A stretch of 64,000 bases of DNA. Origin: Paraburkholderia ginsengiterrae (lineage in GTDB: Bacteria; Pseudomonadota; Gammaproteobacteria; Burkholderiales; Burkholderiaceae). Where the stretch lies: NCBI RefSeq assembly GCF_001645125.1, contig NZ_LXKA01000209.1, positions 1 to 64,000 of the forward strand, written 5' to 3'. The position numbers and the translations under genes are program-made. A model generated the notes under the pieces. The model was given only the letters and a program-made list of their open reading frames with translations, searched no databases and was not told the DNA's origin. Positions 1 to 64,000 of the stretch are shown here, one piece after another (positions within the stretch are counted from its first letter, which is position 1; each line of letters opens with the position of its first letter).

Positions 1-1054
1 GTCATGATGGGGCTCCTGCTGGAGAACGAGGCGGATTGCCTCAGTCACCAACATAAGCACCGGCGCCACTAACCTCTCAATCGCCGCCAGAGGCGGGACG
101 GAGCCCCATACCGCGCGAGCGGTTTAGTCCGTTCGGCCATTGCCGACCTTCAGGCATCGTCGTTTGTGAGGCAGTTACAGGTTGCTTTCCCGACATTCGC
201 ATCTCGGCTGCGGCGAATGTCAGGTATTTCGGACCCTCGGACTCGGTCAGCAGGTATTGGCTCGCTACCGTTCAATGTCGAGTCATCGCCCGCACCTCCA
301 TGCAGCGCTTCGCGATTTGACCTTCGCGCCTAACTGCGATCGCCGACTCCCAATAGATACGTCCGACCTTGAGCCCGAAACCCTTCTACGTGAACTGCTG
401 GAACTCGTTCGCCCCGCGCATGCTGCGCAAGTGATTGCACACTATGTGACAAGCATCCGGACGGTTCAGTGCTGGTCAACTGTTGCGCGATTAAGGCCAG
501 CGCGGCGCGTTTTCGCCGCGATCCTGTTCAATCCCAATCGCCGCGTAGGGCAAGATTGACAGCCGTTTTCGGCGAGCCGACCTCGTTTTTTAGGACTCTG
601 GGGCAGCGCGCCTGCCCAATTTGGAATCGTATCGGCTGCCTGGCAAGCTCAGTCAGCCGTCAGAGCCTTTTACGTGGCAAAACTGTTCGACCTTGCAGAT
701 ACACGAGATTCTGGAGATTTTGACGTGATGGCCGAAAATGAGCAGGAAATGTCCCCAAACCATCACAACTAGAGCGTCAGCGAAAACCCATAAAGCGTAA
801 ACTCTTCCAATCGCCAGTCAGAAGATTGCTGGTCCTGCCGGGCACAGGACCGTGGTGACTTGAGTCACGGGGTCTTGCACAAATTGACGCGGACTGGACG
901 GCACTGAACCTAACCTTCTTTCGAATTCGGATCTTTGTCTTTGTCTTCGTGTACCTGTGGACGCGTTGGGTTGACCAAGGCGGTAACGGGTGCTGCCTTG
1001 GGAAAATTCGTGGCAGATACAGGCATGAGCCCGACTGAGGACAGAGCCATCACG
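1..1054. other. gene-poor, apparently decayed stretch
   Basis: No complete gene can be supported here. Short open stretches exist on both strands, for example a + strand run ending in a stop near 771 with plausible codon use but no recognisable family, and a minus-strand run at 910-1095 that resembles a short secreted peptide rich in Lys, Asp and Pro but has only a TTG start. The mixture of short, interrupted reading frames suggests old coding DNA that has decayed. It borders the intact LysR gene on the side where a divergent catabolic operon would be expected. Confidence 0.5.
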
Positions 1055-1180
1055 ATGATGCGGAGTCGGAGTACCTCCTTCCTGTTTGAAGGCAATGCTC
1101 CTTACGTTGGGGAACGATACGAGGCATACCTTACCGACCCGAAGAGGGTGTCGGAAGAGTGGCGCGGTGCAGGGAGTTGA
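1055..1180 (+). pseudogene. 5' remnant of 2-oxoglutarate dehydrogenase E1 (SucA/OdhA)
   Basis: The 41-codon frame begins with two Met codons and carries the peptide GNAPYVGERYEAYLTDP. It lines up from its first residue with the conserved N-terminus of proteobacterial 2-oxoglutarate dehydrogenase E1, which reads roughly MM-x6-YLF-GNAPYVEELYEAYL. The frame stops after the conserved Trp-Arg, about 35 residues into a protein that is normally about 950 residues long. Downstream codons in another frame (to about 1310) may be further decayed remains. The match is from memory of the family and not a search, so the assignment is tentative, but a match beginning exactly at the start codon argues for a true gene fragment. 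Confidence 0.45.
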
Positions 1181-1425
1181 AGCGCAGATCTCGCGCATTA
1201 AGCGATGCATTGCCGCAAAACCACTGACGCAAAAACTCGAATCACAGAACCGTGAAGGCGTTGTCATCGCCAACATCATCAACCTGTGGAATTCATTCGG
1301 CAGACCCGTTTCCGTTAAAAAGTCGCGTCTGCAGACGGGAGCTCCTCACCTTCCGAACAAAGCCGATTTCACGGGAAGTGCTACAAGTTGGTGAATACTC
1401 CGAGTGGCACCGATTTTCGGATCGG

Positions 1426-1496
1426 CTACAGTTGACTCACCAAATCCGTATCATAGGGCCGCTGCCGCATGGACACTATTCCACAGAGAAATGAAG
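1426..1496 (+). promoter_or_regulatory. LysR promoter/5'-end block, copy 1 of 3
   Basis: This 71-bp block precedes and overlaps the start of the intact LysR gene. Blocks of 72 bp matching it lie at 10272-10343 and 12412-12483; all begin CTACA, end AATGAAG and contain the core GACACTATTCC or GAGACTATTCC. Here the block contains the LysR start codon at 1469, so part of the conservation is coding (residues MDTIPQRNE) and part is upstream non-coding DNA. It probably represents the regulator promoter and its operator, ancestrally shared with a divergent catabolic operon. Confidence 0.5.
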
Positions 1497-2407
1497 GCGA
1501 TATCGAACTCGATCTCCACCACTTGCAAGTATTAGACGTACTGCTGACCGAACACAGTCTGACCAAAGCCGCGCGCGTGCTAAATCTCTCTCAGCCCGCC
1601 TTGAGCAAGACGCTGGCTCGACTACGACTCTATTTTGGCGACCCGCTTTTTGTGCGCGTAGCGCTGCGCATGGAGCCCACACCGAAGGCGCTCGAACTCG
1701 CAGAATCCGTGAGGGCGATATTAAAAAGAATTCGCGCGCTGCGTTCGGAGCACGCGTCATTCGTTCCAAAGACGTCAACGCGTAAATTCAGCTTCTTTCT
1801 TGTTGATGCGGGTGTGGTAAAAATCTTCCCAGCGCTGTTGAACTACCTGGCCGCTGAAGCGCCGGGCGTATGCGTACAGTCGATTCCGTGCGACGCGCAA
1901 CACCTCGATCTGTGGCTTGAATCGGGCCTCGTCGACCTGGCAATTGGCTCCTTCCCCTCGCTGACAATGGGTATTCGGCGTCTACCGCTGTGGACCGAGA
2001 CCTACGTAAGCGTTACGCGCAAAGACCATCCGCGCATCGGCACGCATCCGAGCAAAGCACAGTTTGTCGCGGAGAAGCACGCGCTCGTGTCCGCACTAGG
2101 TACCGGGCACGAACATTTGTCAATTGAGCGGCTCATCGAGTCCGAAGTGCCTCGTAGGAACATAGTGTGCCGCGTCCCCGTCTTTACTTCGGCCGCGCTG
2201 ATCGCTAAACACTCCGACGTGATCGCCACGATGCCAAAGACTCTTGCCGTTGCGATGAGTCACGACCTCGACCTGCAAGTGGTTGAGCCGCCAATCGCAT
2301 TGCCCAAACTCCAAATCGCTCAGTACTGGCACGATCGATGTCACCTCGAACCCGGCAACCAATGGCTTCGAAATGTGTTTCGCACGCTGTTTTCGACGCC
2401 CGGGTAA
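1469..2407 (+). CDS. LysR-family transcriptional regulator of the phenol cluster
   Basis: A 312-residue LysR-type regulator. Residues about 16-75 form the winged helix-turn-helix (LHHLQVLDVLLTEHSLTKAARV, then LSQPALSKTLARLR), followed by the linker helix and a C-terminal effector-binding domain. The ATG at 1469 is the only good in-frame start; AGGG lies 9 bases upstream. The gene faces the eight-gene phenol operon and ends 96 bp from its last gene with a hairpin between them. HadR/TcpR-type LysR proteins activate such operons on binding a phenol or its product, so this is the likely activator. The effector cannot be read from sequence. Decayed paralogues are present at 12.46 kb and as a 5' stub at 10.3 kb. 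Confidence 0.88.
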   Translation: MDTIPQRNEGDIELDLHHLQVLDVLLTEHSLTKAARVLNLSQPALSKTLARLRLYFGDPLFVRVALRMEPTPKALELAESVRAILKRIRALRSEHASFVPKTSTRKFSFFLVDAGVVKIFPALLNYLAAEAPGVCVQSIPCDAQHLDLWLESGLVDLAIGSFPSLTMGIRRLPLWTETYVSVTRKDHPRIGTHPSKAQFVAEKHALVSALGTGHEHLSIERLIESEVPRRNIVCRVPVFTSAALIAKHSDVIATMPKTLAVAMSHDLDLQVVEPPIALPKLQIAQYWHDRCHLEPGNQWLRNVFRTLFSTPG

Positions 2408-2424
2408 AGCGAGAGCACATTCAA

Positions 2425-2454
2425 GTCTGCATTGAATGGAAATCCAATGCAGAC
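2425..2454. terminator. hairpin between convergent genes
   Basis: GTCTGCATTG and its exact complement CAATGCAGAC are separated by 10 nt. The structure lies between the convergent LysR and dioxygenase genes. There is no clear T-run on either side, so it may be a bidirectional terminator or an mRNA 3'-stabilising stem. Confidence 0.5.
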
Positions 2455-2503
2455 CTGACGCGTGCGCTACCCATCGATCAAGATGACGCGAATACGAGTT
2501 GCC

Positions 2504-3334
2504 TTAGCCCACGGGGTTTAGGACGAAATCGTAAGTCAACGTGTAGCCACCGTCAGGCTGCTTGATCCAGTCGGCTACCAACGTTTGTCGTACGCCAAAA
2601 ACAGCATCGGAATCCAGATATCGGTCGCCGTTACGAAATACGTGCGTGACCAACGTCTCGTAATTTTTCGCCTTGATCATGAAATGAAGGTGGGCGGGGC
2701 GCCAAGGGTGGCGCTCGGTAGCACGCAGCAAATCGCCCACTGGGCCATCGACCGGAATCGGGTATGCGACAGCGACAACCGTGCGAAATTCAAAACTACC
2801 GTCGTCTTGGGACGTGAGTACGCCTCTAGCTTGATGGGTCTCGAGATCCGGATACTGAACGTCATAGTTCCCGGCAGCGTCGGCCTGCCAAACCTCCAAC
2901 ACTGCCCCTGCAATCGGTGCGCCGTTGCGATCCTTCACGGTGCCTCGTACGAGGCAAGGTTCGCCAACCGCGCCATTGGCGATGTCGGCACCGTTCTCAT
3001 ACACGGGCGCGCCTTCTACGTGGAACGGCCCAAAAACAGTCGATTCCGTGCAACCTTCCGGCTTTTCGTTGTTCATCGCAACGGTCAACATCGACAACCC
3101 GAGGACGTCACTCAACAAAATGAATTCCTGCCGCTTGTCGTCACATTTTTGCCCCGTCGCGGTTAGAAAGGAAATCCCCGCCAGCAACTCTTTCTCTGTT
3201 AGTTTGACATCCCGCGCGAAGTTATGCAGATGCGTGATGAGGCTGGTGAGTACGAATTTCAAGCGAGGATCCGGGGTGCCGGATAAGAGATTGACCACTG
3301 CTTGCGTGACAGTCTGTTCATTGAGGTTGCGCAT
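2504..3334 (-). CDS. hydroxyquinol 1,2-dioxygenase
   Basis: A 276-residue intradiol ring-cleavage enzyme that opens hydroxyquinol (1,2,4-trihydroxybenzene) to maleylacetate. The N-terminal helical dimerisation domain (FVLTSLITHLHNFARDVKL) is followed by the beta-sandwich catalytic domain. The Fe(III) ligands are visible as the Tyr of GNYDVQ, the Tyr of AVAYPIP and the two His of RPAHLHF. The start at 3334 is preferred over longer in-frame possibilities because TTGGAG lies just upstream and because it begins with the family-typical MRNLNEQT. It is the last gene of the operon, 112 bp after maleylacetate reductase. It corresponds to HadC/TcpC; cluster context favours hydroxyquinol over catechol as substrate. 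Confidence 0.92.
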   Translation of the reverse strand: MRNLNEQTVTQAVVNLLSGTPDPRLKFVLTSLITHLHNFARDVKLTEKELLAGISFLTATGQKCDDKRQEFILLSDVLGLSMLTVAMNNEKPEGCTESTVFGPFHVEGAPVYENGADIANGAVGEPCLVRGTVKDRNGAPIAGAVLEVWQADAAGNYDVQYPDLETHQARGVLTSQDDGSFEFRTVVAVAYPIPVDGPVGDLLRATERHPWRPAHLHFMIKAKNYETLVTHVFRNGDRYLDSDAVFGVRQTLVADWIKQPDGGYTLTYDFVLNPVG

Positions 3335-3446
3335 GTTTGTCTCCAATTGTTTGGTGTGTTGGTGAACCACCGCCAACCCGTACGTTGATAGCGGCCATCG
3401 AGCGAGGCGAAGAGATTCATAACGCCGTCTGCCGCGGATCGTGCAA

Positions 3447-4517
3447 TCAGATCTGCGGTCGCGCACCCTCGTATGCGTCTTGTAGCAACTGTCTTATTGC
3501 CACTCTCTCTAGTGGCCGAGGATTGGGGTATTGATTTTCCAGCGCAATCGCGCACGCCTTGTCGAGTTCTGACGCTTTCATTCCGATATCCTTCAGTGCC
3601 AACGGTGCGCCGTTCATCTTCGCCAGATCGAAAATGGCTTGCGGTGCGCTAGTGCCGTTTAGCGCACGCGCGATGCGCTTCATCGCACGCGAGGCGGCCG
3701 TCGCGTTGTAGGCGAGTGCATGCGGCAAAACGATAGTGTGGGTTTCTGCATGCGGCAGGTTGAAGCTACCGCCTAACGTATGGCAAAGTTTATGATGCAG
3801 AGACATACCCACGCTCCCTAGCACCGATCCACACAGCCAGGCGCCGTAGAGCGCATCCGCACGCGCCCGCCGAACGTGCGCATCTTCGGCGTCGAGCGTC
3901 AGTAGGGGCAGCGCTCGTCCGATGGCAGCGATGCCCTCGGCCGCCATCAGATCTGTGATCGGGTTGGCATCCATGGCGTAAAGACCTTCCGCCGCATGAG
4001 CAATCGCATTGATCCCGCTGCTAACGCTCAACGATACTGGCAGCGAGTATGTAAGTTCGGGATCGTAGATCACTGTCTTTGGCATGACACGGATATCGCG
4101 ACCGGTCTTTTTTAGCCCCGCTTCGGTTATACCGTAGATCGGCGTCATTTCAGAACCAGCATAGGTAGTCGGAATAGCAAGGATCGGAAGGTCCGACTCC
4201 AGTGCTATCGCTTTTCCGAGTCCTATCGTCGAACCACCGCCGATTGCTATAGCGCAGTCGGCGTCAAGACGACGCGCTAGCTCGCGTGCTTCGCGCGCAA
4301 CCTCGACCGGTACATGCATAGCCGCCCTGTCGAACACGCCGGCGACACGAGACCCGAGAATCCCTGCTATCCGTGCTGCATCTCGACGTTGATCAGGTGT
4401 CGCGAGTATGAGTGCATGACGCGCGCCAAGCAGGTCGACTTCCGCTTCGATCCGGCCCAGAGCACCGATTCCAAATACAACTCGCTGCGGATGGCTCGTA
4501 AAAATAAATTCGTTCAT
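3447..4517 (-). CDS. maleylacetate reductase
   Basis: A 356-residue iron-type alcohol dehydrogenase-family protein that reduces maleylacetate to 3-oxoadipate with NAD(P)H. It opens with FIFTSHPQRVVFGIGAL, typical of this subfamily. The nucleotide-binding motif AIGGGSTIGLGKAIAL and the segment HKLCHTLGGSFNLPHAETH, which carries the conserved His residues, are present. It starts 16 bp after the FAD synthetase gene, so the two are probably cotranscribed. The product sits directly after hydroxyquinol cleavage in the pathway (HadD/TcpD equivalent). Confidence 0.92.
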   Translation of the reverse strand: MNEFIFTSHPQRVVFGIGALGRIEAEVDLLGARHALILATPDQRRDAARIAGILGSRVAGVFDRAAMHVPVEVAREARELARRLDADCAIAIGGGSTIGLGKAIALESDLPILAIPTTYAGSEMTPIYGITEAGLKKTGRDIRVMPKTVIYDPELTYSLPVSLSVSSGINAIAHAAEGLYAMDANPITDLMAAEGIAAIGRALPLLTLDAEDAHVRRARADALYGAWLCGSVLGSVGMSLHHKLCHTLGGSFNLPHAETHTIVLPHALAYNATAASRAMKRIARALNGTSAPQAIFDLAKMNGAPLALKDIGMKASELDKACAIALENQYPNPRPLERVAIRQLLQDAYEGARPQI

Positions 4518-4533
4518 GATGCTTCTCGCTGGC

Positions 4534-5421
4534 TCACGTCAAGGCCATCGTGCTGAATGCGAAGCGGCTTGTCGCCGATCTCGCCCGATCATGGAATCGG
4601 ACGGTCATCGCGTCACCGAGGGCAATTTGCGTGTCCTTCTCAACAAGCAAACGCACCGTGCGCGCGCCAATCTGTGAATGTTGCTCTCGAACCTGCAAGA
4701 TAGCGTCGATCCAGGGCGCCGCAACATGCTGCTTTTTTACCGTTCCGGCATAATCCCCCATCGGCGGTGAACACAAATCGCCGGGTACCAGGAGGTCGAT
4801 CACGCGGCAAGCAGAATCACTCGGGCCGAACACCGTCCCCGACAGCTCGTGCGGGCGATCTAGCATTGCATTTGCACCACCAATATCGCCTTGCTGGACT
4901 AGCCGCCGTGTTTCGCTTGACGAACAATACGCACCGTTCTCAATGTACGTATTCAGCCGCAGCGGCACGGGACGTACGTCAAACCCGAGGCAACCACCAA
5001 GATTGCCCAAATACGTGATATTCCCTTGTCGACCACTGCCACAGGCGAAATTCTCGCCGACGATCAGTGAACGCATGCCCAGCTTGTCAACCAAAGTCCC
5101 CCGCACAAAATCATCTGTCGATTCCCCGCTTCGCTGCCGATCAAATTTCAGAACGAGGCAGTAGTCGACATGTCCGGTGGACGCTAACAAATCCATACGA
5201 CCTTCAAGGGTCGACAAGAGCGGTGGGCAGGATTCGGGACGCAACGTGGCAAGCGGGTGAGGATCAAATGTGACCAAAACAGTAGGAAGCTGCAAGACCC
5301 GTCCTTGATCTCGCAGCGTCCGCAGAACGCGCCTGTGCCCACGGTGAACGCCATCGAACATCCCGATCGACACGGCCGACCCGGACAAATGGAATTCACT
5401 TGGATTGTGGATGACTATCAT
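4534..5421 (-). CDS. RibF-like FAD synthetase with degenerate riboflavin-kinase domain
   Basis: A 295-residue RibF-family protein. The N-terminal FMN adenylyltransferase domain is well preserved: SIGMFDGVHRGHRRVL (nucleotidyltransferase HxGH box), TFDPHPLATL, LIVGENFACGSGRQGN and the SSSETRRL segment. The C-terminal riboflavin-kinase region is divergent: the expected GFPTAN motif reads DLCSPPMGDYAG and the acidic residue near the end of the domain is not evident. I infer that it makes FAD from FMN but may not phosphorylate riboflavin. It lies 32 bp after the nitroreductase gene and 16 bp before maleylacetate reductase, inside a pathway that runs on FADH2, which suggests a dedicated cofactor supply. 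A housekeeping ribF should exist elsewhere in the genome. Confidence 0.82.
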   Translation of the reverse strand: MIVIHNPSEFHLSGSAVSIGMFDGVHRGHRRVLRTLRDQGRVLQLPTVLVTFDPHPLATLRPESCPPLLSTLEGRMDLLASTGHVDYCLVLKFDRQRSGESTDDFVRGTLVDKLGMRSLIVGENFACGSGRQGNITYLGNLGGCLGFDVRPVPLRLNTYIENGAYCSSSETRRLVQQGDIGGANAMLDRPHELSGTVFGPSDSACRVIDLLVPGDLCSPPMGDYAGTVKKQHVAAPWIDAILQVREQHSQIGARTVRLLVEKDTQIALGDAMTVRFHDRARSATSRFAFSTMALT

Positions 5422-5453
5422 GGAAGACTCCCGTAAGCCTCATCAATAGCGGA

Positions 5454-6044
5454 TCAAATTACCTTGCAGACTTCGTCAAAAGAGAGCCGTGGGCTGCGAG
5501 GAAACAACCTGGAAGGGTCCCCGCGACCAATGCCGCAAATGAAGTTCGACTTGATCGATGTGCCAGCGAACACTGTGGCGTCAACCTTTGCATTGTCGAA
5601 ACCGGACATCGGGCCGCAGTCCAGACCAACCGCCCGTGCCGCCGCGATCAGATATCCACCCTGCAAGGTCCCATTGCGAAATGCAGTTGTTTCAGCGAAC
5701 CCGATCTTCGCTTCGCCTTCGAACCAGGCCTTGACAGTGGGGTTATGCGGAAAGAGCCTCGGCAGATCCTCGTAGAAACGCGTCTCGTAGCCGACAACCG
5801 CCAGCACTGGCGCCGTCATAGTCTTAACTACATTCCCCGGACTGAGAGCGTCCTTCAGTTCTTCCTTGCCGGCTTCACTGCGCACGAAAACGATCCGAGC
5901 CGGCGAACAATTCAGTGAAGTGGGACCCCACTTCATCAACTCGTACACTTGTTTCAACTGCTCGTCCGAGACCGGCTCATCAAGCCACCCGTTCTGGCTT
6001 CGACCCTTGCGAAACACACGGTCCAAAAAATTCTCATCAACCAT
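5454..6044 (-). CDS. hadB: nitroreductase-family quinone reductase (HadB/TcpB-like)
   Basis: A 196-residue FMN-dependent nitroreductase-fold protein of the RutE/HadB subgroup. Recognisable segments are [20 protein letters not shown] near the N-terminus, [15 protein letters not shown], and [23 protein letters not shown] near the C-terminus. In chlorophenol clusters this protein reduces the quinone released by the monooxygenase to the hydroquinone form. It follows the monooxygenase by 97 bp and precedes the FAD synthetase. A decayed copy of its C-terminal half is present at 11512-11850. Malonic-semialdehyde reductase is an alternative for the wider family, but the context argues against it. Confidence 0.85.
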
Positions 6045-6141
6045 AGTGCGTCACCCCCTGGAGAAAAACAGTACCGTGCAAAAGCACGGTACTTACATCG
6101 CACGTAGCGCACGTAACTCAGGAACTTAGGCTGACTGCGCG

Positions 6142-7695
6142 TCAGATGGACATAGTGCCGCTGAGTGCCAGCGATTCTTGATGCCGTGCCGAGTCAAGCG
6201 CTTTGGCGTAGTCGGCCGTCACTTTGTAATCGCTGTTCTCGTCGATCTCAGACTCGATTCCACAAACCCGGCGAGCGAGTCTTGCATACGGGCCCGAACC
6301 AGAAAATTCCGCGCGTTGCATGGTCAGCGTGCGAATCGCTTGCAGCGGCGTGCCGTTGAAGTTTTCGAAAACGAACAGGCGGCTACCCCAGTCCGTCAGG
6401 AACAGGTCACGGATCACCCGGCCGATCTGAACGCGGTCATGCGGTTTGCCGACGGGTCCGCTGTTCAAGCGTTCAAACCACGGATTGAGCGTCGCATCAT
6501 TCCATTGATCTTCGCTGGCGAAGATAAGAGCACTACGCCCGGAAAGGTCGACCAGCTCGTAGATCATCTGCGAGAAGTTCTCGAGATAGAGCGCGCGGCC
6601 AAAGTCGTAGATCAGAATATTCGGCTTGTAGTGTCCGCCGGGCGTGTGAAAGCCCAATTCCTCCGCCGCGATAACGTGGGCTAGCATCGCCTGGTGAAAA
6701 CCAATCAGTTTCGCGACCCGGGTCATGACAGCCGGAATCTTGTTGGTTCCAATATGCTCGGTGATCAGCACGGCCAGTCCGGCCATCAGCTCAGCGCGCA
6801 CCATCTGGCGAACCAGCGCATGGTAATGCAGCCAGTCGAAGACTCGTTGCGGGTAAAGCTTGGCATGTTCAGGATTGCCGATATGGAAGACATGCGACCA
6901 CGGAATGAAGACATTTTCGAAAAGCGTCATGCCGTCGAGTTCATCGCCTTGGGAGGCCAGCGGGTGTTCGATTGGATCATCCTTCACCACGCCTTCACGA
7001 CAGACGATCGTCACCCCTTTGGCATTGACGGGAGTCGCTGCGAAAATAACCTGCTCGCCGGGAATGCCAGGACGGAAAAATACGCCGATATGGATCCAAT
7101 CGGCAAAAGCGACGCCAGTGCCGATCGCCTTGATACCGTTGACAACGATTCCCTTCTCGTTCTTTTCGACTATACGGAGACCCGGCGAGCGTGCCTGTGC
7201 TTCCGGGTTGGACCGGTCCATTTGCGGGTCGACAAATTGCGGTGCGCAGTTAAAGTCGTTGTCCTTCGCAAAGTTGACAAAATTAACGATATTCTTCGCT
7301 TTGATGTGACCTTCCGCACCGATAGATTGGGTTTCCCATGGCGTCGGATCGTCCAGATAAGTCTGCAGTACGTAGTTGTTCACATCTGGACTACGGGGAA
7401 AGGATGCACCAGCCATTTCGCGCATCACGGTCTCGTGGTACTTGCGCTTACGCCGGAGTTGGTCCTTATTGTGATGACCGAACCATTGCATTGAACGGCG
7501 TTTGCCATTCTCGTCGATAAAGGTCACGACGTCTTGCAAATCGGGGCGATGATGCAAGTCATAGAAATCTGCGTGACGCTGAGCATAGTCACGCGTTTTC
7601 GGGTGCGTCGCGATGTTGTCGATCTTCTCGTTTCCCACCCAGACTTGACGCCCGTCATTCAGGGATTCGAGGTATTGACGACCGGTTCGGATCAT
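6142..7695 (-). CDS. hadA: FADH2-dependent phenol monooxygenase (HadA/TcpA-like)
   Basis: A 517-residue member of the HpaB-type two-component flavin monooxygenases. It matches the HadA (Ralstonia) and TcpA (Cupriavidus) chlorophenol monooxygenases in length and along its whole sequence, for example MIRTGRQYLESLNDGRQVW, VNGIKAIGTGVAFADWIH and FNGTPLQAIRTLTMQRAEF. These enzymes hydroxylate halo- or nitrophenols para to the hydroxyl with loss of halide or nitrite, using FADH2 made by a partner reductase. A reading frame continues upstream to 7869, but the Met at 7695 is preferred: it has GAAGGA before it, gives the family length and clears the reductase gene by 37 bp. The exact phenol cannot be deduced. 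Confidence 0.93.
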   Translation of the reverse strand: MIRTGRQYLESLNDGRQVWVGNEKIDNIATHPKTRDYAQRHADFYDLHHRPDLQDVVTFIDENGKRRSMQWFGHHNKDQLRRKRKYHETVMREMAGASFPRSPDVNNYVLQTYLDDPTPWETQSIGAEGHIKAKNIVNFVNFAKDNDFNCAPQFVDPQMDRSNPEAQARSPGLRIVEKNEKGIVVNGIKAIGTGVAFADWIHIGVFFRPGIPGEQVIFAATPVNAKGVTIVCREGVVKDDPIEHPLASQGDELDGMTLFENVFIPWSHVFHIGNPEHAKLYPQRVFDWLHYHALVRQMVRAELMAGLAVLITEHIGTNKIPAVMTRVAKLIGFHQAMLAHVIAAEELGFHTPGGHYKPNILIYDFGRALYLENFSQMIYELVDLSGRSALIFASEDQWNDATLNPWFERLNSGPVGKPHDRVQIGRVIRDLFLTDWGSRLFVFENFNGTPLQAIRTLTMQRAEFSGSGPYARLARRVCGIESEIDENSDYKVTADYAKALDSARHQESLALSGTMSI

Positions 7696-7732
7696 GACTT
7701 TTTCCTTCGAGTATTTAATTGAAAACGACTGG

Positions 7733-8314
7733 TTAAAGTGTTGCGGGCCGGGTTGTTGCGTAAGCGCGCTGATAGTAAGCGAGGGGGTGGCGCTCTTCTG
7801 CTTTGGTGGTCGCGATAACGCGCGCGAAAATGAGGCTGTGCGTCCCAACCTCAATAGCATCTGCGACACGACAGTCGAGCGTCATCATTGCTTCCTTGCA
7901 GTAGGGTGCGCCGCTTGCCAGGATTCCCCACTGACTCCTCTCAAACCGTTCTGGCATTGACAGCCCACCAACGCCCGCGAAGAGCTGGGACAGTTCACTC
8001 TGATCTGCACTCAGCCAGTTCACAGTGAGTATCCCGTTCGCTTTGATCACGCCGTTAGCGAAGCTGTTGCGGTTGACGCAAACCAGCACAGTCGGAGGCG
8101 TGTCACACACTGAGCAGACTGCAGAGCAGGTAACGCCAGCTCTGCCACCCGGGCCGTCAGTGGCGAGGATAGTCACGGGAGTGATTGCTTTGGAAAGCGC
8201 CTCCCTCATCTCAGTCGCGCTCACTTCGGCAGATACTGTCTCTGGCAGATTTCTCGGCGGCGTGGCAATTGCGAAATCGGCAGCTAATTCTTGTCTTTTC
8301 TGCGTGTTGGGCAT
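7733..8314 (-). CDS. hadX: flavin reductase partner of the monooxygenase (HadX-like)
   Basis: A 193-residue flavin reductase of the FMN-binding split-barrel family. The core is visible in EMREALSKAITPVTILATDG, RAGVTCSAVCSVCDTPPTVLVCVN, ILTVNWLS and TLDCRVADAIEVGTHSLIFARV. It supplies reduced flavin to the monooxygenase directly downstream (37 bp). GGAG stands 7 nt before the ATG. The order reductase, monooxygenase, nitroreductase is that of hadXAB and tcpXAB. The last 15 or so residues are variable. A decayed paralogue lies at 11.86-12.29 kb. Confidence 0.9.
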   Translation of the reverse strand: MPNTQKRQELAADFAIATPPRNLPETVSAEVSATEMREALSKAITPVTILATDGPGGRAGVTCSAVCSVCDTPPTVLVCVNRNSFANGVIKANGILTVNWLSADQSELSQLFAGVGGLSMPERFERSQWGILASGAPYCKEAMMTLDCRVADAIEVGTHSLIFARVIATTKAEERHPLAYYQRAYATTRPATL

Positions 8315-8367
8315 AACACGTCTCCAGATGGAAGATTACTTGCGCCCCAGTTCAGGCAGCGGCCGGC

Positions 8368-9240
8368 TTACAAGGTCGTCAGGAACATCTGGTCGGCGGT
8401 TCCCGCAGGGACGCCGAGTTCCGCGGCGACAGCAGCGACCCCCGCTTTGGCAACTTTGAGGTCCACGCGACCATCGGAAGTGAAATGCGGACGGATGTAC
8501 CGCTCGTAGTGTTGCTCCGCTTCTGCGTTGGTCAGTCGGTTCAACATCGATGCGATGTGTTCGACGGCGAGGCTGGGCTGTTCGGCGATCGTTTTGAGCG
8601 ACCGCTTGTAGGCCCGCACCATAGCTTGCAGGGCTGGATCGTCGAGCGAGATGCGCGAAGGGTCCACGGCGAGTCCCACAGTGGGGATCTGGAAGTGGTC
8701 GCCCACCCAGGACAGCACAGAAAATCCCTCTTCGCGGGCGACCTGTTCAGCCGATAACGTGCTGCCCACGTAAGCCGCATCAATCGAGCCGTCGCGAAGG
8801 CGACGCAGGTCCATCTGGTAGTCGCCCGGGATTCGATGCACGCATTCCACGTCGCGATCGGGATCCAGCCCGTGCTTGCGCAGCACGATCCGCGCAAAAA
8901 CCCCGGGGGCGGTGCGGGCCCCGTGAACCGCCAGTCGGCGGCCCCGAAGATCCTCCATGGACTTCACGCCGTTAGCGCCGACGAACCAAAAAAGCGGTCG
9001 GTGCGTGTTGACGCTTAGGGCCGTCCATTCGATGCCGTCAGTCATTCGCGACAATAGGGCCCGGCCAAGACCGATGGTTGCGCCCGCGCGCACACGTTCA
9101 GTCTTCCATACGGCTCCGTCGCGGAGGGCGACGTGAACACCTTCTTCCTCGAAATATCCCTCTTGATCGGCTACATGCGCGATCAGCTCCTCGTGGATAC
9201 CGGCCCCGACGTAAGTCAGGTCAATCGAGAGCTTTGGCAA
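8368..9240 (-). CDS. substrate-binding-fold (SsuA/NMT1-like) protein without signal peptide
   Basis: A 290-residue protein with the periplasmic-binding-protein type II fold of the SsuA/THI5/NMT1 group: IDLTYVGAGIHEELIAHV, DQEGYFEEEGV, SMEDLRGRRLAVHG, GSIDAAYVG and PTVGLAVDPSRI. It begins MPKLSIDL with no hydrophobic signal sequence, and the codon before its TTG start is a stop, so no longer N-terminus is possible; AGAGGTGTTAA gives a good ribosome site. No permease or ATPase gene is nearby. It may be a cytoplasmic ligand-binding protein or an enzyme on this fold, as 4,5-dihydroxyphthalate decarboxylase is. The gene is 84 bp after the SDR gene and 53 bp before the flavin reductase, so it appears to belong to the phenol operon. 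Confidence 0.75.
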   Translation of the reverse strand: MPKLSIDLTYVGAGIHEELIAHVADQEGYFEEEGVHVALRDGAVWKTERVRAGATIGLGRALLSRMTDGIEWTALSVNTHRPLFWFVGANGVKSMEDLRGRRLAVHGARTAPGVFARIVLRKHGLDPDRDVECVHRIPGDYQMDLRRLRDGSIDAAYVGSTLSAEQVAREEGFSVLSWVGDHFQIPTVGLAVDPSRISLDDPALQAMVRAYKRSLKTIAEQPSLAVEHIASMLNRLTNAEAEQHYERYIRPHFTSDGRVDLKVAKAGVAAVAAELGVPAGTADQMFLTTL

Positions 9241-9324
9241 TTAACACCTCTGTCAAGTCAATCAAACGCATTGGCAAAATAAAGCCTCTCCGAGCCTCAG
9301 ACATAATCCGGGTACTCGTCGAAC

Positions 9325-10065
9325 TCACTCCATTCCAAAGCCGCCGCTTACGGGGATGTAGTGACCGGTCGTGAAACCCGACGCGTCACCTGCCAGATAC
9401 GCCACTGTATTGGCCACTTCGTCAGGACGGGCAAGCCGTCCCATCGGTATGGACGCAGCGATCGCCTTCAGCCGTTCGGCGGAGATGAGCCCAGCCGAAG
9501 TAGCGCCCTCCACCGTGGTCGGCGCAACGAGGTTGGCGGTGATGCCGTGGGGCGCCAGTTCCAAAGCGACGTATCGCACGAACTGATCCAGGGCCGCCTT
9601 GGCGGTGCCCAGCGTAATCATCCCGTCACGCGGACGACGCGACAGCAGGGTACTCAGGTAGATCAGCCGCCCGTGACCACGAGAAATCATTCCTGGCACA
9701 ACGGCCTTCGTTGCCAGGAAGGCGGCGCGCAGTTCAGAGTCCACCTTGCCGCCGAGTTGCTCCCAGCTCAAGTTGCCGAAGGAGGTGACGTCATAGGGCG
9801 TCAACGCGTTGTGCACGAGAACGTCGACTCCACCCCATTGCTGACTGATTTCGTCCACCATGGCGGCGACATCGTTTGGCTCAGTGACGTCGCCTTTGAT
9901 CACCATAGCTTCTCCACTGGCCGCGACGATCGTCGCGGCCACGTCTTCGGCCTGGGGTGCACTGGAACGATGGTTGACGACTACCTTGTATCCCTGTTTG
10001 GCCAAAGCGATCGCAATGGCCGCACCAATGCCCCGGCTGGCTCCAGTGATCAGCGCGACTGCCAT
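9325..10065 (-). CDS. short-chain dehydrogenase/reductase-family protein lacking the catalytic Tyr
   Basis: A 246-residue FabG-like SDR. The cofactor-binding motif TGASRGIG (residues 7-14) is intact, and the C-terminal part (VSGGFGME) is typical. Ser138 and Lys156 of the active site are present, but the YxxxK Tyr position holds Leu152 (MITLGTAKAALDQF; codon CTG, no ambiguity). The protein could be a nucleotide-binding accessory or an SDR using another acid/base residue. GGAGGTGTCCTC precedes the ATG at 10065. It is the first gene of the phenol operon and follows the block at 10272-10343. Its role in the pathway is unknown. Confidence 0.82.
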   Translation of the reverse strand: MAVALITGASRGIGAAIAIALAKQGYKVVVNHRSSAPQAEDVAATIVAASGEAMVIKGDVTEPNDVAAMVDEISQQWGGVDVLVHNALTPYDVTSFGNLSWEQLGGKVDSELRAAFLATKAVVPGMISRGHGRLIYLSTLLSRRPRDGMITLGTAKAALDQFVRYVALELAPHGITANLVAPTTVEGATSAGLISAERLKAIAASIPMGRLARPDEVANTVAYLAGDASGFTTGHYIPVSGGFGME

Positions 10066-10271
10066 GAGGACACCTCCGCTTCAAGGTTCGCCAGACACTC
10101 TTTCTCGAAGGGCACACGTGGCCCCGTATAGATCAAATTAGTTGTACGCATTAGTTAAATAACTCCTCTCTCAGATCAGTCGGATGGGTCGGCAAATAAC
10201 TCGAAACGCGGACGACGTGGGCACTCGTCGTATTCAATTCATGACAAGGTGCCTCGTGTGTCCTGTTTTAT

Positions 10272-10343
10272 CTACAGTACACCGCTCAAACTTTTAACTC
10301 TACGGATGCCGCCTCATAGAGACTATTCCGTAGCGGAATGAAG
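10272..10343 (+). promoter_or_regulatory. LysR promoter/5'-end block, copy 2 of 3 (upstream of the phenol operon)
   Basis: This 72-bp block matches the promoter and first codons of the intact LysR gene (1426-1496) and the copy at 12412-12483; roughly 50 of 72 positions agree with the latter by eye. The codon aligned with the LysR ATG is ATA here, and the sixth codon is TAG, so no regulator is made. It contains the perfect inverted repeat ATTCCG-TAG-CGGAAT at 10325-10339. It lies about 210-280 bp upstream of the SDR start and probably carries the operator and promoter of the eight-gene operon; an ancestral divergent LysR gene here seems to have been replaced by the outer-membrane channel gene. 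Confidence 0.5.
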
Positions 10344-10429
10344 CGAATCTCACCCGAAGGGCGGTCAATAAAATGCGTGATGATGCGATCACGAAGGCTG
10401 GGTACTGCTGGTCGACAACCAGACGACGC

Positions 10430-11392
10430 CTATTCGAATGGCATGTACATCTGCAGCCAGACGCGATTCCCCTCTGGCCGGTTGCGGACCATCGTTTCGC
10501 GCTGATACTTGAGCGCCACGGAGAATTTACGTGTTCCGTACGCGATGGACGGGCCCACAGCAAACACCTGTCCGCGGTTGCCGTTGCCATTTACCGACTG
10601 CCCGTGCTGCGTATCGTCTGTCACCTGTCGATAGAAATATCCGCTCGCCCCGATCTGCCACATCGGAGTAACGCGGAACCCGGCGTTATAGTCGACGATA
10701 AACTCGTTCCCCGAGTGATAGTCGGTTACGTGATTCACCGAATTCACGCTGTAAAGCGCACGCGCACTGAACTCCACATTCGGCACCGGCATCCACGTGA
10801 CGGCGTAGTTCGGCTGCATCGAGTAGTAGTGCCGGCCGGGGTTCACTAGCCGGCTTGCGTCGTAACTGCCGGTCGGCAGAAAGAATTCGAGGCCTACCAC
10901 CTGATGCAGGTTGCCCCAATGCCAGCCGAGGAAGAGCGGTCCAACGGTCAGGTCCGACAGTCCCGTCGCGCTGCCGCTCTTGTAGACCGTACCTTTTGGC
11001 GTGTGCGCGTCGAAGTGCAGATCGAGATTCACAAACGGAATGTTCGTCCGCGACTCGAGCGTTGCGCCGAGGAACGTTACATCCCGCCAGACATGAGACA
11101 ACCTGAATGCAGCCGCCTGCGCATGCAGCGAGAACTCCGATACGCTGCCTGAGGGGTTCCCACTGTTGCCCACGAGCGTCGTCGCCTCGTATTCCTGCAA
11201 ATAGACATAGATGTGATTGCCCGGTGGAGGCTGAACGCCCGAAAGCAGCGTGTTCACACCGATGGGATAGTTGCTCCCGTCGCCTTCCGTCGCATGCAGG
11301 GTCGTTATCCAGCAACATGATGCAATCGCAGCGCCCACCCGGAGCGGGATACCGACCGAGCGACAATAGCCACGAAACTCGAAAAAAGACAT
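10430..11392 (-). CDS. SphA/MetA-type outer-membrane channel for aromatics
   Basis: A 320-residue beta-barrel of the phenol meta-pathway transporter family (Phenol_MetA_deg, SphA-like). The N-terminal signal segment (residues about 15-35, VGAAIASCCWITTLHA) is followed by a barrel with the typical pattern VNTLLSGVQPPPGNHIYVYLQEY, LTVGPLFLGWHWGNLHQVVG, EFFLPTGSYDASRLVNPGRH and a terminal aromatic strand ending MYMPFE. GGGGACGCT precedes the ATG. It lies upstream of the phenol operon in the same direction but is separated from it by 364 bp including the regulatory block, so it probably has its own promoter. Uptake of the phenolic substrate is the likely job. Confidence 0.85.
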   Translation of the reverse strand: MSFFEFRGYCRSVGIPLRVGAAIASCCWITTLHATEGDGSNYPIGVNTLLSGVQPPPGNHIYVYLQEYEATTLVGNSGNPSGSVSEFSLHAQAAAFRLSHVWRDVTFLGATLESRTNIPFVNLDLHFDAHTPKGTVYKSGSATGLSDLTVGPLFLGWHWGNLHQVVGLEFFLPTGSYDASRLVNPGRHYYSMQPNYAVTWMPVPNVEFSARALYSVNSVNHVTDYHSGNEFIVDYNAGFRVTPMWQIGASGYFYRQVTDDTQHGQSVNGNGNRGQVFAVGPSIAYGTRKFSVALKYQRETMVRNRPEGNRVWLQMYMPFE

Positions 11393-11511
11393 AGCGTCCC
11401 CTGCGCGCTCGTCTGGTATCGCACGGCGCTGTTGATAAATTTCGTTATGCTGGATGGAAAAACAAAGCGCGCTAGAGGAAGCGCATGAGTCTGCCCATCA
11501 ACCCGGATTGC

Positions 11512-11850
11512 CTAAGCGAGCGTGCACGCTTCCTCTGACGAGAGGCGCGGATTGCGAGCAAAAGACCTTTCGGCATTTCCATAGCTAGGACCGCACAGGA
11601 AGTTCGACTTCAGCGGGGTTCCGCTAAAGATCGCCTCGTCAAGCGCCGCAATATTGAAGGTCGACATCGGTCCGCAATCCCGGCCGATTACGCGTGCAGC
11701 GGCAAGTGGATATCCGCCTTTAAGTGTGCCGTTCCGGAATGATGTGGAGCGTGCAAAGTCCTGCTTCTCTTCGCGTTCGAACCACGCGTTGACGCCGATG
11801 TTGTGTGGAAAATGCCTCCGCAGCCGCTCATCGGTAGCGATGCTCTCCCG
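11512..11850 (-). pseudogene. C-terminal remnant of a HadB-like nitroreductase
   Basis: Translating the minus strand here gives segments such as RNGTLKGGYPLAAARVIGR, DCGPMSTFNIAALDEAIFSG and KSNFLCG. They are clearly homologous to the intact nitroreductase at 5454-6044 ([46 protein letters not shown]). The frame ends at a TAG at 11512. The N-terminal half is missing, and the preceding sequence passes directly into flavin-reductase remains, so the monooxygenase that should lie between has been deleted. Confidence 0.75.
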
Positions 11851-11859
11851 CCAGCTACT

Positions 11860-12290
11860 CTGGCTGCGCGAGCGTTGAAATATGGCGTGCCGGTCGGAGA
11901 ATACTGCCAGCAGTTGCTCGCGACGCGCTCGCTCATCGACACTTGACCGGTGCCCGAAAAATGCCTGGAGATGTTCACCCGCCCGGCAGGGAGGCGGTTG
12001 ACTGACGGTACGGCACTTACCTCGATGACGCTGTTCACGGCGCTTACGCGGTTCACGGCGCTTACGCGGTTCACGCAGAAAAGGATCGGCGGCGGAGTAT
12101 CGCAGACCGTACTGATGGCCGAGTATGTGACGCCCGCGCGCCCGCTCGGTCCGTCGGTCTCCGCGATGGTCGCAGCGATCGCGGCCCGTGACAGCGCCTC
12201 GCGGAACCGAGTCGGCGAGATGCCGGTCAACGGTAGACCGACAGAAAATAACGCGTATTCACGCTCTAGTTCACGGGGTCGGCTTTGCCG
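11860..12290 (-). pseudogene. decayed HadX-like flavin reductase
   Basis: The minus strand encodes RFREALSRAAIAATIAETDG, RAGVTYSAISTVCDTPPPIL and GQVSMSERV, matching the intact reductase at 7733-8314 (EMREALSKAITPVTILATDG, RAGVTCSAVCSVCDTPPTVL, GGLSMPERF). The central part is replaced by an in-frame repeat (RVSAVN twice), and the C-terminal end runs into the nitroreductase remnant. It belongs to a decayed duplicate of the phenol cluster whose regulator remnant lies divergently at 12.46 kb. Confidence 0.75.
12033..12075. repeat. 18-bp tandem repeat inside the flavin-reductase pseudogene
   Basis: The unit GTTCACGGCGCTTACGCG occurs twice exactly (12033-12050 and 12051-12068), followed by the partial unit GTTCACG. 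Its length is a multiple of three, so it adds codons without shifting the frame. It is most simply a slippage expansion within a non-functional gene. Confidence 0.85.
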
Positions 12291-12411
12291 CTGTCGTTGC
12301 GCGTATGACACTCCACTTCTCCTGATGTCGAGTCGGCCTGCGGACTTCCCTGCAATGGAGCAGATTCGCGGTCTGTAGGGACACTGCATACTGCGAACTG
12401 ATTCTCTTCAA

Positions 12412-12483
12412 CTACACTAGGCCCGCCAAATTAATCCCTCTACGGACGCGGCGGCATAGACACTATTCCACAGCGTAATGAAG
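12412..12483 (+). promoter_or_regulatory. LysR promoter/5'-end block, copy 3 of 3
   Basis: A 72-bp block with CTACA at the start, GACACTATTCCACAG in the core and AATGAAG at the end, as at 1426-1496 and 10272-10343. It lies between divergent remains of the flavin reductase (minus) and LysR (plus), which shows the ancestral layout of regulator, shared promoter and catabolic genes. The LysR start codon position is ATA instead of ATG. Confidence 0.5.
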
Positions 12484-12690
12484 CCAGCCCGCACCTGCAT
12501 TAGCTTCACGTGTTCGATATCCTCATGACCAGGCGCAGTATCACGAAAGCGGCACGCGTGCTGAATCTCACGCATCTCGCGCTCAGCAAGCCACTAACGT
12601 GGATGCGGATGGACTTTCGGCGATCATCTGTTCATCAGCGCCATCCGGCGATCCACAGAGACTCTCTCAACATGGAGCCACATCGCTGGA
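12459..12690 (+). pseudogene. decayed LysR paralogue, helix-turn-helix part
   Basis: The frame reads DTIPQRNE, a TAG stop soon after, then VFDILMTRRSITKAARVLNL and LALSKPL, matching the helix-turn-helix of the intact regulator at 1469 (VLDVLLTEHSLTKAARVLNL, ALSKTLA). It lacks a start codon, has an early stop and loses homology after about 75 codons (near MEPH). It is the regulator of the decayed second copy of the phenol cluster. Confidence 0.75.
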
Positions 12691-12771
12691 CACCCAAGAC
12701 TTCAGGTATGGTGACGAGAACATCGTGGCGACCATCGATGCGCCGATGCCGTTCTCCTCCGGAACTAAACC

Positions 12772-12935
12772 GTCCGCTGTCTGCGTCCGAAATGTCGCTC
12801 GCCCGTTGGCTGCTGGAGCACGGCGAACCGAAAGCGTGGGAGTTTCTCGAACAACTCGCGGCGGCGCAGGTCACGCCGTGGCGCTGTCCCTGCGGATGTG
12901 GAAGCATCAGCTTCCACATCAAGGGACGCGAACCT
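12772..12935 (+). pseudogene. fragment of a small CPCGC-motif protein
   Basis: The in-frame stretch LSASEMSLARWLLEHGEPKA followed by AAAQVTPWRCPCGCGSISF looks like the N-terminal part of a conserved small hypothetical protein with a Cys-rich CPCGC motif. The protein appears to be cut off after about 55 residues and joined to unrelated sequence on both sides. Function is unknown. Confidence 0.4.
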
Positions 12936-13040
12936 GCCTGTCATTCCCGAAAACTCGAAGTTCGCGATTCTGTTGCTCGTCTGGGCAAGCCACGTCACTC
13001 TGTCATTCCTGACCGTGTTGTCACCCGGAGGATTCCGAAT

Positions 13041-13158
13041 CATGCCGTCCCTCGCCCGTGCGTTGATCGCGTTCCTGGCCACGTGGTTCTGCTCGCGGCT
13101 GTCACTGCAGGTCGAGATCGTCGCATTGCGACACCAGTTGCCGGGAGCGGACGAAAAG
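13041..13158 (+). pseudogene. N-terminal fragment of an integrase/transposase
   Basis: The frame begins MPSLARALIAFLATWF and continues to EIVALRHQL, a pattern found at the N-terminus of DDE integrase-catalytic-subunit proteins in Burkholderiaceae. It is truncated at 13158, exactly where the ISKra4-family element begins, so that element interrupted or replaced it. No catalytic core remains. Confidence 0.5.
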
Positions 13159-14663
13159 TGGGGGAGTGTTTGTTCAGCGTCGAACCGCTTCGGGTGATCT
13201 GAAGTGCGGATACCGGTTTCGAAAGCAGCTTTCCAATCTTCCATCAAGCAGCTCGACGCGAGTCTGTAGCAGATAGTGAGCTCCCTTCATGGACCAACGC
13301 ATTTGTTGCCGCTTTGAGAGACGACGATTGATCAAGTGATTCATGACGGACTCTGCTGACGCCGACGACACCCGGCGTCCTTCCATTCTGGCGCGTTGAT
13401 AGTCGACAAGATCCTTTCTGTTGTGCTCGAGGAATGTGAGCAGACGGACGGCTGCCCGATACGCTGTACCTGAGGCAAGTTGATAGAAGAAAGTCAGTTC
13501 TTCTGCGGCGATTGCCAAAGAGGCGGCCAACGTGCGGAGCATCTCGATTGCCGTCTCCCCCCGACCACGCCATAGCGCGTCGCGCACCCTGACAAGAAGG
13601 CGCTCTGATCGCCGCATAATTTCAGGTCGCCTGGAGAAATAGTTGTAAGCGCAAACGGCCGATCGTATGGCGCGCAACTTCATGCTGATGTGAAACCAGT
13701 CGAGAATCCTGGGTGAGACGCGGGGAGCTATCGATGTCACCAGTGAGCGCATTCCCCGAGCGCCATCCGAGATCACGTCAATTAGGGTTGATGGAACCCA
13801 ACCACATTGATCGAGTGCGCCCGCCACGAGAACCCGGGCCAAGCTCGGGCGCTGCAAAGCCGACACAAACCTTCGCGCCATTTGTCCGTCGCGCTCAACC
13901 CTACCGGCGATGACTTCGAACTTGCGACTTTCCTGGAACTGGTTGGCGCTCAATACCGTTCCATCGATCGCGATTCGCAGGTGGCTGGCGCGGTTGCGTT
14001 TTCGTCCGCCAGCGAGCCATCCAATCCGGAACTGTTCGTTCTCGACGTACTCTCCGCACTGAACGGTATCTTTGCGGACTGTTGTGTGTGATAGCTTCGA
14101 CAGTCCCGCCATGTCGGCGACGGAACGTGCAGCCTCACGATAGGAAACGGAGGCACCGTGTTTTGCGCAAAGGTATGATACCTCCGGGGTGCGTCGCGTC
14201 GGCAGAAGAGGCTCAATGGAACACTCTGAAAACCGCAGGCTGATAGAGTACCCGTTGTCATCGTACGGCTCAGGCGTGCACGAGCAGGATACGACTCGCG
14301 GCACTTTAACCTGTACTCTGCCAAGTGCCGTCGAAAACGTGCGGGAACGCCAATCCTTGATGCGCCGATAGCCGCCGCATTCCCGGCAGTTCCGACGAAG
14401 CTTATCGTAGGCGTTAATCTGATCTTGTGTCACAAGCTGTTGCAACGCTGCGAGGAGTTGACGACCTTCGGCGAGGGACAACCCGAAATCGGCAGGTGTA
14501 GCGCCATTTACGGGGCGCCTAAAAGAGCAAATCGAGACCGGCTCGTCCGTTCCGGGTCGTTGCAGAAGAATCTTCCATCGCAGTTCCATGGCGGTCTCCC
14601 CAGTACGTCAACCGTTGCAGTTTAGACCAGACGTGCCTCCCCCAGATTTTGTCCACTCCCCCA
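13159..14663 (-). mobile_element. ISKra4-family insertion sequence, apparently complete
   Basis: The element carries one long transposase gene and is bounded by the short inverted ends TGGGGGAGTG (13159-13168) and CACTCCCCCA (14654-14663); a second CTCCCCCAGA lies just inside the right end. It is about 1.5 kb long. The left flank is an integrase fragment and the right flank a truncated acetyltransferase gene, and no target duplication is obvious, so flanking deletions probably followed insertion. The exact ends are inferred from the short repeats only. Confidence 0.6.
13174..14589 (-). CDS. ISKra4-family transposase
   Basis: A 471-residue transposase. The N-terminal Cys-rich zinc-ribbon-like segment (RRNCRECGGYRRIKDWRSRT, then VVSCSCTP) and the RNase-H-like DDE core (LRIAIDGTVLS, STLIDVISDGARGMRSLV, ILDWFHISMKLRAI) are those of ISKra4-group enzymes. 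The C-terminal region SAESVMNHLINRRLSKRQQMRW is also typical of the family. GGGGAGACCGCC precedes the ATG. The frame is uninterrupted, so the protein may be functional. It is the only gene of the element. Confidence 0.85.
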   Translation of the reverse strand: MELRWKILLQRPGTDEPVSICSFRRPVNGATPADFGLSLAEGRQLLAALQQLVTQDQINAYDKLRRNCRECGGYRRIKDWRSRTFSTALGRVQVKVPRVVSCSCTPEPYDDNGYSISLRFSECSIEPLLPTRRTPEVSYLCAKHGASVSYREAARSVADMAGLSKLSHTTVRKDTVQCGEYVENEQFRIGWLAGGRKRNRASHLRIAIDGTVLSANQFQESRKFEVIAGRVERDGQMARRFVSALQRPSLARVLVAGALDQCGWVPSTLIDVISDGARGMRSLVTSIAPRVSPRILDWFHISMKLRAIRSAVCAYNYFSRRPEIMRRSERLLVRVRDALWRGRGETAIEMLRTLAASLAIAAEELTFFYQLASGTAYRAAVRLLTFLEHNRKDLVDYQRARMEGRRVSSASAESVMNHLINRRLSKRQQMRWSMKGAHYLLQTRVELLDGRLESCFRNRYPHFRSPEAVRR

Positions 14664-14989
14664 GATCGTTCAAAAAATCGTTGCGCAGTCGTTGTCAGCA
14701 GCCAGACTTCGTGTTGGCCACGCGCGCGTGCGATGTCTTCGAGCCGCGTGACCAGTTCTCGCGCGATACCTTTACCGCGCCACTTCGAGGAGACAGCCAG
14801 CGATCGCAGGAGCACGCTGGAGCCGAGCAGTTCGAGGCCTGCGCTGGCGACCAGCGAGCCGCGTGCATCTTCGGCGACCAGGAATCCTTCGATGAGCGTC
14901 ATCGAAATGTCCTCTACGGGTAAGCCGTTCGCGCGTAAAAGAGTCTGTATTCCGCCAAGGTCGGCGTCGCGAGCTTTCCTTATCATCAT
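14664..14989 (-). pseudogene. ArsN2-like GNAT acetyltransferase truncated by the insertion sequence
   Basis: The gene starts at the first Met of MMIRKARDADLGGIQTLL and carries the acetyl-CoA-binding region SSKWRGKGIARELVTRLE and LLTTTAQRFFERSG. This resembles arsenic-resistance N-acetyltransferases (ArsN2) and related GNAT proteins. Homology ends at the SG pair, where the codons run into the inverted end of the ISKra4-family element; the frame then reads through to 14519. The missing tail (about 25-30 residues) normally completes the fold, so the gene is probably dead. Confidence 0.7.
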
Positions 14990-15130
14990 GGCTGTCTGCT
15001 CATTCGAAGTTGACCTGATGCTTGCCGAGCTTTTGCGCGGAGGCGAAACGTATCGCAACGATGAACGCCAGGGCCGACACCCGCGACACCAGGAACACGG
15101 TTCATTCGGGTTATCGACGCGGCTGTGGAG

Positions 15131-15349
15131 TTACCGATGTCGGTGACTGATTTCCCGTCCGGCATATACCGTCAGAACTGCGCCGATCACGATCGTGGCC
15201 ATCGCAAGCGATTCATCAAGGCGACTACCCGGATGCATAGACTTCGCATATATCCATAAACCGATCCCGACGGCCATCAGGAACAGGCCCAGAATCACCC
15301 CCCAAACCGGCCCTGCCGAATCGGACCGCAATCTGTGAGACATTTTCAT
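15131..15349 (-). CDS. small two-helix membrane protein
   Basis: A 72-residue protein starting MKMSHRLRSD after the ribosome site GGGGAA; a longer in-frame reading exists but is less likely. Two hydrophobic helices are visible, VWGVILGLFLMAVGIGLWIY and MATIVIGAVLTVYAG, joined by a short polar loop, and the tail is basic (REISHRHR). The family is not recognised. It stands alone between the truncated acetyltransferase gene and the Na/Pi-cotransporter gene, on the same strand as both. Confidence 0.55.
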   Translation of the reverse strand: MKMSHRLRSDSAGPVWGVILGLFLMAVGIGLWIYAKSMHPGSRLDESLAMATIVIGAVLTVYAGREISHRHR

Positions 15350-15583
15350 TGTCGTTCCCCGTGACACACAGGTGTTCGCTTCCCGCGCTTCATGACCCCC
15401 ACGACCCGGCGCTCCTCTTTCAGCGTAGGCGGCGTCAGTTCTGGCTTCAAGTGGCAAGGGACTTGCGGATAGAGGAATGATTCGAAACCGCAGCGGTAGA
15501 CAACTATGCCGTTTCGCGACTGACGGGTCGATGTCCGGATTCAGGCTAGCCGATGCGACTGCAGCGCCGGCGGTCGCACCCGT

Positions 15584-17680
15584 TCAATGCCTCACGAATG
15601 CAAAAACGATAAGCAGCACGATGACGAGTGCGGCCAGCCATTTCACCAGAATGACCAGCCTTCCCACTTTCTCATCAAGCGCGCGAACAGCGCCGGTTTC
15701 CTGAATGCCACCACGGCCGGGCAACGTATCATCGTCACGCGAACCCACTCCCTCAGGAGCGCCAAGCCGGATCCCGGCCAGCTCGAAAGCCATGTGGGTC
15801 ACATAGCCTGTCGCAACTTCGGGCAAACCGGTTGCGTTGACACTGTCTGGTCTGAGAAACACGCACGCGTCGTCATGCGCATTTGCGACTTCCGGCGTGA
15901 GGGCATAAAGATTCTTCAGGGACAGCGCGAGTCTGACGTCCGTGAGCCGCGCGGCGTCAATACCCTCGATGAGGCCCTGCATGCTGCCTGCCGGTACGTG
16001 GAACGATGCCCACCACTGGCCGGGCTCCCGCATCTCATGATCAGCAGCGTTATAGCCAAGTCTGGCCGTGCCGAGGGGGACGTCTGAAAACGTGATGCCC
16101 AGGGCATCCTGCCATTCGCGAAGGCCTCGATGATCGCGCTCATCAAGTTCCTGCGGGGCAAACGTGACGCTGATGGCCTGCCGCCTGGTCGAAGGTTCGC
16201 CAATCAAACACAGATAGCCGTCGTCCAGATGCGCGGTACCCTGAATGTACGTTGCCAGCGTCGATGCTGTCTTTCCTGCTGTGGGTTCCGCCTGCCGCAC
16301 GATCCGGAGGTCCTGGAGTGTCAGCCAGATCGATCGGGCTGCCTCGTACCGCAGGAGCACACCGTCGTCAGTTGTGCTTTCAAGCATATGCTGCCCGCAT
16401 TCACGAATCCTGACGCTGTTGCCCGGTGTATCCCCGTCGCGAATTGAAGGTCCTGGTTGAGCATCGGCTCGCCGTTCGTCCTCTTGATACCGGACCGCGT
16501 CGCGTGACGGCAGCCGTTCCCGCCCGTTGAAACCGACGACATCCAGAACGTCGTTGCGCTGACGGACGACTCTGCGGGAAACCGGGTCGTTTTCCCGCAG
16601 ACGCTGACGGACCTCGAGCAACAGTTCGCCTGGGGCGGCCTTGAGGCGCGATGCTGGACGCGTTGCACCTTGGGGCGCATCCTGCGGAACGGGCATTCCG
16701 GTCTGCTCGCCATAGAACGGGCCGGGCGGGTCAGTGACCTTGATGAGCGCCGGCATCAACTGGTTGAGGAAGTTTCCGTACGGCGTCAGTAGTGGCAGGA
16801 ACAGCCCGGCCAGGACCACATTGAACAGCGTATGGAAGTCGGCTACCACCCGCGTGTTGTCGGGTTCCATCGTCACCATAAACCGCCCGATCGGCCCGAG
16901 TGCAACCAGCACCAGCGTGACGCCCGTCGCCAGGATGAGAAGATTGCCAACCGGAGGTCGCCTTGTTGCAGGATCGTCAGGCCCGGTCCATTCGAGCACC
17001 GGTTTGATTGCGGTGCCCAGGTTTGCCCCCAGCACCAGCGCGAATGCGGTATCGGGCGGCACAACGTTTCTGGCGCAGAGCGACGCGACCAGCAGCACGG
17101 CAGCGACGTTTGAATTCGCCGCCCAGCTCAGGCTTGCCGCCAGCAGCACATCCACCAGCGGCACGGTGGATGCAGCACCCAGCAGCATGCGCAGGCTGGG
17201 CGCGTCTTCGTACTCGGTCATCAGGTCGAGCAGTTCGTGCAGCGCGATCAGCATCAGGCCCAGTCCGATGAACGCACGGCCCAGATCATGAGCCCGAGCG
17301 TTCGATGACCTGCGGAACATCAGTACGCCGACGAGTATCAGTGCCGGTGAGACCGCCGCCACGTCGAACGACAGCACCTGCACGATCAGCGTCGCACCGA
17401 CGTTGGCTCCGAGCATCATGGCAAGCGCAGGAACGAGGTCGACGCGTCCGGTTGGGGCCAGGCTCGCCATTATCGAGCCGGTTGCCGTACCGCTTTGCGT
17501 GACAGCCGTCGCGCCCACGCCGACAAGGAAGGCATGTCCCCGGTTGCGTAGTGAACGCGCGAGGAGCGGCTGAAGATTTGCACCGAATGCCCGCTGCATA
17601 CCTGTCTGGACCATCTGCGTGCCCAGCAGCAGAAGCGCGATCGAACCCGCCAGATCGATCAGCGTGAATGTCGTCGGCAT
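15584..17680 (-). CDS. Na/Pi-cotransporter domain fused to a decayed PhoU-like region and an unknown C-terminal domain
   Basis: A 698-residue chimera. Residues 1-330 form a Na+/phosphate cotransporter (PNaS, NptA-like) with the repeated motifs GATAVTQSGTATGSIMA and AANSNVAAVLLVASL and many membrane helices. PhoU-like residues follow (LLLEVRQRLREND), but the next 150 codons match a PhoU domain only if the frame is shifted: LNQDLQFATGI is read in the neighbouring frame near 16400-16480. From about residue 450 on there is an unrelated domain (HLDDGYLCLIGEP, GQWWASFHVPAGSMQGLI, DACVFLRPDSV) ending in a single membrane helix. Frameshifts and a deletion probably joined two genes. Transport activity is doubtful. 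The start at 17680 follows GGGGGCGC. Confidence 0.65.
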   Translation of the reverse strand: MPTTFTLIDLAGSIALLLLGTQMVQTGMQRAFGANLQPLLARSLRNRGHAFLVGVGATAVTQSGTATGSIMASLAPTGRVDLVPALAMMLGANVGATLIVQVLSFDVAAVSPALILVGVLMFRRSSNARAHDLGRAFIGLGLMLIALHELLDLMTEYEDAPSLRMLLGAASTVPLVDVLLAASLSWAANSNVAAVLLVASLCARNVVPPDTAFALVLGANLGTAIKPVLEWTGPDDPATRRPPVGNLLILATGVTLVLVALGPIGRFMVTMEPDNTRVVADFHTLFNVVLAGLFLPLLTPYGNFLNQLMPALIKVTDPPGPFYGEQTGMPVPQDAPQGATRPASRLKAAPGELLLEVRQRLRENDPVSRRVVRQRNDVLDVVGFNGRERLPSRDAVRYQEDERRADAQPGPSIRDGDTPGNSVRIRECGQHMLESTTDDGVLLRYEAARSIWLTLQDLRIVRQAEPTAGKTASTLATYIQGTAHLDDGYLCLIGEPSTRRQAISVTFAPQELDERDHRGLREWQDALGITFSDVPLGTARLGYNAADHEMREPGQWWASFHVPAGSMQGLIEGIDAARLTDVRLALSLKNLYALTPEVANAHDDACVFLRPDSVNATGLPEVATGYVTHMAFELAGIRLGAPEGVGSRDDDTLPGRGGIQETGAVRALDEKVGRLVILVKWLAALVIVLLIVFAFVRH

Positions 17681-17899
17681 GGCTGCGCCCCCGTTGTGCC
17701 GTCGTATTTCCGGTTTGCTCGACACACTTGCACCCTTGCGCCGCACACCGGTCCATGAGCGCCGCAGGTAGTCGGATGAATATACGCCATTGTCCGGAAA
17801 ATTGGCGCAGGCATTCGTGCGTCAGCGCACGGCGAGTCAGCTAACAAGGGAGGTGCGGATCACTCGTGTGAAGCAGATCGATGAGGCGCAGGCAGAATG

Positions 17900-18152
17900 C
17901 TAGTCGCCGTCCCCGCGTCCCAGGTCGTCGATCAGACGACGCCCAGGGGAAAAGCCGCTCATCAGGGCGTCTGCTTCGCTCCGGAACGGGCCGCGGGGGC
18001 GTGAAACATGAAACGGGCTCGCCCGCCTTACTGATCGTCACGACCGCCACATACCTGGGTGCCTCACGCGATTTGCCGGCATCGGCCACCGTGAGATTCG
18101 TTTCGACACTGACCTCGAATTCGAATCCGAGATAATCGTACATACGTTTCAT
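17900..18152 (-). pseudogene. small conserved hypothetical gene with a frameshift
   Basis: The reading begins MKRMYDYLGFEFEVSVETNL and is open as a 103-residue frame to 17841. Changing frame at about 17985-18000 gives the more protein-like tail SEADALMSGFSPGRRLIDDL and a stop at 17900, for an ancestral protein of about 82 residues. The N-terminal part looks like a short beta-rich domain. The family is not known to me. The frameshift should be checked against reads before calling the gene dead. Confidence 0.5.
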
Positions 18153-18478
18153 GTGACACCTCGCGGGATCACGCGCTCTAGCGGGAGGTGCCGAAGGCAG
18201 TCGCAGGCATCAGCTGGCCGCCATTCATACACCAGGATACGCCTGCGGGGGCAGTTCGATTCAGCGTCCCACCGTGCGGGCACGATCCGTCAACGATCAC
18301 ACCGGTTCGAGGTTGCCAGGTGCCCTTTGCACGCATGTGACGGGAAAGTGCGACATGTCCTCGACGCGCACCGGATCTTTATTTCGCCGCGATTGCCACG
18401 CTTTCGCCCGCGGGCGCCCCTGTCTGACCAGATGGCGTAACTACCTGAATCCGTCCATGCGGAAACAGCAGTTCGACG
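18153..18478. other. no supported gene
   Basis: This interval lies between divergently oriented broken genes. Only short, unconvincing frames are seen on either strand, and no RNA gene or clear promoter motif is recognised. The chemoreceptor frame that follows has lost its N-terminal half, so a deletion joint probably lies here or just downstream, near 18560-18590. Confidence 0.4.
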
Positions 18479-19663
18479 ATGCCACGTGTAGGAACGCTGG
18501 CCGACAGTGTGGCGATCTTCGACGGCACAAACCACTGGCATCGCGCAATCTCGTTGCCGGGCTGTGCGACTGCGTCGGTGGTTCAGCAAGACGTTGACCA
18601 CTTCGCGAATCAGCGCATTGTGCTCATGGTCATCTCTCTGGTCGCCGTATTTGTAGCCATAGTGGCTGGCGTGCTGATCGTACGCAGCTTGACACGCGCG
18701 CTGGGGGCCGAGCCCGGCGCCTTGAGCGAAGTCACGCAACGTGTCGCCGAGGGTGATCTCAGCCCCGTCAGAGGCGCGAAAGAAGCTCCTGCCGGAAGCG
18801 TGCTGGCATCAATGGGTGTGATGCAGGGAAGTCTGGTCCGGCTGATCGGAGAGGTTCGCACGGCCGCAGACAGTATTGCAACCGGCTCAAGCCAGATCGC
18901 ATCGGGCAATGTGGACCTGTCATCCCGAACCGAACAGCAGGCGTCATCGTTGCAGGAGACGGCCGCCAGCATGGAGGAACTGACCGCAACCGTTAGACAG
19001 AACGCGGAGAACGCGCAGCAGGCGAGCGGCCTGTCGGCAAATGCCTCGGAAGTCGCCCGGAAGGGCAAGGAGGTGGTGAACAAGGTAGCCGATAAGATGG
19101 GCCCCATCAGCCAGAGTTCGACGAAAATCGCCGAGATCACTGGCATCATCGAAGGCATTGCCTTCCAGACCAACATCCTCGCGCTGAACGCAGCGGTCGA
19201 AGCCGCGCGCGCGGGTGAGCAGGGGCGCGGGTTCGCTGTGGTCGCGACCGAAGTGCGCAACCTCGCGCAGCGCTCGTCCAGCGCGGCGAAGGAAATCAAG
19301 GATCTGATCAATACTTCTGTGCAGCGGATCCACGATGGCTCGGCCCTTGCCGGTGACGCTGGAAAAACGATGGCGGAGGTCACGCAGGCCATCGCACGCG
19401 TGACCGACATCATGGGTGAAATTGCTGCCGCGTCCGGGGAGCAAAGTCGCGGCATTGAGCAAGTCAATCAGGCGATCACGCAGATGGACGAAGTCACCCA
19501 GCAAAACGCGGCACTGGTGGAGGAAGCGGCGGCCGCTTCGAAATCGCTTGAAGGTCAGGGGCGGCAACTGAATCAGGCGATTTCGTTCTTCCGTCTGGAT
19601 CCCCGTGCACTCGACCCTTCCGCAAAAGCGACGGTATCTGTGGATGTTCGTGAATTCAGCTAG
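18479..19663 (+). CDS. methyl-accepting chemotaxis protein, N-terminally truncated
   Basis: The open frame encodes 394 residues instead of the usual 510-560. From about residue 45 it contains the second membrane helix (IVLMVISLVAVFVAIVAGVL), a HAMP domain and a complete signalling domain with the hairpin [20 protein letters not shown] and methylation helices. The first membrane helix and the periplasmic sensor are missing; the first 40 residues look unrelated to chemoreceptors. A protein without a sensor could at most give unregulated signalling, so I regard this as a deletion remnant, although the frame itself is intact. Confidence 0.7.
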   Translation: MPRVGTLADSVAIFDGTNHWHRAISLPGCATASVVQQDVDHFANQRIVLMVISLVAVFVAIVAGVLIVRSLTRALGAEPGALSEVTQRVAEGDLSPVRGAKEAPAGSVLASMGVMQGSLVRLIGEVRTAADSIATGSSQIASGNVDLSSRTEQQASSLQETAASMEELTATVRQNAENAQQASGLSANASEVARKGKEVVNKVADKMGPISQSSTKIAEITGIIEGIAFQTNILALNAAVEAARAGEQGRGFAVVATEVRNLAQRSSSAAKEIKDLINTSVQRIHDGSALAGDAGKTMAEVTQAIARVTDIMGEIAAASGEQSRGIEQVNQAITQMDEVTQQNAALVEEAAAASKSLEGQGRQLNQAISFFRLDPRALDPSAKATVSVDVREFS

Positions 19664-19679
19664 CCATACTCACGGCAAT

Positions 19680-20101
19680 TGCTCTCCGCGCCCCGTCAGC
19701 TTGCCGACCTGTCCTCGCATGCGTGCATGGTGATCAAGGAGCGCGACCATCCATTCGGGCTCTGGCGGTTGACCGTGCGAGGCGAAGCCGTGTCGATCAA
19801 GGTGACCGGGCCGCTGTCGACCAATCATGGAGAAGTTGCCGTGCAATGGACGCTTGCCGGACGCGGCATCGTGCTGCGTTCCATGTGGGACGTACGGCCG
19901 CCGCTGGAGAGCGGCCGGTTGCAGCAGGTGCTGCCCGAGGTCACACCACCGGCGAATCTGTGGGCGGTCAATCCGGCACGGCTCGCGCAACCGGCGAGGG
20001 TGCGGGCGTGCGTCGACTATCTGAGCGAGGAATTCGTGCAATGGAATCCGTCGGCCGACGACGCGGCCGGCGTGGACATGGCCGGGCTTGCCGAGCGGTA
20101 A
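19680..20101 (+). pseudogene. C-terminal fragment of a LysR regulator
   Basis: About 140 codons match the second half of a LysR effector domain: VIKERDHPFGLWRLT, GEVAVQWTLAGRGIVLRSMW, GRLQQVLPEV and VRACVDYLSEEF. The DNA-binding half is absent, and the upstream chemoreceptor remnant ends only 17 bp before. The fragment therefore marks the edge of another deletion. Confidence 0.75.
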
Positions 20102-20148
20102 AGAGAACCTGAGCGGCAAGATCCGGGAGATCACAGACAAAGCAACGC

Positions 20149-20646
20149 CTAGTGATGATTCTGCGAGAACAGCGCTTCGAGGGGGTAGTGCCTCTTCACG
20201 AACGGCGACTTAATGATCACGTAGCTGAAGTACTTGTCAATACCGATATCGCGCTCAAGCAGACCTTCGACGACGCTCTGGTAGTGGCTCACGCTGCGCG
20301 TGACGAACTTCAGCAGGTAGTCGTAGCCGCCGCTCGCCAGATGACACTCGACGATCTCGTCGACGTCCTTGATCGCATTCACGAACTTGATGAAGTCTTC
20401 CCGCCGGTGATCGGCGAGCGTGACTTCAGTGAAGACGATTTGCACGTCGCCGAGCTTTTCGAGCTGGATCTGCGCACCGTAGCCGATGATGTAGCCGGCT
20501 TTCTCCAGACGCTTGACCCGGATCAGGCACGGACTGGGCGACAGGCCGACCGCGTCGGCCAGCTCGACATTGGTTATGCGGCCTTTCTTCTGCAACTGGG
20601 AGAGTATGCGTAGATCAATCCGGTCCAGCTTGCAGTCGCTGCTCAT
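20149..20646 (-). CDS. Lrp/AsnC-family regulator
   Basis: A 165-residue Lrp-type regulator. The N-terminal helix-turn-helix spans residues about 8-57 (DRIDLRILSQLQKKGRITNV, LSPSPCLIRVKRLEKAGYI), followed by the RAM ligand-binding domain (ECHLASGGYDYLLKFVTRSV). It is transcribed in the same direction as the upstream class III aminotransferase and starts 53 bp after it. Lrp regulators commonly control neighbouring amino-acid catabolic genes, so it may sense an amino acid handled by the aminotransferase. Confidence 0.9.
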   Translation of the reverse strand: MSSDCKLDRIDLRILSQLQKKGRITNVELADAVGLSPSPCLIRVKRLEKAGYIIGYGAQIQLEKLGDVQIVFTEVTLADHRREDFIKFVNAIKDVDEIVECHLASGGYDYLLKFVTRSVSHYQSVVEGLLERDIGIDKYFSYVIIKSPFVKRHYPLEALFSQNHH

Positions 20647-20699
20647 CGTAACGTCGTCGCTTTGGCGAGTGGGGTAAGTGGCTGGGAGTGCCCTCTACT

Positions 20700-22097
20700 C
20701 TAGCATGCGGTGGCATGAGTTTTGACGTTCAGCGCGGCGCGCACATCGGCTTGTGCGAGAACATCGTCGAGGGTTTTTTCGAGCCGTTCAAACAGCAGGT
20801 CGAACTCCGCCTCGGTATACGACAGCGCCGGTGCAAAACCGAGAATGTTGTCACCGAATGCGCGGAAAATCAGGCGGTTTTCATAGGCGGCAGCGGCAAT
20901 TCGTTCGGACAGTTTCAGCGCCGGGTCGAAGCCCGCCTTGCTGTCCTTGTCCGCGACGAGTTCGAGCGCGCCGAGCAGGCCGCGATGGCGCGAGTCGCCC
21001 ACCAGCGGATGCGCGAGCAGCGCGTCGAGACCGCGTGCAAACCGCGGCGCGCGTGCCACGCCATTCGCGAGCAGACCGCCTTCGTGATAAAGACGCAGCA
21101 CTTCGAGACCGATCGCCGCGCTCACCGGATGCGCCGAATACGTATGACCATGACCCACGATCGCTTCGGCGTCGCCGTCCGCAATGCCCTGGTAGATTTC
21201 GTCGGACATCAGCACGGCGCCCATCGGCGCGTAGCCCGCGGTCAGGCCCTTTGCCACCGTCATCAGATCGGGCTCGACGTGTTCGGCCTGGCAGGCGAAG
21301 AGCGGACCGGTGCGGCCGAAACCGGTGATGACTTCGTCGGCGACGAACAGGATGCCCAGCTTACGGCAACTTTCACGCATCGCCTTGAGCCAGCCGACCG
21401 GCGGTACGATCACGCCGCCCGAGCCCTGGATCGGTTCGCAGAAGAACGCGGCGACGTTGTCGGCGCCGAGCTCCGCCACCTTCGCTTCGAGCGCGGCCAC
21501 GGAAGCGGCGATCAGCGCGGCGTCATTGGCAAAATCGTTGCGGTACGCGTACGGCGACGGCAGATGATGCTGGGTCGGCAGCGGCAAATCGAAGTTGCGG
21601 TGGAACGCGGGCAGCGCGGTGAGCCCCGCACCCATCGATGATGAGCCGTGATAGCCGCGTTGCAGCGCGAGAATGTGCTTCTTCGACGGACGGCCCGTGG
21701 CATTGAAGTAATGCGTGATGAAACGGATGGCCGAGTCGACTGCGTCGGAGCCGCCGAGCGTGAAGTACACGTGTTGCAGCGAAGCGGGCGATACGTCCAC
21801 CAGCTTTTGCGCCAGTTCGATGGCCGGCTCCGAGCCGAAATGGAAATAACCGGTCGCGTAGGGCAGTTTCTGCATCTGCCGCGTGGCGGCCTCGACAATG
21901 CTCTGCTGGCCGTAGCCCACGTTCACGCACCACAGGCCGGAGAACGCGTCGAGCAGTTCGTTGCCCTCCGCGTCGCGCAGAAACGCGCCGCTGGCGGACT
22001 CGAGGACGGTGACGCCGCGTGCCTCGTGCGCGCGGTAGTTGATGACCGGGTGAATCAGATGCTTGCGGTCGGCTTCGATGAGCGATTGGATCGGCAT
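20700..22097 (-). CDS. class III (omega) aminotransferase
   Basis: A 465-residue PLP-dependent aminotransferase of the subgroup III fold. Landmarks are FSGLWCVNVGYGQQSIVEAA, the substrate/cofactor loop GGSDAVDSAIRF, YHGSSSMGAG, the PLP-pyridine Asp in LFVADEVITGFGRTG and the Schiff-base Lys in TVAKGLTAGYAPMGAVL. Members act on beta-alanine, GABA, putrescine or other omega-amines. Next to an aldehyde dehydrogenase and amine oxidases, it is likely to deaminate an amine whose aldehyde is then oxidised. Its substrate cannot be fixed. A large open frame on the opposite strand is a codon-bias shadow. Confidence 0.88.
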   Translation of the reverse strand: MPIQSLIEADRKHLIHPVINYRAHEARGVTVLESASGAFLRDAEGNELLDAFSGLWCVNVGYGQQSIVEAATRQMQKLPYATGYFHFGSEPAIELAQKLVDVSPASLQHVYFTLGGSDAVDSAIRFITHYFNATGRPSKKHILALQRGYHGSSSMGAGLTALPAFHRNFDLPLPTQHHLPSPYAYRNDFANDAALIAASVAALEAKVAELGADNVAAFFCEPIQGSGGVIVPPVGWLKAMRESCRKLGILFVADEVITGFGRTGPLFACQAEHVEPDLMTVAKGLTAGYAPMGAVLMSDEIYQGIADGDAEAIVGHGHTYSAHPVSAAIGLEVLRLYHEGGLLANGVARAPRFARGLDALLAHPLVGDSRHRGLLGALELVADKDSKAGFDPALKLSERIAAAAYENRLIFRAFGDNILGFAPALSYTEAEFDLLFERLEKTLDDVLAQADVRAALNVKTHATAC

Positions 22098-22280
22098 GTT
22101 GGTTTCTCGTCGCGGGAAGGGGCTGTTGACCGCTCCATACTACTGACCAGCGACGATCGCCTGCTCACCTAAACAATTGCCGGAAAAGCGCGCACGACGC
22201 GTTTTGATGCGCGGCCTCAGCATTTTCTGCTGCGGACGCTGAAAAGCCGCGCCGGCTGGGCATTTCATTCAGCACCACAC

Positions 22281-23207
22281 TCAGTATCCCCGGGTCCGGT
22301 CAATCTGAGCGAGCATCGGCAGGCCTTCGCGATGGCGGCGCAGATTCTCGAGCACCACGTCGACCGCGCTCTCGGGCCGCGTCGCGCTGGCAATTTGGGG
22401 CGTGATGCGCACGCGTGGATGCGTCCACAACGGATGACCGGCGGGCAACGGCTCGGGATCGGTGACGTCGAGAATCGCGTTCTGCAACTGGCCGCTGTCC
22501 AGCGCCGCGAGCAGATCGGGCTGATTCAGATGCGGACCGCGCCCCGTTTGAATCAGCGACGCGCCGCGCGGCAGCTTCGCGAACAAGCCGGCATTGAGCA
22601 GGCCTCGGGCGGCGGGCGTGAGCGGCAACAGGCAGATCAGGATGTCGGTGCGGACGAGAAACGCATCCAGCGCGCCTTCACCTGCATAACAATCGACGCC
22701 CTCGATCTCACGCGGCGAACGGCTACACCCCGCGCAGGCAAAGCCGAATAGCCGCAGCTTGTCCAGCACCGCCGTCCCCAGCACGCCGAGCCCCAACACG
22801 CCGGTGCGGCCAGTGCTGGCCGGCTTGAGCGGCAGTTCGCGCCAGACCTGCTGGTGTTGCTGAAGACCATAGTCGAACAGATCGCGATGGATCGTTAGTA
22901 CGGCTTGCGTGACGTACTCGACCATCCCTTCAATAATGCCCGGCTCGATCATCCGCACCACTGGGATATGGGCCGGCACGCCTGACAGGTCGAACTGGTC
23001 GATGCCGGCGCCGACCGAGAACACGATTTCGAGGTTGGGAAAGGTGCGGGTGGGATCTTCCGGCGTCTGTCAGGCGGCGAGGTAGCGGATCGCGGCCGGG
23101 TCGCCGTGATCGGGCCAGACGTGGAACGGCAGGTCCGGCGCTTTCTGCGCGAAGAGTTTGGCCCATTGCGCGCCACGCGCCGGGTCGGCTTTATAAAGGA
23201 AGGCCAT
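22281..23207 (-). pseudogene. GhrA-type glyoxylate/hydroxypyruvate reductase with a nonsense codon
   Basis: The 309-codon gene starts MAFLYKADPARGAQWAKLF and reads RYLAA, a TGA at 23070-23072 (codon 46), then QTPEDPTRTFPNLEI and the rest of a D-2-hydroxyacid dehydrogenase (VLGLGVLGTAVL nucleotide-binding loop, LIQTGRGPHLNQPDLLAALD). The TGA probably replaces Trp TGG. In addition, the general-acid His expected in TPHIA is Gln (ITPQIAS). Both changes point to a dead gene. It begins 7 bp after the acetyltransferase gene. A shorter frame from 23024 remains open but lacks the N-terminal substrate lobe. Confidence 0.8.
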
Positions 23208-23214
23208 GATGGGG

Positions 23215-24087
23215 TCAGCAGATCGCCTGATTGATGATGCCGTACTGCAGATAGGGCGCGTCGTGGCCGCTGCTGGCGGCTTCGCCCACTGCGCCCGAGC
23301 GGACCATTTTGACGACCGTGTCTACCCGCGGCAGCCCCAACTCTTCCAGCCACTCCGTGAGACCGCTTTCTCCCGGGGTGTCGATACGCACGAACACGCC
23401 TTCGTTCAGAGCGAGCCAATGGCGGATGAGGGCCTTGGCCCGGCTCGAATCCTCCGACGCGGGCGCGACCACAGGTCCGATCGCAAAGCCCTTCCCGAAG
23501 CGGCGAAACAGCGCGAAGCCGACCAGTTCGCCGTCGCGATCGAGAGCAATGCCATCGGCCGCGCTCAATAGTGCGGGCAAGACTTCTCCACGGTCCAGGC
23601 CGCTTGCCTGCGAGGCCAGTTCGACCAGCCTTGCCGTATCGCTCGACCCGAGTGGGCGCAGGCGCTCCCCGGGCGGCAAGGAAACGAGGGGCGGCTGGAA
23701 TGCGGCGCCCTGATGCTGGTCGAGCGTGCCGACCGCGCGAAAGCCGAGCTTTTCATACAGTGGCTGACCGGCAACGGTGGCGTGCAGAAACGTGACCCGG
23801 CCGCCGAGTTCTTCCAGCACCAGCTCCATCAGCTTCCTGCCGATGCCGCGCCCTTGCTGCACGGGCGACACGATCACCATGCCGAGCGAGGCCCGGTCGG
23901 CGCCGTATTTCCAGCATAGCGCCGTGCCGATCACGCCGCTCGCGTCTTCCGCGACGAACCCCACACCCAGCAGCGCCACGAATCGCCAGTCGTCCACGCG
24001 ATACGGCCATTTGAGCTCGACGGTCAGCGCGTGCGCGGCGGCGATGTCTTCGTGAGTGAAGCGTCGATAGGTAATCGAATCGGACAC
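23215..24087 (-). CDS. GNAT-family acetyltransferase (two-domain)
   Basis: A 290-residue protein with an N-terminal GNAT domain (residues about 5-135; acetyl-CoA loop VSPVQQGRGIGRKLMELV, then ATVAGQPLYEKLGFRAVG) and a C-terminal degenerate GNAT-like domain (LVGFALFRRFGKGFAIGPVV). This architecture is common in amino-acid-linked loci. The acetyl acceptor is unknown. It is divergent from the aldehyde dehydrogenase gene and appears to lead a minus-strand unit with the broken ghrA and possibly the aminotransferase. Confidence 0.85.
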   Translation of the reverse strand: MSDSITYRRFTHEDIAAAHALTVELKWPYRVDDWRFVALLGVGFVAEDASGVIGTALCWKYGADRASLGMVIVSPVQQGRGIGRKLMELVLEELGGRVTFLHATVAGQPLYEKLGFRAVGTLDQHQGAAFQPPLVSLPPGERLRPLGSSDTARLVELASQASGLDRGEVLPALLSAADGIALDRDGELVGFALFRRFGKGFAIGPVVAPASEDSSRAKALIRHWLALNEGVFVRIDTPGESGLTEWLEELGLPRVDTVVKMVRSGAVGEAASSGHDAPYLQYGIINQAIC

Positions 24088-24365
24088 ACCGTACTCCTGA
24101 ATGACTGAAGACTTACGCCGTCACTCTGTCATCCAGTGCGCGATGTGACTAGGACGATCTTTCTATCCTAGCCGCCCGAAAGGGCCGCATCGCAAATCGA
24201 TGCAAAACGCCACGTTTCTTCGCTCATTACGGGCGTGTTCTGCTGCGTGGGGATCTTTATCGGCGACATATGCCGCGCCCACGGCTCTATGATTTCGTCA
24301 TCGCCGCGGCGTTGTCAAAAGCCCTCGCGTGGACATTCAGCCAGTCACTCAGGAAACCATTTCTC

Positions 24366-25868
24366 ATGGACAGCTTCAATCCGGACGACGTCGCAATTCG
24401 CAGCGGGCATTTCATCGGCGGTGAGTATGTCGACGAGAACGAGCGCGGCGGCGAGCGCCGCATCGAGGTGGCGCGCCCCTCGGATGGCGTGATCTATGCC
24501 TCCGTGCCGCTCGCCGGCGCCGGGATGGTGGACCGCGCGGTGGAGAGCGCGTGGCAGGCTTTCAGAACGAGCGGCTGGGCGCGCATGGCGCCGCGTGAGC
24601 GCGCGAAGATCCTGCGCCGCTTCGCCGAGCTGGTCGAAGCCGACGCGCCGTTCCTAGGCCGTCTGGAGGCGCTCGGTTCGACGCGTCCGATTGCTCAGGC
24701 AGTTGGCTGGGACGTGCCGTTCACCGCCGAGGGCATCCGCTTCTACGCCGAGTTCGCCGACAAGCTGGGTGGCGACGTGGCCGCGACCGATCACGACCAC
24801 CTCGGCATGACGATCGCCGAGCCGTACGGCGTGATCGGTGCAATCGCGCCATGGAATTTCCCGCTGGTGATGGCGTCGTGGAAGATCGCGCCCGCTCTCG
24901 CGGCGGGCAACGCCGTCGTGCTGAAGCCTTCGGAGATGACGCCGTTCTCGGTGCTGCGGCTCGCCGAGTTGGCCGTGCAGGCGGGGGTGCCGGCCGGCAT
25001 CTTCAACGTCATCCAGGGCGATGGCCGCGTCACCGGCGATGAACTGGTGCGCCATCCGAAGATTAGCAAGGTCACCTTCACCGGTTCCACACGCACCGGC
25101 GCCGCGATCATGGCCGCCTGCGCCAATAGTGGCACCAAACCGGTCACGCTCGAACTGGGCGGCAAGAGCCCGCAAATCGTCTTCGCCGACGCGCCGCGTC
25201 TGGACGACGTGGCGCGCCGTATTGCAGGCTCGATCACGGGCAATGCCGGCCAGGTGTGCGTGGCGGGCTCGAGGCTGTTGGTAGAACGAAGCCTGGCGGA
25301 TCCGCTTGCCGAGCGCATCGGCAAGGTCTTCGCCGAGTTGAAACCCGGCGCGACATGGGCCGCCGGCACCACGTTGTCGCCGATCATCTCGGCGCCGCAG
25401 GCCGCGCGCATCGAAGGGATCGTCGGACGCACGCTGGAGGCGGGCGCAACGCTGCGCTATGGCGGCGTGCGGGCTGACAGCGGGCCGGCGGGTGGGGCGC
25501 ATGGTGCGTTCTATACACCGACGCTCCTGACAGACGTCACGGCCCACTCCGAAGCCGTGCGTGAAGAAGTGTTCGGCCCCGTGCTGACACTGCAAACCTT
25601 CGACACCGAAGAAGAAGCGCTCGCGCTCGCCCAGCACCCCGAGTACGGGCTCGCTGCCGGCGTGCACACCGCCGACCTCGGCCGGGCGCTGCGCTTCGTG
25701 CGCGGCCTCGAAGCAGGGACGGTCTGGGTCAACCGCTACGGCCGCACCTCCGATTTCATGATCCCAACCGGTGGCTACAAGCGCTCAGGCATTGGCAAGG
25801 ACCTCGGCCGCCAGGCTTACGAGGCAAACCTGCGCTTCAAGAGCGTGCTGATCGACCTGCGGACCTAA
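24366..25868 (+). CDS. NAD(P)-dependent aldehyde dehydrogenase
   Basis: A 500-residue aldehyde dehydrogenase. It shows the PWNFPL cofactor site, the FTGSTRTG loop, the general-base Glu in VTLELGGKSP and the catalytic Cys in GNAGQVCVAGSRL, plus the C-terminal KRSGIGKDLG motif. The Met at 24366 fits the family (MDSFNPDD, then IGGEYVDE); an upstream in-frame extension to 24270 does not look like ALDH sequence. The gene is divergent from the GNAT unit. Its probable role is to oxidise the aldehyde produced by the aminotransferase or by the oxidases in this locus. Confidence 0.9.
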   Translation: MDSFNPDDVAIRSGHFIGGEYVDENERGGERRIEVARPSDGVIYASVPLAGAGMVDRAVESAWQAFRTSGWARMAPRERAKILRRFAELVEADAPFLGRLEALGSTRPIAQAVGWDVPFTAEGIRFYAEFADKLGGDVAATDHDHLGMTIAEPYGVIGAIAPWNFPLVMASWKIAPALAAGNAVVLKPSEMTPFSVLRLAELAVQAGVPAGIFNVIQGDGRVTGDELVRHPKISKVTFTGSTRTGAAIMAACANSGTKPVTLELGGKSPQIVFADAPRLDDVARRIAGSITGNAGQVCVAGSRLLVERSLADPLAERIGKVFAELKPGATWAAGTTLSPIISAPQAARIEGIVGRTLEAGATLRYGGVRADSGPAGGAHGAFYTPTLLTDVTAHSEAVREEVFGPVLTLQTFDTEEEALALAQHPEYGLAAGVHTADLGRALRFVRGLEAGTVWVNRYGRTSDFMIPTGGYKRSGIGKDLGRQAYEANLRFKSVLIDLRT

Positions 25869-25872
25869 GGAG

Positions 25873-25891
25873 GCGCCAGCAAGTCTGGCGC
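25873..25891 (+). terminator. hairpin after the aldehyde dehydrogenase gene
   Basis: GCGCCAG and CTGGCGC pair across the loop CAAGT, starting 5 bp after the stop codon. No T-run follows, so it is either a weak terminator or an RNA-stabilising stem. Confidence 0.45.
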
Positions 25892-26052
25892 TGGCCGCAA
25901 ACCCAGCAGGGACAAGGCTTCGACCTGAGTGGCGCATTCTGTGCTGCCGGAAGCCCCAAAACGCATGGTTTGTGTCACCGGCAGCGCCCTAATCGGGAAC
26001 ATCTATTTTTTTGCGCTGCTTAAATCTTTTACAGGAACGAGCTTTGCCTGTC

Positions 26053-26136
26053 GACCGGAGTTAGCGCTTCAGCTGTCGGCCAGAGTTCGCGCTTTAGCGC
26101 GTTACTCTGGTCCCATGCAAAGCGCTTACTCCGGTC
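26053..26136. repeat. nested inverted repeats upstream of the HAD gene
   Basis: An outer pair, GACCGGAGTTAGCGCTT (26053-26069) and AAGCGCTTACTCCGGTC (26120-26136), encloses an inner pair, GGCCAGAGTTCGCGC (26078-26092) and GCGCGTTACTCTGGTC (26097-26112), around the loop TTTA. The same 15-17 bp unit therefore occurs four times, two in each direction. GGTCCCATGCAA is also repeated, once within each right-hand arm region (ends at 26120 and 26144). It could form a long hairpin or a cruciform. Its function is unknown; a REP-like element or a regulator array is possible. Confidence 0.75.
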
Positions 26137-26200
26137 CCATGCAACGCAGTTTTCGCCAATGAACTCCGATGCGAGTTCGCCATCACCATAGGACTACACC

Positions 26201-26869
26201 ATGATCGACTTCGAACCGAAATACATCACCTTCGACTGCTACGGCACCCTGACCAAATTCCACATGGCCGACATGACGCGGGAACAGTACGGCCATCTGC
26301 TGAACGCGGAAGATCTGGAGAAGCTCGTGGCGTTTTACTCGGGCTATCGCCGCGACGAAGTGCTCGGCGCCTGGAAGCCGTATCGCGACGTGGTGGTCAA
26401 CGCGCTGCGCCGCGCCTGCAAGCGCATGAACGTCGAGTTCAACGAAGCGGGCGCCGAGAGCATCTATGAAGCGGTGCCAACCTGGGGTCCGCATCCGGAT
26501 GTGCCGGAAGGTGTGTCGCGCCTCGCGAAGAAGTACAAGCTGGTGATCCTGTCGAACGCGTCGAACGACCAGATCCAGCACAACGTCGACAAGCTCGGCG
26601 CGCCGTTTCATGCGGTTTTCACAGCCCAGCAGGCGCAGTCGTACAAGCCGCGCATGCAGGGTTTCGAGTATATGTTCGACCAGCTGAACTGCAATCCGGA
26701 AGACGTGCTGCACGTGTCGTCGAGCCTGCGTTACGACCTGATGACCGTGCATGACATGGGAGTCAAGCACAAGGCATTCGTCAACCGCGGCCACGAGCCT
26801 TCGACGCCGTACTACCAGTACTATGAAGTCAGCGATATTCCGCATCTGGCCTCGGAACTTGGTCTGTAG
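26201..26869 (+). CDS. HAD-superfamily hydrolase, haloacid dehalogenase type II-like
   Basis: A 222-residue HAD protein. The nucleophile motif is FDCYGTL (Asp near residue 9), motif II is LSNAS, the motif III Lys lies in YKPRMQGFEYM, and the acidic motif IV region is VSSSLRYDLM. The fold is that of L-2-haloacid dehalogenases, but proteins of this type also occur in amino-acid loci where no halogenated substrate is known. AGGACTACACC precedes the ATG. It is followed 66 bp later by the FAD oxidoreductase gene and is probably the first gene of that unit. Confidence 0.85.
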   Translation: MIDFEPKYITFDCYGTLTKFHMADMTREQYGHLLNAEDLEKLVAFYSGYRRDEVLGAWKPYRDVVVNALRRACKRMNVEFNEAGAESIYEAVPTWGPHPDVPEGVSRLAKKYKLVILSNASNDQIQHNVDKLGAPFHAVFTAQQAQSYKPRMQGFEYMFDQLNCNPEDVLHVSSSLRYDLMTVHDMGVKHKAFVNRGHEPSTPYYQYYEVSDIPHLASELGL

Positions 26870-26935
26870 GCTCCGCTTGAATACGCTGAAAACAGCCAGC
26901 CCCCTCGCTCATTGCCCCACTCAAGGACAAACCCG

Positions 26936-28210
26936 ATGAAGCTCGATTCCTATTGGCTCGACACTGCACCGCCATTGCTCTCGGCGTGCGAAGGTCCGGT
27001 CGAAGGTCAGACCGATGTGGTGGTGATCGGCGGCGGCTTCACCGGACTGTCGGCGGCGCAGGCGTTGGGCAAGCGCGGCGCCGCAGTGACGGTGGTCGAC
27101 GCCGGCCGCATCGGCGGCGGTGCGTCCGGGCGCAACGGCGGGCAGGTCAATACCGGTGTCGCGCAGGATTTCGTCGCACTTGTCGCACAACTCGGCGTCG
27201 AGCGGGCCAGCGCCTGCTATCGCGCGTTTTCCGATGCGGTCGACACGGTCGAGCGTCTGATCCGCGAGGAAAACATCGACTGCAACTACGTCGCGACCGG
27301 CAAGCTGAAGCTTGCGTCCAAGCCGCACCATCTCGCACATCTGGAGAAGACGGCAGAGGCGATCCGGCGTGAAGTCGATACGGACATCGAACTGATCGAC
27401 CGTAACCGTATCCGCAGTGAAATCCAGTCGGACAGTTTTTACGGCGGACTGCTGCAACGGCACGGCGGCCAGATGCATATGGGCAAGTTCACCGTCGGTC
27501 TCGCCGATGCCGCGGTGCGTCGCGGCGCGAAGCTGTATGAGAACGCGGCGGTCACGGCGATCGTGAAAGAAGGCGGCGGCTTCGGGATCACGACGGCGCG
27601 CGGCGAAGTGCGCGCAAAGCAGGTGCTGATCGCCACCGGACCGTCGCGGCACGGTCCGTTCGGCTGGTATCGGCGCCGTCTCGCGCCGGTCGGTTCGTTC
27701 ATCGTCGTGACGGAGCCCGTGTCGCCGCAGTTGCTGGCGCAAGTATTTCCGAACCGGCGCGCGTACACGACCACGCGTTTGATGCACAACTACTTCCGCG
27801 TGACACCCGATTCGCGTTTGCTGTTCGGCGGCCGCGCGCGCTTCACAGCGTCCGAACAGCCGTCCGATGCGAAGAGCGGACGCATTCTGCAGGAAGGCCT
27901 CGCCGCGATGTTTCCGATGCTGGCCCACGCGCGCATCGACTATTGCTGGGGCGGTCTGGTGGATATGAGCGCCGACCGTCTGCCGCATGCCGGGCAGCAC
28001 GACGGCATCTATTTTTCGATGGGTTATAGCGGCCACGGTACGCAGATGTCAACGCATATGGGTCAGGTGATGGCTGACGTGATGGATGGCCGCGACGACA
28101 GCAACCCGTGGGGCGAGTCCGAATGGCCCGCGATTCCGGGCCACACCGGGAAGCCCTGGTTCCTGCCGCTCGTGGGAACGTATTACCGTATCAAAGACAT
28201 CTTCTATTGA
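26936..28210 (+). CDS. FAD-dependent amine/amino-acid oxidoreductase (PuuB/OrdL-like)
   Basis: A 424-residue flavoprotein of the DAO family. The N-terminal FAD-binding motif is VVVIGGGFTGLSAAQAL, followed by the GGGASGRNGGQV loop typical of gamma-glutamylputrescine oxidase and related proteins. The C-terminal FAD contact GYSGHGTQMSTHMG is also present. The ATG at 26936 follows AAGGAC. It would oxidise the C-N bond of an amine or secondary amino acid to an aldehyde or keto acid plus ammonia or amine. It lies between the HAD gene and the dipeptide-type importer. Confidence 0.88.
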   Translation: MKLDSYWLDTAPPLLSACEGPVEGQTDVVVIGGGFTGLSAAQALGKRGAAVTVVDAGRIGGGASGRNGGQVNTGVAQDFVALVAQLGVERASACYRAFSDAVDTVERLIREENIDCNYVATGKLKLASKPHHLAHLEKTAEAIRREVDTDIELIDRNRIRSEIQSDSFYGGLLQRHGGQMHMGKFTVGLADAAVRRGAKLYENAAVTAIVKEGGGFGITTARGEVRAKQVLIATGPSRHGPFGWYRRRLAPVGSFIVVTEPVSPQLLAQVFPNRRAYTTTRLMHNYFRVTPDSRLLFGGRARFTASEQPSDAKSGRILQEGLAAMFPMLAHARIDYCWGGLVDMSADRLPHAGQHDGIYFSMGYSGHGTQMSTHMGQVMADVMDGRDDSNPWGESEWPAIPGHTGKPWFLPLVGTYYRIKDIFY

Positions 28211-28293
28211 AGCGCTGCTGTTGTACTTGCGTTTTGTAGGCATTAGTCAACCTCACGCAACCATCACAACTGCCACTCTCGCGGAGACATACG

Positions 28294-29910
28294 ATGAAAG
28301 AGAAAAATTCACAGCACGACGTATCTGAACCCGGTCACGAGCTGGAGCAATTGACGGCCAGGGGCGCCTCGCGGCGCGACGTGCTGCGCGCGGTAGCCGC
28401 GGCTGGGATGATGTCGGTGACTGGCGCCGGTCTTCTGACTGCGAGCGGCGCGGCATTCGCCCAGGCGAAGCCGAAGCAGGGCGGCAAGATCCGGGTGGCG
28501 ACGCAGTCCGCTTCGGCCGCCGACACGCTCGATCCGGCAAAGGGCGCGCTTGCCACCGACTATGTCCGCGGCTTCATGTTCTACAACTGCCTGACCGAAC
28601 TCGATTCGCATCTCGGCGCGAAGATGGCGCTCGCCACTTCGCTGGACACGAAGGATGCCACCGTGTGGGTCGCCAAACTGCGTCCGGGCGTGCAATTCCA
28701 CGACGGCAAGTCGCTCACGCCGGCGGACGTCGTGTACTCGATCATGCGTCACAAGGATCCGGCGACGGCGTCGAAAGCGAAGACGCTGGCCGATCAGATC
28801 AAGGAAGTGAAGGCGACGGGCCCGAACGAAGTGACGATCACGCTGGAAGGTCCGAACGCCGATCTGCCGGTGATTCTCGCCACCTCGCATTTCCAGATCA
28901 TCAAGGACGGCACCAGGGACTTCAAAACGGCAGTCGGCACCGGCCCGTTCAAGGTCAAGGAATTCTCGCCGGGCGTGCGCACCGTCGGCGTCAAAAACGA
29001 GAAGTACTGGAAACCGGGCCTGCCGCATCTGGACGAAATCGAATTGGTCGGCATTGGCGACGAATCGGCACGTGTGAACGCGCTGCTCTCGGGCGACGTG
29101 CAACTGATCAACGCGGTGCACCCACGTTCGACCACGCAGATCAAGGGCGCCGGCGGCTTCTCCGTGCTGGAGACGAAGACCGGCCAGTACACCGACCTGA
29201 TTGTTCGGGACGAAGCCGGCATTACCGGCAACGGCGATTTCCGGCGCGGCATGATGTACCTGCAGGACCGCGAGCAGATGCGCCGGGCGATCTTCCAGGG
29301 CTATGGCGCAATCGGCAACGACCAGCCGATTGACCCGACGAATAAGTACTATCTCGCGGGTCTCCCACAGCGCACATTCGATCCTGACAAGGCGAAATTT
29401 TATTTCCAGAAGGCCAAGCTCGGCAGCGCGCCGCTGCAGATCTTCGCGTCGCCGGCCGCGGACGGTTCGGTCGAAATGGCGATGCTGCTTCAGCAGGTTG
29501 CACCGCAGGCGGGCCTCAACCTGCAGGTAAGCCGCGTCCCAGCGGACGGTTACTGGTCGAATCACTGGATGAAGCATCCGCTGGGTTTCGGCAATGTCAA
29601 CGCGCGTCCGAGCGCCGACGTGATCTTCACCCAGTTCTTCAAATCCGACGCACCTTGGAACGAAGCGAACTGGAAGAGCCCGAAGTTCGACCAGCTGCTG
29701 CTTCAGGCGCGGGGCGAGCCGGACGATACCAAGCGCAAGAAGATCTATGGCGACATGCAGGTGCTGGTGCATGAAACCGGCGGCATCGGCATTCCGATGT
29801 TCCAGAGTTCCCTCGACGCCCATACCGACAAGCTCAAGGGACTCGGCTCGATTCCGCTGGCCGGCCTGATGGGCTTCATGTTCTCGGAAAACGTCTGGCT
29901 GGAGGCGTAA
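28294..29910 (+). CDS. ABC transporter substrate-binding protein (dipeptide/opine type)
   Basis: A 538-residue periplasmic binding protein of SBP family 5 (DppA/OppA type). The N-terminus carries a twin-arginine signal (SRRDVLRAVAAAGMMS, residues about 26-41, with a cleavage site near AFAQA), so it is probably exported folded. Family landmarks are LRPGVQFHDGKSLTPADVVY and TGPFKVKEFSPG. GGAGACATACG precedes the ATG. It delivers the ligand to the permeases that follow. Peptides, nickel, opines and amine-containing compounds are all possible for this family; the enzymes nearby favour an amine or opine-like ligand. Confidence 0.9.
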   Translation: MKEKNSQHDVSEPGHELEQLTARGASRRDVLRAVAAAGMMSVTGAGLLTASGAAFAQAKPKQGGKIRVATQSASAADTLDPAKGALATDYVRGFMFYNCLTELDSHLGAKMALATSLDTKDATVWVAKLRPGVQFHDGKSLTPADVVYSIMRHKDPATASKAKTLADQIKEVKATGPNEVTITLEGPNADLPVILATSHFQIIKDGTRDFKTAVGTGPFKVKEFSPGVRTVGVKNEKYWKPGLPHLDEIELVGIGDESARVNALLSGDVQLINAVHPRSTTQIKGAGGFSVLETKTGQYTDLIVRDEAGITGNGDFRRGMMYLQDREQMRRAIFQGYGAIGNDQPIDPTNKYYLAGLPQRTFDPDKAKFYFQKAKLGSAPLQIFASPAADGSVEMAMLLQQVAPQAGLNLQVSRVPADGYWSNHWMKHPLGFGNVNARPSADVIFTQFFKSDAPWNEANWKSPKFDQLLLQARGEPDDTKRKKIYGDMQVLVHETGGIGIPMFQSSLDAHTDKLKGLGSIPLAGLMGFMFSENVWLEA

Positions 29911-30037
29911 TCGAAAGCTTTCCAGCCCGGCGGACTCGAAAACCAAACGGAGCGAACCCGGCAACACCCGCGATAGCCGTAACAGGCGCGCCGCTACCAA
30001 GCGGCGCGTTGCTTCATATAACAGGAGGAGACTTTCG

Positions 30038-30991
30038 ATGAAAACCCATGCGCAACGACTCATCGTCGCGCGCCTCGGCCTTGCGCTGCTCACGCTGCTG
30101 CTGGTTTCGGCGGTCGTGTTCGGCATCACGGGACTGCTTCCCGGCGATGCCGCCCAACAGGCGCTCGGCCAGGCGGCAACCCCGGAGGCCGTCGCTGTAT
30201 TGCGGCATCAGTTCGGTCTCGACCAGCCTGCGCTGCAACGCTACTTCGAGTGGCTCTTTCATATCGTCAGCGGCAGCTTCGGCACTTCGCTGTCGAACAA
30301 TCTGCCGGTCAGTGAGCTGATCGCGACGCGCCTGCCCAACTCGCTGGTGCTGGCCGGTCTGACGGCGCTGGTCTCGGTGCCAGTGGCCTTGCTGATCGGC
30401 ATCGCCTCGGCCATGTTCCGTGGCTCGCTGCTCGACCGCACGCTCAACGTGCTGACGCTCTCCACGGTGGCCGTGCCGGAGTTCCTGATCGCGACCGTCG
30501 CGGTGTTGATCTTCGCCGTGAAGCTGCGCTGGTTGCCGGCGCTGTCATACCTGTCAGAAGTGCATTCGTTCGGCGCGCTGCTGCGCATCTATGCGATGCC
30601 GGTGATGACGCTGTGCTGCGTGCTCGTCGCGCAGATGGCGCGCATGACGCGCGCGGCGGTGCTTGACCAGCTCAATGCGTCGTACGTGGAAATGGCCTTG
30701 CTCAAGGGCGCCTCGCCGGTGCGTGTGGTGTGGCGGCATGTGTTGCCGAACACCATCGGCCCGATTGCCAACGCCGTGGCACTCAGTCTGTCGTATCTGT
30801 TCGGCGGCGTGGTGATCGTCGAGTCGATCTTCAACTATCCCGGCCTCGCGAGCCTGATGGTGGACGCGGTGACCAACCGCGACATGCCGCTCGTGCAGGG
30901 CTGCGTGATGGTGTTCTGCGCGGCGTATCTCACGTTGGTGTTAATCGCCGACCTGTGTCAAATCCTGTCCAACCCGAGGCTGCGTCGATGA
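30038..30991 (+). CDS. ABC transporter permease (DppB type)
   Basis: A 317-residue inner-membrane permease with about six helices. The N-terminus (LGLALLTLLLVSAVVFGITGLLPGDAA, quoted in part) and the EAA loop (MALLKGASPVRVVWRHVLPN) are those of the DppB/OppB group. AGGAGGAGAC gives a strong ribosome site. Its stop codon overlaps the start of the second permease gene, so the two are translationally coupled. Confidence 0.92.
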   Translation: MKTHAQRLIVARLGLALLTLLLVSAVVFGITGLLPGDAAQQALGQAATPEAVAVLRHQFGLDQPALQRYFEWLFHIVSGSFGTSLSNNLPVSELIATRLPNSLVLAGLTALVSVPVALLIGIASAMFRGSLLDRTLNVLTLSTVAVPEFLIATVAVLIFAVKLRWLPALSYLSEVHSFGALLRIYAMPVMTLCCVLVAQMARMTRAAVLDQLNASYVEMALLKGASPVRVVWRHVLPNTIGPIANAVALSLSYLFGGVVIVESIFNYPGLASLMVDAVTNRDMPLVQGCVMVFCAAYLTLVLIADLCQILSNPRLRR

Positions 30992-31950
30992 TGAGCCAAT
31001 CTACCAATCCGAATCACGTACCGCATCACGTTCCTCACGCCACCACAGAGCTATACGACGTGTGCCACGACGAAGTGGTCGTCGAGCCCGCGCCTGTGGA
31101 AGCGGTGACGCCGAAACACGGCATGCTCAAACACCTTGCGCACCGTTTCTCCATACTTGGTCTGATCGGCCTGCTGATGGTGGCCATCTGGCTGGTGGTC
31201 GCGTTCATTGGACCGCTGGTCGCGCCGTACAAGGGCGGCACGCTCACCTCGACGGAAATTTTCGGCCGCTACAGCGCCGCGTATCCGCTCGGCACCGACT
31301 ATCTGGGGCGCGACATGCTGAGCCGCATTCTCTACGGCGCGCGCTACACGGTTGGTCTCGCGCTGGCCGCGGCGGTGCTCGCGAGTGTGATCGGCACGTT
31401 CTTCGGCCTGCTGGCGGCGGTGTCCGGCCGCTGGGTCGATGAAATCCTGAGCCGCCTGTTCGACGCGATCATTTCGATTCCGAGCAAGGTCCTCGCCCTC
31501 GTAGTGATCGCCGCATTCGGTTCGTCGATCCCGATGCTGACGACCGTGGCCGCTCTCGCCTACATCCCCGGCGCGTTCCGCATTTCGCGCTCGCTGGCGG
31601 TCAACCTGATGGGCCTCGAATATGTGCAGGTGGCCAGAGCACGCGGCGAAGGCATTTTCTATATTGCGCGGGTCGAGGTGCTGCCAAACATGATCCATCC
31701 GATGCTTGCCGATTTCGGCCTGCGCTTCGTGTTTATCGTTCTGCTGCTGAGCGGGCTGAGTTTCCTCGGCCTTGGCGTGCAGCCGCCGAATGCCGATTGG
31801 GGATCACTTGTGCGCGAAAACATCGGCGGCCTGTCGGAAGGCGCGCCTGCCGTCTTGATGCCGGCTGTCGCGATTGCGACGCTGACGATCGGCATGAATC
31901 TGCTGATCGATAACTTGCGGCGTCGCGGCCGTAGCCACGGAGGTGCATGA
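30988..31950 (+). CDS. ABC transporter permease (DppC type)
   Basis: A 320-residue permease starting MMSQSTNP. The polar His-rich N-terminal tail of about 45 residues is followed by the first helix and by the DppC-type sequence LGTDYLGRDMLSRILYGAR. The EAA loop ARARGEGIFYIARVEVLPN is present. The ATG overlaps the TGA of the previous gene (ATGA). An open frame continues upstream to 30730 inside that gene but has no permease sequence. Confidence 0.92.
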   Translation: MMSQSTNPNHVPHHVPHATTELYDVCHDEVVVEPAPVEAVTPKHGMLKHLAHRFSILGLIGLLMVAIWLVVAFIGPLVAPYKGGTLTSTEIFGRYSAAYPLGTDYLGRDMLSRILYGARYTVGLALAAAVLASVIGTFFGLLAAVSGRWVDEILSRLFDAIISIPSKVLALVVIAAFGSSIPMLTTVAALAYIPGAFRISRSLAVNLMGLEYVQVARARGEGIFYIARVEVLPNMIHPMLADFGLRFVFIVLLLSGLSFLGLGVQPPNADWGSLVRENIGGLSEGAPAVLMPAVAIATLTIGMNLLIDNLRRRGRSHGGA

Positions 31951-33803
31951 TGGCTGATCGTGCTGAGCGGGACATGATCGAAGTGAAGGGACTGCGGGTT
32001 ACCGCGGGTGCGGCTCCGGGGCCGGTAACCGAGATCGTCAAGGGTGTCGACTTTTCGGTGAAGAAGGGCGAGGTGCTGGCGCTGATCGGTGAGTCGGGTT
32101 CGGGCAAGACGACCATTGCATTGTCGTTGCTCGGCTATGCGCGGGCGGGCTGTTCGATCAGCGGCGGCTCGGTGCGGATCGGCGAGATCGACGTGCTGTC
32201 GCTCGATGCCAAAGGACGCCGCGCCTTGCGCGCGCGCACTGTCGCGTATGTCGCGCAAAGTGCGGCCGCAGGTTTCAATCCGGCGCGCACGATCATGGAT
32301 CAGGTGACCGAGCCGGCGCTGTTGCATCAGCTGATGACGAAGGAGGCCGCGCGTGCCAAAGCGGCGGGCCTTTTCCGCGCGCTTGCGCTGCCGGCACCCG
32401 ATATGATCGGCGACCGTTATCCGCACCAGGTGTCCGGTGGTCAGTTGCAGCGCCTGATGGCCGCGATGGCGTTGATCACCGACCCGGCTGTCGTCGTGTT
32501 CGACGAACCGACTACCGCGCTCGACGTGACCACGCAGATCGAGGTGCTCGCGGCCTTCAAGAAAGTGATCCGCGAACTCGGCACAACCGCTGTGTACGTG
32601 TCGCACGATCTGGCGGTGGTCGCGCAGATGGCGGACCGCATCGTGGTGCTGAACGGCGGTGCGGTGAAGGAGAACGGCGCGGTCGCGCAGGTGCTCGACG
32701 CACCTGTCGATGCCTACACGCGCCAACTGCTCGCCGCGACGCGCCACCCGGAGGCGTCGTCTGAAATGCCACAGCGGGCCGGCAAGCACGTTCCGCCGGT
32801 GCTCGAAATTCGGGGACTGGCCGCAGGGTATGGCCGTATCGATCGCTCCGGCATGCCTGCCGTGTGTGTGCTCGATGACGTAGGCCTCTCTATTCCCCGC
32901 GGCAGCGCGCTCGGCGTGATCGGCGAGTCGGGTTCGGGGAAGACCACGCTCGCGCGTGTGGTGGCGGGGCTCGTGGACCGTACACGCGGCGAGGTGCTGT
33001 TCAACGGTGAGCCGTTGCCCGCGCAGATGTCGCGCCGCACACCCGAGCAGTACCGGCAGATCCAGATCGTGTTCCAGAACGCCGACACGGCGCTGAACCC
33101 GAGTCATTCGATCGCGGATATTCTCGGCCGGCCGCTCGCGTTCTATCACCATCTGCGTGGTGCTGACGCGAAGAAACGCATGCTGGAACTGCTCGACCTG
33201 GTGAAGCTGCCCGCCTCGATCGCCACGCGTACGCCGGCCGGACTCTCCGGCGGTCAGAAGCAGCGTGTGAATCTGGCGCGCGCGCTTGCAGCCGACCCGG
33301 CATTGATTCTCTGCGACGAAGTGACGTCCGCGCTCGATACGGTGGTCGGCGCGGCGATCCTCGACCTGCTGGCGGAATTGCGGCGCGAGTTGGCCGTTTC
33401 ATACATGTTCATCAGCCACGACATCTCGACCGTACGCGCCATCTGCGACGAAGTAATCGTGCTGTATGCGGGGCAGCGAGTGGAAGCGGGACAGTGCGAC
33501 GTGCTCGCCTCGCCACCCTATCATCCGTACACGGGTCTGCTCGTGGATTCGGTGCCTGCGTTGAAACCGGGCTGGCTCGACGCGCGTCGCCATGTCGCTG
33601 CCTGCGCATTGCCGGCGATGGGCGAAAGCGCCGCTGTCCCCGCGTTGTGCTCGTTCCGCGCGCGTTGCCCGGTGCGCATCGACGGTTTATGCAACACAAC
33701 GCCACCGTCCTTGAAGAAACTGCCTTCCGGCGCTGAGATTCTTTGCCACCATTCGGCTGCCGAGCTCAGCCGTTTGCAAGCCCTGGAGACGATCCCGGCA
33801 TGA
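31947..33803 (+). CDS. fused double ABC ATPase (DppD-DppF type)
   Basis: A 618-residue protein with two complete ATPase domains in one chain, equal to separate DppD and DppF. The first has Walker A GESGSGKTT, signature VSGGQLQRL and Walker B VVVFDEPTTALD. The second (from about residue 280) has Walker A GESGSGKTT, signature LSGGQKQRVNL and Walker B LILCDEVTSALD, and ends with the Cys-containing oligopeptide-transporter tail (CSFRARCPVRIDGLC). It starts with an ATGA overlap on the permease gene and ends with the same overlap on the ferredoxin-like gene, so transport and oxidation genes are coupled. Confidence 0.93.
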   Translation: MMADRAERDMIEVKGLRVTAGAAPGPVTEIVKGVDFSVKKGEVLALIGESGSGKTTIALSLLGYARAGCSISGGSVRIGEIDVLSLDAKGRRALRARTVAYVAQSAAAGFNPARTIMDQVTEPALLHQLMTKEAARAKAAGLFRALALPAPDMIGDRYPHQVSGGQLQRLMAAMALITDPAVVVFDEPTTALDVTTQIEVLAAFKKVIRELGTTAVYVSHDLAVVAQMADRIVVLNGGAVKENGAVAQVLDAPVDAYTRQLLAATRHPEASSEMPQRAGKHVPPVLEIRGLAAGYGRIDRSGMPAVCVLDDVGLSIPRGSALGVIGESGSGKTTLARVVAGLVDRTRGEVLFNGEPLPAQMSRRTPEQYRQIQIVFQNADTALNPSHSIADILGRPLAFYHHLRGADAKKRMLELLDLVKLPASIATRTPAGLSGGQKQRVNLARALAADPALILCDEVTSALDTVVGAAILDLLAELRRELAVSYMFISHDISTVRAICDEVIVLYAGQRVEAGQCDVLASPPYHPYTGLLVDSVPALKPGWLDARRHVAACALPAMGESAAVPALCSFRARCPVRIDGLCNTTPPSLKKLPSGAEILCHHSAAELSRLQALETIPA

Positions 33804-34114
33804 ACCAGCGATTCGTGCGGCTAACGGAAACGGGCCGCAAGACTTTTCCCATCACGGTGGACGGCGTCGTGCGCGAGGCCGCCGAAGGCGACACGCTGAT
33901 AGTCGCGTTGCTCACCGGTACGGGCACATTGCGCGACTCCGAATTCGGCGACGGCCGGCGCGCCGGCTTCTGTCTGATGGGTGCGTGCCAGGATTGCTGG
34001 GTCTGGACCGCGCAAGGCGAACGGGTGCGGGCGTGCAGCACGCCGGTGATGCCGGGCATGTCGATCGTCACGAAGCTGGCGGAAGCCGCGGAGGGTGTAT
34101 GGCCCCGCGCGTAG
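33800..34114 (+). CDS. (2Fe-2S)-binding subunit of a heterotrimeric dehydrogenase (HcnA/OoxA-like)
   Basis: A 104-residue protein with the ferredoxin-like Cys pattern C-x4-C-x2-C in GFCLMGACQDCWVW and a fourth Cys in VRACSTPVMPGMS. It corresponds to the small alpha-type subunit of hydrogen-cyanide synthase (HcnA), opine oxidases and dye-linked proline dehydrogenases. The ATG at 33800 overlaps the ATPase stop codon. It would pass electrons between the flavin subunits and the respiratory chain. Confidence 0.88.
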   Translation: MNQRFVRLTETGRKTFPITVDGVVREAAEGDTLIVALLTGTGTLRDSEFGDGRRAGFCLMGACQDCWVWTAQGERVRACSTPVMPGMSIVTKLAEAAEGVWPRA

Positions 34115-35499
34115 TCATTATCGGCACCGGGCCAGCGGGCGTGCGCGCCGCGCAGGCGTTGGTCGAAGCGGGGCTGCGGCCGACCGTGATCGACGAGGGG
34201 CGGCGTGACGGCGGGCAGATCTATCGGCGGCAGCCGGAAGGGTTTTCGCGCAGCTACGAAACGCTCTATGGCACCGAGGCCGGGCGCGCCGCGTCGTTGC
34301 ATCGGAGCTTCGATGCGCTGAAGAGCAAGATCGACTATCTGCCGGAAACACTCGTCTGGAACATCTCGCCGAACACCGTGCACCTGGTGAGCGGGACGCG
34401 GTATCACACGCTCGCGTTCGACGCGCTGATCGTCTGCAGCGGCGCGACGGACCGGCTGATGCCGGTCAAGGGCTGGCACCAGGCCGGCACGTATAGCCTC
34501 GGCGGCGCGCAGGTTGCGCTGAAGTCACAAGGCTGCGCGATCGGTTCGCGCATCGTCATGATGGGCAGCGGTCCGCTTCTGTATCTTGTGGCCGCGCAAT
34601 ATGTGAAAGCGGGCGCACGGCTTGCTGCGGTGCTCGATACGTCGACGTTTGGGCAGCGCGTTGCCGCGTTGCCCAAATTGCTGGCGATTCCCGCCGCGCT
34701 CAGGAAAGGCATTGCGTTGACGCGTGTGCTGGCAAAGGCACGCGTGCCGGTTCATCGCGGCGTGCAACCCGTCGAGATCAAGGGCTCGCCGCAAGACGGT
34801 GTGAGCGGCGTCGAGGTGATGCTGCCCGGCGGCACACGTCTCGAGTTCGCGTGCGATGCCGTCGCGCTCGGTTATCACCTGCGGCCCGAGACACAACTCG
34901 CGGATCTTGCTGGCTGTCGTTTTTCGTTCGACGAGAATACGCAACAGTGGCTGCCGCTAATCGACACCGACGGCCGTAGCAGCATCAAGGGCGTCTATCT
35001 GGCGGGCGACGGCGCGCGGGTGCGCGGCGCGGACGCCGCCGAACGTTCGGGCCGTCTCGCCGCGCTGACGGCGTTGCGCGATCATGGCATGCGGGTCGAA
35101 GGCGCGGAGCGGGAGCGCCTGCGAGCCGAACTCGCGCGCTTCACGCGTTTTGCCGCAGGCTTGCGCGAAGCCTTTCCATGGCCGGCGAAATTCGCGGCGT
35201 CGCTGCCGGACGAAACGATTGTCTGCCGTTGTGAGGCGATTACGGCGGGTGAACTGCGTCGCGTAGTGCGCGCGGCCGGCGCGCAGGAAGCCAATCGCGC
35301 GAAGGCGTTTTCGCGCGTGGGCATGGGCCGCTGTCAGGGGCGCTATTGCGGTCATGCGGGCGCGGAAATCATCGCGGCGGCGGCGTGCGTGCCTCTGTTT
35401 TCAGTGGGACGGCTGCGCGGCCAGGCACCGGTCAAACCGCTGCCGGTGGCGCTGACCGAAGTGATGAACGCCGAGGTGAGCGACGAGGTGATCGAATGA
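34099..35499 (+). CDS. FAD/NAD(P)-binding subunit with BFD-type iron-sulphur domain (HcnB/OoxA-like)
   Basis: A 466-residue flavoprotein. Residues 1-300 carry two nucleotide-binding folds (VVIIGTGPAGVRAAQAL and IVMMGSGPLLYLVAAQY) and a final FAD motif, GVYLAGDGARVRG. The C-terminal part is a BFD-like [2Fe-2S] domain with the Cys pairs VCRCEA and GRCQGRYCG. The start at 34099 overlaps the small subunit gene by 16 bp. In HcnABC-like complexes this subunit connects the catalytic oxidase to electron acceptors. Context with HcnA- and HcnC-like partners makes the assignment firm, although cyanide production is not implied. Confidence 0.9.
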   Translation: MAPRVVIIGTGPAGVRAAQALVEAGLRPTVIDEGRRDGGQIYRRQPEGFSRSYETLYGTEAGRAASLHRSFDALKSKIDYLPETLVWNISPNTVHLVSGTRYHTLAFDALIVCSGATDRLMPVKGWHQAGTYSLGGAQVALKSQGCAIGSRIVMMGSGPLLYLVAAQYVKAGARLAAVLDTSTFGQRVAALPKLLAIPAALRKGIALTRVLAKARVPVHRGVQPVEIKGSPQDGVSGVEVMLPGGTRLEFACDAVALGYHLRPETQLADLAGCRFSFDENTQQWLPLIDTDGRSSIKGVYLAGDGARVRGADAAERSGRLAALTALRDHGMRVEGAERERLRAELARFTRFAAGLREAFPWPAKFAASLPDETIVCRCEAITAGELRRVVRAAGAQEANRAKAFSRVGMGRCQGRYCGHAGAEIIAAAACVPLFSVGRLRGQAPVKPLPVALTEVMNAEVSDEVIE

Positions 35500-36665
35500 G
35501 CGCAACGACCCGTAACGAAGCCGATGTGATCGTGATCGGCGGCGGCATCATGGGCACCACGACCGCGTTCTTCCTGCGCCAGCGCAACCGCTCCGTAATC
35601 CTGCTCGAACGCGGACTCACCGGACAGCAGGCGAGCGGCGTGAACTACGGCGGCATCCGGCGGCAAGGCCGAGCATTGCCGCAACTGGCAATGGCCAACC
35701 GCGCGCTGCGCACGTGGCAACGCTCGGCGGAACTGCTCGGAGAGGACATCGAGTTCCTGCCGTCGGGCCATACACGCGTGTGCTACCACCAGAAGGACGT
35801 CGAGAATTTCGATCAGTACGCGATCGACGCGCGCGCGTACGGTCTCGAACTCGAAGTCCTGCACGGCGAAGCGATGTTCCGGCGTTTTCCGTTTCTCGGG
35901 CGCGAGGTGCTGGCCGCCTCGATTTCCCCGCTCGACGGCCACGCGAACCCGCGGCTCGCCGCGCCCGCGTTCGGCCGCGCGGCGGTGCGGCTCGGCGCGC
36001 AGGTGATCGAGGACACGGAGATCGTGCGCGTGGAAAAAGATGGCGGGCGGTTTCGGGTGGAAAGCGCGCGCGGCCACGTGTATTGGGCCGCGCAACTCGT
36101 GATCTGCGCCGGCGCGTGGGCAACGCGTCTTACCGAACAGTTCGGCGAAACGGCGCCCATCACCGCGCTCGGACCACAAATGTGCGTGACTGAGCCGGTG
36201 CCGCACGTGTTCAGGTTGTCGATGGGTGTGTTCACGTCGATCAAGGAGGAGAGCATCTATTTCCGCCAGATTCCGCGCGGCAACCTCATCGTCGGCGGCG
36301 GTCCTGCCGGGCCGGCCGATCCCGTGACGAGCCGCGCCTCGGTGTTGCCAATCAACACCGTGCGGCAACTGGCGCAGATGCGTCGGCTCGTGCCCGCGTT
36401 GGCGCCGCTGCATGTGATTCGCGTGTGGAGCGGGGTGGAGGGCTATCTGCCCGACGGCGAGCCGGTGATCGGTCCGAGCAGTCAGGTTGACGGTCTGTTC
36501 TACGCGTTCGGTTTCAGCGGCTCGGGTTTTCAGATTGGCCCGGGCGTCGGCGAAACGATGGCGGAACTCGTCGATACGGGCCGTACGGCCATTCCCCTCG
36601 ACGCGTTTTCCATCCATCGTTTCAAGGAGCAAACGGCTGCCCGGTCGACCGTCGTGACGTCATGA
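35496..36665 (+). CDS. FAD-dependent catalytic subunit (HcnC/OoxB-like amino-acid or opine oxidase)
   Basis: A 389-residue DAO-family flavoprotein. VIVIGGGIMGTTTAFFL is the FAD-binding motif; YGGIRRQGR and the C-terminal GVEGYLPDGEPVIGPS and FGFSGSGFQIGPG are typical of HcnC, sarcosine oxidase beta and opine oxidase. It starts with an ATGA overlap on the previous subunit gene. It should oxidise the C-N bond of an imino acid, opine or glycine-like substrate. The substrate remains open; co-occurrence with a family-5 importer favours an opine or N-substituted amino acid. Confidence 0.9.
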   Translation: MSATTRNEADVIVIGGGIMGTTTAFFLRQRNRSVILLERGLTGQQASGVNYGGIRRQGRALPQLAMANRALRTWQRSAELLGEDIEFLPSGHTRVCYHQKDVENFDQYAIDARAYGLELEVLHGEAMFRRFPFLGREVLAASISPLDGHANPRLAAPAFGRAAVRLGAQVIEDTEIVRVEKDGGRFRVESARGHVYWAAQLVICAGAWATRLTEQFGETAPITALGPQMCVTEPVPHVFRLSMGVFTSIKEESIYFRQIPRGNLIVGGGPAGPADPVTSRASVLPINTVRQLAQMRRLVPALAPLHVIRVWSGVEGYLPDGEPVIGPSSQVDGLFYAFGFSGSGFQIGPGVGETMAELVDTGRTAIPLDAFSIHRFKEQTAARSTVVTS

Positions 36666-37132
36666 AAAAGTCCATCAGCCTCAATGCCGCGCGCGCTTTC
36701 ATCGAAGCCCATTTCGACGAACTGGTGACGCTCACCCAACTCGCCGGGCTGTCCGTGCTTAGCGTCTCGCGCTTCGCGACGGTGTTCCGGCAGCAATATG
36801 GATCGTCACCGTACCGCTATCTGTGTGGGCTGCGGATTCAGCGCGCGCAGACGCTATTGCTCAAAGGCGTGCCGGGAACGGTCGTCGCGACGAAGGTGGG
36901 TTTCTTCGATCAAAGCCATTTCGGCCGCCATTTCAAGCGATGCTGCGGGACGACGCCCAGCATCTTCGTTCGGCGTTCCGCTACTGACTCCCTCCGCCGA
37001 GCGCTGGACGGTGAGCTAAGGTGCGACTCGAGGGCGGCGGAATGCACAAACGTGCGCCAACAAAACGTTAGAACTGAAAGCCGAGTCATGCCATACCCGA
37101 TTTGTGCCGCCCCAGGTCCAAGCGCGACCTAA
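36662..37132 (+). CDS. AraC-family regulator consisting only of the DNA-binding domain
   Basis: A 156-residue protein. Residues about 8-105 form the double helix-turn-helix of AraC/XylS proteins (LTQLAGLSVLSVSRFATVFR, then VATKVGFFDQSHFGRHFKR). There is no N-terminal sensor domain, and the last 50 residues are low in structure. It starts with an ATGA overlap on the oxidase gene, so it is produced with the operon and may act as an autogenous activator that responds to another signal or to its own level. Confidence 0.85.
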   Translation: MKKSISLNAARAFIEAHFDELVTLTQLAGLSVLSVSRFATVFRQQYGSSPYRYLCGLRIQRAQTLLLKGVPGTVVATKVGFFDQSHFGRHFKRCCGTTPSIFVRRSATDSLRRALDGELRCDSRAAECTNVRQQNVRTESRVMPYPICAAPGPSAT

Positions 37133-37178
37133 CACAACCTGCGTATGGCAAAAAGAATCTGAACAACTGGAACACAAC

Positions 37179-37931
37179 ATGTCCAAATTGCAGCAAGCAG
37201 TAGCGGAGCATTGTAGCTCCCGATCGTTTATCGATCTACGGAAGTTCGTGTCAGATAAAAGCCAAGGGATTGAGGCGATTGGTTCGACCGACGAGAGTCG
37301 CTTCCTTTCCAGTCGCCGCGTTCTGGATTGGCCGCCAGGGCCGGTGAGCGCGGGCGTGATAGCGCTCGACGCAGGATGCGGTGTGGTGCCGCCTCAGCCG
37401 GCAGATGAATTCATCATCGTTGCGGAAGGGGAGATCACGTTGACGCAAGCAGAGCGCGTGCTAACGCTGGGGCCAGGCGACAGCGCGGTGCTGGGTCATG
37501 GCGCGGAGTTTTCCTGGTCGGCGCGAGGGGCCGCATCGGTCATCTTCATGCGTTACCACGGCAGTCAGTATGCTGACGGGAAGATTGTGCCGATCCAGCA
37601 CGCGCCGCAATTGGAGCCGTCGGGCACGCCGCCCGCGGAATTGCTACTGACGCCAGCGCCGGTTTGCCGCAACTTCACGGACTACCGCTCTGCGGATGGA
37701 GAATTTGTCTGCGGCACCTGGGATTCAACCCCCTATCATCGTAGTGCAATGTTTTATCGCCATTGCGAACTGATGTATCTCCTGGAAGGCAGTGTCACAT
37801 TCGTAGACGAATCCGGCAGAACGGGCACTTTCGAGCGCGGTGACATTTTCCTCGTTGAGCAAGGCGCGCAGTGCACCTGGGAAAGTCGCGAGCAGGTCGC
37901 GAAGGTATACGCGATTTATCGTCCGGCATGA
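37179..37931 (+). CDS. two-domain cupin protein
   Basis: A 250-residue bicupin. The first cupin holds PPQPADEFIIVAEGEITLTQ and a glycine turn (GPGDSAVLGHGAEFSW); the second holds HRSAMFYRHCELMYLLEG and RGDIFLVEQGAQCTW. The classical HxH motif is not complete in either half, so metal binding is uncertain. The Met at 37179 gives the natural N-terminus MSKLQQAVAEH. It is the last gene before a strong terminator and belongs to the oxidase/importer locus by position. Cupins of this shape occur with amine and opine catabolism, but the function is unknown. Confidence 0.75.
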   Translation: MSKLQQAVAEHCSSRSFIDLRKFVSDKSQGIEAIGSTDESRFLSSRRVLDWPPGPVSAGVIALDAGCGVVPPQPADEFIIVAEGEITLTQAERVLTLGPGDSAVLGHGAEFSWSARGAASVIFMRYHGSQYADGKIVPIQHAPQLEPSGTPPAELLLTPAPVCRNFTDYRSADGEFVCGTWDSTPYHRSAMFYRHCELMYLLEGSVTFVDESGRTGTFERGDIFLVEQGAQCTWESREQVAKVYAIYRPA

Positions 37932-37972
37932 CGCCGCCAATCGTCCGCGAATCACGTCCTTGGTGTAGCTTC

Positions 37973-38007
37973 GCCCGCAGGCAGTCCATGTCTGCGGGCT
38001 TTTTTTA
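37973..38007 (+). terminator. intrinsic terminator after the cupin gene
   Basis: GCCCGCAG and CTGCGGGC form an 8-bp G/C-rich stem around an 11-nt loop, followed by eight T residues. It ends the long operon that begins near 26.2-28.3 kb. Confidence 0.9.
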
Positions 38008-38069
38008 GAGCGCCAAGCGCGGGTGCACTCTCGCGGATGCAAGTTAATTCATAAGACATAGACCATACG

Positions 38070-39824
38070 ATGCTATCGTCCATTCGTGCGCGCGTTGTTC
38101 TTGCATGCGTAGCGCTGGTAGTTTTCTCCGTCGTCTCCAGCACCGCCACAGATTATTCAATTGCGAAGTCGAATATGAAGGCTGCAATCGACCACGACTT
38201 GACGTCGTCCGCCAACGACCATGCCGTCGCCATCGGCGAGTGGATCGCCGGAAAGACTCGAATGGTCTCATCGTTGCAGGATGTCGTGCTAGCGGCCGAC
38301 CCGGGGCCGATGCTTAAACAGATCGCCGTCGCCGGGGGGTTCTTTGACGTCGGAGTCGGCTACCCGGACAGAACCGCAAAGTTCACCGACTGGCCGAATA
38401 TTCCTTCCAGCTACGATCCGACTAGCCGCCCATGGTACAAAAGCGCCGCCCAGGCGGGCAAACCGGTTGCTCTCCCTTACATCAGCACGAGCGGGGCGTT
38501 GCTGGTGGCTTTGGCAATTCCCGTGATACGTGACGGCGTGTTGAAGGCTGTGCTGGTGGGCGATGTCGCGCTGGACAGCGTGGTTGAGAACGTAAAATCA
38601 ATTCATCCGACTCCGGAAAGTTTCGGCATGCTGATTGATCGCGGTGGCCGTGTGATTGCGCATCCGGATCCAAAGCTGCGGTTCAAATCGGTCACCGACT
38701 TTGTGGCGGATTTCGCAGGGGGCACAACCGCTTCGGCTGGCGCGGGGAAAGCACCGATGAAACTCGCGATCGACGGAAGAACAAAGTTGCTACGTGCACA
38801 CGATGTGCCGGGGACTGATTGGAACATTGTGGTCGCCCTCGACGAGTCCGAGGCGACGGCCGGAATGCGTTCCCTATTGAGTGCATCACTGGTGTCTCTC
38901 GTTGTTATCGTCGCTATTGCGTCCGTTATAGGGGTGGCCATTACCACGACTGCGTTCCGTCGTCTCGGACACGTCTGTCAAGCAATGACAGCTATCGGCT
39001 CGGGCACGGGCGATCTGACGCAGCGCCTGCCCGACGATGGCAGGGACGAAGTGGCGAACATCGCGCGTTCGTTCAATCAGTTCGTCGCAAAACTTCAAAG
39101 CGTTATGCTAGACATCCGTGGTGCTAGCGAATTGGTGCGTGCCGCTGCAAATGAAATTGCCGCGGCGAGCCTGCAGCAGACCGCCGCATCGATGGATCAA
39201 ATCTCGGGGACAGTCGATCAGTCGGCCGCAGCGGCCCGCGAGGCGGACGAGCGATCAGGCATCGCGACGCAAATCGCTTCGCGCGGTGGTGAGATTGTGT
39301 CTGACGCGGTCGGCACAATGGGAGAGATCGAGGAAGCGTCGGGCCGGATCGGTGCAATTATTAGCGCAATCGACGGCATAGCGTTCCAGACCAACATTCT
39401 CGCGCTCAATGCTGCTGTCGAAGCCGCGCGTGCGGGGGAGCAAGGTCGCGGCTTCGCAGTCGTCGCACATGAGGTCCGCAGCCTGGCGCAGCGCAGCGCA
39501 CAGGCTGCGCGCGAAGTGAAGCAACTTGTGGAGGCGACGGTCTCACGCGTTGCTTCGGGATCGTTCCAGGTGCGTCAAGCGGGCGAGGCGATGAACGAGA
39601 TTGTCGCCAATGCCGTCGATGTTCAATCGGTCATCTCAGGCATCGCTCGTGCGACGACAGAGCAGACACGCGGGATCCAGGAGGTCAATCTTGCGGTCAT
39701 GCAACTCGATGGAATGGTGCAGCAGAACGCGGCGCTTGTTGAACAGTCAGCAGCGGCGGCGACCTCCTTGCAGGCACAGGCAAGCTCGTTGGCATTTGCC
39801 ATTGGGCAATTCAAGGTTGAGTAG
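38070..39824 (+). CDS. methyl-accepting chemotaxis protein with Cache sensor
   Basis: A 584-residue chemoreceptor. The first membrane helix ([16 protein letters not shown]) is followed by a periplasmic Cache domain (residues about 40-270; [20 protein letters not shown] and [13 protein letters not shown]), the second helix ([16 protein letters not shown]), HAMP, and the signalling domain with [20 protein letters not shown]. In the ascending methylation helix, [16 protein letters not shown] lacks about 13 residues that the other chemoreceptor in this window has (GNVDLSSRTEQQA). Cache domains of the WY..A type sense amino acids and organic acids. It has its own promoter after the terminator. Confidence 0.88.
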
Positions 39825-40488
39825 TAGCGCGGTGCCCGACGGCCCAGATCGTGTCAAAACGCCTGGCCGCCGGGAATTGACGAAGCCTGTCGCGGCGCAG
39901 ATCGCCGCCGGCGAAGTGCGGGAGCACAAACGTCAAATCACAACCACACATAATGCACAGGCTCATGTCTCACCTGGACGGTGATCAAATCGGTGGGAGC
40001 CTTGAGGGCACCATCGTTGCTATTCCTCTTTGAAGCGCTTGCTGTCACACCTGGAGATCCGGTCCAGCCGGGTTAGCAATGCCGCGCCTCGGTGACGTAT
40101 CAGGAAGTGCCAGCACCGCGCGCATGCGTTTACGCCAGTACTCGGGCTGCATCACGGCATACGGCTGCACCGTCGCGTCGCTATTATCCGGATGCTCGAG
40201 ACGGCAATTGACGACCTCAATGTGATCCAGTTCCTGCTGAACCTGGTCGCGCCACTACATCCTTTGTATTCCGTGCTCTTCTTTCTGTTTCGATGTGGCC
40301 GGTTGTGGGCCACTCAATCGGGTGCGGGTGGCGAGTCGCGCGAAGGTCTCCTTCCCGCAAGCCACCGCATTTTGTTACGGCCGCGACGTTACCTGCGTGT
40401 GCAAAGTCGCTGCCTGAACGGCTGATCGCGTACGAGACTCATTTTCACGGCGCCCAGCTCGTCAAACTGAAGCCTGCCTCAAGCTCTG
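39825..40488. other. intergenic stretch with a short coding remnant
   Basis: This 660-bp interval has no complete gene. On the minus strand, 40045-40254 is open for about 69 codons with coding-like content (for example VVNCRLEHPDNSDATVQ and MQPEYWRKRMRAVL) but is closed by a stop directly upstream and has no start. It looks like the C-terminal remnant of an unrecognised gene. Confidence 0.45.
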
Positions 40489-41643
40489 CTAGAAGCGATG
40501 CCGGATGCCAATAACTACTTGCGCTTGGCTCTGAGTTGTGGAGGCAGTTAGGCCGTTGAGGTTTGCGACCGCCTTCCCACCGCTCGAATCAGTGCCCGAC
40601 GCATGCTGGTAAACAGCAACTGTGTAAAGGTCAGTTCGCTTGGAAAGGAAGTAGTTAGCCCCGATCGTGCCTTGATTGTAAGTTGCACCGTTTACGCCAT
40701 ATCCTTTCAGGTAGTTATAGGCGACGCCGAGGTGGAGGGCCGGCGTGAGTTGATAGCCGACATTGACTTCAATGTCGTGGAATTTTGCATCGCCGCCTGC
40801 GCCGATAGCCGGGAGGCCCGATAGCGCCCCGATATCCTTGAACTGCGTGTTGCTGTAGTTAGCGGCGAACGTAGCGGTACCAACGGCATAAGAAGCGCCT
40901 GCGACGAAGATCTGCTGTGTTTTCGCGGATGCATAGCCGGAATACACGCGGCTTCCAGTCATATTGGACCCCGTAGTGCTAGAAGCCGGGCTATTGCCAA
41001 AATAGGAGAAGTTAGGATCCCGCGCTTCGAGGAAGACGGTGCCAAGCGTGAGTGGTCCCGAATTGTAGTTCGCCCCGACTGACCAGATCTGGTTCTGGTT
41101 GAAAGAGCCAGCGACACCGCCGAAGCTGTAGAGGCCCGCGAACGTCAATCCACCGTACGACACACTGCGAAACTTGATCGCGTTGTTGACGTGGTTGCTG
41201 CCATCCGTGTTATCTACATCGCCAGGATGGGCGGTGGCGAATCCGCTCCACATCTGTGCCGCCACGAACATGTAGGTCAAGTCGTTAATCAAATCATATT
41301 GACGCCCAAACGTAACGGTACCTATGTTCGATGATGAAAACCCGAGATAGGCTTGGCGCCCGAACTCGGCGCCCCCTTGACCGAGCTTTCCGTTCGCAGC
41401 ACTGAAGCCGTTTTCAAGTACGAAAAGTGTTTGCAGTCCACCGCCGAGGTCCTCAGCGCCTCGCAGCCCCCAACGGTCGCCACTGAGATTTCCGGCGGTC
41501 ATCGAATACTGCTTGTGGCCACCAACGTTGGTCGCATAGTTCATGCCGACGTCGATCATACCGTAGAGTGTGACGCTGTTCTGGGCATGTGCCGTAGATG
41601 CGAACGAGGCGATGAGGGCCGCGGCAATCAAGGACTTTTTCAT
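40489..41643 (-). CDS. outer-membrane porin (OmpC-type, Burkholderiaceae family)
   Basis: A 384-residue general porin. MKKSLIAAALIASFASTAHA is the signal peptide, and QNSVTLYGMIDVGMNYATN is the first strand as in beta-proteobacterial porins. Also seen are GDRWGLRGAEDLGGGLQTLF and the terminal strand QAQVVIGIRHRF ending in Phe. The Met at 41643 is chosen because it begins the signal peptide; the frame is open further upstream to 41787. It is probably a monocistronic diffusion channel. Confidence 0.93.
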   Translation of the reverse strand: MKKSLIAAALIASFASTAHAQNSVTLYGMIDVGMNYATNVGGHKQYSMTAGNLSGDRWGLRGAEDLGGGLQTLFVLENGFSAANGKLGQGGAEFGRQAYLGFSSSNIGTVTFGRQYDLINDLTYMFVAAQMWSGFATAHPGDVDNTDGSNHVNNAIKFRSVSYGGLTFAGLYSFGGVAGSFNQNQIWSVGANYNSGPLTLGTVFLEARDPNFSYFGNSPASSTTGSNMTGSRVYSGYASAKTQQIFVAGASYAVGTATFAANYSNTQFKDIGALSGLPAIGAGGDAKFHDIEVNVGYQLTPALHLGVAYNYLKGYGVNGATYNQGTIGANYFLSKRTDLYTVAVYQHASGTDSSGGKAVANLNGLTASTTQSQAQVVIGIRHRF

Positions 41644-41878
41644 ATGAATGGTTTGTCGTTCGATAAAAAAATTATTCACTGTCTCACTCCAATCTTTTCG
41701 ACAGTCAGCGAGGTCGCGCGGCCTGCCCCTGGACGACTCTTTTTGGATCTCCGGGCACAGTCGAGCGCCTGCCGAAAGCAGGTGCAAACCCCTTTGTCAC
41801 GCTGGTTGCAGTGCAGCGCTTTTGGGGAATGATGAAAACGCCGGCAACCAGAGTTGGCGGCGTCGAGGGACGTCTTCC

Positions 41879-42013
41879 TTACTTGGTGACCACGCGCGCG
41901 CCGCTAGTCGACCTGTCTTCCATCGTCGCGAGAACGATCACCGTGTTGTCTTTGACAAGCTTCACGCCGCGAGCGGCGGCAGCAAGTGCGGCCAGGACGG
42001 AAATTAGTTTCAT
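41879..42013 (-). CDS. possible 44-residue small protein
   Basis: The frame MKLISVLAALAAAARGVKLV continues with DNTVIVLATMEDRS and ends VVTK. It lies 28 bp after the DUF4198 gene in the same direction. The N-terminus is hydrophobic like a short signal or anchor. No Shine-Dalgarno sequence is clear, so it may not be translated. Confidence 0.3.
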   Translation of the reverse strand: MKLISVLAALAAAARGVKLVKDNTVIVLATMEDRSTSGARVVTK

Positions 42014-42041
42014 GGGGAGCGCTTCAGCTGTTAACGAGTGA

Positions 42042-42785
42042 TCACTCGGGCAGGTGCTGCAGCATGAACGACAGTGTGGCCTCATGCTCGTCGCTGTTCG
42101 TCTTCGCGGGTTCCGACGGCGGCGAATCGAATTTCGCAACGACTACGTTCAGGCCCTGGTTGCGCACCTTGATCGTCACGGTGCCGTCGGCTCCGGTCTT
42201 CAGGGGTTCGGAATCGGGGTCGTTGAGGAGGTCTGGCTGCACCTCCGCGCCGGGCGCGGGCTTGCCGTCGTAGAGCACCCGAACCGTGAGCGGCTGACCC
42301 ATCTGATCCGGCAGCCGCTTGCCGACCGGCACGATCTGCAGCTTCTGCGCTGGCAGTATGGGCATCGCCCCATCCAGAGGCCGGCGCAGATGCACCCCGT
42401 ACTTGAAGGTGTGCAAGCTGATCGTGGCGTTGGGCACCTCGTCCTTGCCCTTGTTGTACCACTTGCCGTCCGCCGTCTTGCTCCACAGACCGTTGTCCAT
42501 GATCCCGGCAACGATTGCCGGCTGGTTGTCGGTATTCACCACGAGCAGCGGGCCGCTGGGCGTGAGTTGCGTGGAGACCTCCTTGCCCTGCGCGTCGTAG
42601 GCCGTGACACTCTTCACTTTTTGCTGGCGCTTGATGACATCCAGGTCGTCGCCGCCGAGGCCGTAGATCAGCGCCAGCTGGTTCGAGCGCTGCGCAAACC
42701 AGATGCCATGGGCCTGCGCCAGGCTGGCTGCGCCCATGCCTGCAGCTATGCTTGCCACGATAGCAAGCTTTCCGGTGATCCTCAT
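42042..42785 (-). CDS. DUF4198 periplasmic protein (metal-uptake associated)
   Basis: A 247-residue protein with a signal peptide (LAIVASIAAGMGAASLAQA) directly followed by HGIWFAQR, the conserved HxIW-type start of mature DUF4198 proteins. The rest is beta-rich with a carboxypeptidase-regulatory-like part (GADGTVTIKVRNQGLNVVVA). DUF4198 proteins are often encoded beside nickel, cobalt or iron uptake systems. AAGGAGACACAA precedes the ATG at 42785. It is 51 bp after the PepSY/reductase gene, which supports a shared role in metal acquisition. Confidence 0.85.
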   Translation of the reverse strand: MRITGKLAIVASIAAGMGAASLAQAHGIWFAQRSNQLALIYGLGGDDLDVIKRQQKVKSVTAYDAQGKEVSTQLTPSGPLLVVNTDNQPAIVAGIMDNGLWSKTADGKWYNKGKDEVPNATISLHTFKYGVHLRRPLDGAMPILPAQKLQIVPVGKRLPDQMGQPLTVRVLYDGKPAPGAEVQPDLLNDPDSEPLKTGADGTVTIKVRNQGLNVVVAKFDSPPSEPAKTNSDEHEATLSFMLQHLPE

Positions 42786-42836
42786 TTGTGTCTCCTTCAG
42801 TGGTTGGCAAAAAACGGTTTGTTCCGGCTTTTCCAT

Positions 42837-44891
42837 CTACAGATCGAGTACCAGCCTCCGGCTATTGGCACGCGAACAGCAGGGAGTGAAGCGATCGTTC
42901 CTATTCCTCTCGTCGTCGGAGAGAAACACGTCGCGATGCTGCGGTTCGCCTTCCAGCACGCGCGTGACACAAGTGCCGCAGACGCCTTGCTCACACGACG
43001 TCGTAATGTGAATTCCACAATCCGCCAAAGCAGCCATTACCGTCCTGTCTGCAGGGATACAAATAGTCTTGCCGGTGCTTGCAATCGTCACGTCGAATTC
43101 GACATTGCTGTCAGATTCCCTGCGTTCAACGCTGAAATATTCCCTGTGTATACGGCTCTTGTGCCAGCCTTTCTGCAATGCGATGTCGATGACTGCATTC
43201 ATGAATGCTTCGCCGCCGCATACGTATAAGTGCGCTTCGACATCGTGCGTATCGAGAAGCGCGGCCAGATCCAGCCGTTGCTGTTTCTGGTCCTCCGTGA
43301 AGTGGAAGAAACCGCGGTCGGCGAATTTCGAGCGCTTGATGCGGTCGACAAAGGCTGCGCGCGCCGGCGAGCGCGCGAAGTAATGCATTTTGAAATCGGC
43401 TCCGATATCCGCCAGGTGTTCCGCCATGCAAAGAATCGGCGTAATACCGATACCACCCGCGATGAGCAGGGAATGTTTCGCGGATTCCACGAGCGGGAAG
43501 AGATTTTTCGGAGCGCTGACTTCGATTAAGTCGCCTTCCTTGACCTGCTCGTGCATGGCTCGCGACCCACCGCGCGTCGGTTCTGCCCGCATGACGGCAA
43601 TGAGATAGCGATGTCTTTCACGAGGAGGATTGCACAGTGAGTATTGTCGAACCTTTCCGCCGGGTACATGAATATCAATGTGGGAGCCTGCCGTAAACGG
43701 CAGCAGTGCTTTTCCGGCAGGGTCGACAAGTTCAAAAGATTGGATGTTCTCCGCCTCGGCCGTTTTTCTGGACACTTTCAACGCGACCGTCGTTCGAGAC
43801 GGCACGGAAACCGGTCGCCGGTGTTTGCTGCGTAGATAACTGCCGATGCCGGCGTAAGCCAATAAGGGTACAGAGAGCATGCCGATCAGTTGCAGGACTT
43901 GAATAAATCCGCCGCTCAGCCAACCGTAATGCATGGCAAGCGCCGTCAGGTAAATTCGATGACCTAAGCTGTTCTCTGCGTATGGGGTAAAACGCAACAC
44001 TTCGCCTGTGCTCGCATTGAGACTGACATAGGAAAACGCATTTACATGCGGTGCGTTGCGTGCGACAAGATCGATGTTGAAAGCATCCCCGGGCTTGCCA
44101 GGGTAGCGAATGCGGGCATATTTTGGTTGCGGCACCAATGCCTGTGCGCGTTGCCAGAGGGCCTCGACCGGCAGGCTTTGCGTATCCGCCTGCACGACCA
44201 ATCTGGGAGAAGGTGCGGGGGGCTTCGAGGCCGTCAGCGTGTAGAGCGCATCCCTCACGAATTGAAACGATTGCAGTGCGCCGGTGAGCGCTGACGCAAG
44301 TACGATGAGGCTGACATAGACGCCAAGGGTCTTGTGCAGATTGAGCCAGCGCGCGCGACCGGTGAGGTTGGGCTTGATCGTGACGGCGCGCCTGCGTTTA
44401 CGCAACGCCTCTGGAATCCACACAGCCAAGCCGCCACCGACCAGGACAATCGCGAATGTCAGCGCAAGCGTTCCAGCAACGACGCTTCCATTCTCCAGAA
44501 ACTGAAAACTGTGCAGTTTGGCCATCGTACCAAACAGGCCGCCGTAACGATGCTCGCTTCCAAGCACTTCGCCAGTACATGGATTGACGTAGTACCACCG
44601 GTCGTCGCTGAATAGAACACGCGTGCTGGAATCCGCGTCGTCGTATATGCGCACTTGCTTTGGCCGGCCGGCGACTGGATTAGAAGCGCTGGCATTGGTA
44701 ATCAACGTATCGAGCGGTAGGCGCTGTTTGCACGATGCGACTTTGAGCAGGTCGTGGTATATGACGGGTTCGAGCGGCGCCCGAAACAGCATGCCCGCGC
44801 CGGTAACCGCCACCATGACGACGAACAGACCGATGCTCAGGCCTGTCACGCGATGTAACTGACGAATACGCTCACGTAGAGATACACGCAT
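42837..44891 (-). CDS. PepSY-family membrane protein fused to a ferredoxin-type oxidoreductase
   Basis: A 684-residue fusion. Residues 1-370 are a PepSY-associated membrane unit with four helices carrying conserved His residues (QLHRVTGLSIGLF, LNLHKTLGVYVSL, AMHYGWLSGG). Residues about 385-600 are a ferredoxin-reductase-like FAD/NAD module (RQYSLCNPP, LIAGGIGITPILCMAEHLAD, YVCGGEAFM). The C-terminus is a plant-type [2Fe-2S] domain (CEQGVCGTC plus a distal Cys). The Met at 44891 starts the PepSY sequence (MRVSLRERIRQLHRV). It probably moves electrons across the inner membrane to reduce ferric siderophores or other metals. Confidence 0.87.
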   Translation of the reverse strand: MRVSLRERIRQLHRVTGLSIGLFVVMVAVTGAGMLFRAPLEPVIYHDLLKVASCKQRLPLDTLITNASASNPVAGRPKQVRIYDDADSSTRVLFSDDRWYYVNPCTGEVLGSEHRYGGLFGTMAKLHSFQFLENGSVVAGTLALTFAIVLVGGGLAVWIPEALRKRRRAVTIKPNLTGRARWLNLHKTLGVYVSLIVLASALTGALQSFQFVRDALYTLTASKPPAPSPRLVVQADTQSLPVEALWQRAQALVPQPKYARIRYPGKPGDAFNIDLVARNAPHVNAFSYVSLNASTGEVLRFTPYAENSLGHRIYLTALAMHYGWLSGGFIQVLQLIGMLSVPLLAYAGIGSYLRSKHRRPVSVPSRTTVALKVSRKTAEAENIQSFELVDPAGKALLPFTAGSHIDIHVPGGKVRQYSLCNPPRERHRYLIAVMRAEPTRGGSRAMHEQVKEGDLIEVSAPKNLFPLVESAKHSLLIAGGIGITPILCMAEHLADIGADFKMHYFARSPARAAFVDRIKRSKFADRGFFHFTEDQKQQRLDLAALLDTHDVEAHLYVCGGEAFMNAVIDIALQKGWHKSRIHREYFSVERRESDSNVEFDVTIASTGKTICIPADRTVMAALADCGIHITTSCEQGVCGTCVTRVLEGEPQHRDVFLSDDERNRNDRFTPCCSRANSRRLVLDL

Positions 44892-45231
44892 AGGATCCCC
44901 AATAACTTGAATGACGTTGGCTTTGATTGCCAGCCATCGGCTCGGCGATGGCTGCGGAGAAGGATGCGGCGTCCTGCGGTGCCACCAGTCGCTGGAGGTC
45001 AGATGCGAGATACGCGCCCCACGTGGGCTGGTTCTTGGAGAAGGCCATGTCAGGCGGGCTATGGGTATGCGGCAGGTGAACAACGCCCGGCAGTAACATC
45101 GCTGCGAATATCTTGCGATTGGCAACCATGCCTCCTGGCGAGATGCTGCCGAAACAGTACATTAGGAGTAAACCCGATAAGAGAGGAATCCAAATTAATG
45201 TCCTTTGAAACCTAATATCTGTAAGATCCAT
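44872..45231 (-). CDS. small membrane-anchored protein of unknown function
   Basis: A 119-residue frame starting MDLTDIRFQRTLIWIPLLSG, with GGAAG in front of the ATG and one clear membrane helix (LIWIPLLSGLLLMYCFG). A second hydrophobic stretch follows (FAAMLLPGVVHLPHTH). Its 3' end overlaps the start of the PepSY/reductase gene by 20 bp, which suggests coupling. The family is not recognised. It is divergent from the MocR gene. Confidence 0.5.
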   Translation of the reverse strand: MDLTDIRFQRTLIWIPLLSGLLLMYCFGSISPGGMVANRKIFAAMLLPGVVHLPHTHSPPDMAFSKNQPTWGAYLASDLQRLVAPQDAASFSAAIAEPMAGNQSQRHSSYWGSYACIST

Positions 45232-45339
45232 GAATCTTCCGGCGCACTTCGACTTAAGGCTTTGCTCGATGGCGAGACTTGACAGTACGCGTACCCGCGG
45301 CGAACCTATGAGTCCAATTCAAAAAGTTTGATAGGTCCA

Positions 45340-46809
45340 ATGGCTGACTCGTTACTTGCTGACCTCCTGATCGGCCGTCTCCGTCGGGACGGATCCATAC
45401 CCCTACAGATCCAGATCGCGAACGGGATCCGAGACGCGGTATCCGACGGCACTCTGAAGGCTTCCGCACGTTTGCCGTCTTCCCGAACGCTCGCGGCGGC
45501 ATTGGGGGTCTCCCGGATAACCGTTGTAACGGCTTATGACAGGCTGTCGGCCGACGGCTATCTCCATACCGATTCCACGAGCGGTACGCTTGTCTCCGAC
45601 AAATTGCCGCAATCGATGAAGTCAGCGCCTCGGGAATCAACCGCACGAACCCTGTCCGAGCGCGGGGAGCAACTGATACGCGCTCCTGCGGGCATCCAGG
45701 AACGCAAGGGGGCGTTCGTGCCGGGCGTCTGCGATACGGATTATTTTCCTTATCAGATATGGAGGCGCATCCAGAATCGCTATCTCGGGGAGCAGCATGC
45801 GGACCTCATGGGCTACTCCAATCCAGGCGGATATCTCCCGTTGCGTCGCGCGCTGGCTGAGTATTTACGCGTATCGCGCGCGGTTCGGGCCTCCCCGGAA
45901 CAGATCATCGTAACAATGGGGAGCAATCAGTCGATTGACCTTTGCTCACGCATGCTGGCCGACGTGGGTGAACTGGCCTATGTTGAAAACCCTTGCCACT
46001 GGGCAACGCCAATCCTGTTGCGCGCCAACGGGCTGGAAGTGGAGGCTATTGATGTCGACAGTAACGGTATGAAGCTCGAACGATGTTTGCGCCGACCTCG
46101 ACTCGTAGTGATGACCCCATCGCATCAGTTTCCAATGGGGGTGACGTTGTCGGACGAACGGCGTGCCTGTCTGCGTGTGGCCGCTGAGCGCTGGGACGCA
46201 TTCGTTCTGGAAGACGACTATGACAGTGAATTCCGATATGACCAGCGTCCGCTTCCGTCTCTTCAAGGCGTCGATGAAAACGGCCGTGTCATTCTGATGG
46301 GAACGTTTAGTAAGGTCATGTATCCCGGCATGAGGCTCAGCTATATAGTCGTTCCGCCCGACCTGGTCGATTCCTTCGCAGCCGCTTCGTTGCGCTTATA
46401 CAGACCAGGGCACCTTTCCTTGCAGGCAGCAATGGCAGACTTTATGGCGGACGGGCATTTCTCGACGCACATTCGGCGGATGCGCGATATCTACGGTGCG
46501 AGACAATCGGAATTGCTGCGATGTCTGGACCAGTGCTTTGGCGATGCACTTGAAACGTCACGGAACGCGGCGGGGCTGCATATGACAATCAGGATCCGGG
46601 ATCTGGTTGACTTCGATACGACTGTATCGCGATCGCTTGAACAGGGAATTTACCTTCGCAGGCTGCATACGTTCAATCAAGGCGATTCAGGATTTCGTGA
46701 CGGATTTCTGTTGGGGTTTGGCGCGCTCGATATCGAAGCCATCCGTCCCGCTGTCCAGACCTTCGCACGGATCGTCGAGAGCGTAATGTCCGTGCCGGAT
46801 TCGCGGTAA
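45340..46809 (+). CDS. MocR/PdxR-type regulator (GntR DNA-binding domain plus aminotransferase fold)
   Basis: A 489-residue regulator. Residues about 10-75 are a GntR winged helix (PLQIQIANGIRDAVSDGTLK, then LPSSRTLAAALGVSRITVVT). Residues 130-480 are a fold-type-I aminotransferase domain with the PLP-site pattern LEDDYDSEF and the Lys segment MGTFSKVMYPGMRLSY. The ATG at 45340 is preferred over a TTG at 45328. It is divergent from the 119-residue membrane protein and PepSY gene. MocR proteins use PLP as a sensor and usually regulate the adjacent divergent operon. Confidence 0.9.
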   Translation: MADSLLADLLIGRLRRDGSIPLQIQIANGIRDAVSDGTLKASARLPSSRTLAAALGVSRITVVTAYDRLSADGYLHTDSTSGTLVSDKLPQSMKSAPRESTARTLSERGEQLIRAPAGIQERKGAFVPGVCDTDYFPYQIWRRIQNRYLGEQHADLMGYSNPGGYLPLRRALAEYLRVSRAVRASPEQIIVTMGSNQSIDLCSRMLADVGELAYVENPCHWATPILLRANGLEVEAIDVDSNGMKLERCLRRPRLVVMTPSHQFPMGVTLSDERRACLRVAAERWDAFVLEDDYDSEFRYDQRPLPSLQGVDENGRVILMGTFSKVMYPGMRLSYIVVPPDLVDSFAAASLRLYRPGHLSLQAAMADFMADGHFSTHIRRMRDIYGARQSELLRCLDQCFGDALETSRNAAGLHMTIRIRDLVDFDTTVSRSLEQGIYLRRLHTFNQGDSGFRDGFLLGFGALDIEAIRPAVQTFARIVESVMSVPDSR

Positions 46810-46864
46810 TGCCCCTCAGACACTTCTCGGCAAGCGTCATACAGCCAGTCGAGGCATCGAGATT

Positions 46865-47107
46865 TTATCCAATGGAATGATCAGGTCTTTTCCCATTCGA
46901 CTTCAGGATTTCTCCGATGTAGGACCGTCCCGTCTCCGGCATGCGTCGAAATTCAGGCGACTCGCTGGGCAGGAGCATCCTGTCGAGCGTATGCGTGGCC
47001 AAGCTGACGCGCCGCGCGAAGTCATCACGGCCCATGCCTAGCTGTTTCATCGCGAAGCGCAGAAAGTCCTGCTGAGCGAGGTCAGAAAATCTCTCCGATG
47101 TTGCCAT
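46865..47107 (-). CDS. small HTH-like protein of unknown function
   Basis: An 80-residue protein with GGAGCGTTAG before the ATG. It contains MKQLGMGRDDFARRVSLATH followed by TLDRMLLP and the tail YIGEILKSNG, which looks like a short helix-turn-helix repressor-type domain common in plasmid- and integrase-associated genes. An A/T-rich intergenic region lies upstream. It sits between the MocR gene and the broken tyrosine recombinase, so it may be cargo or control DNA of a former integrated element. Confidence 0.55.
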   Translation of the reverse strand: MATSERFSDLAQQDFLRFAMKQLGMGRDDFARRVSLATHTLDRMLLPSESPEFRRMPETGRSYIGEILKSNGKRPDHSIG

Positions 47108-47135
47108 CTAACGCTCCTAATATTAATATGTATAA

Positions 47136-47345
47136 CTACATTATTGTTATTTTTGTCTGAATCGGTACCCATTCCACCGGCCGACCCGTCGCCGCTCCCT
47201 GCTGGTCACGCTCGATATGGAGTTCGCGTATGGCCTTGTGCGTTATTACCTGGGCATCTGTGCGCTGCGCGAGTTGTTTCGCTCGCTTCAGCGCCTCTAC
47301 CTGGTAGAGTGGTCGCCCGGCCGTTGGAAACTGCCGGGCGCTCAA
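47136..47345 (-). CDS. small hypothetical protein, possibly frameshifted
   Basis: A 69-residue frame with a TTG start and the helical segment YQVEALKRAKQLAQRTDAQV. A neighbouring frame (47206-47397) begins with a better ATG (MKMDWQPGDPPAAKMRMLE) and could supply the true N-terminus if one base were missing near 47305-47320. It lies just upstream of the 80-residue gene on the same strand. No family is recognised. Confidence 0.3.
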   Translation of the reverse strand: MSARQFPTAGRPLYQVEALKRAKQLAQRTDAQVITHKAIRELHIERDQQGAATGRPVEWVPIQTKITIM

Positions 47346-47397
47346 GCATTCGCATCTTCGCGGCTGGCGGGTCGCCGGGTTGCCAATCCATTTTCAT

Positions 47398-47954
47398 GTG
47401 GCCGCCGCGGCTGAGCTCAATTGATTTCCATGCGTTACTCAGCCAATCCCACCGCTCGCTCGCCGAAGGTCAATAGGTTCGCCAGACGCGCGTCGTTGTC
47501 TTGCCCAAGGTGATCGTACAAGCGCGGCACGTAACTCTGCCTTCGGACCTTTGCAGAGTTTGGACCCGGCGTCAAAACCAATGCGTCGGCAAGCTCGGCG
47601 GTGATGATTCGGCTTTCTCATTCAAAGTTTCGAAGGAATCCTCAGATCGATACCGTCCGGCGTGCAGCCGTGACTCATCGCGGTTGTCCCGATGAAATGC
47701 GTGCGGTCGGCATTGATCGACGAGTGGATTGATAGAGATCTTGAAGTCACGAATGGGATGCGGATCGTTCCATAGTACTAACTGACGGCGCGCAATTGCA
47801 TCGTCAAATACATGCCGAAAGAAGGCGTATGTCGCAAATTGCAATGGGCTGGAGGCATTTTCTGCTGTGAGCGCTCAACATTCTGAGGCCACCTTTTCGC
47901 GCTCGAACCGACTTTCCCGATCGCGACGATCCGTCACCGACCATCGGACAAGAC
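47398..47954. other. no supported gene
   Basis: Short frames exist, the longest on the minus strand at 47572-47844 (with the segment NDPHPIRDFKISINPLVDQ), but none has a start signal or a recognisable family. The interval borders the 3' end of the broken recombinase and is probably decayed cargo of a former mobile element. Confidence 0.4.
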
Positions 47955-49133
47955 CTACCATTCGATGCGGTGATTTTCCTCGGTCTCGCGGTGGCGCTCT
48001 TCATCGGGCGTGTGCAGATAAGGATTCGTGCTTGTCAGCGACGCGTGGCGCAGGTTGTCGCGCACGGTCCGCAGATCGGCGCCACCGTCGGCCATGTGCA
48101 ATCCGGCGGTATGGCGCAGCTAGTGGGCGGAGGCCTGTTCGAGCAGAGCGGCCTGCCTCGCGGAGGCATCGCCGCGTAGCCGGAGCCGCCCCGCTGCGCC
48201 GGCAAAAATACTCTTGACGACGGTGTGCAGCGCGGCGCTCGTCAGCGGCTTCATGGATCTGCCAAGCGGCAGCACGAGTGGCGTGTCGTCATGCCGCGAG
48301 GGCAGGGTGGGCAGGCCGCGCTCCCGCCGGTAGCGCCCCAGTTCCACCATCATTTCCGCGGAGGCCGGCACCAGCCCTTCCTTGTCGCCCTTGCCCAGCA
48401 CCTCGAGCCACCAGCGCTCGTGGCCATCCGCGTCGCGGCGGCAGAAGTAGTCTCCCATGGTGTTGCCGCTGACCTCGGAGATGCGCAGGCTGCCGCGATA
48501 GAACAGCGTGAACAGCCACCGTGCGCATAGGTAGCGTTCGCGCTCGCGGGGGGTGTCCTTCGGCAGGCTATCGATATAGGCCTTGACTTCCTGCCACAGC
48601 TCGCGGTCGAGATAACGCGTGATCCGGGGCTTTGAGCGGCGCACACGCTGCCGCGACAACGACAGGGGGTTGCCCGCCAGATAGCCCGCTTCGACGAGCC
48701 ACGCGAAGAGCGCATTGATGATCACCATCGTCTGGTACTGGCTGCTCGGCCGGAGCGTTTTGTAGAACGGTCGCCACCGTGGGTCGTGCCGCGGGTACTT
48801 GCGACCGGCGTCGGCAACCCAGCGCGCGTGCGGCTGCGGGTCCTTCAGGAATTCCCGGAACAGTAGCAGGTCCTCGTGAGTGAGCGACGACAGCGGTTTG
48901 CCCAGTTGCACGATCGCCGATAGCAGCGGCCGTTCGGCTTCCTTGCGGTAGTTTTCAAAGGTGGTCCTTTTGTCGGCGACGCGCGTGTAGACCGTAATAA
49001 AAGTGTCAACACCCCGGTCTAGCAACGACGCGGCGAGGCGGTCGATTCCCAACGACCGGCTGGGCGCCGTAGTTGACACAATTCCTAGCGTAACGGAGAC
49101 AGATTCCCTTCGTTCTACGGCTTTTGCAAACAC
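47955..49133 (-). pseudogene. tyrosine-type site-specific recombinase interrupted by an amber codon
   Basis: The 393-codon gene encodes an integrase with an N-terminal SAM-like domain (FENYRKEAERPLLSAIVQLG) and a catalytic domain with the first Arg in RGSLRISEVS. At 48120-48122 a TAG follows SAH; the next codons read LRHTAGLHMADG and then ASLTSTNPYLHT, with the nucleophile Tyr, ending RIEW at 47955. The TAG falls inside the HxxR box, where related enzymes have Trp (TGG). The product would stop before the nucleophile and be inactive. It implies that an integrated element was once active next to the pnt operon. Confidence 0.85.
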
Positions 49134-49256
49134 AAATCCTTGGACAAGCGCGAACGGGCAACGCTAGTTTGCCGACGCTCGCGGACGCTGCTTGAACGAA
49201 GAGCTTCCGATTGCTTTCCTACCGAACTGGTTTCATCGATCACGTCACGTCAATTG

Positions 49257-49264
49257 GTGATCAC
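49257..49264. promoter_or_regulatory. GTGATCAC palindrome
   Basis: A perfect 8-bp palindrome in the context TTGGTGATCACAAC in the long region upstream of pntAA. Related sites lie at 49324-49339, 56027-56041 and 56152-56159, so a common dimeric regulator is possible. Confidence 0.35.
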
Positions 49265-49323
49265 AACACACGATTGATGACTAATAATGACGTAAAATCC
49301 GGCGTTTTTTTGAAGTAGTATTG

Positions 49324-49339
49324 ATATGTGATCACATAT
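49324..49339. promoter_or_regulatory. 16-bp perfect palindrome around GTGATCAC
   Basis: ATATGTGATCACATAT is perfectly symmetrical. It stands 60 bp after another GTGATCAC, in an A/T-rich stretch typical of a promoter, about 110 bp before a small possible gene and 400 bp before pntAA. GntR-type or similar dimeric regulators are candidates. Confidence 0.45.
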
Positions 49340-49448
49340 AAAGTACGATTGATTGCCCGAGAATTCTGGTTGCGGCCGACGCGGTCGGGCTAGCTTCAAA
49401 CATCTGAGGGACGAATTCGGGACTCTTGCGCAGTTTGTGGAGGAGTGA

Positions 49449-49721
49449 ATGATGGACGGCACGAGCGACTTCCAACAGGTCCGGCTGGGCGCGGCTGCGG
49501 CTGCAAACGCAGAGGACGCTGCTCTCTGGCGCTGGTTTTCGGAGTTGTTTGAGGATCAACGAATTCGGTGGTGTCGTGCCGAGATTGGTTGGCGCGTAAC
49601 AGTCGATCATAGACATGTGGCTACTGAGCTGACCTTCGATGCGGGAATACGCGCGGCAAAGGCCAAAAACAGATGCGTCGCCAGTGCAGCGCAAGCGCAG
49701 TCCAAAGAACGTAGTTCATAA
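49449..49721 (+). CDS. possible 90-residue protein upstream of pntAA
   Basis: The frame starts MMDGTSDFQQVRLGAAAAA after a strong GGAGGAGTGA ribosome site and ends 16 bp before pntAA. It contains ALWRWFSELFEDQRIRWCRA and HVATELTFDAGIRAAKAKN, a charged, helix-rich sequence without a recognised family. Position and ribosome site favour translation with the pnt operon, but the sequence is not known to me. Confidence 0.4.
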   Translation: MMDGTSDFQQVRLGAAAAANAEDAALWRWFSELFEDQRIRWCRAEIGWRVTVDHRHVATELTFDAGIRAAKAKNRCVASAAQAQSKERSS

Positions 49722-49737
49722 AGAGGCATGTGCATAA

Positions 49738-50880
49738 ATGAACATCGGAATACCAGCCGAGACGCGCGCGCACGAAACCCGCGTCGCCGCGACGCCCGAA
49801 ACGGTCAGGAAGTATGTGACCCAGGGCCACCGGGTCACCATTCAGGGCGGCGCCGGTACCGGCGCAAGCTTTCCTGACGAACTCTTTACAGCCGCGGGCG
49901 CGGAAATCGTCGATGCGCCGACGGCCTTCGGCGCCGATCTCGTCCTGAAGGTCCAGTCACCGACCGACGCCGAACTGCCGCTGATGAAGCGCGGCGCGAC
50001 GCTCGTCGGCATGCTCGATCCTTTCAACGCTGAAAACGCCCAGAAGCTGGCCGCGGCCGGCGTCACCGCGTTCGCCCTCGAAGCCGCGCCGCGCACCACG
50101 CGCGCGCAAAGCCTCGACGTGCTGTCGTCACAGGCCAACATCGCCGGGTACAAGGCGGTGCTGCTGGCCGCCACGCTCTATCCGCGCTTCATGCCGATGC
50201 TGATGACCGCTGCCGGCACCGTCAAAGCCGCGCGCGTGCTGATTCTCGGCGCGGGCGTGGCCGGTCTGCAGGCGATTGCTACTGCGAAGCGCCTGGGCGC
50301 GGTGATCGAAGCGTCCGACGTGCGTCCGGCCGTCAAGGAGCAGATCGAATCGCTCGGCGCGAAGTTCCTCGACGTGCCCTACGAAACCGATGAGGAGCGC
50401 GAAGCCGCGCAGGGCGTCGGCGGCTACGCACGGCCGATGCCGCCTTCGTGGCTCACGCGCCAGTCGGCACTGGTGCACGAGCGGGCCAAGCAGGCCGACG
50501 TGGTGATTTCCACGGCGCTGATCCCGGGCCGCGCCGCGCCGACGCTGATTTCGGTCGAAACCGTGCAGGCGATGAAACCGGGCTCGGTGCTCATCGACCT
50601 CGCCGCCGGACGCGGTGCCGAGTACGAAGGCCGGCGCGGCGGCAACTGCCCGCTCACCGAAGCGGACCAGGTCGTGGTCAAACATGGCGTGACGATCGTC
50701 GGCCATACGAATCTGGCCTCGATGGTGCCCGCCGACGCGTCGTCCCTGTACGCGCGCAACCTGCTCGACTTCCTCAAGCTGATCATCACCAAGGAAGGCG
50801 CCCTGAACATCGATCTCGCGGACGACATCGTCGCGGCCACGCTGCTGGCGCGCGACGGCGAAGTCACGCGCAAGGCATAG
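49738..50880 (+). CDS. pntAA: NAD(P) transhydrogenase subunit alpha part 1
   Basis: A 380-residue soluble NAD(H)-binding domain I of the proton-translocating transhydrogenase. It begins [20 protein letters not shown] and shows the Rossmann motif [22 protein letters not shown] and the RQDEN-type region [20 protein letters not shown]. The split into separate alpha-1, alpha-2 and beta genes is usual in beta-proteobacteria. The complex uses the proton gradient to make NADPH from NADH at the inner membrane. It starts the three-gene operon. Confidence 0.96.
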
Positions 50881-50890
50881 GAGAACGGCG

Positions 50891-51217
50891 ATGGAAGTCA
50901 TCAACCACACCGTCATCAACCTGATCATCTTCGTGCTGGCGATCTACGTCGGCTACCACGTGGTCTGGAACGTCACACCCGCGCTCCACACGCCGCTGAT
51001 GGCGGTGACCAACGCGATCTCGGCCATCGTGATCGTCGGCGCAATGCTGGCCGCGGGGCTCACGCTCGGCGCGCCGGGCAAGTTCTTCGGCACGCTGGCC
51101 GTCGCGCTCGCGGCGGTGAACGTGTTCGGCGGCTTTCTCGTGACAAGGCGAATGCTGGAGATGTTCCGCAAGAAAGAACCGAAGAAGCTCCCCGCAGCCG
51201 GCAAGGAGAACGCGTAA
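50891..51217 (+). CDS. pntAB: NAD(P) transhydrogenase subunit alpha part 2
   Basis: A 108-residue membrane part of the alpha subunit with three hydrophobic helices ([37 protein letters not shown] and a third ending with [11 protein letters not shown]). AGGAGAACGGCG precedes the ATG. It lies 10 bp after pntAA, and its last base is the first base of the pntB start codon. Confidence 0.95.
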
Positions 51218-52668
51218 TGAGTCTGAACGTCGTCACGCTGCTTTATCTGGTCGCGTCGGTCTGCTTCATCCAGGCGCTCAAGGGGCTGTCCAATCCGAAG
51301 ACGGCACGCACCGGCAATACCTTTGGCATGGTCGGGATGGCGATTGCGATCCTCACCACCATCGCGCTGATCTCCAAACAGGCTGAAGTGCTCGGCTCGA
51401 ATCTCGGGCTGGGGCTCGGCCTGCTGCTGGTCGGGCTGGTGGTTGGCGGCGCGATCGGCGCGTTCGTCGCCGCGCGCGTGGAAATGACCAAGATGCCCGA
51501 ACTGGTCGCGGCGATGCACTCGCTGATCGGTATGGCTGCCGTATGTATCGCCTATGCGGTGGTGTCGGAACCAGCCGCGTTCGGGCTGGGTGTAGAGGAG
51601 GGCATTGCGGGCTTCCTGCCGTACGGCAACCGCGTCGAGCTCTTTATCGGCACGTTCGTCGGTGCGATTACGTTTAGCGGTTCGGTGATCGCGTTCGGCA
51701 AGCTCTCGGGCAAGTACAAGTTCCGGCTGTTCCAGGGCGCGCCGGTGGTGTACGGCGGCCAGCATCTGATCAACCTGATGCTGGCGATCGCGATGATCGG
51801 CTTCGGCGTGATCTTCTTCCTCACGCAGTCGTGGTTGCCGTTCATCATCATGACGCTGATCGCGTTCGTGCTGGGGGTGCTGATCATCATCCCGATCGGC
51901 GGCGCGGACATGCCGGTGGTGGTGTCGATGCTGAACTCGTATTCGGGGTGGGCGGCGGCGGGCATCGGCTTCTCGCTGAACAATCCGATGCTGATCATCG
52001 CGGGCTCGCTGGTGGGCTCGTCCGGTGCGATCCTGTCGTACATCATGTGCAAGGCGATGAACCGCTCGTTCTTCAACGTGATTCTCGGCGGCTTCGGCAA
52101 CGAGGCGGGCGCGGCGGTGGCAGGCGGGTCGGCCGAGCAGCGTCCGGTGAAATCGGGTTCGGCGGACGACGCGTCGTTCATGCTCGGCAATGCGGAAACT
52201 GTGGTGATCGTGCCGGGTTACGGTCTGGCGGTGGCGCGCGCGCAGCATGCGCTGAAGGAACTCACGGACAAGCTGGTCGAGAAGGGCATCGAGGTGAAGT
52301 ACGCGATTCACCCGGTGGCCGGGCGCATGCCGGGGCACATGAACGTGCTGCTCGCCGAAGCCGAAGTGCCATACGACATGGTGTTCGAGATGGACGACAT
52401 CAACGGCGAGTTCGGCCAGGTCGACGTGGTGCTGGTGCTGGGCGCGAACGACGTGGTGAACCCGGCGGCGAAGAACGATCCGAAGTCGCCGATCGCGGGC
52501 ATGCCGATTATCGAGGCGTATAAGGCGCGCACGGTGATCGTGAACAAGCGCTCGATGGCGGCGGGCTACGCCGGTCTCGACAACGACCTGTTCTACATGG
52601 ACAAGACGATGATGGTGTTCGGCGATGCGAAGAAGGTGATCGAGGATATGGTGAAGGCGGCCGGATAG
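51217..52668 (+). CDS. pntB: NAD(P) transhydrogenase subunit beta
   Basis: A 483-residue protein with about eight N-terminal membrane helices (residues 1-260) and the C-terminal NADP(H)-binding domain III (VVIVPGYGLAVARAQHAL, YAIHPVAGRMPGHMNVLLAE, NKRSMAAGYAGLDNDLF). All family landmarks are intact. It completes the transhydrogenase and overlaps pntAB by one base. Confidence 0.96.
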   Translation: MSLNVVTLLYLVASVCFIQALKGLSNPKTARTGNTFGMVGMAIAILTTIALISKQAEVLGSNLGLGLGLLLVGLVVGGAIGAFVAARVEMTKMPELVAAMHSLIGMAAVCIAYAVVSEPAAFGLGVEEGIAGFLPYGNRVELFIGTFVGAITFSGSVIAFGKLSGKYKFRLFQGAPVVYGGQHLINLMLAIAMIGFGVIFFLTQSWLPFIIMTLIAFVLGVLIIIPIGGADMPVVVSMLNSYSGWAAAGIGFSLNNPMLIIAGSLVGSSGAILSYIMCKAMNRSFFNVILGGFGNEAGAAVAGGSAEQRPVKSGSADDASFMLGNAETVVIVPGYGLAVARAQHALKELTDKLVEKGIEVKYAIHPVAGRMPGHMNVLLAEAEVPYDMVFEMDDINGEFGQVDVVLVLGANDVVNPAAKNDPKSPIAGMPIIEAYKARTVIVNKRSMAAGYAGLDNDLFYMDKTMMVFGDAKKVIEDMVKAAG

Positions 52669-52680
52669 GAGGTGAGCGCG

Positions 52681-52896
52681 ATGAAGTTCACAGTTGAGTA
52701 CGTTTTTGGCACGAGCGGGGCTCTTCAGAAAGCGGAGGGCGTACGCAAACAGGACGGTGTTGAAGCCAGCGATTCCGGCAGGTCATCGTCTGGAAAAACG
52801 CAGGAGAACAGTTTGCCCCATCAGTGGGCTTGGGCGGTGGGAAAAAGCACCTTTGACTGGATGGATCACCATGGTCCATTTGATTTGAGCGAGTAA
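52681..52896 (+). CDS. short gene start joined to IS66 debris
   Basis: MKFTVEYVFGTSGALQKAEG follows an excellent AGGAGGTGAGCGCG ribosome site 12 bp after pntB, so a real gene probably began here. The rest of the 71 codons resembles no family. It is followed within 40 bp by IS66 genes and is likely to be the truncated start of a gene cut by the IS66 insertion. Confidence 0.3.
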   Translation: MKFTVEYVFGTSGALQKAEGVRKQDGVEASDSGRSSSGKTQENSLPHQWAWAVGKSTFDWMDHHGPFDLSE

Positions 52897-52927
52897 TCCC
52901 GCTACTCGTCCATCACAGTTACGCGAA

Positions 52928-53374
52928 ATGCTTCTGGTCGAAACTACTGCACGCACGATGAAGTGTGGGTCGTTGCTTCGTAAGTCTGCGGATACTTGTT
53001 CAGACGGAACCCGTAAAGGCAGCCCGAACCATAGCCCGGAATTTCGACGCCGCCTGGCTGTGGCTGCATGTGAACCGGGCGTCCCTGTGTCGAAACTCAC
53101 CCGAAAACATGGTACCAACGCGAACATGTTGTTCAAGTGGCGGCCCCAGTATCGAGCGGAGCAACATCCCGGGACAGCCGAGCTGGTTCCGGTGACGGTC
53201 GTGAGTGAAGCGCCGGGCGTCATCGCAACGGCAGCGTCGGTCGAACAAGAGATGGTGAAGCCAACCATGAGCATGGGCACGATTGAAGTTCGAATTGGCC
53301 TAGCGGCGGTTAAGGTAGATGGCGCAGTTGACGCCGAAACGCTGCGTGCGGTGCTGAAGAGTGTGCGATCGTGA
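52928..53374 (+). CDS. IS66 TnpA-like protein (remnant element)
   Basis: A 148-residue frame whose core is SPEFRRRLAVAACEPGVPVS and HGTNANMLFKWRPQY, the helix-turn-helix of IS66 TnpA, followed by the usual C-terminal part with SMGTIEVRIGLAAVKVDGAV and TLRAVLKSVRS. The true start is uncertain within the first 40 codons. The stop overlaps the next frame (GTGA). Confidence 0.8.
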   Translation: MLLVETTARTMKCGSLLRKSADTCSDGTRKGSPNHSPEFRRRLAVAACEPGVPVSKLTRKHGTNANMLFKWRPQYRAEQHPGTAELVPVTVVSEAPGVIATAASVEQEMVKPTMSMGTIEVRIGLAAVKVDGAVDAETLRAVLKSVRS

Positions 53375-53670
53375 TCGGCCTGCCAACGGGTACGCGCGTG
53401 TGGATCGCGACGGCCGTAACCGACATGCGCAGTGGTTTCCCGGCTCTTGCCGCTAAGGTGCAAGCGGTACTCGAAGAGAATCCGCTCTGCGGCGACGTGT
53501 TCATTTTTCGGGGGCGTCGTGGCGATCTCGCAAAAATTCTATGTGCAACCGACGACGGACTATGGCTTCTCGCAAAGCGTCTTTCGCGCGGGCGGTTTGT
53601 CTGGCCCCAGGCTGATGGCGGCAAGATCTATCTGACCTCTGCGCAGCTGTCGATGTTGCTGCTGCGGATT
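52928..53670 (+). mobile_element. IS66-family remnant (tnpA and part of tnpB)
   Basis: Two of the three IS66 genes are visible with their usual overlap, but the second loses homology near 53665, and the large transposase gene tnpC and the right end are missing. The element is therefore a dead remnant between pntB and the next catabolic cluster. Confidence 0.8.
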
Positions 53671-53760
53671 GTCGCTGGGGATATTCAAAAGCTACGTCAA
53701 AGAGGCGGTCGTTTTTCGGCTGCGTGCATTTTCAAAGCCGCCGCCCCCACAATCCACTGA
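53371..53760 (+). pseudogene. IS66 TnpB with a replaced C-terminus
   Basis: The GTG-started frame begins MIGLPTGTRVWIATAVTDMR and contains VFIFRGRRGDLAKIL, LLAKRLSRGRFVWPQ and YLTSAQLSMLL as in IS66 TnpB (IS66 Orf2). After SMLL the expected ending GIDWR-x-P is absent and 30 unrelated residues follow, so the element is broken at about 53665. Confidence 0.8.
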
Positions 53761-53836
53761 ATCCTGGAAAAGAGAGTGACGGCATCAGAAAATTCGCCCG
53801 CCGGTCGAAGGAGCCATCGGGCGATATCTGAAAGTA

Positions 53837-54775
53837 TTAGATCTTCGTTAGCCAGTGAGAGTAGTCAGGATTTTTTCCCGTGACGATATCGAAATAGGCG
53901 GACTGGAGTTTTTCCGTGATCGTCCCGCGGCCGCCCGTGCCGATCGTGCGATTGTCGAGTTCACGAATCGGCGTTACCTCGGCGGCAGTTCCGGTGAAGA
54001 ATGCTTCGTCTGCGGTATACACCTCGTCGCGCGTGATGCGTTTTTCGATTACGGGAATCCCGAAGTCTCGCGCCAGCGTGATGATCGTATTACGAGTGAT
54101 GCCGTCGAGACAGGAGGCGAGGTCGGGCGTGTAGAGCTTTCCATCGTTGACTATGAAGAAATTCTCGCCCGAGCCTTCTGAGACGTACCCGTCAACGTCA
54201 AGCAATAAAGCTTCGTCGTAGCCGTCGGTCAGTGCTTCCTGATTCGCCAGAATCGAGTTGACATACCAGCCGGAAGCTTTGGCCCGTACCATTGAGACGT
54301 TCACGTGATGGCGAGTAAATGAGGAAGTCTTGACACGAATTCCTTTTTCCAGACCATCTTTGCCGAGGTACGCCCCCCAAGGCCACGCGGCAATTGCGAC
54401 GTGGACAGTGTTGCTCTTCGCCGAAATACCGAGTTTCTCGGAGCCTAGCCAGATAAGCGGGCGCAGATAGCAGGACTTCAGGCCATTTACGCTGACGACT
54501 TCCCGCTGTGCACTCTCTAGCGTTTCAGCATCGAACGGCACAGTCATCTGAAAGATTTTCGCGGAATTCAACAGTCGCCGGGTGTGCTCCTTCAGCCGGA
54601 AATTGGCGGCGCCGTTCGGACCGTCGTAGGTACGAACGCCTTCAAATGCGCCCATTCCGTAATGCAAGGTGTGGGTCAGGACATGAATCCTGGCGTCCCG
54701 CCATTCGACCAGTTTCCCGTCCAGCCAAATTTTTCCGTCTCGATCGTCAATCGCTGCAACCGGCTTGTCGATCAT
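53837..54775 (-). CDS. branched-chain-type aminotransferase (IlvE-like)
   Basis: A 312-residue fold-type-IV PLP enzyme. Landmarks are HYGMGAFEGVRTYDG, the Lys-containing MVRAKASGWYVNSILANQEA, DVDGYVSEGSGENFFIV and AFFTGTAAEVTPIRELDNR. It starts with an ATG that overlaps the stop codon of the hydrolase gene, so the two are coupled. An IlvE copy within a hydrolase/ABC-importer locus probably serves catabolism of a particular compound, for example by deaminating a released amino acid, and not general biosynthesis. This is inference from context. Confidence 0.9.
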   Translation of the reverse strand: MIDKPVAAIDDRDGKIWLDGKLVEWRDARIHVLTHTLHYGMGAFEGVRTYDGPNGAANFRLKEHTRRLLNSAKIFQMTVPFDAETLESAQREVVSVNGLKSCYLRPLIWLGSEKLGISAKSNTVHVAIAAWPWGAYLGKDGLEKGIRVKTSSFTRHHVNVSMVRAKASGWYVNSILANQEALTDGYDEALLLDVDGYVSEGSGENFFIVNDGKLYTPDLASCLDGITRNTIITLARDFGIPVIEKRITRDEVYTADEAFFTGTAAEVTPIRELDNRTIGTGGRGTITEKLQSAYFDIVTGKNPDYSHWLTKI

Positions 54776-55980
54776 GGATTCCACCACGTAGGTTCGCCGG
54801 TACCGTCGATGTATTCGCCACCTTTGGTGATAAACGTCCGTGCTTCGTGGCCACTCGGGAATTTACCGGCGAGAGCAGCCCCCAGCCAGTCCAGCGACGC
54901 GTTGATCCACTCGTCCGACTGCGGTCCGATCGGGTGGAACTCGTGTTGGTAAATCCAGAGTTCCTTGGGCCCCTTCAGTCGCTCGTAGACGTCGATGGTC
55001 GCGTCGATCGTCGTCAGTTCGTCATTCTCGCCAGTAACGATAAGGTATGGGATTGTGACATTTGGCGCGATGTCGTCGAGCAGCATCTGCTTGGACAGAG
55101 CCTGAATCTCCAACGGATCGGTGATGCCAGTCATGAACATCAGCCCGGCCATGAAACTAGGTTGCGCCTGATTCAGAAGCACGAACTTGTCACCGAGATT
55201 CGACATGTTCGCTGCGATTGCCGCGATGCGCGGCTCGACCGCAGCCGCGCGCGTCGCCCACCACGAGCCCATGCTCGAACCCATGATCACGATTCGCGAC
55301 GGGTCAATCGCTGGATTGCTCGAGAGCCAATCGATGACCGTGCTGATCGCACGATCGTAATTGTCGAGCGTCATCTTCAGGCCTTTGGTCAGGCTCTCGC
55401 CTTGGCCGGGGCCGTCGAGGGAAAAACCAGCCCAGCCCCGCGGCAGAATGCGCTGTTCGATGACCTTGTGCCAGTCTTCCTTGAACATGTCCATGCCCGG
55501 CAGCATGACCACACACGGCACGCCCTTGGCGCCGATCGGCGTTTCCAGGATGCCGTGAAGTTGCTTGCCTTCAAACGGCAATACGACGCGTTCAATGGGA
55601 TGCGTTGCCAGCTCGATGACTTTCTCGAAAGACTGCACGACCTTGTTCAGGTATCGGGTGCGGCGCGGGTCGTCGGCCAGAACCGAATAGTGAGTGCGCG
55701 CGTATAGCAGGGCTGCACGCTCATACATCCGCTTCGCTGTCGTCGCGAAGCCGCGGTTCTCCCAATGCAGGGCGCGCTGCTCGATTTCCCTTGCTGCGGC
55801 GCTCCAGCATGCCGGCAGCATCGAACCTGCTTTGACCGGAGCGAAGACACGTTTGATATCTGTCGAGTCGTAACCGATCTGTTCGAAAAGCGCACCCGCA
55901 TCCGGGTGCAGCACGTCCAGTCCACCTACTGAAAGAAACGCGTCCAACACCCAGCGTTGGCCCTTGCGCATCGTATCCAT
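54772..55980 (-). CDS. alpha/beta hydrolase (FrsA/2,6-dihydroxypseudooxynicotine hydrolase-like)
   Basis: A 402-residue alpha/beta hydrolase with a helical N-terminal lid (residues 1-140; AAREIEQRALHWENRGFATT) and a catalytic domain. The nucleophile Ser is in VIMGSSMGSWWA, the Asp in VTGENDELTT and the His in HEFHPIGPQ; the oxyanion region is VVMLPGMDMFKEDWH. This architecture resembles FrsA and the C-C-bond hydrolase of nicotine degradation. The ATG at 55980 follows GGAGAACAGGA; a longer frame to 56010 is less likely. It is divergent from the ABC importer genes and shares their regulatory region. Confidence 0.87.
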   Translation of the reverse strand: MDTMRKGQRWVLDAFLSVGGLDVLHPDAGALFEQIGYDSTDIKRVFAPVKAGSMLPACWSAAAREIEQRALHWENRGFATTAKRMYERAALLYARTHYSVLADDPRRTRYLNKVVQSFEKVIELATHPIERVVLPFEGKQLHGILETPIGAKGVPCVVMLPGMDMFKEDWHKVIEQRILPRGWAGFSLDGPGQGESLTKGLKMTLDNYDRAISTVIDWLSSNPAIDPSRIVIMGSSMGSWWATRAAAVEPRIAAIAANMSNLGDKFVLLNQAQPSFMAGLMFMTGITDPLEIQALSKQMLLDDIAPNVTIPYLIVTGENDELTTIDATIDVYERLKGPKELWIYQHEFHPIGPQSDEWINASLDWLGAALAGKFPSGHEARTFITKGGEYIDGTGEPTWWNP

Positions 55981-56026
55981 GATTCCTGTTCTCCATTTTT
56001 CAAACGACACGGACTAGCATACATCC

Positions 56027-56041
56027 GTGATTTGAGATCAC
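56027..56041. promoter_or_regulatory. inverted repeat GTGAT-N5-ATCAC
   Basis: GTGATTTGAGATCAC has perfect 5-bp arms around TTGAG. It lies in the divergent region between the hydrolase and the ABC importer genes, 47 bp upstream of the hydrolase start, and its half-sites match the GTGATCAC palindromes at 49257, 49324 and 56152. Confidence 0.4.
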
Positions 56042-56151
56042 ACAAGCAAAAAAGTAAAACACAGTATGGAACGGGGAAACCCTATATTGCGCTGAATTGC
56101 CGCGCCTATGGGTGTTTGACGGCTTTTAGGTGTAAACGCGTATTGCGATCA

Positions 56152-56159
56152 GTGATCAC
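56152..56159. promoter_or_regulatory. GTGATCAC palindrome
   Basis: GTGATCAC occurs about 60 bp upstream of the binding-protein gene in the same divergent region. With the neighbouring GTGAT-N5-ATCAC repeat it could form an operator for a dimeric regulator that is not encoded in the immediate vicinity. Confidence 0.4.
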
Positions 56160-56220
56160 AAAAATGACATTAGCAGAAACGTGCAAACACAAACCCTTCG
56201 ATGGGTCTTTGGGAGGTCAC

Positions 56221-57462
56221 ATGCTGTCGCGCAAACTCGTAGCGGTGTTCGTCGCCGGATTCGCAATAACCGTTCACTCAACGGGGCAGGCCGCGGATTC
56301 GGCTCCAATCAAGGTCGGCCTGATGACGGTCAAAACGGGCGTAGCGGCGGGCATTGGCGGGCAAATGCAGGACGGCTTTGAGTATTTGCTTAGGGAGCGT
56401 GGTGGCAGACTGGCCGGTCGTCCTGTGGAATTGGTCGTGGTGGACACCGCAGCGTCGCCAGTAACGGCCAAGGCCAAGTTCCTGCAACTCACCGAGCGCG
56501 ATCACGTGGACGTCGTTGTAGGTCCGCTCGCCACGTTCGAAGCGGTGGCGATTCGCGACGACGTGGCTCGAGCGGGCGTGCCGCTCATTCTCAGTTCGGC
56601 CGCGGCTGAGGATCTGACTCAGCGCAAAGCCGATCCATGGATGGTTCGCAGTTCAAGTTCGTCGGCTCAGGCGGCTCAACCGTTCGGTGTGTACGCGGCG
56701 AAAACGCTGAAATACAGGCGTGTAGCAGTGGTAGCCGAAGACCTGTCGTTCTCGCACGAGACGGTCGCAGGTTTTCAGCGCAGCTACGAAGAGGCGGGTG
56801 GGAAAGTAGTCCAGAAGCTGTGGCCGCCTTTTAACTCCAGCGACTTCGCGACCGTCATCACCCAGATCAAACCGGATGTTGACGCAGTGTTCATCAACTT
56901 CTCCGGTGCCAATGCGACCCGGTTCCTCAAGCAGTACGCCGACTACGGACTCAAGCAGAAGATCCCGCTTATCGCAGGCATGAACACGGTCGACGAATCT
57001 TTGCTCGACAAGATGGGTGACGAAGCTGTCGGCATAGTTTCAGCCGGCTGGTATAGCGCAGCCATTGATACGGGTGATAACGCCCGCTACGTGAGCGGAT
57101 TCCGTAAGGCGTATGGAAGTACGCCGGGTTTCTACGCGACCGGTGGGTATAGCGCAGGGCTGATCCTGGAGCAGGCGCTAAAGTCCAGCAACGGCAAGAT
57201 TGCAAGCGGAAAGGACCTTGCGACTTCGCTACATGCAGTCAAGCTCGATGCCTCGCCTCGTGGCCCCTTGAAGCTGGACAGCTATGGCAACCCGATTGTC
57301 ACCGTCTACATCCGCAAGGTCACCCGCGTAGACGGAAGGCTGGTGAATACGGTGCTGCAAAGCTACCCGGACGTAAGCCAATTCTGGACTTACGACCCGA
57401 AGGCCTTTCTCGCCAATCCGGTTTACTCAAGAGACTTTCCGCCTTCGCGGAACCTTGAATAA
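56221..57462 (+). CDS. branched-chain-type ABC substrate-binding protein
   Basis: A 413-residue periplasmic binding protein of the LivJ type. The N-terminal signal is MLSRKLVAVFVAGFAITVHS with cleavage near GQAADS. Then come KVGLMTVKTGVAAGIGGQMQ, VDVVVGPLATFEAVAIRDDV and VAVVAEDLSFSHETVAGFQR, all typical of the family. GGAGGTCAC stands before the ATG; the frame continues upstream to 55957 without signal-like sequence. Binding proteins of this type take amino acids, amides and aromatic acids. It is the first gene of the importer operon. Confidence 0.9.
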   Translation: MLSRKLVAVFVAGFAITVHSTGQAADSAPIKVGLMTVKTGVAAGIGGQMQDGFEYLLRERGGRLAGRPVELVVVDTAASPVTAKAKFLQLTERDHVDVVVGPLATFEAVAIRDDVARAGVPLILSSAAAEDLTQRKADPWMVRSSSSSAQAAQPFGVYAAKTLKYRRVAVVAEDLSFSHETVAGFQRSYEEAGGKVVQKLWPPFNSSDFATVITQIKPDVDAVFINFSGANATRFLKQYADYGLKQKIPLIAGMNTVDESLLDKMGDEAVGIVSAGWYSAAIDTGDNARYVSGFRKAYGSTPGFYATGGYSAGLILEQALKSSNGKIASGKDLATSLHAVKLDASPRGPLKLDSYGNPIVTVYIRKVTRVDGRLVNTVLQSYPDVSQFWTYDPKAFLANPVYSRDFPPSRNLE

Positions 57463-57482
57463 CCGCGCCTAGGGAGCCGTCC

Positions 57483-58343
57483 ATGTCACTCCTTGTCACG
57501 CAAGCGCTCAATGGCCTCACCTTTGCAGCCTTGTTATTTCTGATGGCGTCTGGTTTCACCCTGATTTTCGGGCTGATGCGCATTCCAAATATGGCGCACG
57601 GAGGCTTTTTCATGCTTGGAGCCTACCTTGCAGTGACGTTAATTTCTTACCATCTGCCTTTTACTGTGGCCGCAATTGTCGCTGGATTGATTGTCGGCGC
57701 GATCGGTGTAGTCGTCGAGCGGACGATACTTGCGAAGATCGCCGGCAACGAACTGGCACAGGTACTGGCCACGCTCGGCATCGCGTTCGTGATTTCCGAT
57801 GGTTGCCGGGCAATATGGGGTGGGATGCCTCTCGAAGTTGCCGCGCCGCAGTGGCTGTCCGGCGTCGTACGCGTTGGCAGCGGGGCGTTTCCGCTCTACC
57901 GGCTGGCAGTGATGGGGCTCGCCGTTTTGATAGCAATTGGGCTGGATCTGTCGCTGACGCGCACTGTTCTCGGGGCTCGGGTTCGCGCGGCCGTCGGAGA
58001 CAGGTTGATGGCGCGTGCATCGGGAATACGCGTCAATCGGTTATTCGCAGCCACATTCTTCGCTGGCGCCTCGCTGGTTGGACTCGCAGGCGTCGTCGGC
58101 GCACCGATCATGTCTGTCTATCCGGGACTCGATATGGAAGTGCTGCCCCTCGTACTGATCGTCGTCGTCCTGGGCGGGACAGGGAGTATCGGCGGCGCAC
58201 TTCTTGGAAGCGTTGTTACCGGGCTAGTTTTCAGCTTCGGACAGTCGTGGTTTCCAGAGCTTTCCTATGTGCTGCTGTTTCTGCCCATGATCTTCGTCCT
58301 GGCGGTGCGTCCGCAGGGGCTGTTCGGGAGGGCAGCATCGTGA
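57483..58343 (+). CDS. branched-chain-type ABC permease (LivH-like)
   Basis: A 286-residue permease with about eight helices. NGLTFAALLFLMASGFTLIFG and MRIPNMAHGGFFMLGAYLAV are the usual LivH N-terminal segments, and LPLVLIVVVLGGTGSIGGAL is near the C-terminus. AGGGAGCCGTCC precedes the ATG, and its stop overlaps the GTG of the next permease gene. Confidence 0.93.
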   Translation: MSLLVTQALNGLTFAALLFLMASGFTLIFGLMRIPNMAHGGFFMLGAYLAVTLISYHLPFTVAAIVAGLIVGAIGVVVERTILAKIAGNELAQVLATLGIAFVISDGCRAIWGGMPLEVAAPQWLSGVVRVGSGAFPLYRLAVMGLAVLIAIGLDLSLTRTVLGARVRAAVGDRLMARASGIRVNRLFAATFFAGASLVGLAGVVGAPIMSVYPGLDMEVLPLVLIVVVLGGTGSIGGALLGSVVTGLVFSFGQSWFPELSYVLLFLPMIFVLAVRPQGLFGRAAS

Positions 58344-59269
58344 AGCTAAAGATTCTCGCAATTCTTTGCAGTGCGCTTTTAGTGCTCGTACCCACAGTCG
58401 TTCGATCGCCGTTCTATCTCGATCTGCTCGTGCAGATCATGATTGCCGGTCTGATTGCGAGCAGCCTTAATTTGTTACTGGGGCTAGGCGGGTTGCTCTC
58501 TTTCGCGCAAACGGCGCTCGCCGGTGCAGTGAGCTATGTGGTAGCGCTTGGATGCGTCACATGCGGTATCTCGCCATGGCTTTCTGCCTTGTCAGGCATC
58601 GCCGGTGGTCTTGTTCTGTCTATCGGCATCGGAGCGTTGGCGCTCCGTACGACAGGCTTAAACATAGGAATGATCACGCTGGCGCTGGCGCAGGTCATGT
58701 GGGGACTTGCACTGCATTGGGGCTCGGTCACCGGTGGTGAAAACGGCATTAGCGGCATCCCACGGCCGACGTTGCCGATCTGGTCAACCGCCGATCCCGT
58801 CGTTTGGTATGAGTGCGTCGCCGTATTGTTCCTGGTGATTGTTGCCGCTTTGAACCTTTTCATGAGTTCGGCATTAGGTGTTTGCCTGACTGCGGTGCGG
58901 TCCCAACCCAAACGCATGTCTGCTCTCGGTTTCGACATACGGAAAATTCGCATGGCTGCATTTGCCATCGCCGGGATTGTTGCGTCACTCGCGGGCGTTC
59001 TCTTCGTATTCCATCAACAGTTTGTCAGTCCTCACGCGCTTGCTTTAGGGGAGACGGCAGAGACTTTGCTGATGGTGATCGTTGGTGGACCTGCAACGTT
59101 GCTAGGTCCTCTTGCGGGTGCTGTCATCGTCGTTGTCTTCCGTGTGATCGTCAGCAGCTACTTCGACTATTGGCCTGTACTGCTCGGTGCTCTGTTCGTT
59201 GGGGTCGTCGTCTTTCTGCCGGAGGGCGTGATACCTGGTGTCTCAAGAGTGATAAGGAGGCTGCGATGA
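58340..59269 (+). CDS. branched-chain-type ABC permease (LivM-like)
   Basis: A 309-residue permease that starts with GTG overlapping the TGA of the LivH-like gene. GLIASSLNLLLGLGGLLSFAQ, TGGENGISGIPRP and VIVGGPATLLGPLAGAVIVV are typical LivM segments. Its stop overlaps the ATG of the ATPase gene. Confidence 0.93.
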   Translation: MKLKILAILCSALLVLVPTVVRSPFYLDLLVQIMIAGLIASSLNLLLGLGGLLSFAQTALAGAVSYVVALGCVTCGISPWLSALSGIAGGLVLSIGIGALALRTTGLNIGMITLALAQVMWGLALHWGSVTGGENGISGIPRPTLPIWSTADPVVWYECVAVLFLVIVAALNLFMSSALGVCLTAVRSQPKRMSALGFDIRKIRMAAFAIAGIVASLAGVLFVFHQQFVSPHALALGETAETLLMVIVGGPATLLGPLAGAVIVVVFRVIVSSYFDYWPVLLGALFVGVVVFLPEGVIPGVSRVIRRLR

Positions 59270-60072
59270 GCGATGCCACTCTTTCATCTGGCGGGAACAG
59301 TGCGGCGTCGTACCTGATTTCGACAATGGATGTGAAGCCGCCGGTCATCAGTACGACTGCGCTCGGTATCCAGTTCGGTGGTCTGAAGGTCGTTGACAGC
59401 GTGAGCCTTTCAATTGCTGCCGGAGAGCGTCGCTTGCTGCTCGGACCCAATGGCGCGGGCAAGACCACCCTGTTCAATCTGATAGCAGGCGATCTTCGTG
59501 CGACCACAGGTTCAATCAGCCTGTTCGGTGATGACGTAACCAAAGAGCCTACAGCAGGCAGAGCACGCCGTGGACTGGCTCGGACCTACCAGATCATCAC
59601 GCTGTTTCGTGAGATGACGCTGCTGCGCAATGTGCAGCTCGCACTAGCAATAGGGGCGAAGCGATGCTGGAATCCGTGGCGGTCATTCGACAACGCGTCG
59701 ACCGCACGCACGGCGCGCGAGGTTCTCGAACAGGTAGAACTCGACACCAAAGCCTGCTCAATCGTCGCAAATTGTTCCTACGGCGAGATGCGACGACTGG
59801 AGATTGCGCTTGCACTGGCTCAGTCCCCGCGCATTGTCCTGCTCGACGAGCCCCTCGCGGGCCTGTCCGGGCCTGAGCGAAAACGTGTGGGCGGCTTGCT
59901 ACACGCGTTGCCGCGCGATGTGACGATCCTGATGATTGAACACGACATGGATATCGCGCTTGCGTATGCCGGCACGGTTACGGTTCTGCAAGGCGGACGC
60001 GTCGTCGTCGATGGTGACAAACAGACCGTCCTTGCCGACCCACGTACCCGGGAGATTTACCTTGGCCACTAG
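59266..60072 (+). CDS. branched-chain-type ABC ATPase (LivG-like)
   Basis: A 268-residue ATPase with an unusual N-terminal extension of about 25 residues before the ABC domain. Walker A is LLLGPNGAGKTTLFNL, the Q-loop region is ARTYQIITLF, the signature is CSYGEMRRLEIALALA (LivG-type, not LSGGQ), and Walker B is IVLLDEPLAGLSGPE. It is coupled to the permease by an ATGA overlap. Confidence 0.93.
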   Translation: MSDATLSSGGNSAASYLISTMDVKPPVISTTALGIQFGGLKVVDSVSLSIAAGERRLLLGPNGAGKTTLFNLIAGDLRATTGSISLFGDDVTKEPTAGRARRGLARTYQIITLFREMTLLRNVQLALAIGAKRCWNPWRSFDNASTARTAREVLEQVELDTKACSIVANCSYGEMRRLEIALALAQSPRIVLLDEPLAGLSGPERKRVGGLLHALPRDVTILMIEHDMDIALAYAGTVTVLQGGRVVVDGDKQTVLADPRTREIYLGH

Positions 60073-60808
60073 CAACACACCGGCGCTTCAGTTATTGGGC
60101 GTCACAGCTGGATATGACCGCAGCGAAATCCTGCAGGACGTGTCGCTCGCGGTTCGCCGGTCGAGCGTTCTTGCGCTGCTCGGTCGCAACGGTGCGGGCA
60201 AATCAACATGTATTAGCGCTATAGCCGGATTGATCAGGCTCTCCGACGGTGACGTCCAGCTGTTCGGAGAGTCCGTGGCCGCATTGCCGGTGGAAGAAGT
60301 CATTCGCAAGGGCATTGCCGTGGTGCCACAAGGAAGACGGATTTTTTCTTTGCTGACTGTCAAGGAAAACCTTGCGGTCGTTCAGCCTGCTGTAGCGCCA
60401 TTTGCGGGCAAACACTGGGCAATTGATCGGATTACCGAACTTTTTCCGCGCCTCGGTGAACGCTTTGGGCAGCGGGCAGGAACCCTGTCCGGCGGGGAGC
60501 AGCAAATGTTGGCGATAGGCCGGGCATTGATGGCGAATCCGAGAGTTTTGTTATTGGACGAACCATCCGAGGGACTATCTCCGCAAATGATCGACGAGGT
60601 AGCCAGGATTATAGAAAGGCTTCGGGACGATGGCATCTCGATCTTGCTGGTTGAGCAGAACAGTCGTCTCGCTCTTTCGGTCGCAGATGACGTTGCGCTT
60701 CTTTCGAGCGGCAGGCTGGCTTTTACGGGGTCGGCCGAAGAGCTGACCCAAAACTCGGATCTTATGGAAATCCATCTCGGTGTGCATGCCACGACAAGCA
60801 CAGATTAG
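60062..60808 (+). CDS. branched-chain-type ABC ATPase (LivF-like)
   Basis: A 248-residue ATPase. Walker A is LLGRNGAGKSTCISAI, the signature LSGGEQQMLAIGRAL and Walker B VLLLDEPSEGLSPQM. The most likely start is TTG at 60062, with GGGAG 8 bases upstream and 11 bp of overlap with the LivG-like gene; longer frames have no family sequence. It completes a five-gene importer. Confidence 0.9.
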   Translation: MATSNTPALQLLGVTAGYDRSEILQDVSLAVRRSSVLALLGRNGAGKSTCISAIAGLIRLSDGDVQLFGESVAALPVEEVIRKGIAVVPQGRRIFSLLTVKENLAVVQPAVAPFAGKHWAIDRITELFPRLGERFGQRAGTLSGGEQQMLAIGRALMANPRVLLLDEPSEGLSPQMIDEVARIIERLRDDGISILLVEQNSRLALSVADDVALLSSGRLAFTGSAEELTQNSDLMEIHLGVHATTSTD

Positions 60809-60895
60809 AAGAATTATATGAAGTGAACGAACCGGGTAGGGCGGCACTTCCGAATTGCCATCTAACTCGATTAACCATGTTTGGAGAATGCGGAA

Positions 60896-62101
60896 ATGGG
60901 TACGAAAGGTAAATATAGTCGCGTAGGACTGAATGCACGGAAGATTGTTCGAGGCGCGACATTTTCGGGCGGGCTGGTCGGTCTGGCCTGTGCATCGATC
61001 GGCATAGCGCACGCGCAATCGAGCGTCACGTTGTACGGTGTCATGGACGTTGGCCTGCAATACCGTACCGCCGCCGGGGCAAGTAACGGCAAAGCGGGCA
61101 GCGCAGTGTTGCTCGCGTCGGGCAACGAGTTGACCAGTCGTTGGGGTCTGCTCGGATCGGAGGACATTGGCGGAGGCTACAAGGTCACGTTCAAACTCGA
61201 AAGCGGCTTTAGCCCGACAACGGGTGGCGGAAATTTCGCTGTCCCGTTTCCTAACGATACAAACGCGCTCTTCGATCGCGGTGCAGTTGTCGGCATTACC
61301 GCTCCGTGGGGCAAGGTTTTGATGGGCCGTAACTGGTCGCCGTTCTTTGACGGGATTTCTGCTGGTGACGCGACTGGCTTCATGAATTTCGGCTCACTTG
61401 CCAACGCGGTCTTTCAGAATTCGTCGAACGTGAACCCAAAGCTGGGGTTGGCGGGTATCGCTTCAGGAGCAAACAGTCCGGCAAACGGCGGCTTACTTTA
61501 CACGTGGGTCAACAACTCCGTGAAATACATGTTGCCCGACAACACCTATGGCTTAAGCGGCGGCGCATTGTATTCGTTCGGCGGCACTGCGGGAAGCTTT
61601 GCAAACAAGCAGACGTGGTCTGCCAACTTGAATTGGACTAACGGCACGCTTGGATTTACGTCGGCATACTTCGATGCCAGGGATCCAACTGGGGTGACAA
61701 ACAATCCCTGGCTACGGGCACTCTCGGTAGGCGTCTCCTACGTGATTGGGCCAGTAAAGACGGGTTTTGATTTTGCCAAGTTCCGCAATCCGACAACCGG
61801 TGCTGACCAGAACTACTACTATCTCGGCGCTGCGTGGCAGGCGTCTCCTGTTTGGCGCTTTACTGCTGACTGGATGTACCTGCAGGATCTTCAGAATAGT
61901 GCAGCGGGCGCTCAACTGTACAAGGTCGGCGCACAGTATTCGTTGTCAAAGCGTACTACGCTTTACGCGGACATCGGATACTCGATGAACAAGGCGCAAG
62001 GTATTTTGGGCGCCGGTAGCGATACCGTTGTGCTATCGAGTCCGGCGACGATCGGACGTAATCAGATCGCGATCGGTGCGGGCTTAAGAACCTTGTTCTA
62101 A
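60896..62101 (+). CDS. outer-membrane porin (OmpC-type, Burkholderiaceae family)
   Basis: A 401-residue porin. The long signal region (GATFSGGLVGLACASIGIAHA) precedes SSVTLYGVMDVGLQYRTAAG; GGYKVTFKLESGFSPTTGGG and the C-terminal strand ending LRTLF complete the barrel. The ATG at 60896 is preferred over a TTG at 60881. It follows the LivF-like gene by 87 bp in the same direction and may serve outer-membrane entry of the same ligand as the importer. Confidence 0.92.
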   Translation: MGTKGKYSRVGLNARKIVRGATFSGGLVGLACASIGIAHAQSSVTLYGVMDVGLQYRTAAGASNGKAGSAVLLASGNELTSRWGLLGSEDIGGGYKVTFKLESGFSPTTGGGNFAVPFPNDTNALFDRGAVVGITAPWGKVLMGRNWSPFFDGISAGDATGFMNFGSLANAVFQNSSNVNPKLGLAGIASGANSPANGGLLYTWVNNSVKYMLPDNTYGLSGGALYSFGGTAGSFANKQTWSANLNWTNGTLGFTSAYFDARDPTGVTNNPWLRALSVGVSYVIGPVKTGFDFAKFRNPTTGADQNYYYLGAAWQASPVWRFTADWMYLQDLQNSAAGAQLYKVGAQYSLSKRTTLYADIGYSMNKAQGILGAGSDTVVLSSPATIGRNQIAIGAGLRTLF

Positions 62102-62177
62102 ATTTTTGTACTCGAAAGACGCCCTGCAAGAGCCTCTTTCTCACTGAATTCTCAACTCCCAGACCACGCAGCATGTG

Positions 62178-62963
62178 ATGGATAAAGACATTTTTCTGAA
62201 GGTGATCGATGAACTATGCGACGAAGCGCGGGCGATTGCACACACATATTTCAGTGAGCCGCCTTCGATGGAGCAGAAGGCCGACAGGACGCCGGTGACC
62301 CAAGCCGATCGTGATATTGAAGTTGCGCTCGTTGCTTCGATCCGGCGTGCTTTTCCCAATCACACTATTGTCGGCGAGGAATTTGGTGAGCAATCCGCTA
62401 CAAGTGCGCAGACGTCAGTCGAGCGGTATACATGGATTGTCGATCCGGTAGACGGAACAGGCAGCTTTACCGTCGGCAACCCTCTGTTCGGCACGCTGAT
62501 TGGCGTGCTGAGAAACGGCGCACCTTGGATTGGCGCCGTGGAAATGCCGATTCTGGGAGAGCGCTGGCTTGGCGCTCCGGCAGGAAGTTTTCTGAATGGG
62601 CGCAAGGTCGCGACCAGCACCTGTGACAGTCTTGCTAAAAGCAAGCTGTGCACCACGACGCCGGACATCTTTGATCTACAGGAACGTCGGGCATTCGAAT
62701 GCGTTGCCTCGCAGGTCGCGTTGCGTCGCTACGGCGGTGATTGCTACAACTACGCGCTGCTGGCGACGGGTCGTGTGGATCTGGTTATTGAAGCGGGTCT
62801 TCAGCCCCACGATTACCTTCCATTGGTCCCCGTTATTGAAGCGGCGGGAGGAATCATGACTGATTGGGAGGGACGCCCGCTCAGGCGTCATTCGGATGGA
62901 CACGTCATTGCGGCTGCAAACGAAGTTTTGTACCGTCAGGCACTAGCGCTGCTTGGCGGATAG
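62178..62963 (+). CDS. inositol-monophosphatase-family phosphatase (HisN/SuhB-like)
   Basis: A 261-residue Mg2+-dependent phosphatase. The metal-binding motifs are VGEEFG, WIVDPVDGTGSFTVGNPLFG and, near the C-terminus, GLQPHDYLPLVPVIEAAGG. The family includes inositol-1-phosphatase, histidinol-phosphate phosphatase and other small phosphatases. No good ribosome site is seen before the GTG (62175) or ATG (62178). It follows the porin by 76 bp and seems to end the importer unit; how a phosphatase fits that pathway is not clear. Confidence 0.87.
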   Translation: MDKDIFLKVIDELCDEARAIAHTYFSEPPSMEQKADRTPVTQADRDIEVALVASIRRAFPNHTIVGEEFGEQSATSAQTSVERYTWIVDPVDGTGSFTVGNPLFGTLIGVLRNGAPWIGAVEMPILGERWLGAPAGSFLNGRKVATSTCDSLAKSKLCTTTPDIFDLQERRAFECVASQVALRRYGGDCYNYALLATGRVDLVIEAGLQPHDYLPLVPVIEAAGGIMTDWEGRPLRRHSDGHVIAAANEVLYRQALALLGG

Positions 62964-63087
62964 TCCAAGGGGGCTGAGGGAAAGGCTGGACATTCATGGT
63001 AGGCGCGCGTGCGATGCGCCTCTGCGGTCTTCGTGCGTGAGTCACGCCGTATCAGATCTTGTAACGCTGTAAATTGGAGTTCTTTCT

Positions 63088-64000
63088 ATGAAATTAGGAA
63101 TCTTAAATTATTTGTCATTGCTGGTACCTGTCATAGGTATGACGGCCTGTGGCGGCGGAAATGACATACATACGACTCCACACTTGATAACGACGATCCC
63201 GGTCCACACTCCCGGAGCGGGATTTCTCTTCGATATAAGCTACGTGGACCAGAATCAAGGGCAATATTATCTGGCTGACGTGAGCAACAACGCCGTTGAC
63301 GTCGTCAACGTAGGCAGCAATCAGCTGACATCGCAAATCAAGCCGGGTTTCGCGGGCTTCAGTGGATCTGCTGATACGGCGGGGCCGGAAGGTCTTGTAG
63401 GTATTCCCAATACCAATCTTCTGTACGTCGCGGATGTCAACTCCGTTAAGATTCTCAATGTCTCCAATGGACAGCTTGTGAAGAACATTCCGGTTGCGAC
63501 CTCCGGACTACGTACGGACTCGGTCTGCTTCGATCCGGACGACAATGTGATCATGGCAACCAATCCGGCGGACTCGCCTCCGTTCGCGACGTTTATATCA
63601 ACGGTCACTCAGAGCGTCATTGCCACCCTTAAATTCCCTGATTCGGCCGGTTTGGAACAATGTCAGTATGACAAAGTGACCAAGAACTTCCTGCTGAATA
63701 ATGACGGCACGCCGGCAAACGTTCATGGCGAGATGGATGTCATCTCCGCACGTTCGGTCGTCTCGGGCGCGCCGAAAGCGTCGGGTGCTTATGCACTTCC
63801 AGCTTGCAACCCTAACGGGATGGCGTTAGGGCCGAACAATGACGTCCTGGTGGCTTGTATTCCAGACAACGGCGCGCCTCTTATTAGTCTGATCGTTGAT
63901 CGTACAACCGGCTCCATTCTCTCAACGATCCCGTTTGGAGGGGCGGACCAGGTCGCCTACGATGTTGTGACGAACCGATACTTTATTCCTGCCTTTCGCA
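63088..64000 (+). CDS. beta-propeller lipoprotein, 3' end outside the window
   Basis: The frame starts at ATG 63088 after TTGGAG and stays open for at least 304 codons to the end of the window. A lipoprotein signal is visible (LVPVIGMTACGGG, with the lipid-modified Cys at about residue 21). Repeated propeller-like blades follow, such as YYLADVSNNAVDVVNVGSNQ and LLYVADVNSVKILNVSNGQL, as in YncE/NHL-type proteins. It is probably anchored in a membrane facing the periplasm. The function is unknown. Confidence 0.8.
   Translation, partial: MKLGILNYLSLLVPVIGMTACGGGNDIHTTPHLITTIPVHTPGAGFLFDISYVDQNQGQYYLADVSNNAVDVVNVGSNQLTSQIKPGFAGFSGSADTAGPEGLVGIPNTNLLYVADVNSVKILNVSNGQLVKNIPVATSGLRTDSVCFDPDDNVIMATNPADSPPFATFISTVTQSVIATLKFPDSAGLEQCQYDKVTKNFLLNNDGTPANVHGEMDVISARSVVSGAPKASGAYALPACNPNGMALGPNNDVLVACIPDNGAPLISLIVDRTTGSILSTIPFGGADQVAYDVVTNRYFIPAFR

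Follow-up and report, generated by a model that had tools for sequence, protein, structure and literature searches.

The question raised by this locus is why an operon for the degradation of phenols should contain a gene for a FAD synthetase (FADS), and whether that gene is the organism's housekeeping RibF, a duplicate in decay or a working part of the pathway. FADH2 is the diffusible co-substrate of two-component monooxygenases that attack chlorophenols and nitrophenols and is consumed in their reaction, and the published accounts that we found of their cofactor supply end at the flavin reductase. The locus lies in a 64,000-nt stretch of Paraburkholderia ginsengiterrae contig NZ_LXKA01000209.1 (positions 1 to 64,000), hereafter the window. 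We consider it fairly probable that the gene encodes a kinase-less FMN adenylyltransferase, derived from bifunctional RibF and retained as the FAD supply of a hydroxyquinol-type (TcpA/HadA-type) phenol pathway. The sequence and predicted fold, the missing kinase residues, a further ribF elsewhere in the genome, tight linkage to the operon, co-occurrence of FADS with the monooxygenase and comparable genes near such monooxygenases in other lineages are observed; enzymatic activity, co-expression with the operon and a physiological benefit are inferred. In this scheme, the housekeeping RibF would supply FMN and basal FAD, and upon expression of the cluster the extra FADS would turn FMN and ATP into FAD and PPi, giving a larger FAD pool. 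The flavin reductase would then reduce the FAD so supplied for use by the monooxygenase, and the extra enzyme, having no kinase site, would act on FMN only, with no draw on riboflavin.

The gene and its operon

The FADS-type II-like gene occupies positions 4534..5421 and encodes 295 aa. These coordinates agree with the initial annotation, and the true strand is the minus one (ATG 5421, stop 4534), as the plus-strand frame of the same interval is interrupted by stops. The predicted fold comprises a FMN-adenylyltransferase (FMNAT) domain at approximately residues 12-190, followed by a degenerate riboflavin-kinase-like beta-barrel at approximately residues 191-280. The adenylyltransferase motifs, initially described as intact, are all present (FDGVHRGH, FDPHP, GENF and SSSETRR), and Pfam FAD_syn scores 134.2 bits against a cut-off of 27, while the Pfam search reveals no Flavokinase domain at E<=0.01. 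NCBIfam RibF models give partial matches between residues 4 and 246, all under their cut-offs (best model 167.9 bits versus 295; TIGR00083 108.5 versus 184.35), and hence the RibF equivalog cut-off is not reached.

The run of minus-strand genes is headed by a NMT1/SsuA-like substrate-binding protein (8368..9240), followed by a flavin reductase of PF01613 that is TcpX/HadX-like by context (7733..8314), a 517-aa TcpA/HadA-type two-component FADH2-dependent monooxygenase (6142..7695), a nitroreductase-family (quinone) reductase called HadB/TcpB-like by context (5454..6044), the FADS, a maleylacetate reductase of the Fe-ADH family, whose function is assigned by context and annotated homologues (3447..4517), and an intradiol dioxygenase, probably hydroxyquinol-type (2504..3466, with the true start probably at ~3334). 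A LysR-type regulator (1469..2407, plus strand) is convergent with the operon. The gaps separating FADS from its neighbours are 32 bp on the side of the preceding HadB-like gene and 16 bp on that of the following maleylacetate reductase gene, just as first reported. Translation of the monooxygenase begins at ATG 7695, since the listed GTG at 7869 is too long. This protein matches 2,4,6-trichlorophenol 4-monooxygenase 4g5e (1078 bits) and chlorophenol monooxygenase 6jhm (1073.6 bits) end to end, and PDB 3hwc with 780 bits over residues 2-510. It contains Q158 and R161, the residues proposed for FADH- selection in HadA-type enzymes (excerpt of PMC8342789), and HadA is reported to bind and use FAD only (excerpt of PMC6165268).

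With flavin reductase, nitroreductase-family reductase, intradiol dioxygenase, maleylacetate reductase and LysR regulator, the TcpA/HadA-type gene set is complete at the family level and resembles tcpRXABCYD of C. necator JMP134 and had of R. pickettii DTP0602. The accessible part of a review of the tcp and had clusters names no FAD synthetase gene in them and describes the role of tcpY as unclear (PMC3975901). Identity of FADS with tcpY is unlikely, because judging from gene order the Cupriavidus gene between the dioxygenase and the maleylacetate reductase is MetA-like (L113/L119), and it is this gene that probably corresponds to tcpY.

Homologues 77-80% identical to the NMT1/SsuA-like gene and to a SDR gene (9325-10065) occur beside the FADS-bearing clusters L151/L152, indicating an association wider than the tcp gene set covered by the accessible part of that review (PMC3975901). 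Remnants of a second had/tcp-like cluster lie at 11518-12755, where part of a nitroreductase (57% over 104 aa), a flavin reductase in broken form (43% over 137 aa) and the N-terminal portion of a LysR protein (44% over 102 aa) can be recognised. A 471-aa ORF at 13174-14589, lacking any Pfam match, may be transposase-like by eye.

Loss of the kinase site and an altered flavin pocket

The P. ginsengiterrae genome contains two FAD_syn places, namely the window gene and a second one on contig C222, which encodes a complete RibF of 331 aa with GFPTLN and adjoins a purN-like ORF. Two RibF-like places were also observed in all eight FADS-positive genomes of a 300-genome family sample (8/8). Thus, the separate housekeeping ribF whose absence would have made the window gene the housekeeping copy is present, and a housekeeping role for the latter, for which nothing but homology speaks, can be rejected with near certainty because a complete RibF lies elsewhere in the genome.

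The kinase half has lost its active site. The GxPTxN string is absent from the window FADS and the catalytic-Glu column of riboflavin kinase aligns with Arg, which agrees with the reported loss of the GFPTAN motif. In the alignment with RibFs, the kinase T, N and E columns are retained in 0/21 members of the TcpA-associated FADS clade, window included, versus 93/94, 93/94 and 94/94 comparison RibFs, which rules out a complete kinase site. As a literal string, GxPTxN is found in 1/21 clade members versus 89/94 comparison RibFs, the five members without it (L043, L067, L084, L101 and L110) having been left in the comparison group. The single clade case is GMPTAN at approximately residues 199-204 of L040, outside the aligned kinase columns and with no Glu. 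Near relatives of L040 have unrelated residues at this place, and the string may be due to chance or be a relic of the kinase motif. Among 15 other accessory FADSs, the string is present in 0/15, and in L116, L117 and L180 the Glu column is occupied by Glu, although the alignment there is uncertain. The comparison member L101 (7938-8726), a 262-aa Chloroflexi RibF with an adjoining truB-like ORF and hence in a housekeeping position, also lacks GxPTxN.

The FMNAT residues H28, H31, N125, S164 and R168 (CaFADS numbering) are conserved in 21/21 clade members, including the window protein; in the same tabulation, 2/94 comparison loci yielded no usable ORF. However, the pocket position equivalent to CaFADS F128 is Cys127 in the window and Cys in 21/21 members, a substitution overlooked in the initial annotation, and the hydrophobic L98 position is occupied by Arg (Arg97) in 13/21. 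The aromatic isoalloxazine pocket residue (F/Y at 128), which is no part of the published type II definition, is hence missing from the window FADS. In the accessible part of PMC7279473, CaFADS F128A and F128K are without FMNAT activity, and Cys was untried there. Given the conserved Cys127, the adenylyltransferase site of this clade is, as judged from the alignment, not ordinary in every respect.

Cys127 would represent a testable change in substrate use. A clade FADS with a changed pocket could adenylylate reduced FMN (FMNH2) delivered by the flavin reductase, in place of oxidised FMN, and give FADH2 directly, which we regard as unlikely though credible. Besides the substitutions at two isoalloxazine-pocket positions (Cys127 in 21/21, Arg97 in 13/21), there is precedent in SpnFADS, which adenylylates reduced FMN only, and in BsFADS, for which early work suggested specificity for reduced flavins (excerpt of PMC5548840). 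A flavin reductase is moreover encoded in the same cluster. Against this possibility, the 15 other accessory FADSs tabulated retain Phe at position 128, and in aerobic cells reduced flavin does not last long.

In the preferred reading of a FAD supply, retention of the degenerate barrel could be explained by the finding that the isolated N-terminal domain of CaFADS showed no reaction (PMC2573891). Luciferase-associated FADS members are shorter, 202-234 aa by chosen starts, with little beyond the FMNAT part.

Co-occurrence, gene order and selection

Among 399 family genomes (G000-G398, scanned for FADS as 300 + 80 + 19), the monooxygenase was found at E<=1e-200 in 17. The FADS clade was found at E<=1e-36 in 8/300 + 6/80 + 2/19 = 16/399, all within the 17 monooxygenase genomes (Fisher p 1.2e-27, a value that overstates independence because 13/17 belong to genus g3, Cupriavidus). 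When had/tcp-like clusters were searched for the same insertion, as had been proposed, FADS was present in the cluster in 16/17 (16 fetched regions and the window). In G391, an 86%-complete draft, the gene is frameshifted. In G123 (L140) the monooxygenase is kept, and FADS, downstream of lysR from ~12150, is reduced to its first ~14 codons, after which the frame continues into sequence of no relation to it. The fetched G123 stretch also yielded no homologue of maleylacetate reductase or of MetA, and the cluster looks as if it had been cut by rearrangement. In an order-level sample of 399 genomes, the monooxygenase was detected at E<=1e-90 in the window genome only and FADS at E<=1e-36 in two, the window genome and G684, the contig of the latter matching Polaromonas C04. 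No close TcpA accompanies FADS in G684, but the same stretch encodes a different HpaB-type monooxygenase together with a flavin reductase. In a further genome of genus g3 (G287), genes for a flavin reductase and for a protein of acyl-CoA-dehydrogenase fold are directly followed by a bifunctional RibF paralogue with GFPSIN (L171, 4114-7469), which may be a FAD synthetase linked to a cluster and still in possession of its kinase.

The position of the gene varies among clusters. It lies between the nitroreductase and the maleylacetate reductase in the window and P. panacisoli, between the monooxygenase and the maleylacetate reductase in three Variovorax loci and V. paradoxus, upstream of a MetA-like gene and lysR in Variovorax RA8, and after lysR in Cupriavidus, Caballeronia, G034 and G375, where homologues of the window LysR adjoin it. 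Retention through such gene-order shuffling argues for a functional link. The adjacency to lysR, together with the pocket substitution and the degenerate barrel retained in the clade, might instead point to a weak or dead pseudoenzyme serving as a flavin-binding sensor or regulator. We consider this very unlikely, since all tabulated FMNAT catalytic residues are kept in 21/21 members, FADS is not adjacent to lysR in the window, L033 and five Variovorax clusters, and the short luciferase-associated members keep little outside the catalytic part.

In the FMNAT-domain tree (86 rows, 176 columns, midpoint-rooted, with 45/95 comparison rows thinned out beforehand), the 21 TcpA-type FADSs form one clade (99/99) separate from Burkholderiales RibF. 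The alphaproteobacterial accessory set forms another (100/99), the A6 and YC-RL1 pair groups with an Arthrobacter RibF (100/99), and a luciferase-type set, less certain as a clade (95/78), is placed weakly near Burkholderiales RibF (93/33). L166 and L168 are long branches whose placement is unsure. Spread of one accessory FADS family everywhere is not favoured, because the TcpA, alphaproteobacterial and Arthrobacter groups are separated on starred branches. Along these branches the comparison-group label has to change at least four times, by gain or by loss, and several separate recruitments of kinase-less FADS would be the simplest reading, which falls short of proof.

N-domain dN/dS amounts to 0.10-0.24 in seven pairs (six TcpA-clade pairs and A6/YC-RL1) and C-domain dN/dS to 0.16-0.56 over eight pairs, some of which share members (L113, L005). 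Thus, the FMNAT half is constrained and the barrel less so. The window/P. panacisoli pair is under weaker constraint than the others, with a N-domain value of 0.48, and the two halves of its monooxygenase have values of 0.05 and 0.00. Taken with the degenerate kinase half, the values of 0.48/0.32 for this pair and the damaged genes of G123 and G391, one might suppose that FADS is a functionless hitchhiking duplicate in decay. This is highly improbable in view of the low N-domain values of the seven other pairs, the preservation of the gene through several changes of gene order and similar recruitments outside the clade.

Kinase-less FAD synthetases in other lineages and known systems

For comparison, 16 kinase-less FADS loci were hand-picked from hit lists, 15 from outside the clade plus Polaromonas C04, which the tree places within it; hits such as H8, H88, H91, H94, H96, H98 and H123 were left out. 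A monooxygenase of the two-component type (HpaB, luciferase-like or with an acyl-CoA-dehydrogenase fold) was found in 14/16 of these loci versus 0/78 comparison RibF loci, a contrast that is not controlled for the monooxygenase richness of catabolic plasmids, nor fully for length (comparison loci average 13.6 kb and are mostly RibF surroundings from other phyla; accessory stretches span 14.6-19.0 kb), and whose queries were taken partly from the 16 loci themselves. A flavin reductase is present in the fetched stretch of 12/16 versus 0/78. The 78 include H15, a Rhodococcus qingshengii plasmid gene annotated as bifunctional, H5, H9, H33 and H39 were read as housekeeping by context, and the L177 monooxygenase was found as two overlapping pieces. 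For the two loci without a monooxygenase in the fetched stretch, the partners lie farther out: in P. chlorophenolicus A6, a HpaB monooxygenase is encoded 12.4 kb and a flavin reductase 17.7 kb upstream of FADS, and in Streptomyces NBC_01450 there is a 56%-identical TcpA-like enzyme at 9.7 kb and a flavin reductase at 15.5 kb. In R. opacus 1CP, outside the 16-locus counts, plasmid pR1CP1 carries a 64%-identical monooxygenase, a dioxygenase, FADS, a Fe-ADH and a flavin reductase within ~16 kb. L176 and L177 (Terrarubrum and Neorhizobium galegae) share an alphaproteobacterial, catabolic-looking cluster of FADS with amidase genes, an aminopeptidase, an ABC transporter and a HpaB enzyme.

A TcpA-like enzyme is encoded in 13 plasmid records, of which nine have FADS nearby and two do not, Streptomyces NBC_01340 and NBC_00271 having been left out; on the A6, NBC_01450 and NBC_01562 plasmids the distance is 8.5-12.4 kb. 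FADS is absent within ~14.5 kb (31-kb stretches) of a ~44%-identical monooxygenase on plasmids of Rhodococcus JS3073 and Rhizobium 11515TR, and these cases, like G123, show that the gene is not indispensable. Among eight HpaB enzymes compared, R161 is present in 8/8 and Q158 in 4/8 (Lys in 2, Pro in 2), and one lineage carries a luciferase-like enzyme, a class often FMNH2-using. Consequently, a demand for FAD cannot be assumed for every association.

The initially proposed pathway-specific conversion of FMN to FAD is thus strengthened by co-occurrence and by similar genes near other two-component monooxygenases, and qualified by an activity deduced from sequence and by the Cys127 pocket. Counting against a FAD supply are Cys in 21/21 and Arg97 in 13/21 members, the window-pair N-domain value of 0.48, the absences in G123, JS3073 and 11515TR, Q158 in only 4/8 HpaB enzymes, the luciferase-like partner, GMPTAN in L040 and the preponderance of Cupriavidus among the genomes. 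The pattern across lineages suggests that bacteria equipped such pathways more than once with a private cofactor supply. The broader proposal, that clusters with two-component FAD monooxygenases repeatedly and independently gained kinase-less FADSs and that the TcpA/HadA clade uses Cys127 and often Arg97 for a FMNH2-to-FADH2 relay, is rather improbable as a whole; if true, flavin reductase, FADS and monooxygenase would form a direct FMNH2-to-FADH2 chain.

The protein type is known. FADS-type II denotes second, PTAN-less FAD synthetases beside a type-I RibF (excerpt of PMC2972280), and the window protein likewise is an extra copy with a preserved FMNAT module, no PTAN and a shorter C-terminal module (295 aa versus 331 aa in its own RibF), accompanied by a type-I copy in the genome. 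However, in the excerpt of PMC2972280 type II is defined by sequence with no reference to pathways, and no Burkholderiales are named among its type-II entries, whereas the present clade is a separate lineage and has Cys127. Arthrobacter chlorophenolicus A6 is among the eight genomes tabled there as having type I plus type II, its pathway being unmentioned in that part of the paper, and its plasmid FADS (L116) sits in a chlorophenol-type gene region. Plant chloroplast AtRibF1 and AtRibF2 are also RibF-like with a lost kinase motif and synthesise FAD without detected RFK activity, but are nuclear-encoded, have their own LNxPP motif and belong to no pathway cluster (excerpt of PMC2972280). For LmFADSII, the second FADS of Listeria monocytogenes, Table 1 of PMC5548840, as excerpted, lists FMNAT kinetics and no RFK kinetics. 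LmFADSII is similarly a bacterial RibF-type protein, from a different lineage. We know of no catabolic cluster or partner monooxygenase for it. Unlike CaFADS and bifunctional RibF (2x0k, 4uze; S. pneumoniae 3op1), the clade lacks kinase T/N/E, has a shortened C-terminal module and carries Cys in place of F128.

In the literature searched, neither an association of kinase-less FADSs with FADH2-consuming clusters nor their apparent repeated origin was found, and no published description of a FAD synthetase linked to a FADH2-consuming catabolic cluster was found, although a remark in the primary tcp papers is possible (Louie 2002; Belchik and Xun 2008). In the accessible part of PMC4221894, RibF and chlorophenols come up only in unrelated passages, PMC12542839 matched through 8-hydroxyquinoline only and the sole mention in PMC5481743 is a reference title. 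If the FADS is indeed dedicated, FAD itself could be limiting, and provision of the cofactor would form part of the pathway and be gained together with it. Such a gene could be used directly in building heterologous strains for degradation and biocatalysis, and would give FADS-type II proteins a functional context. Genes annotated as 'hypothetical protein' in Thioclava, Caballeronia SBC2, Aminobacter MSH1 and Variovorax SRS16 can be corrected to FADS.
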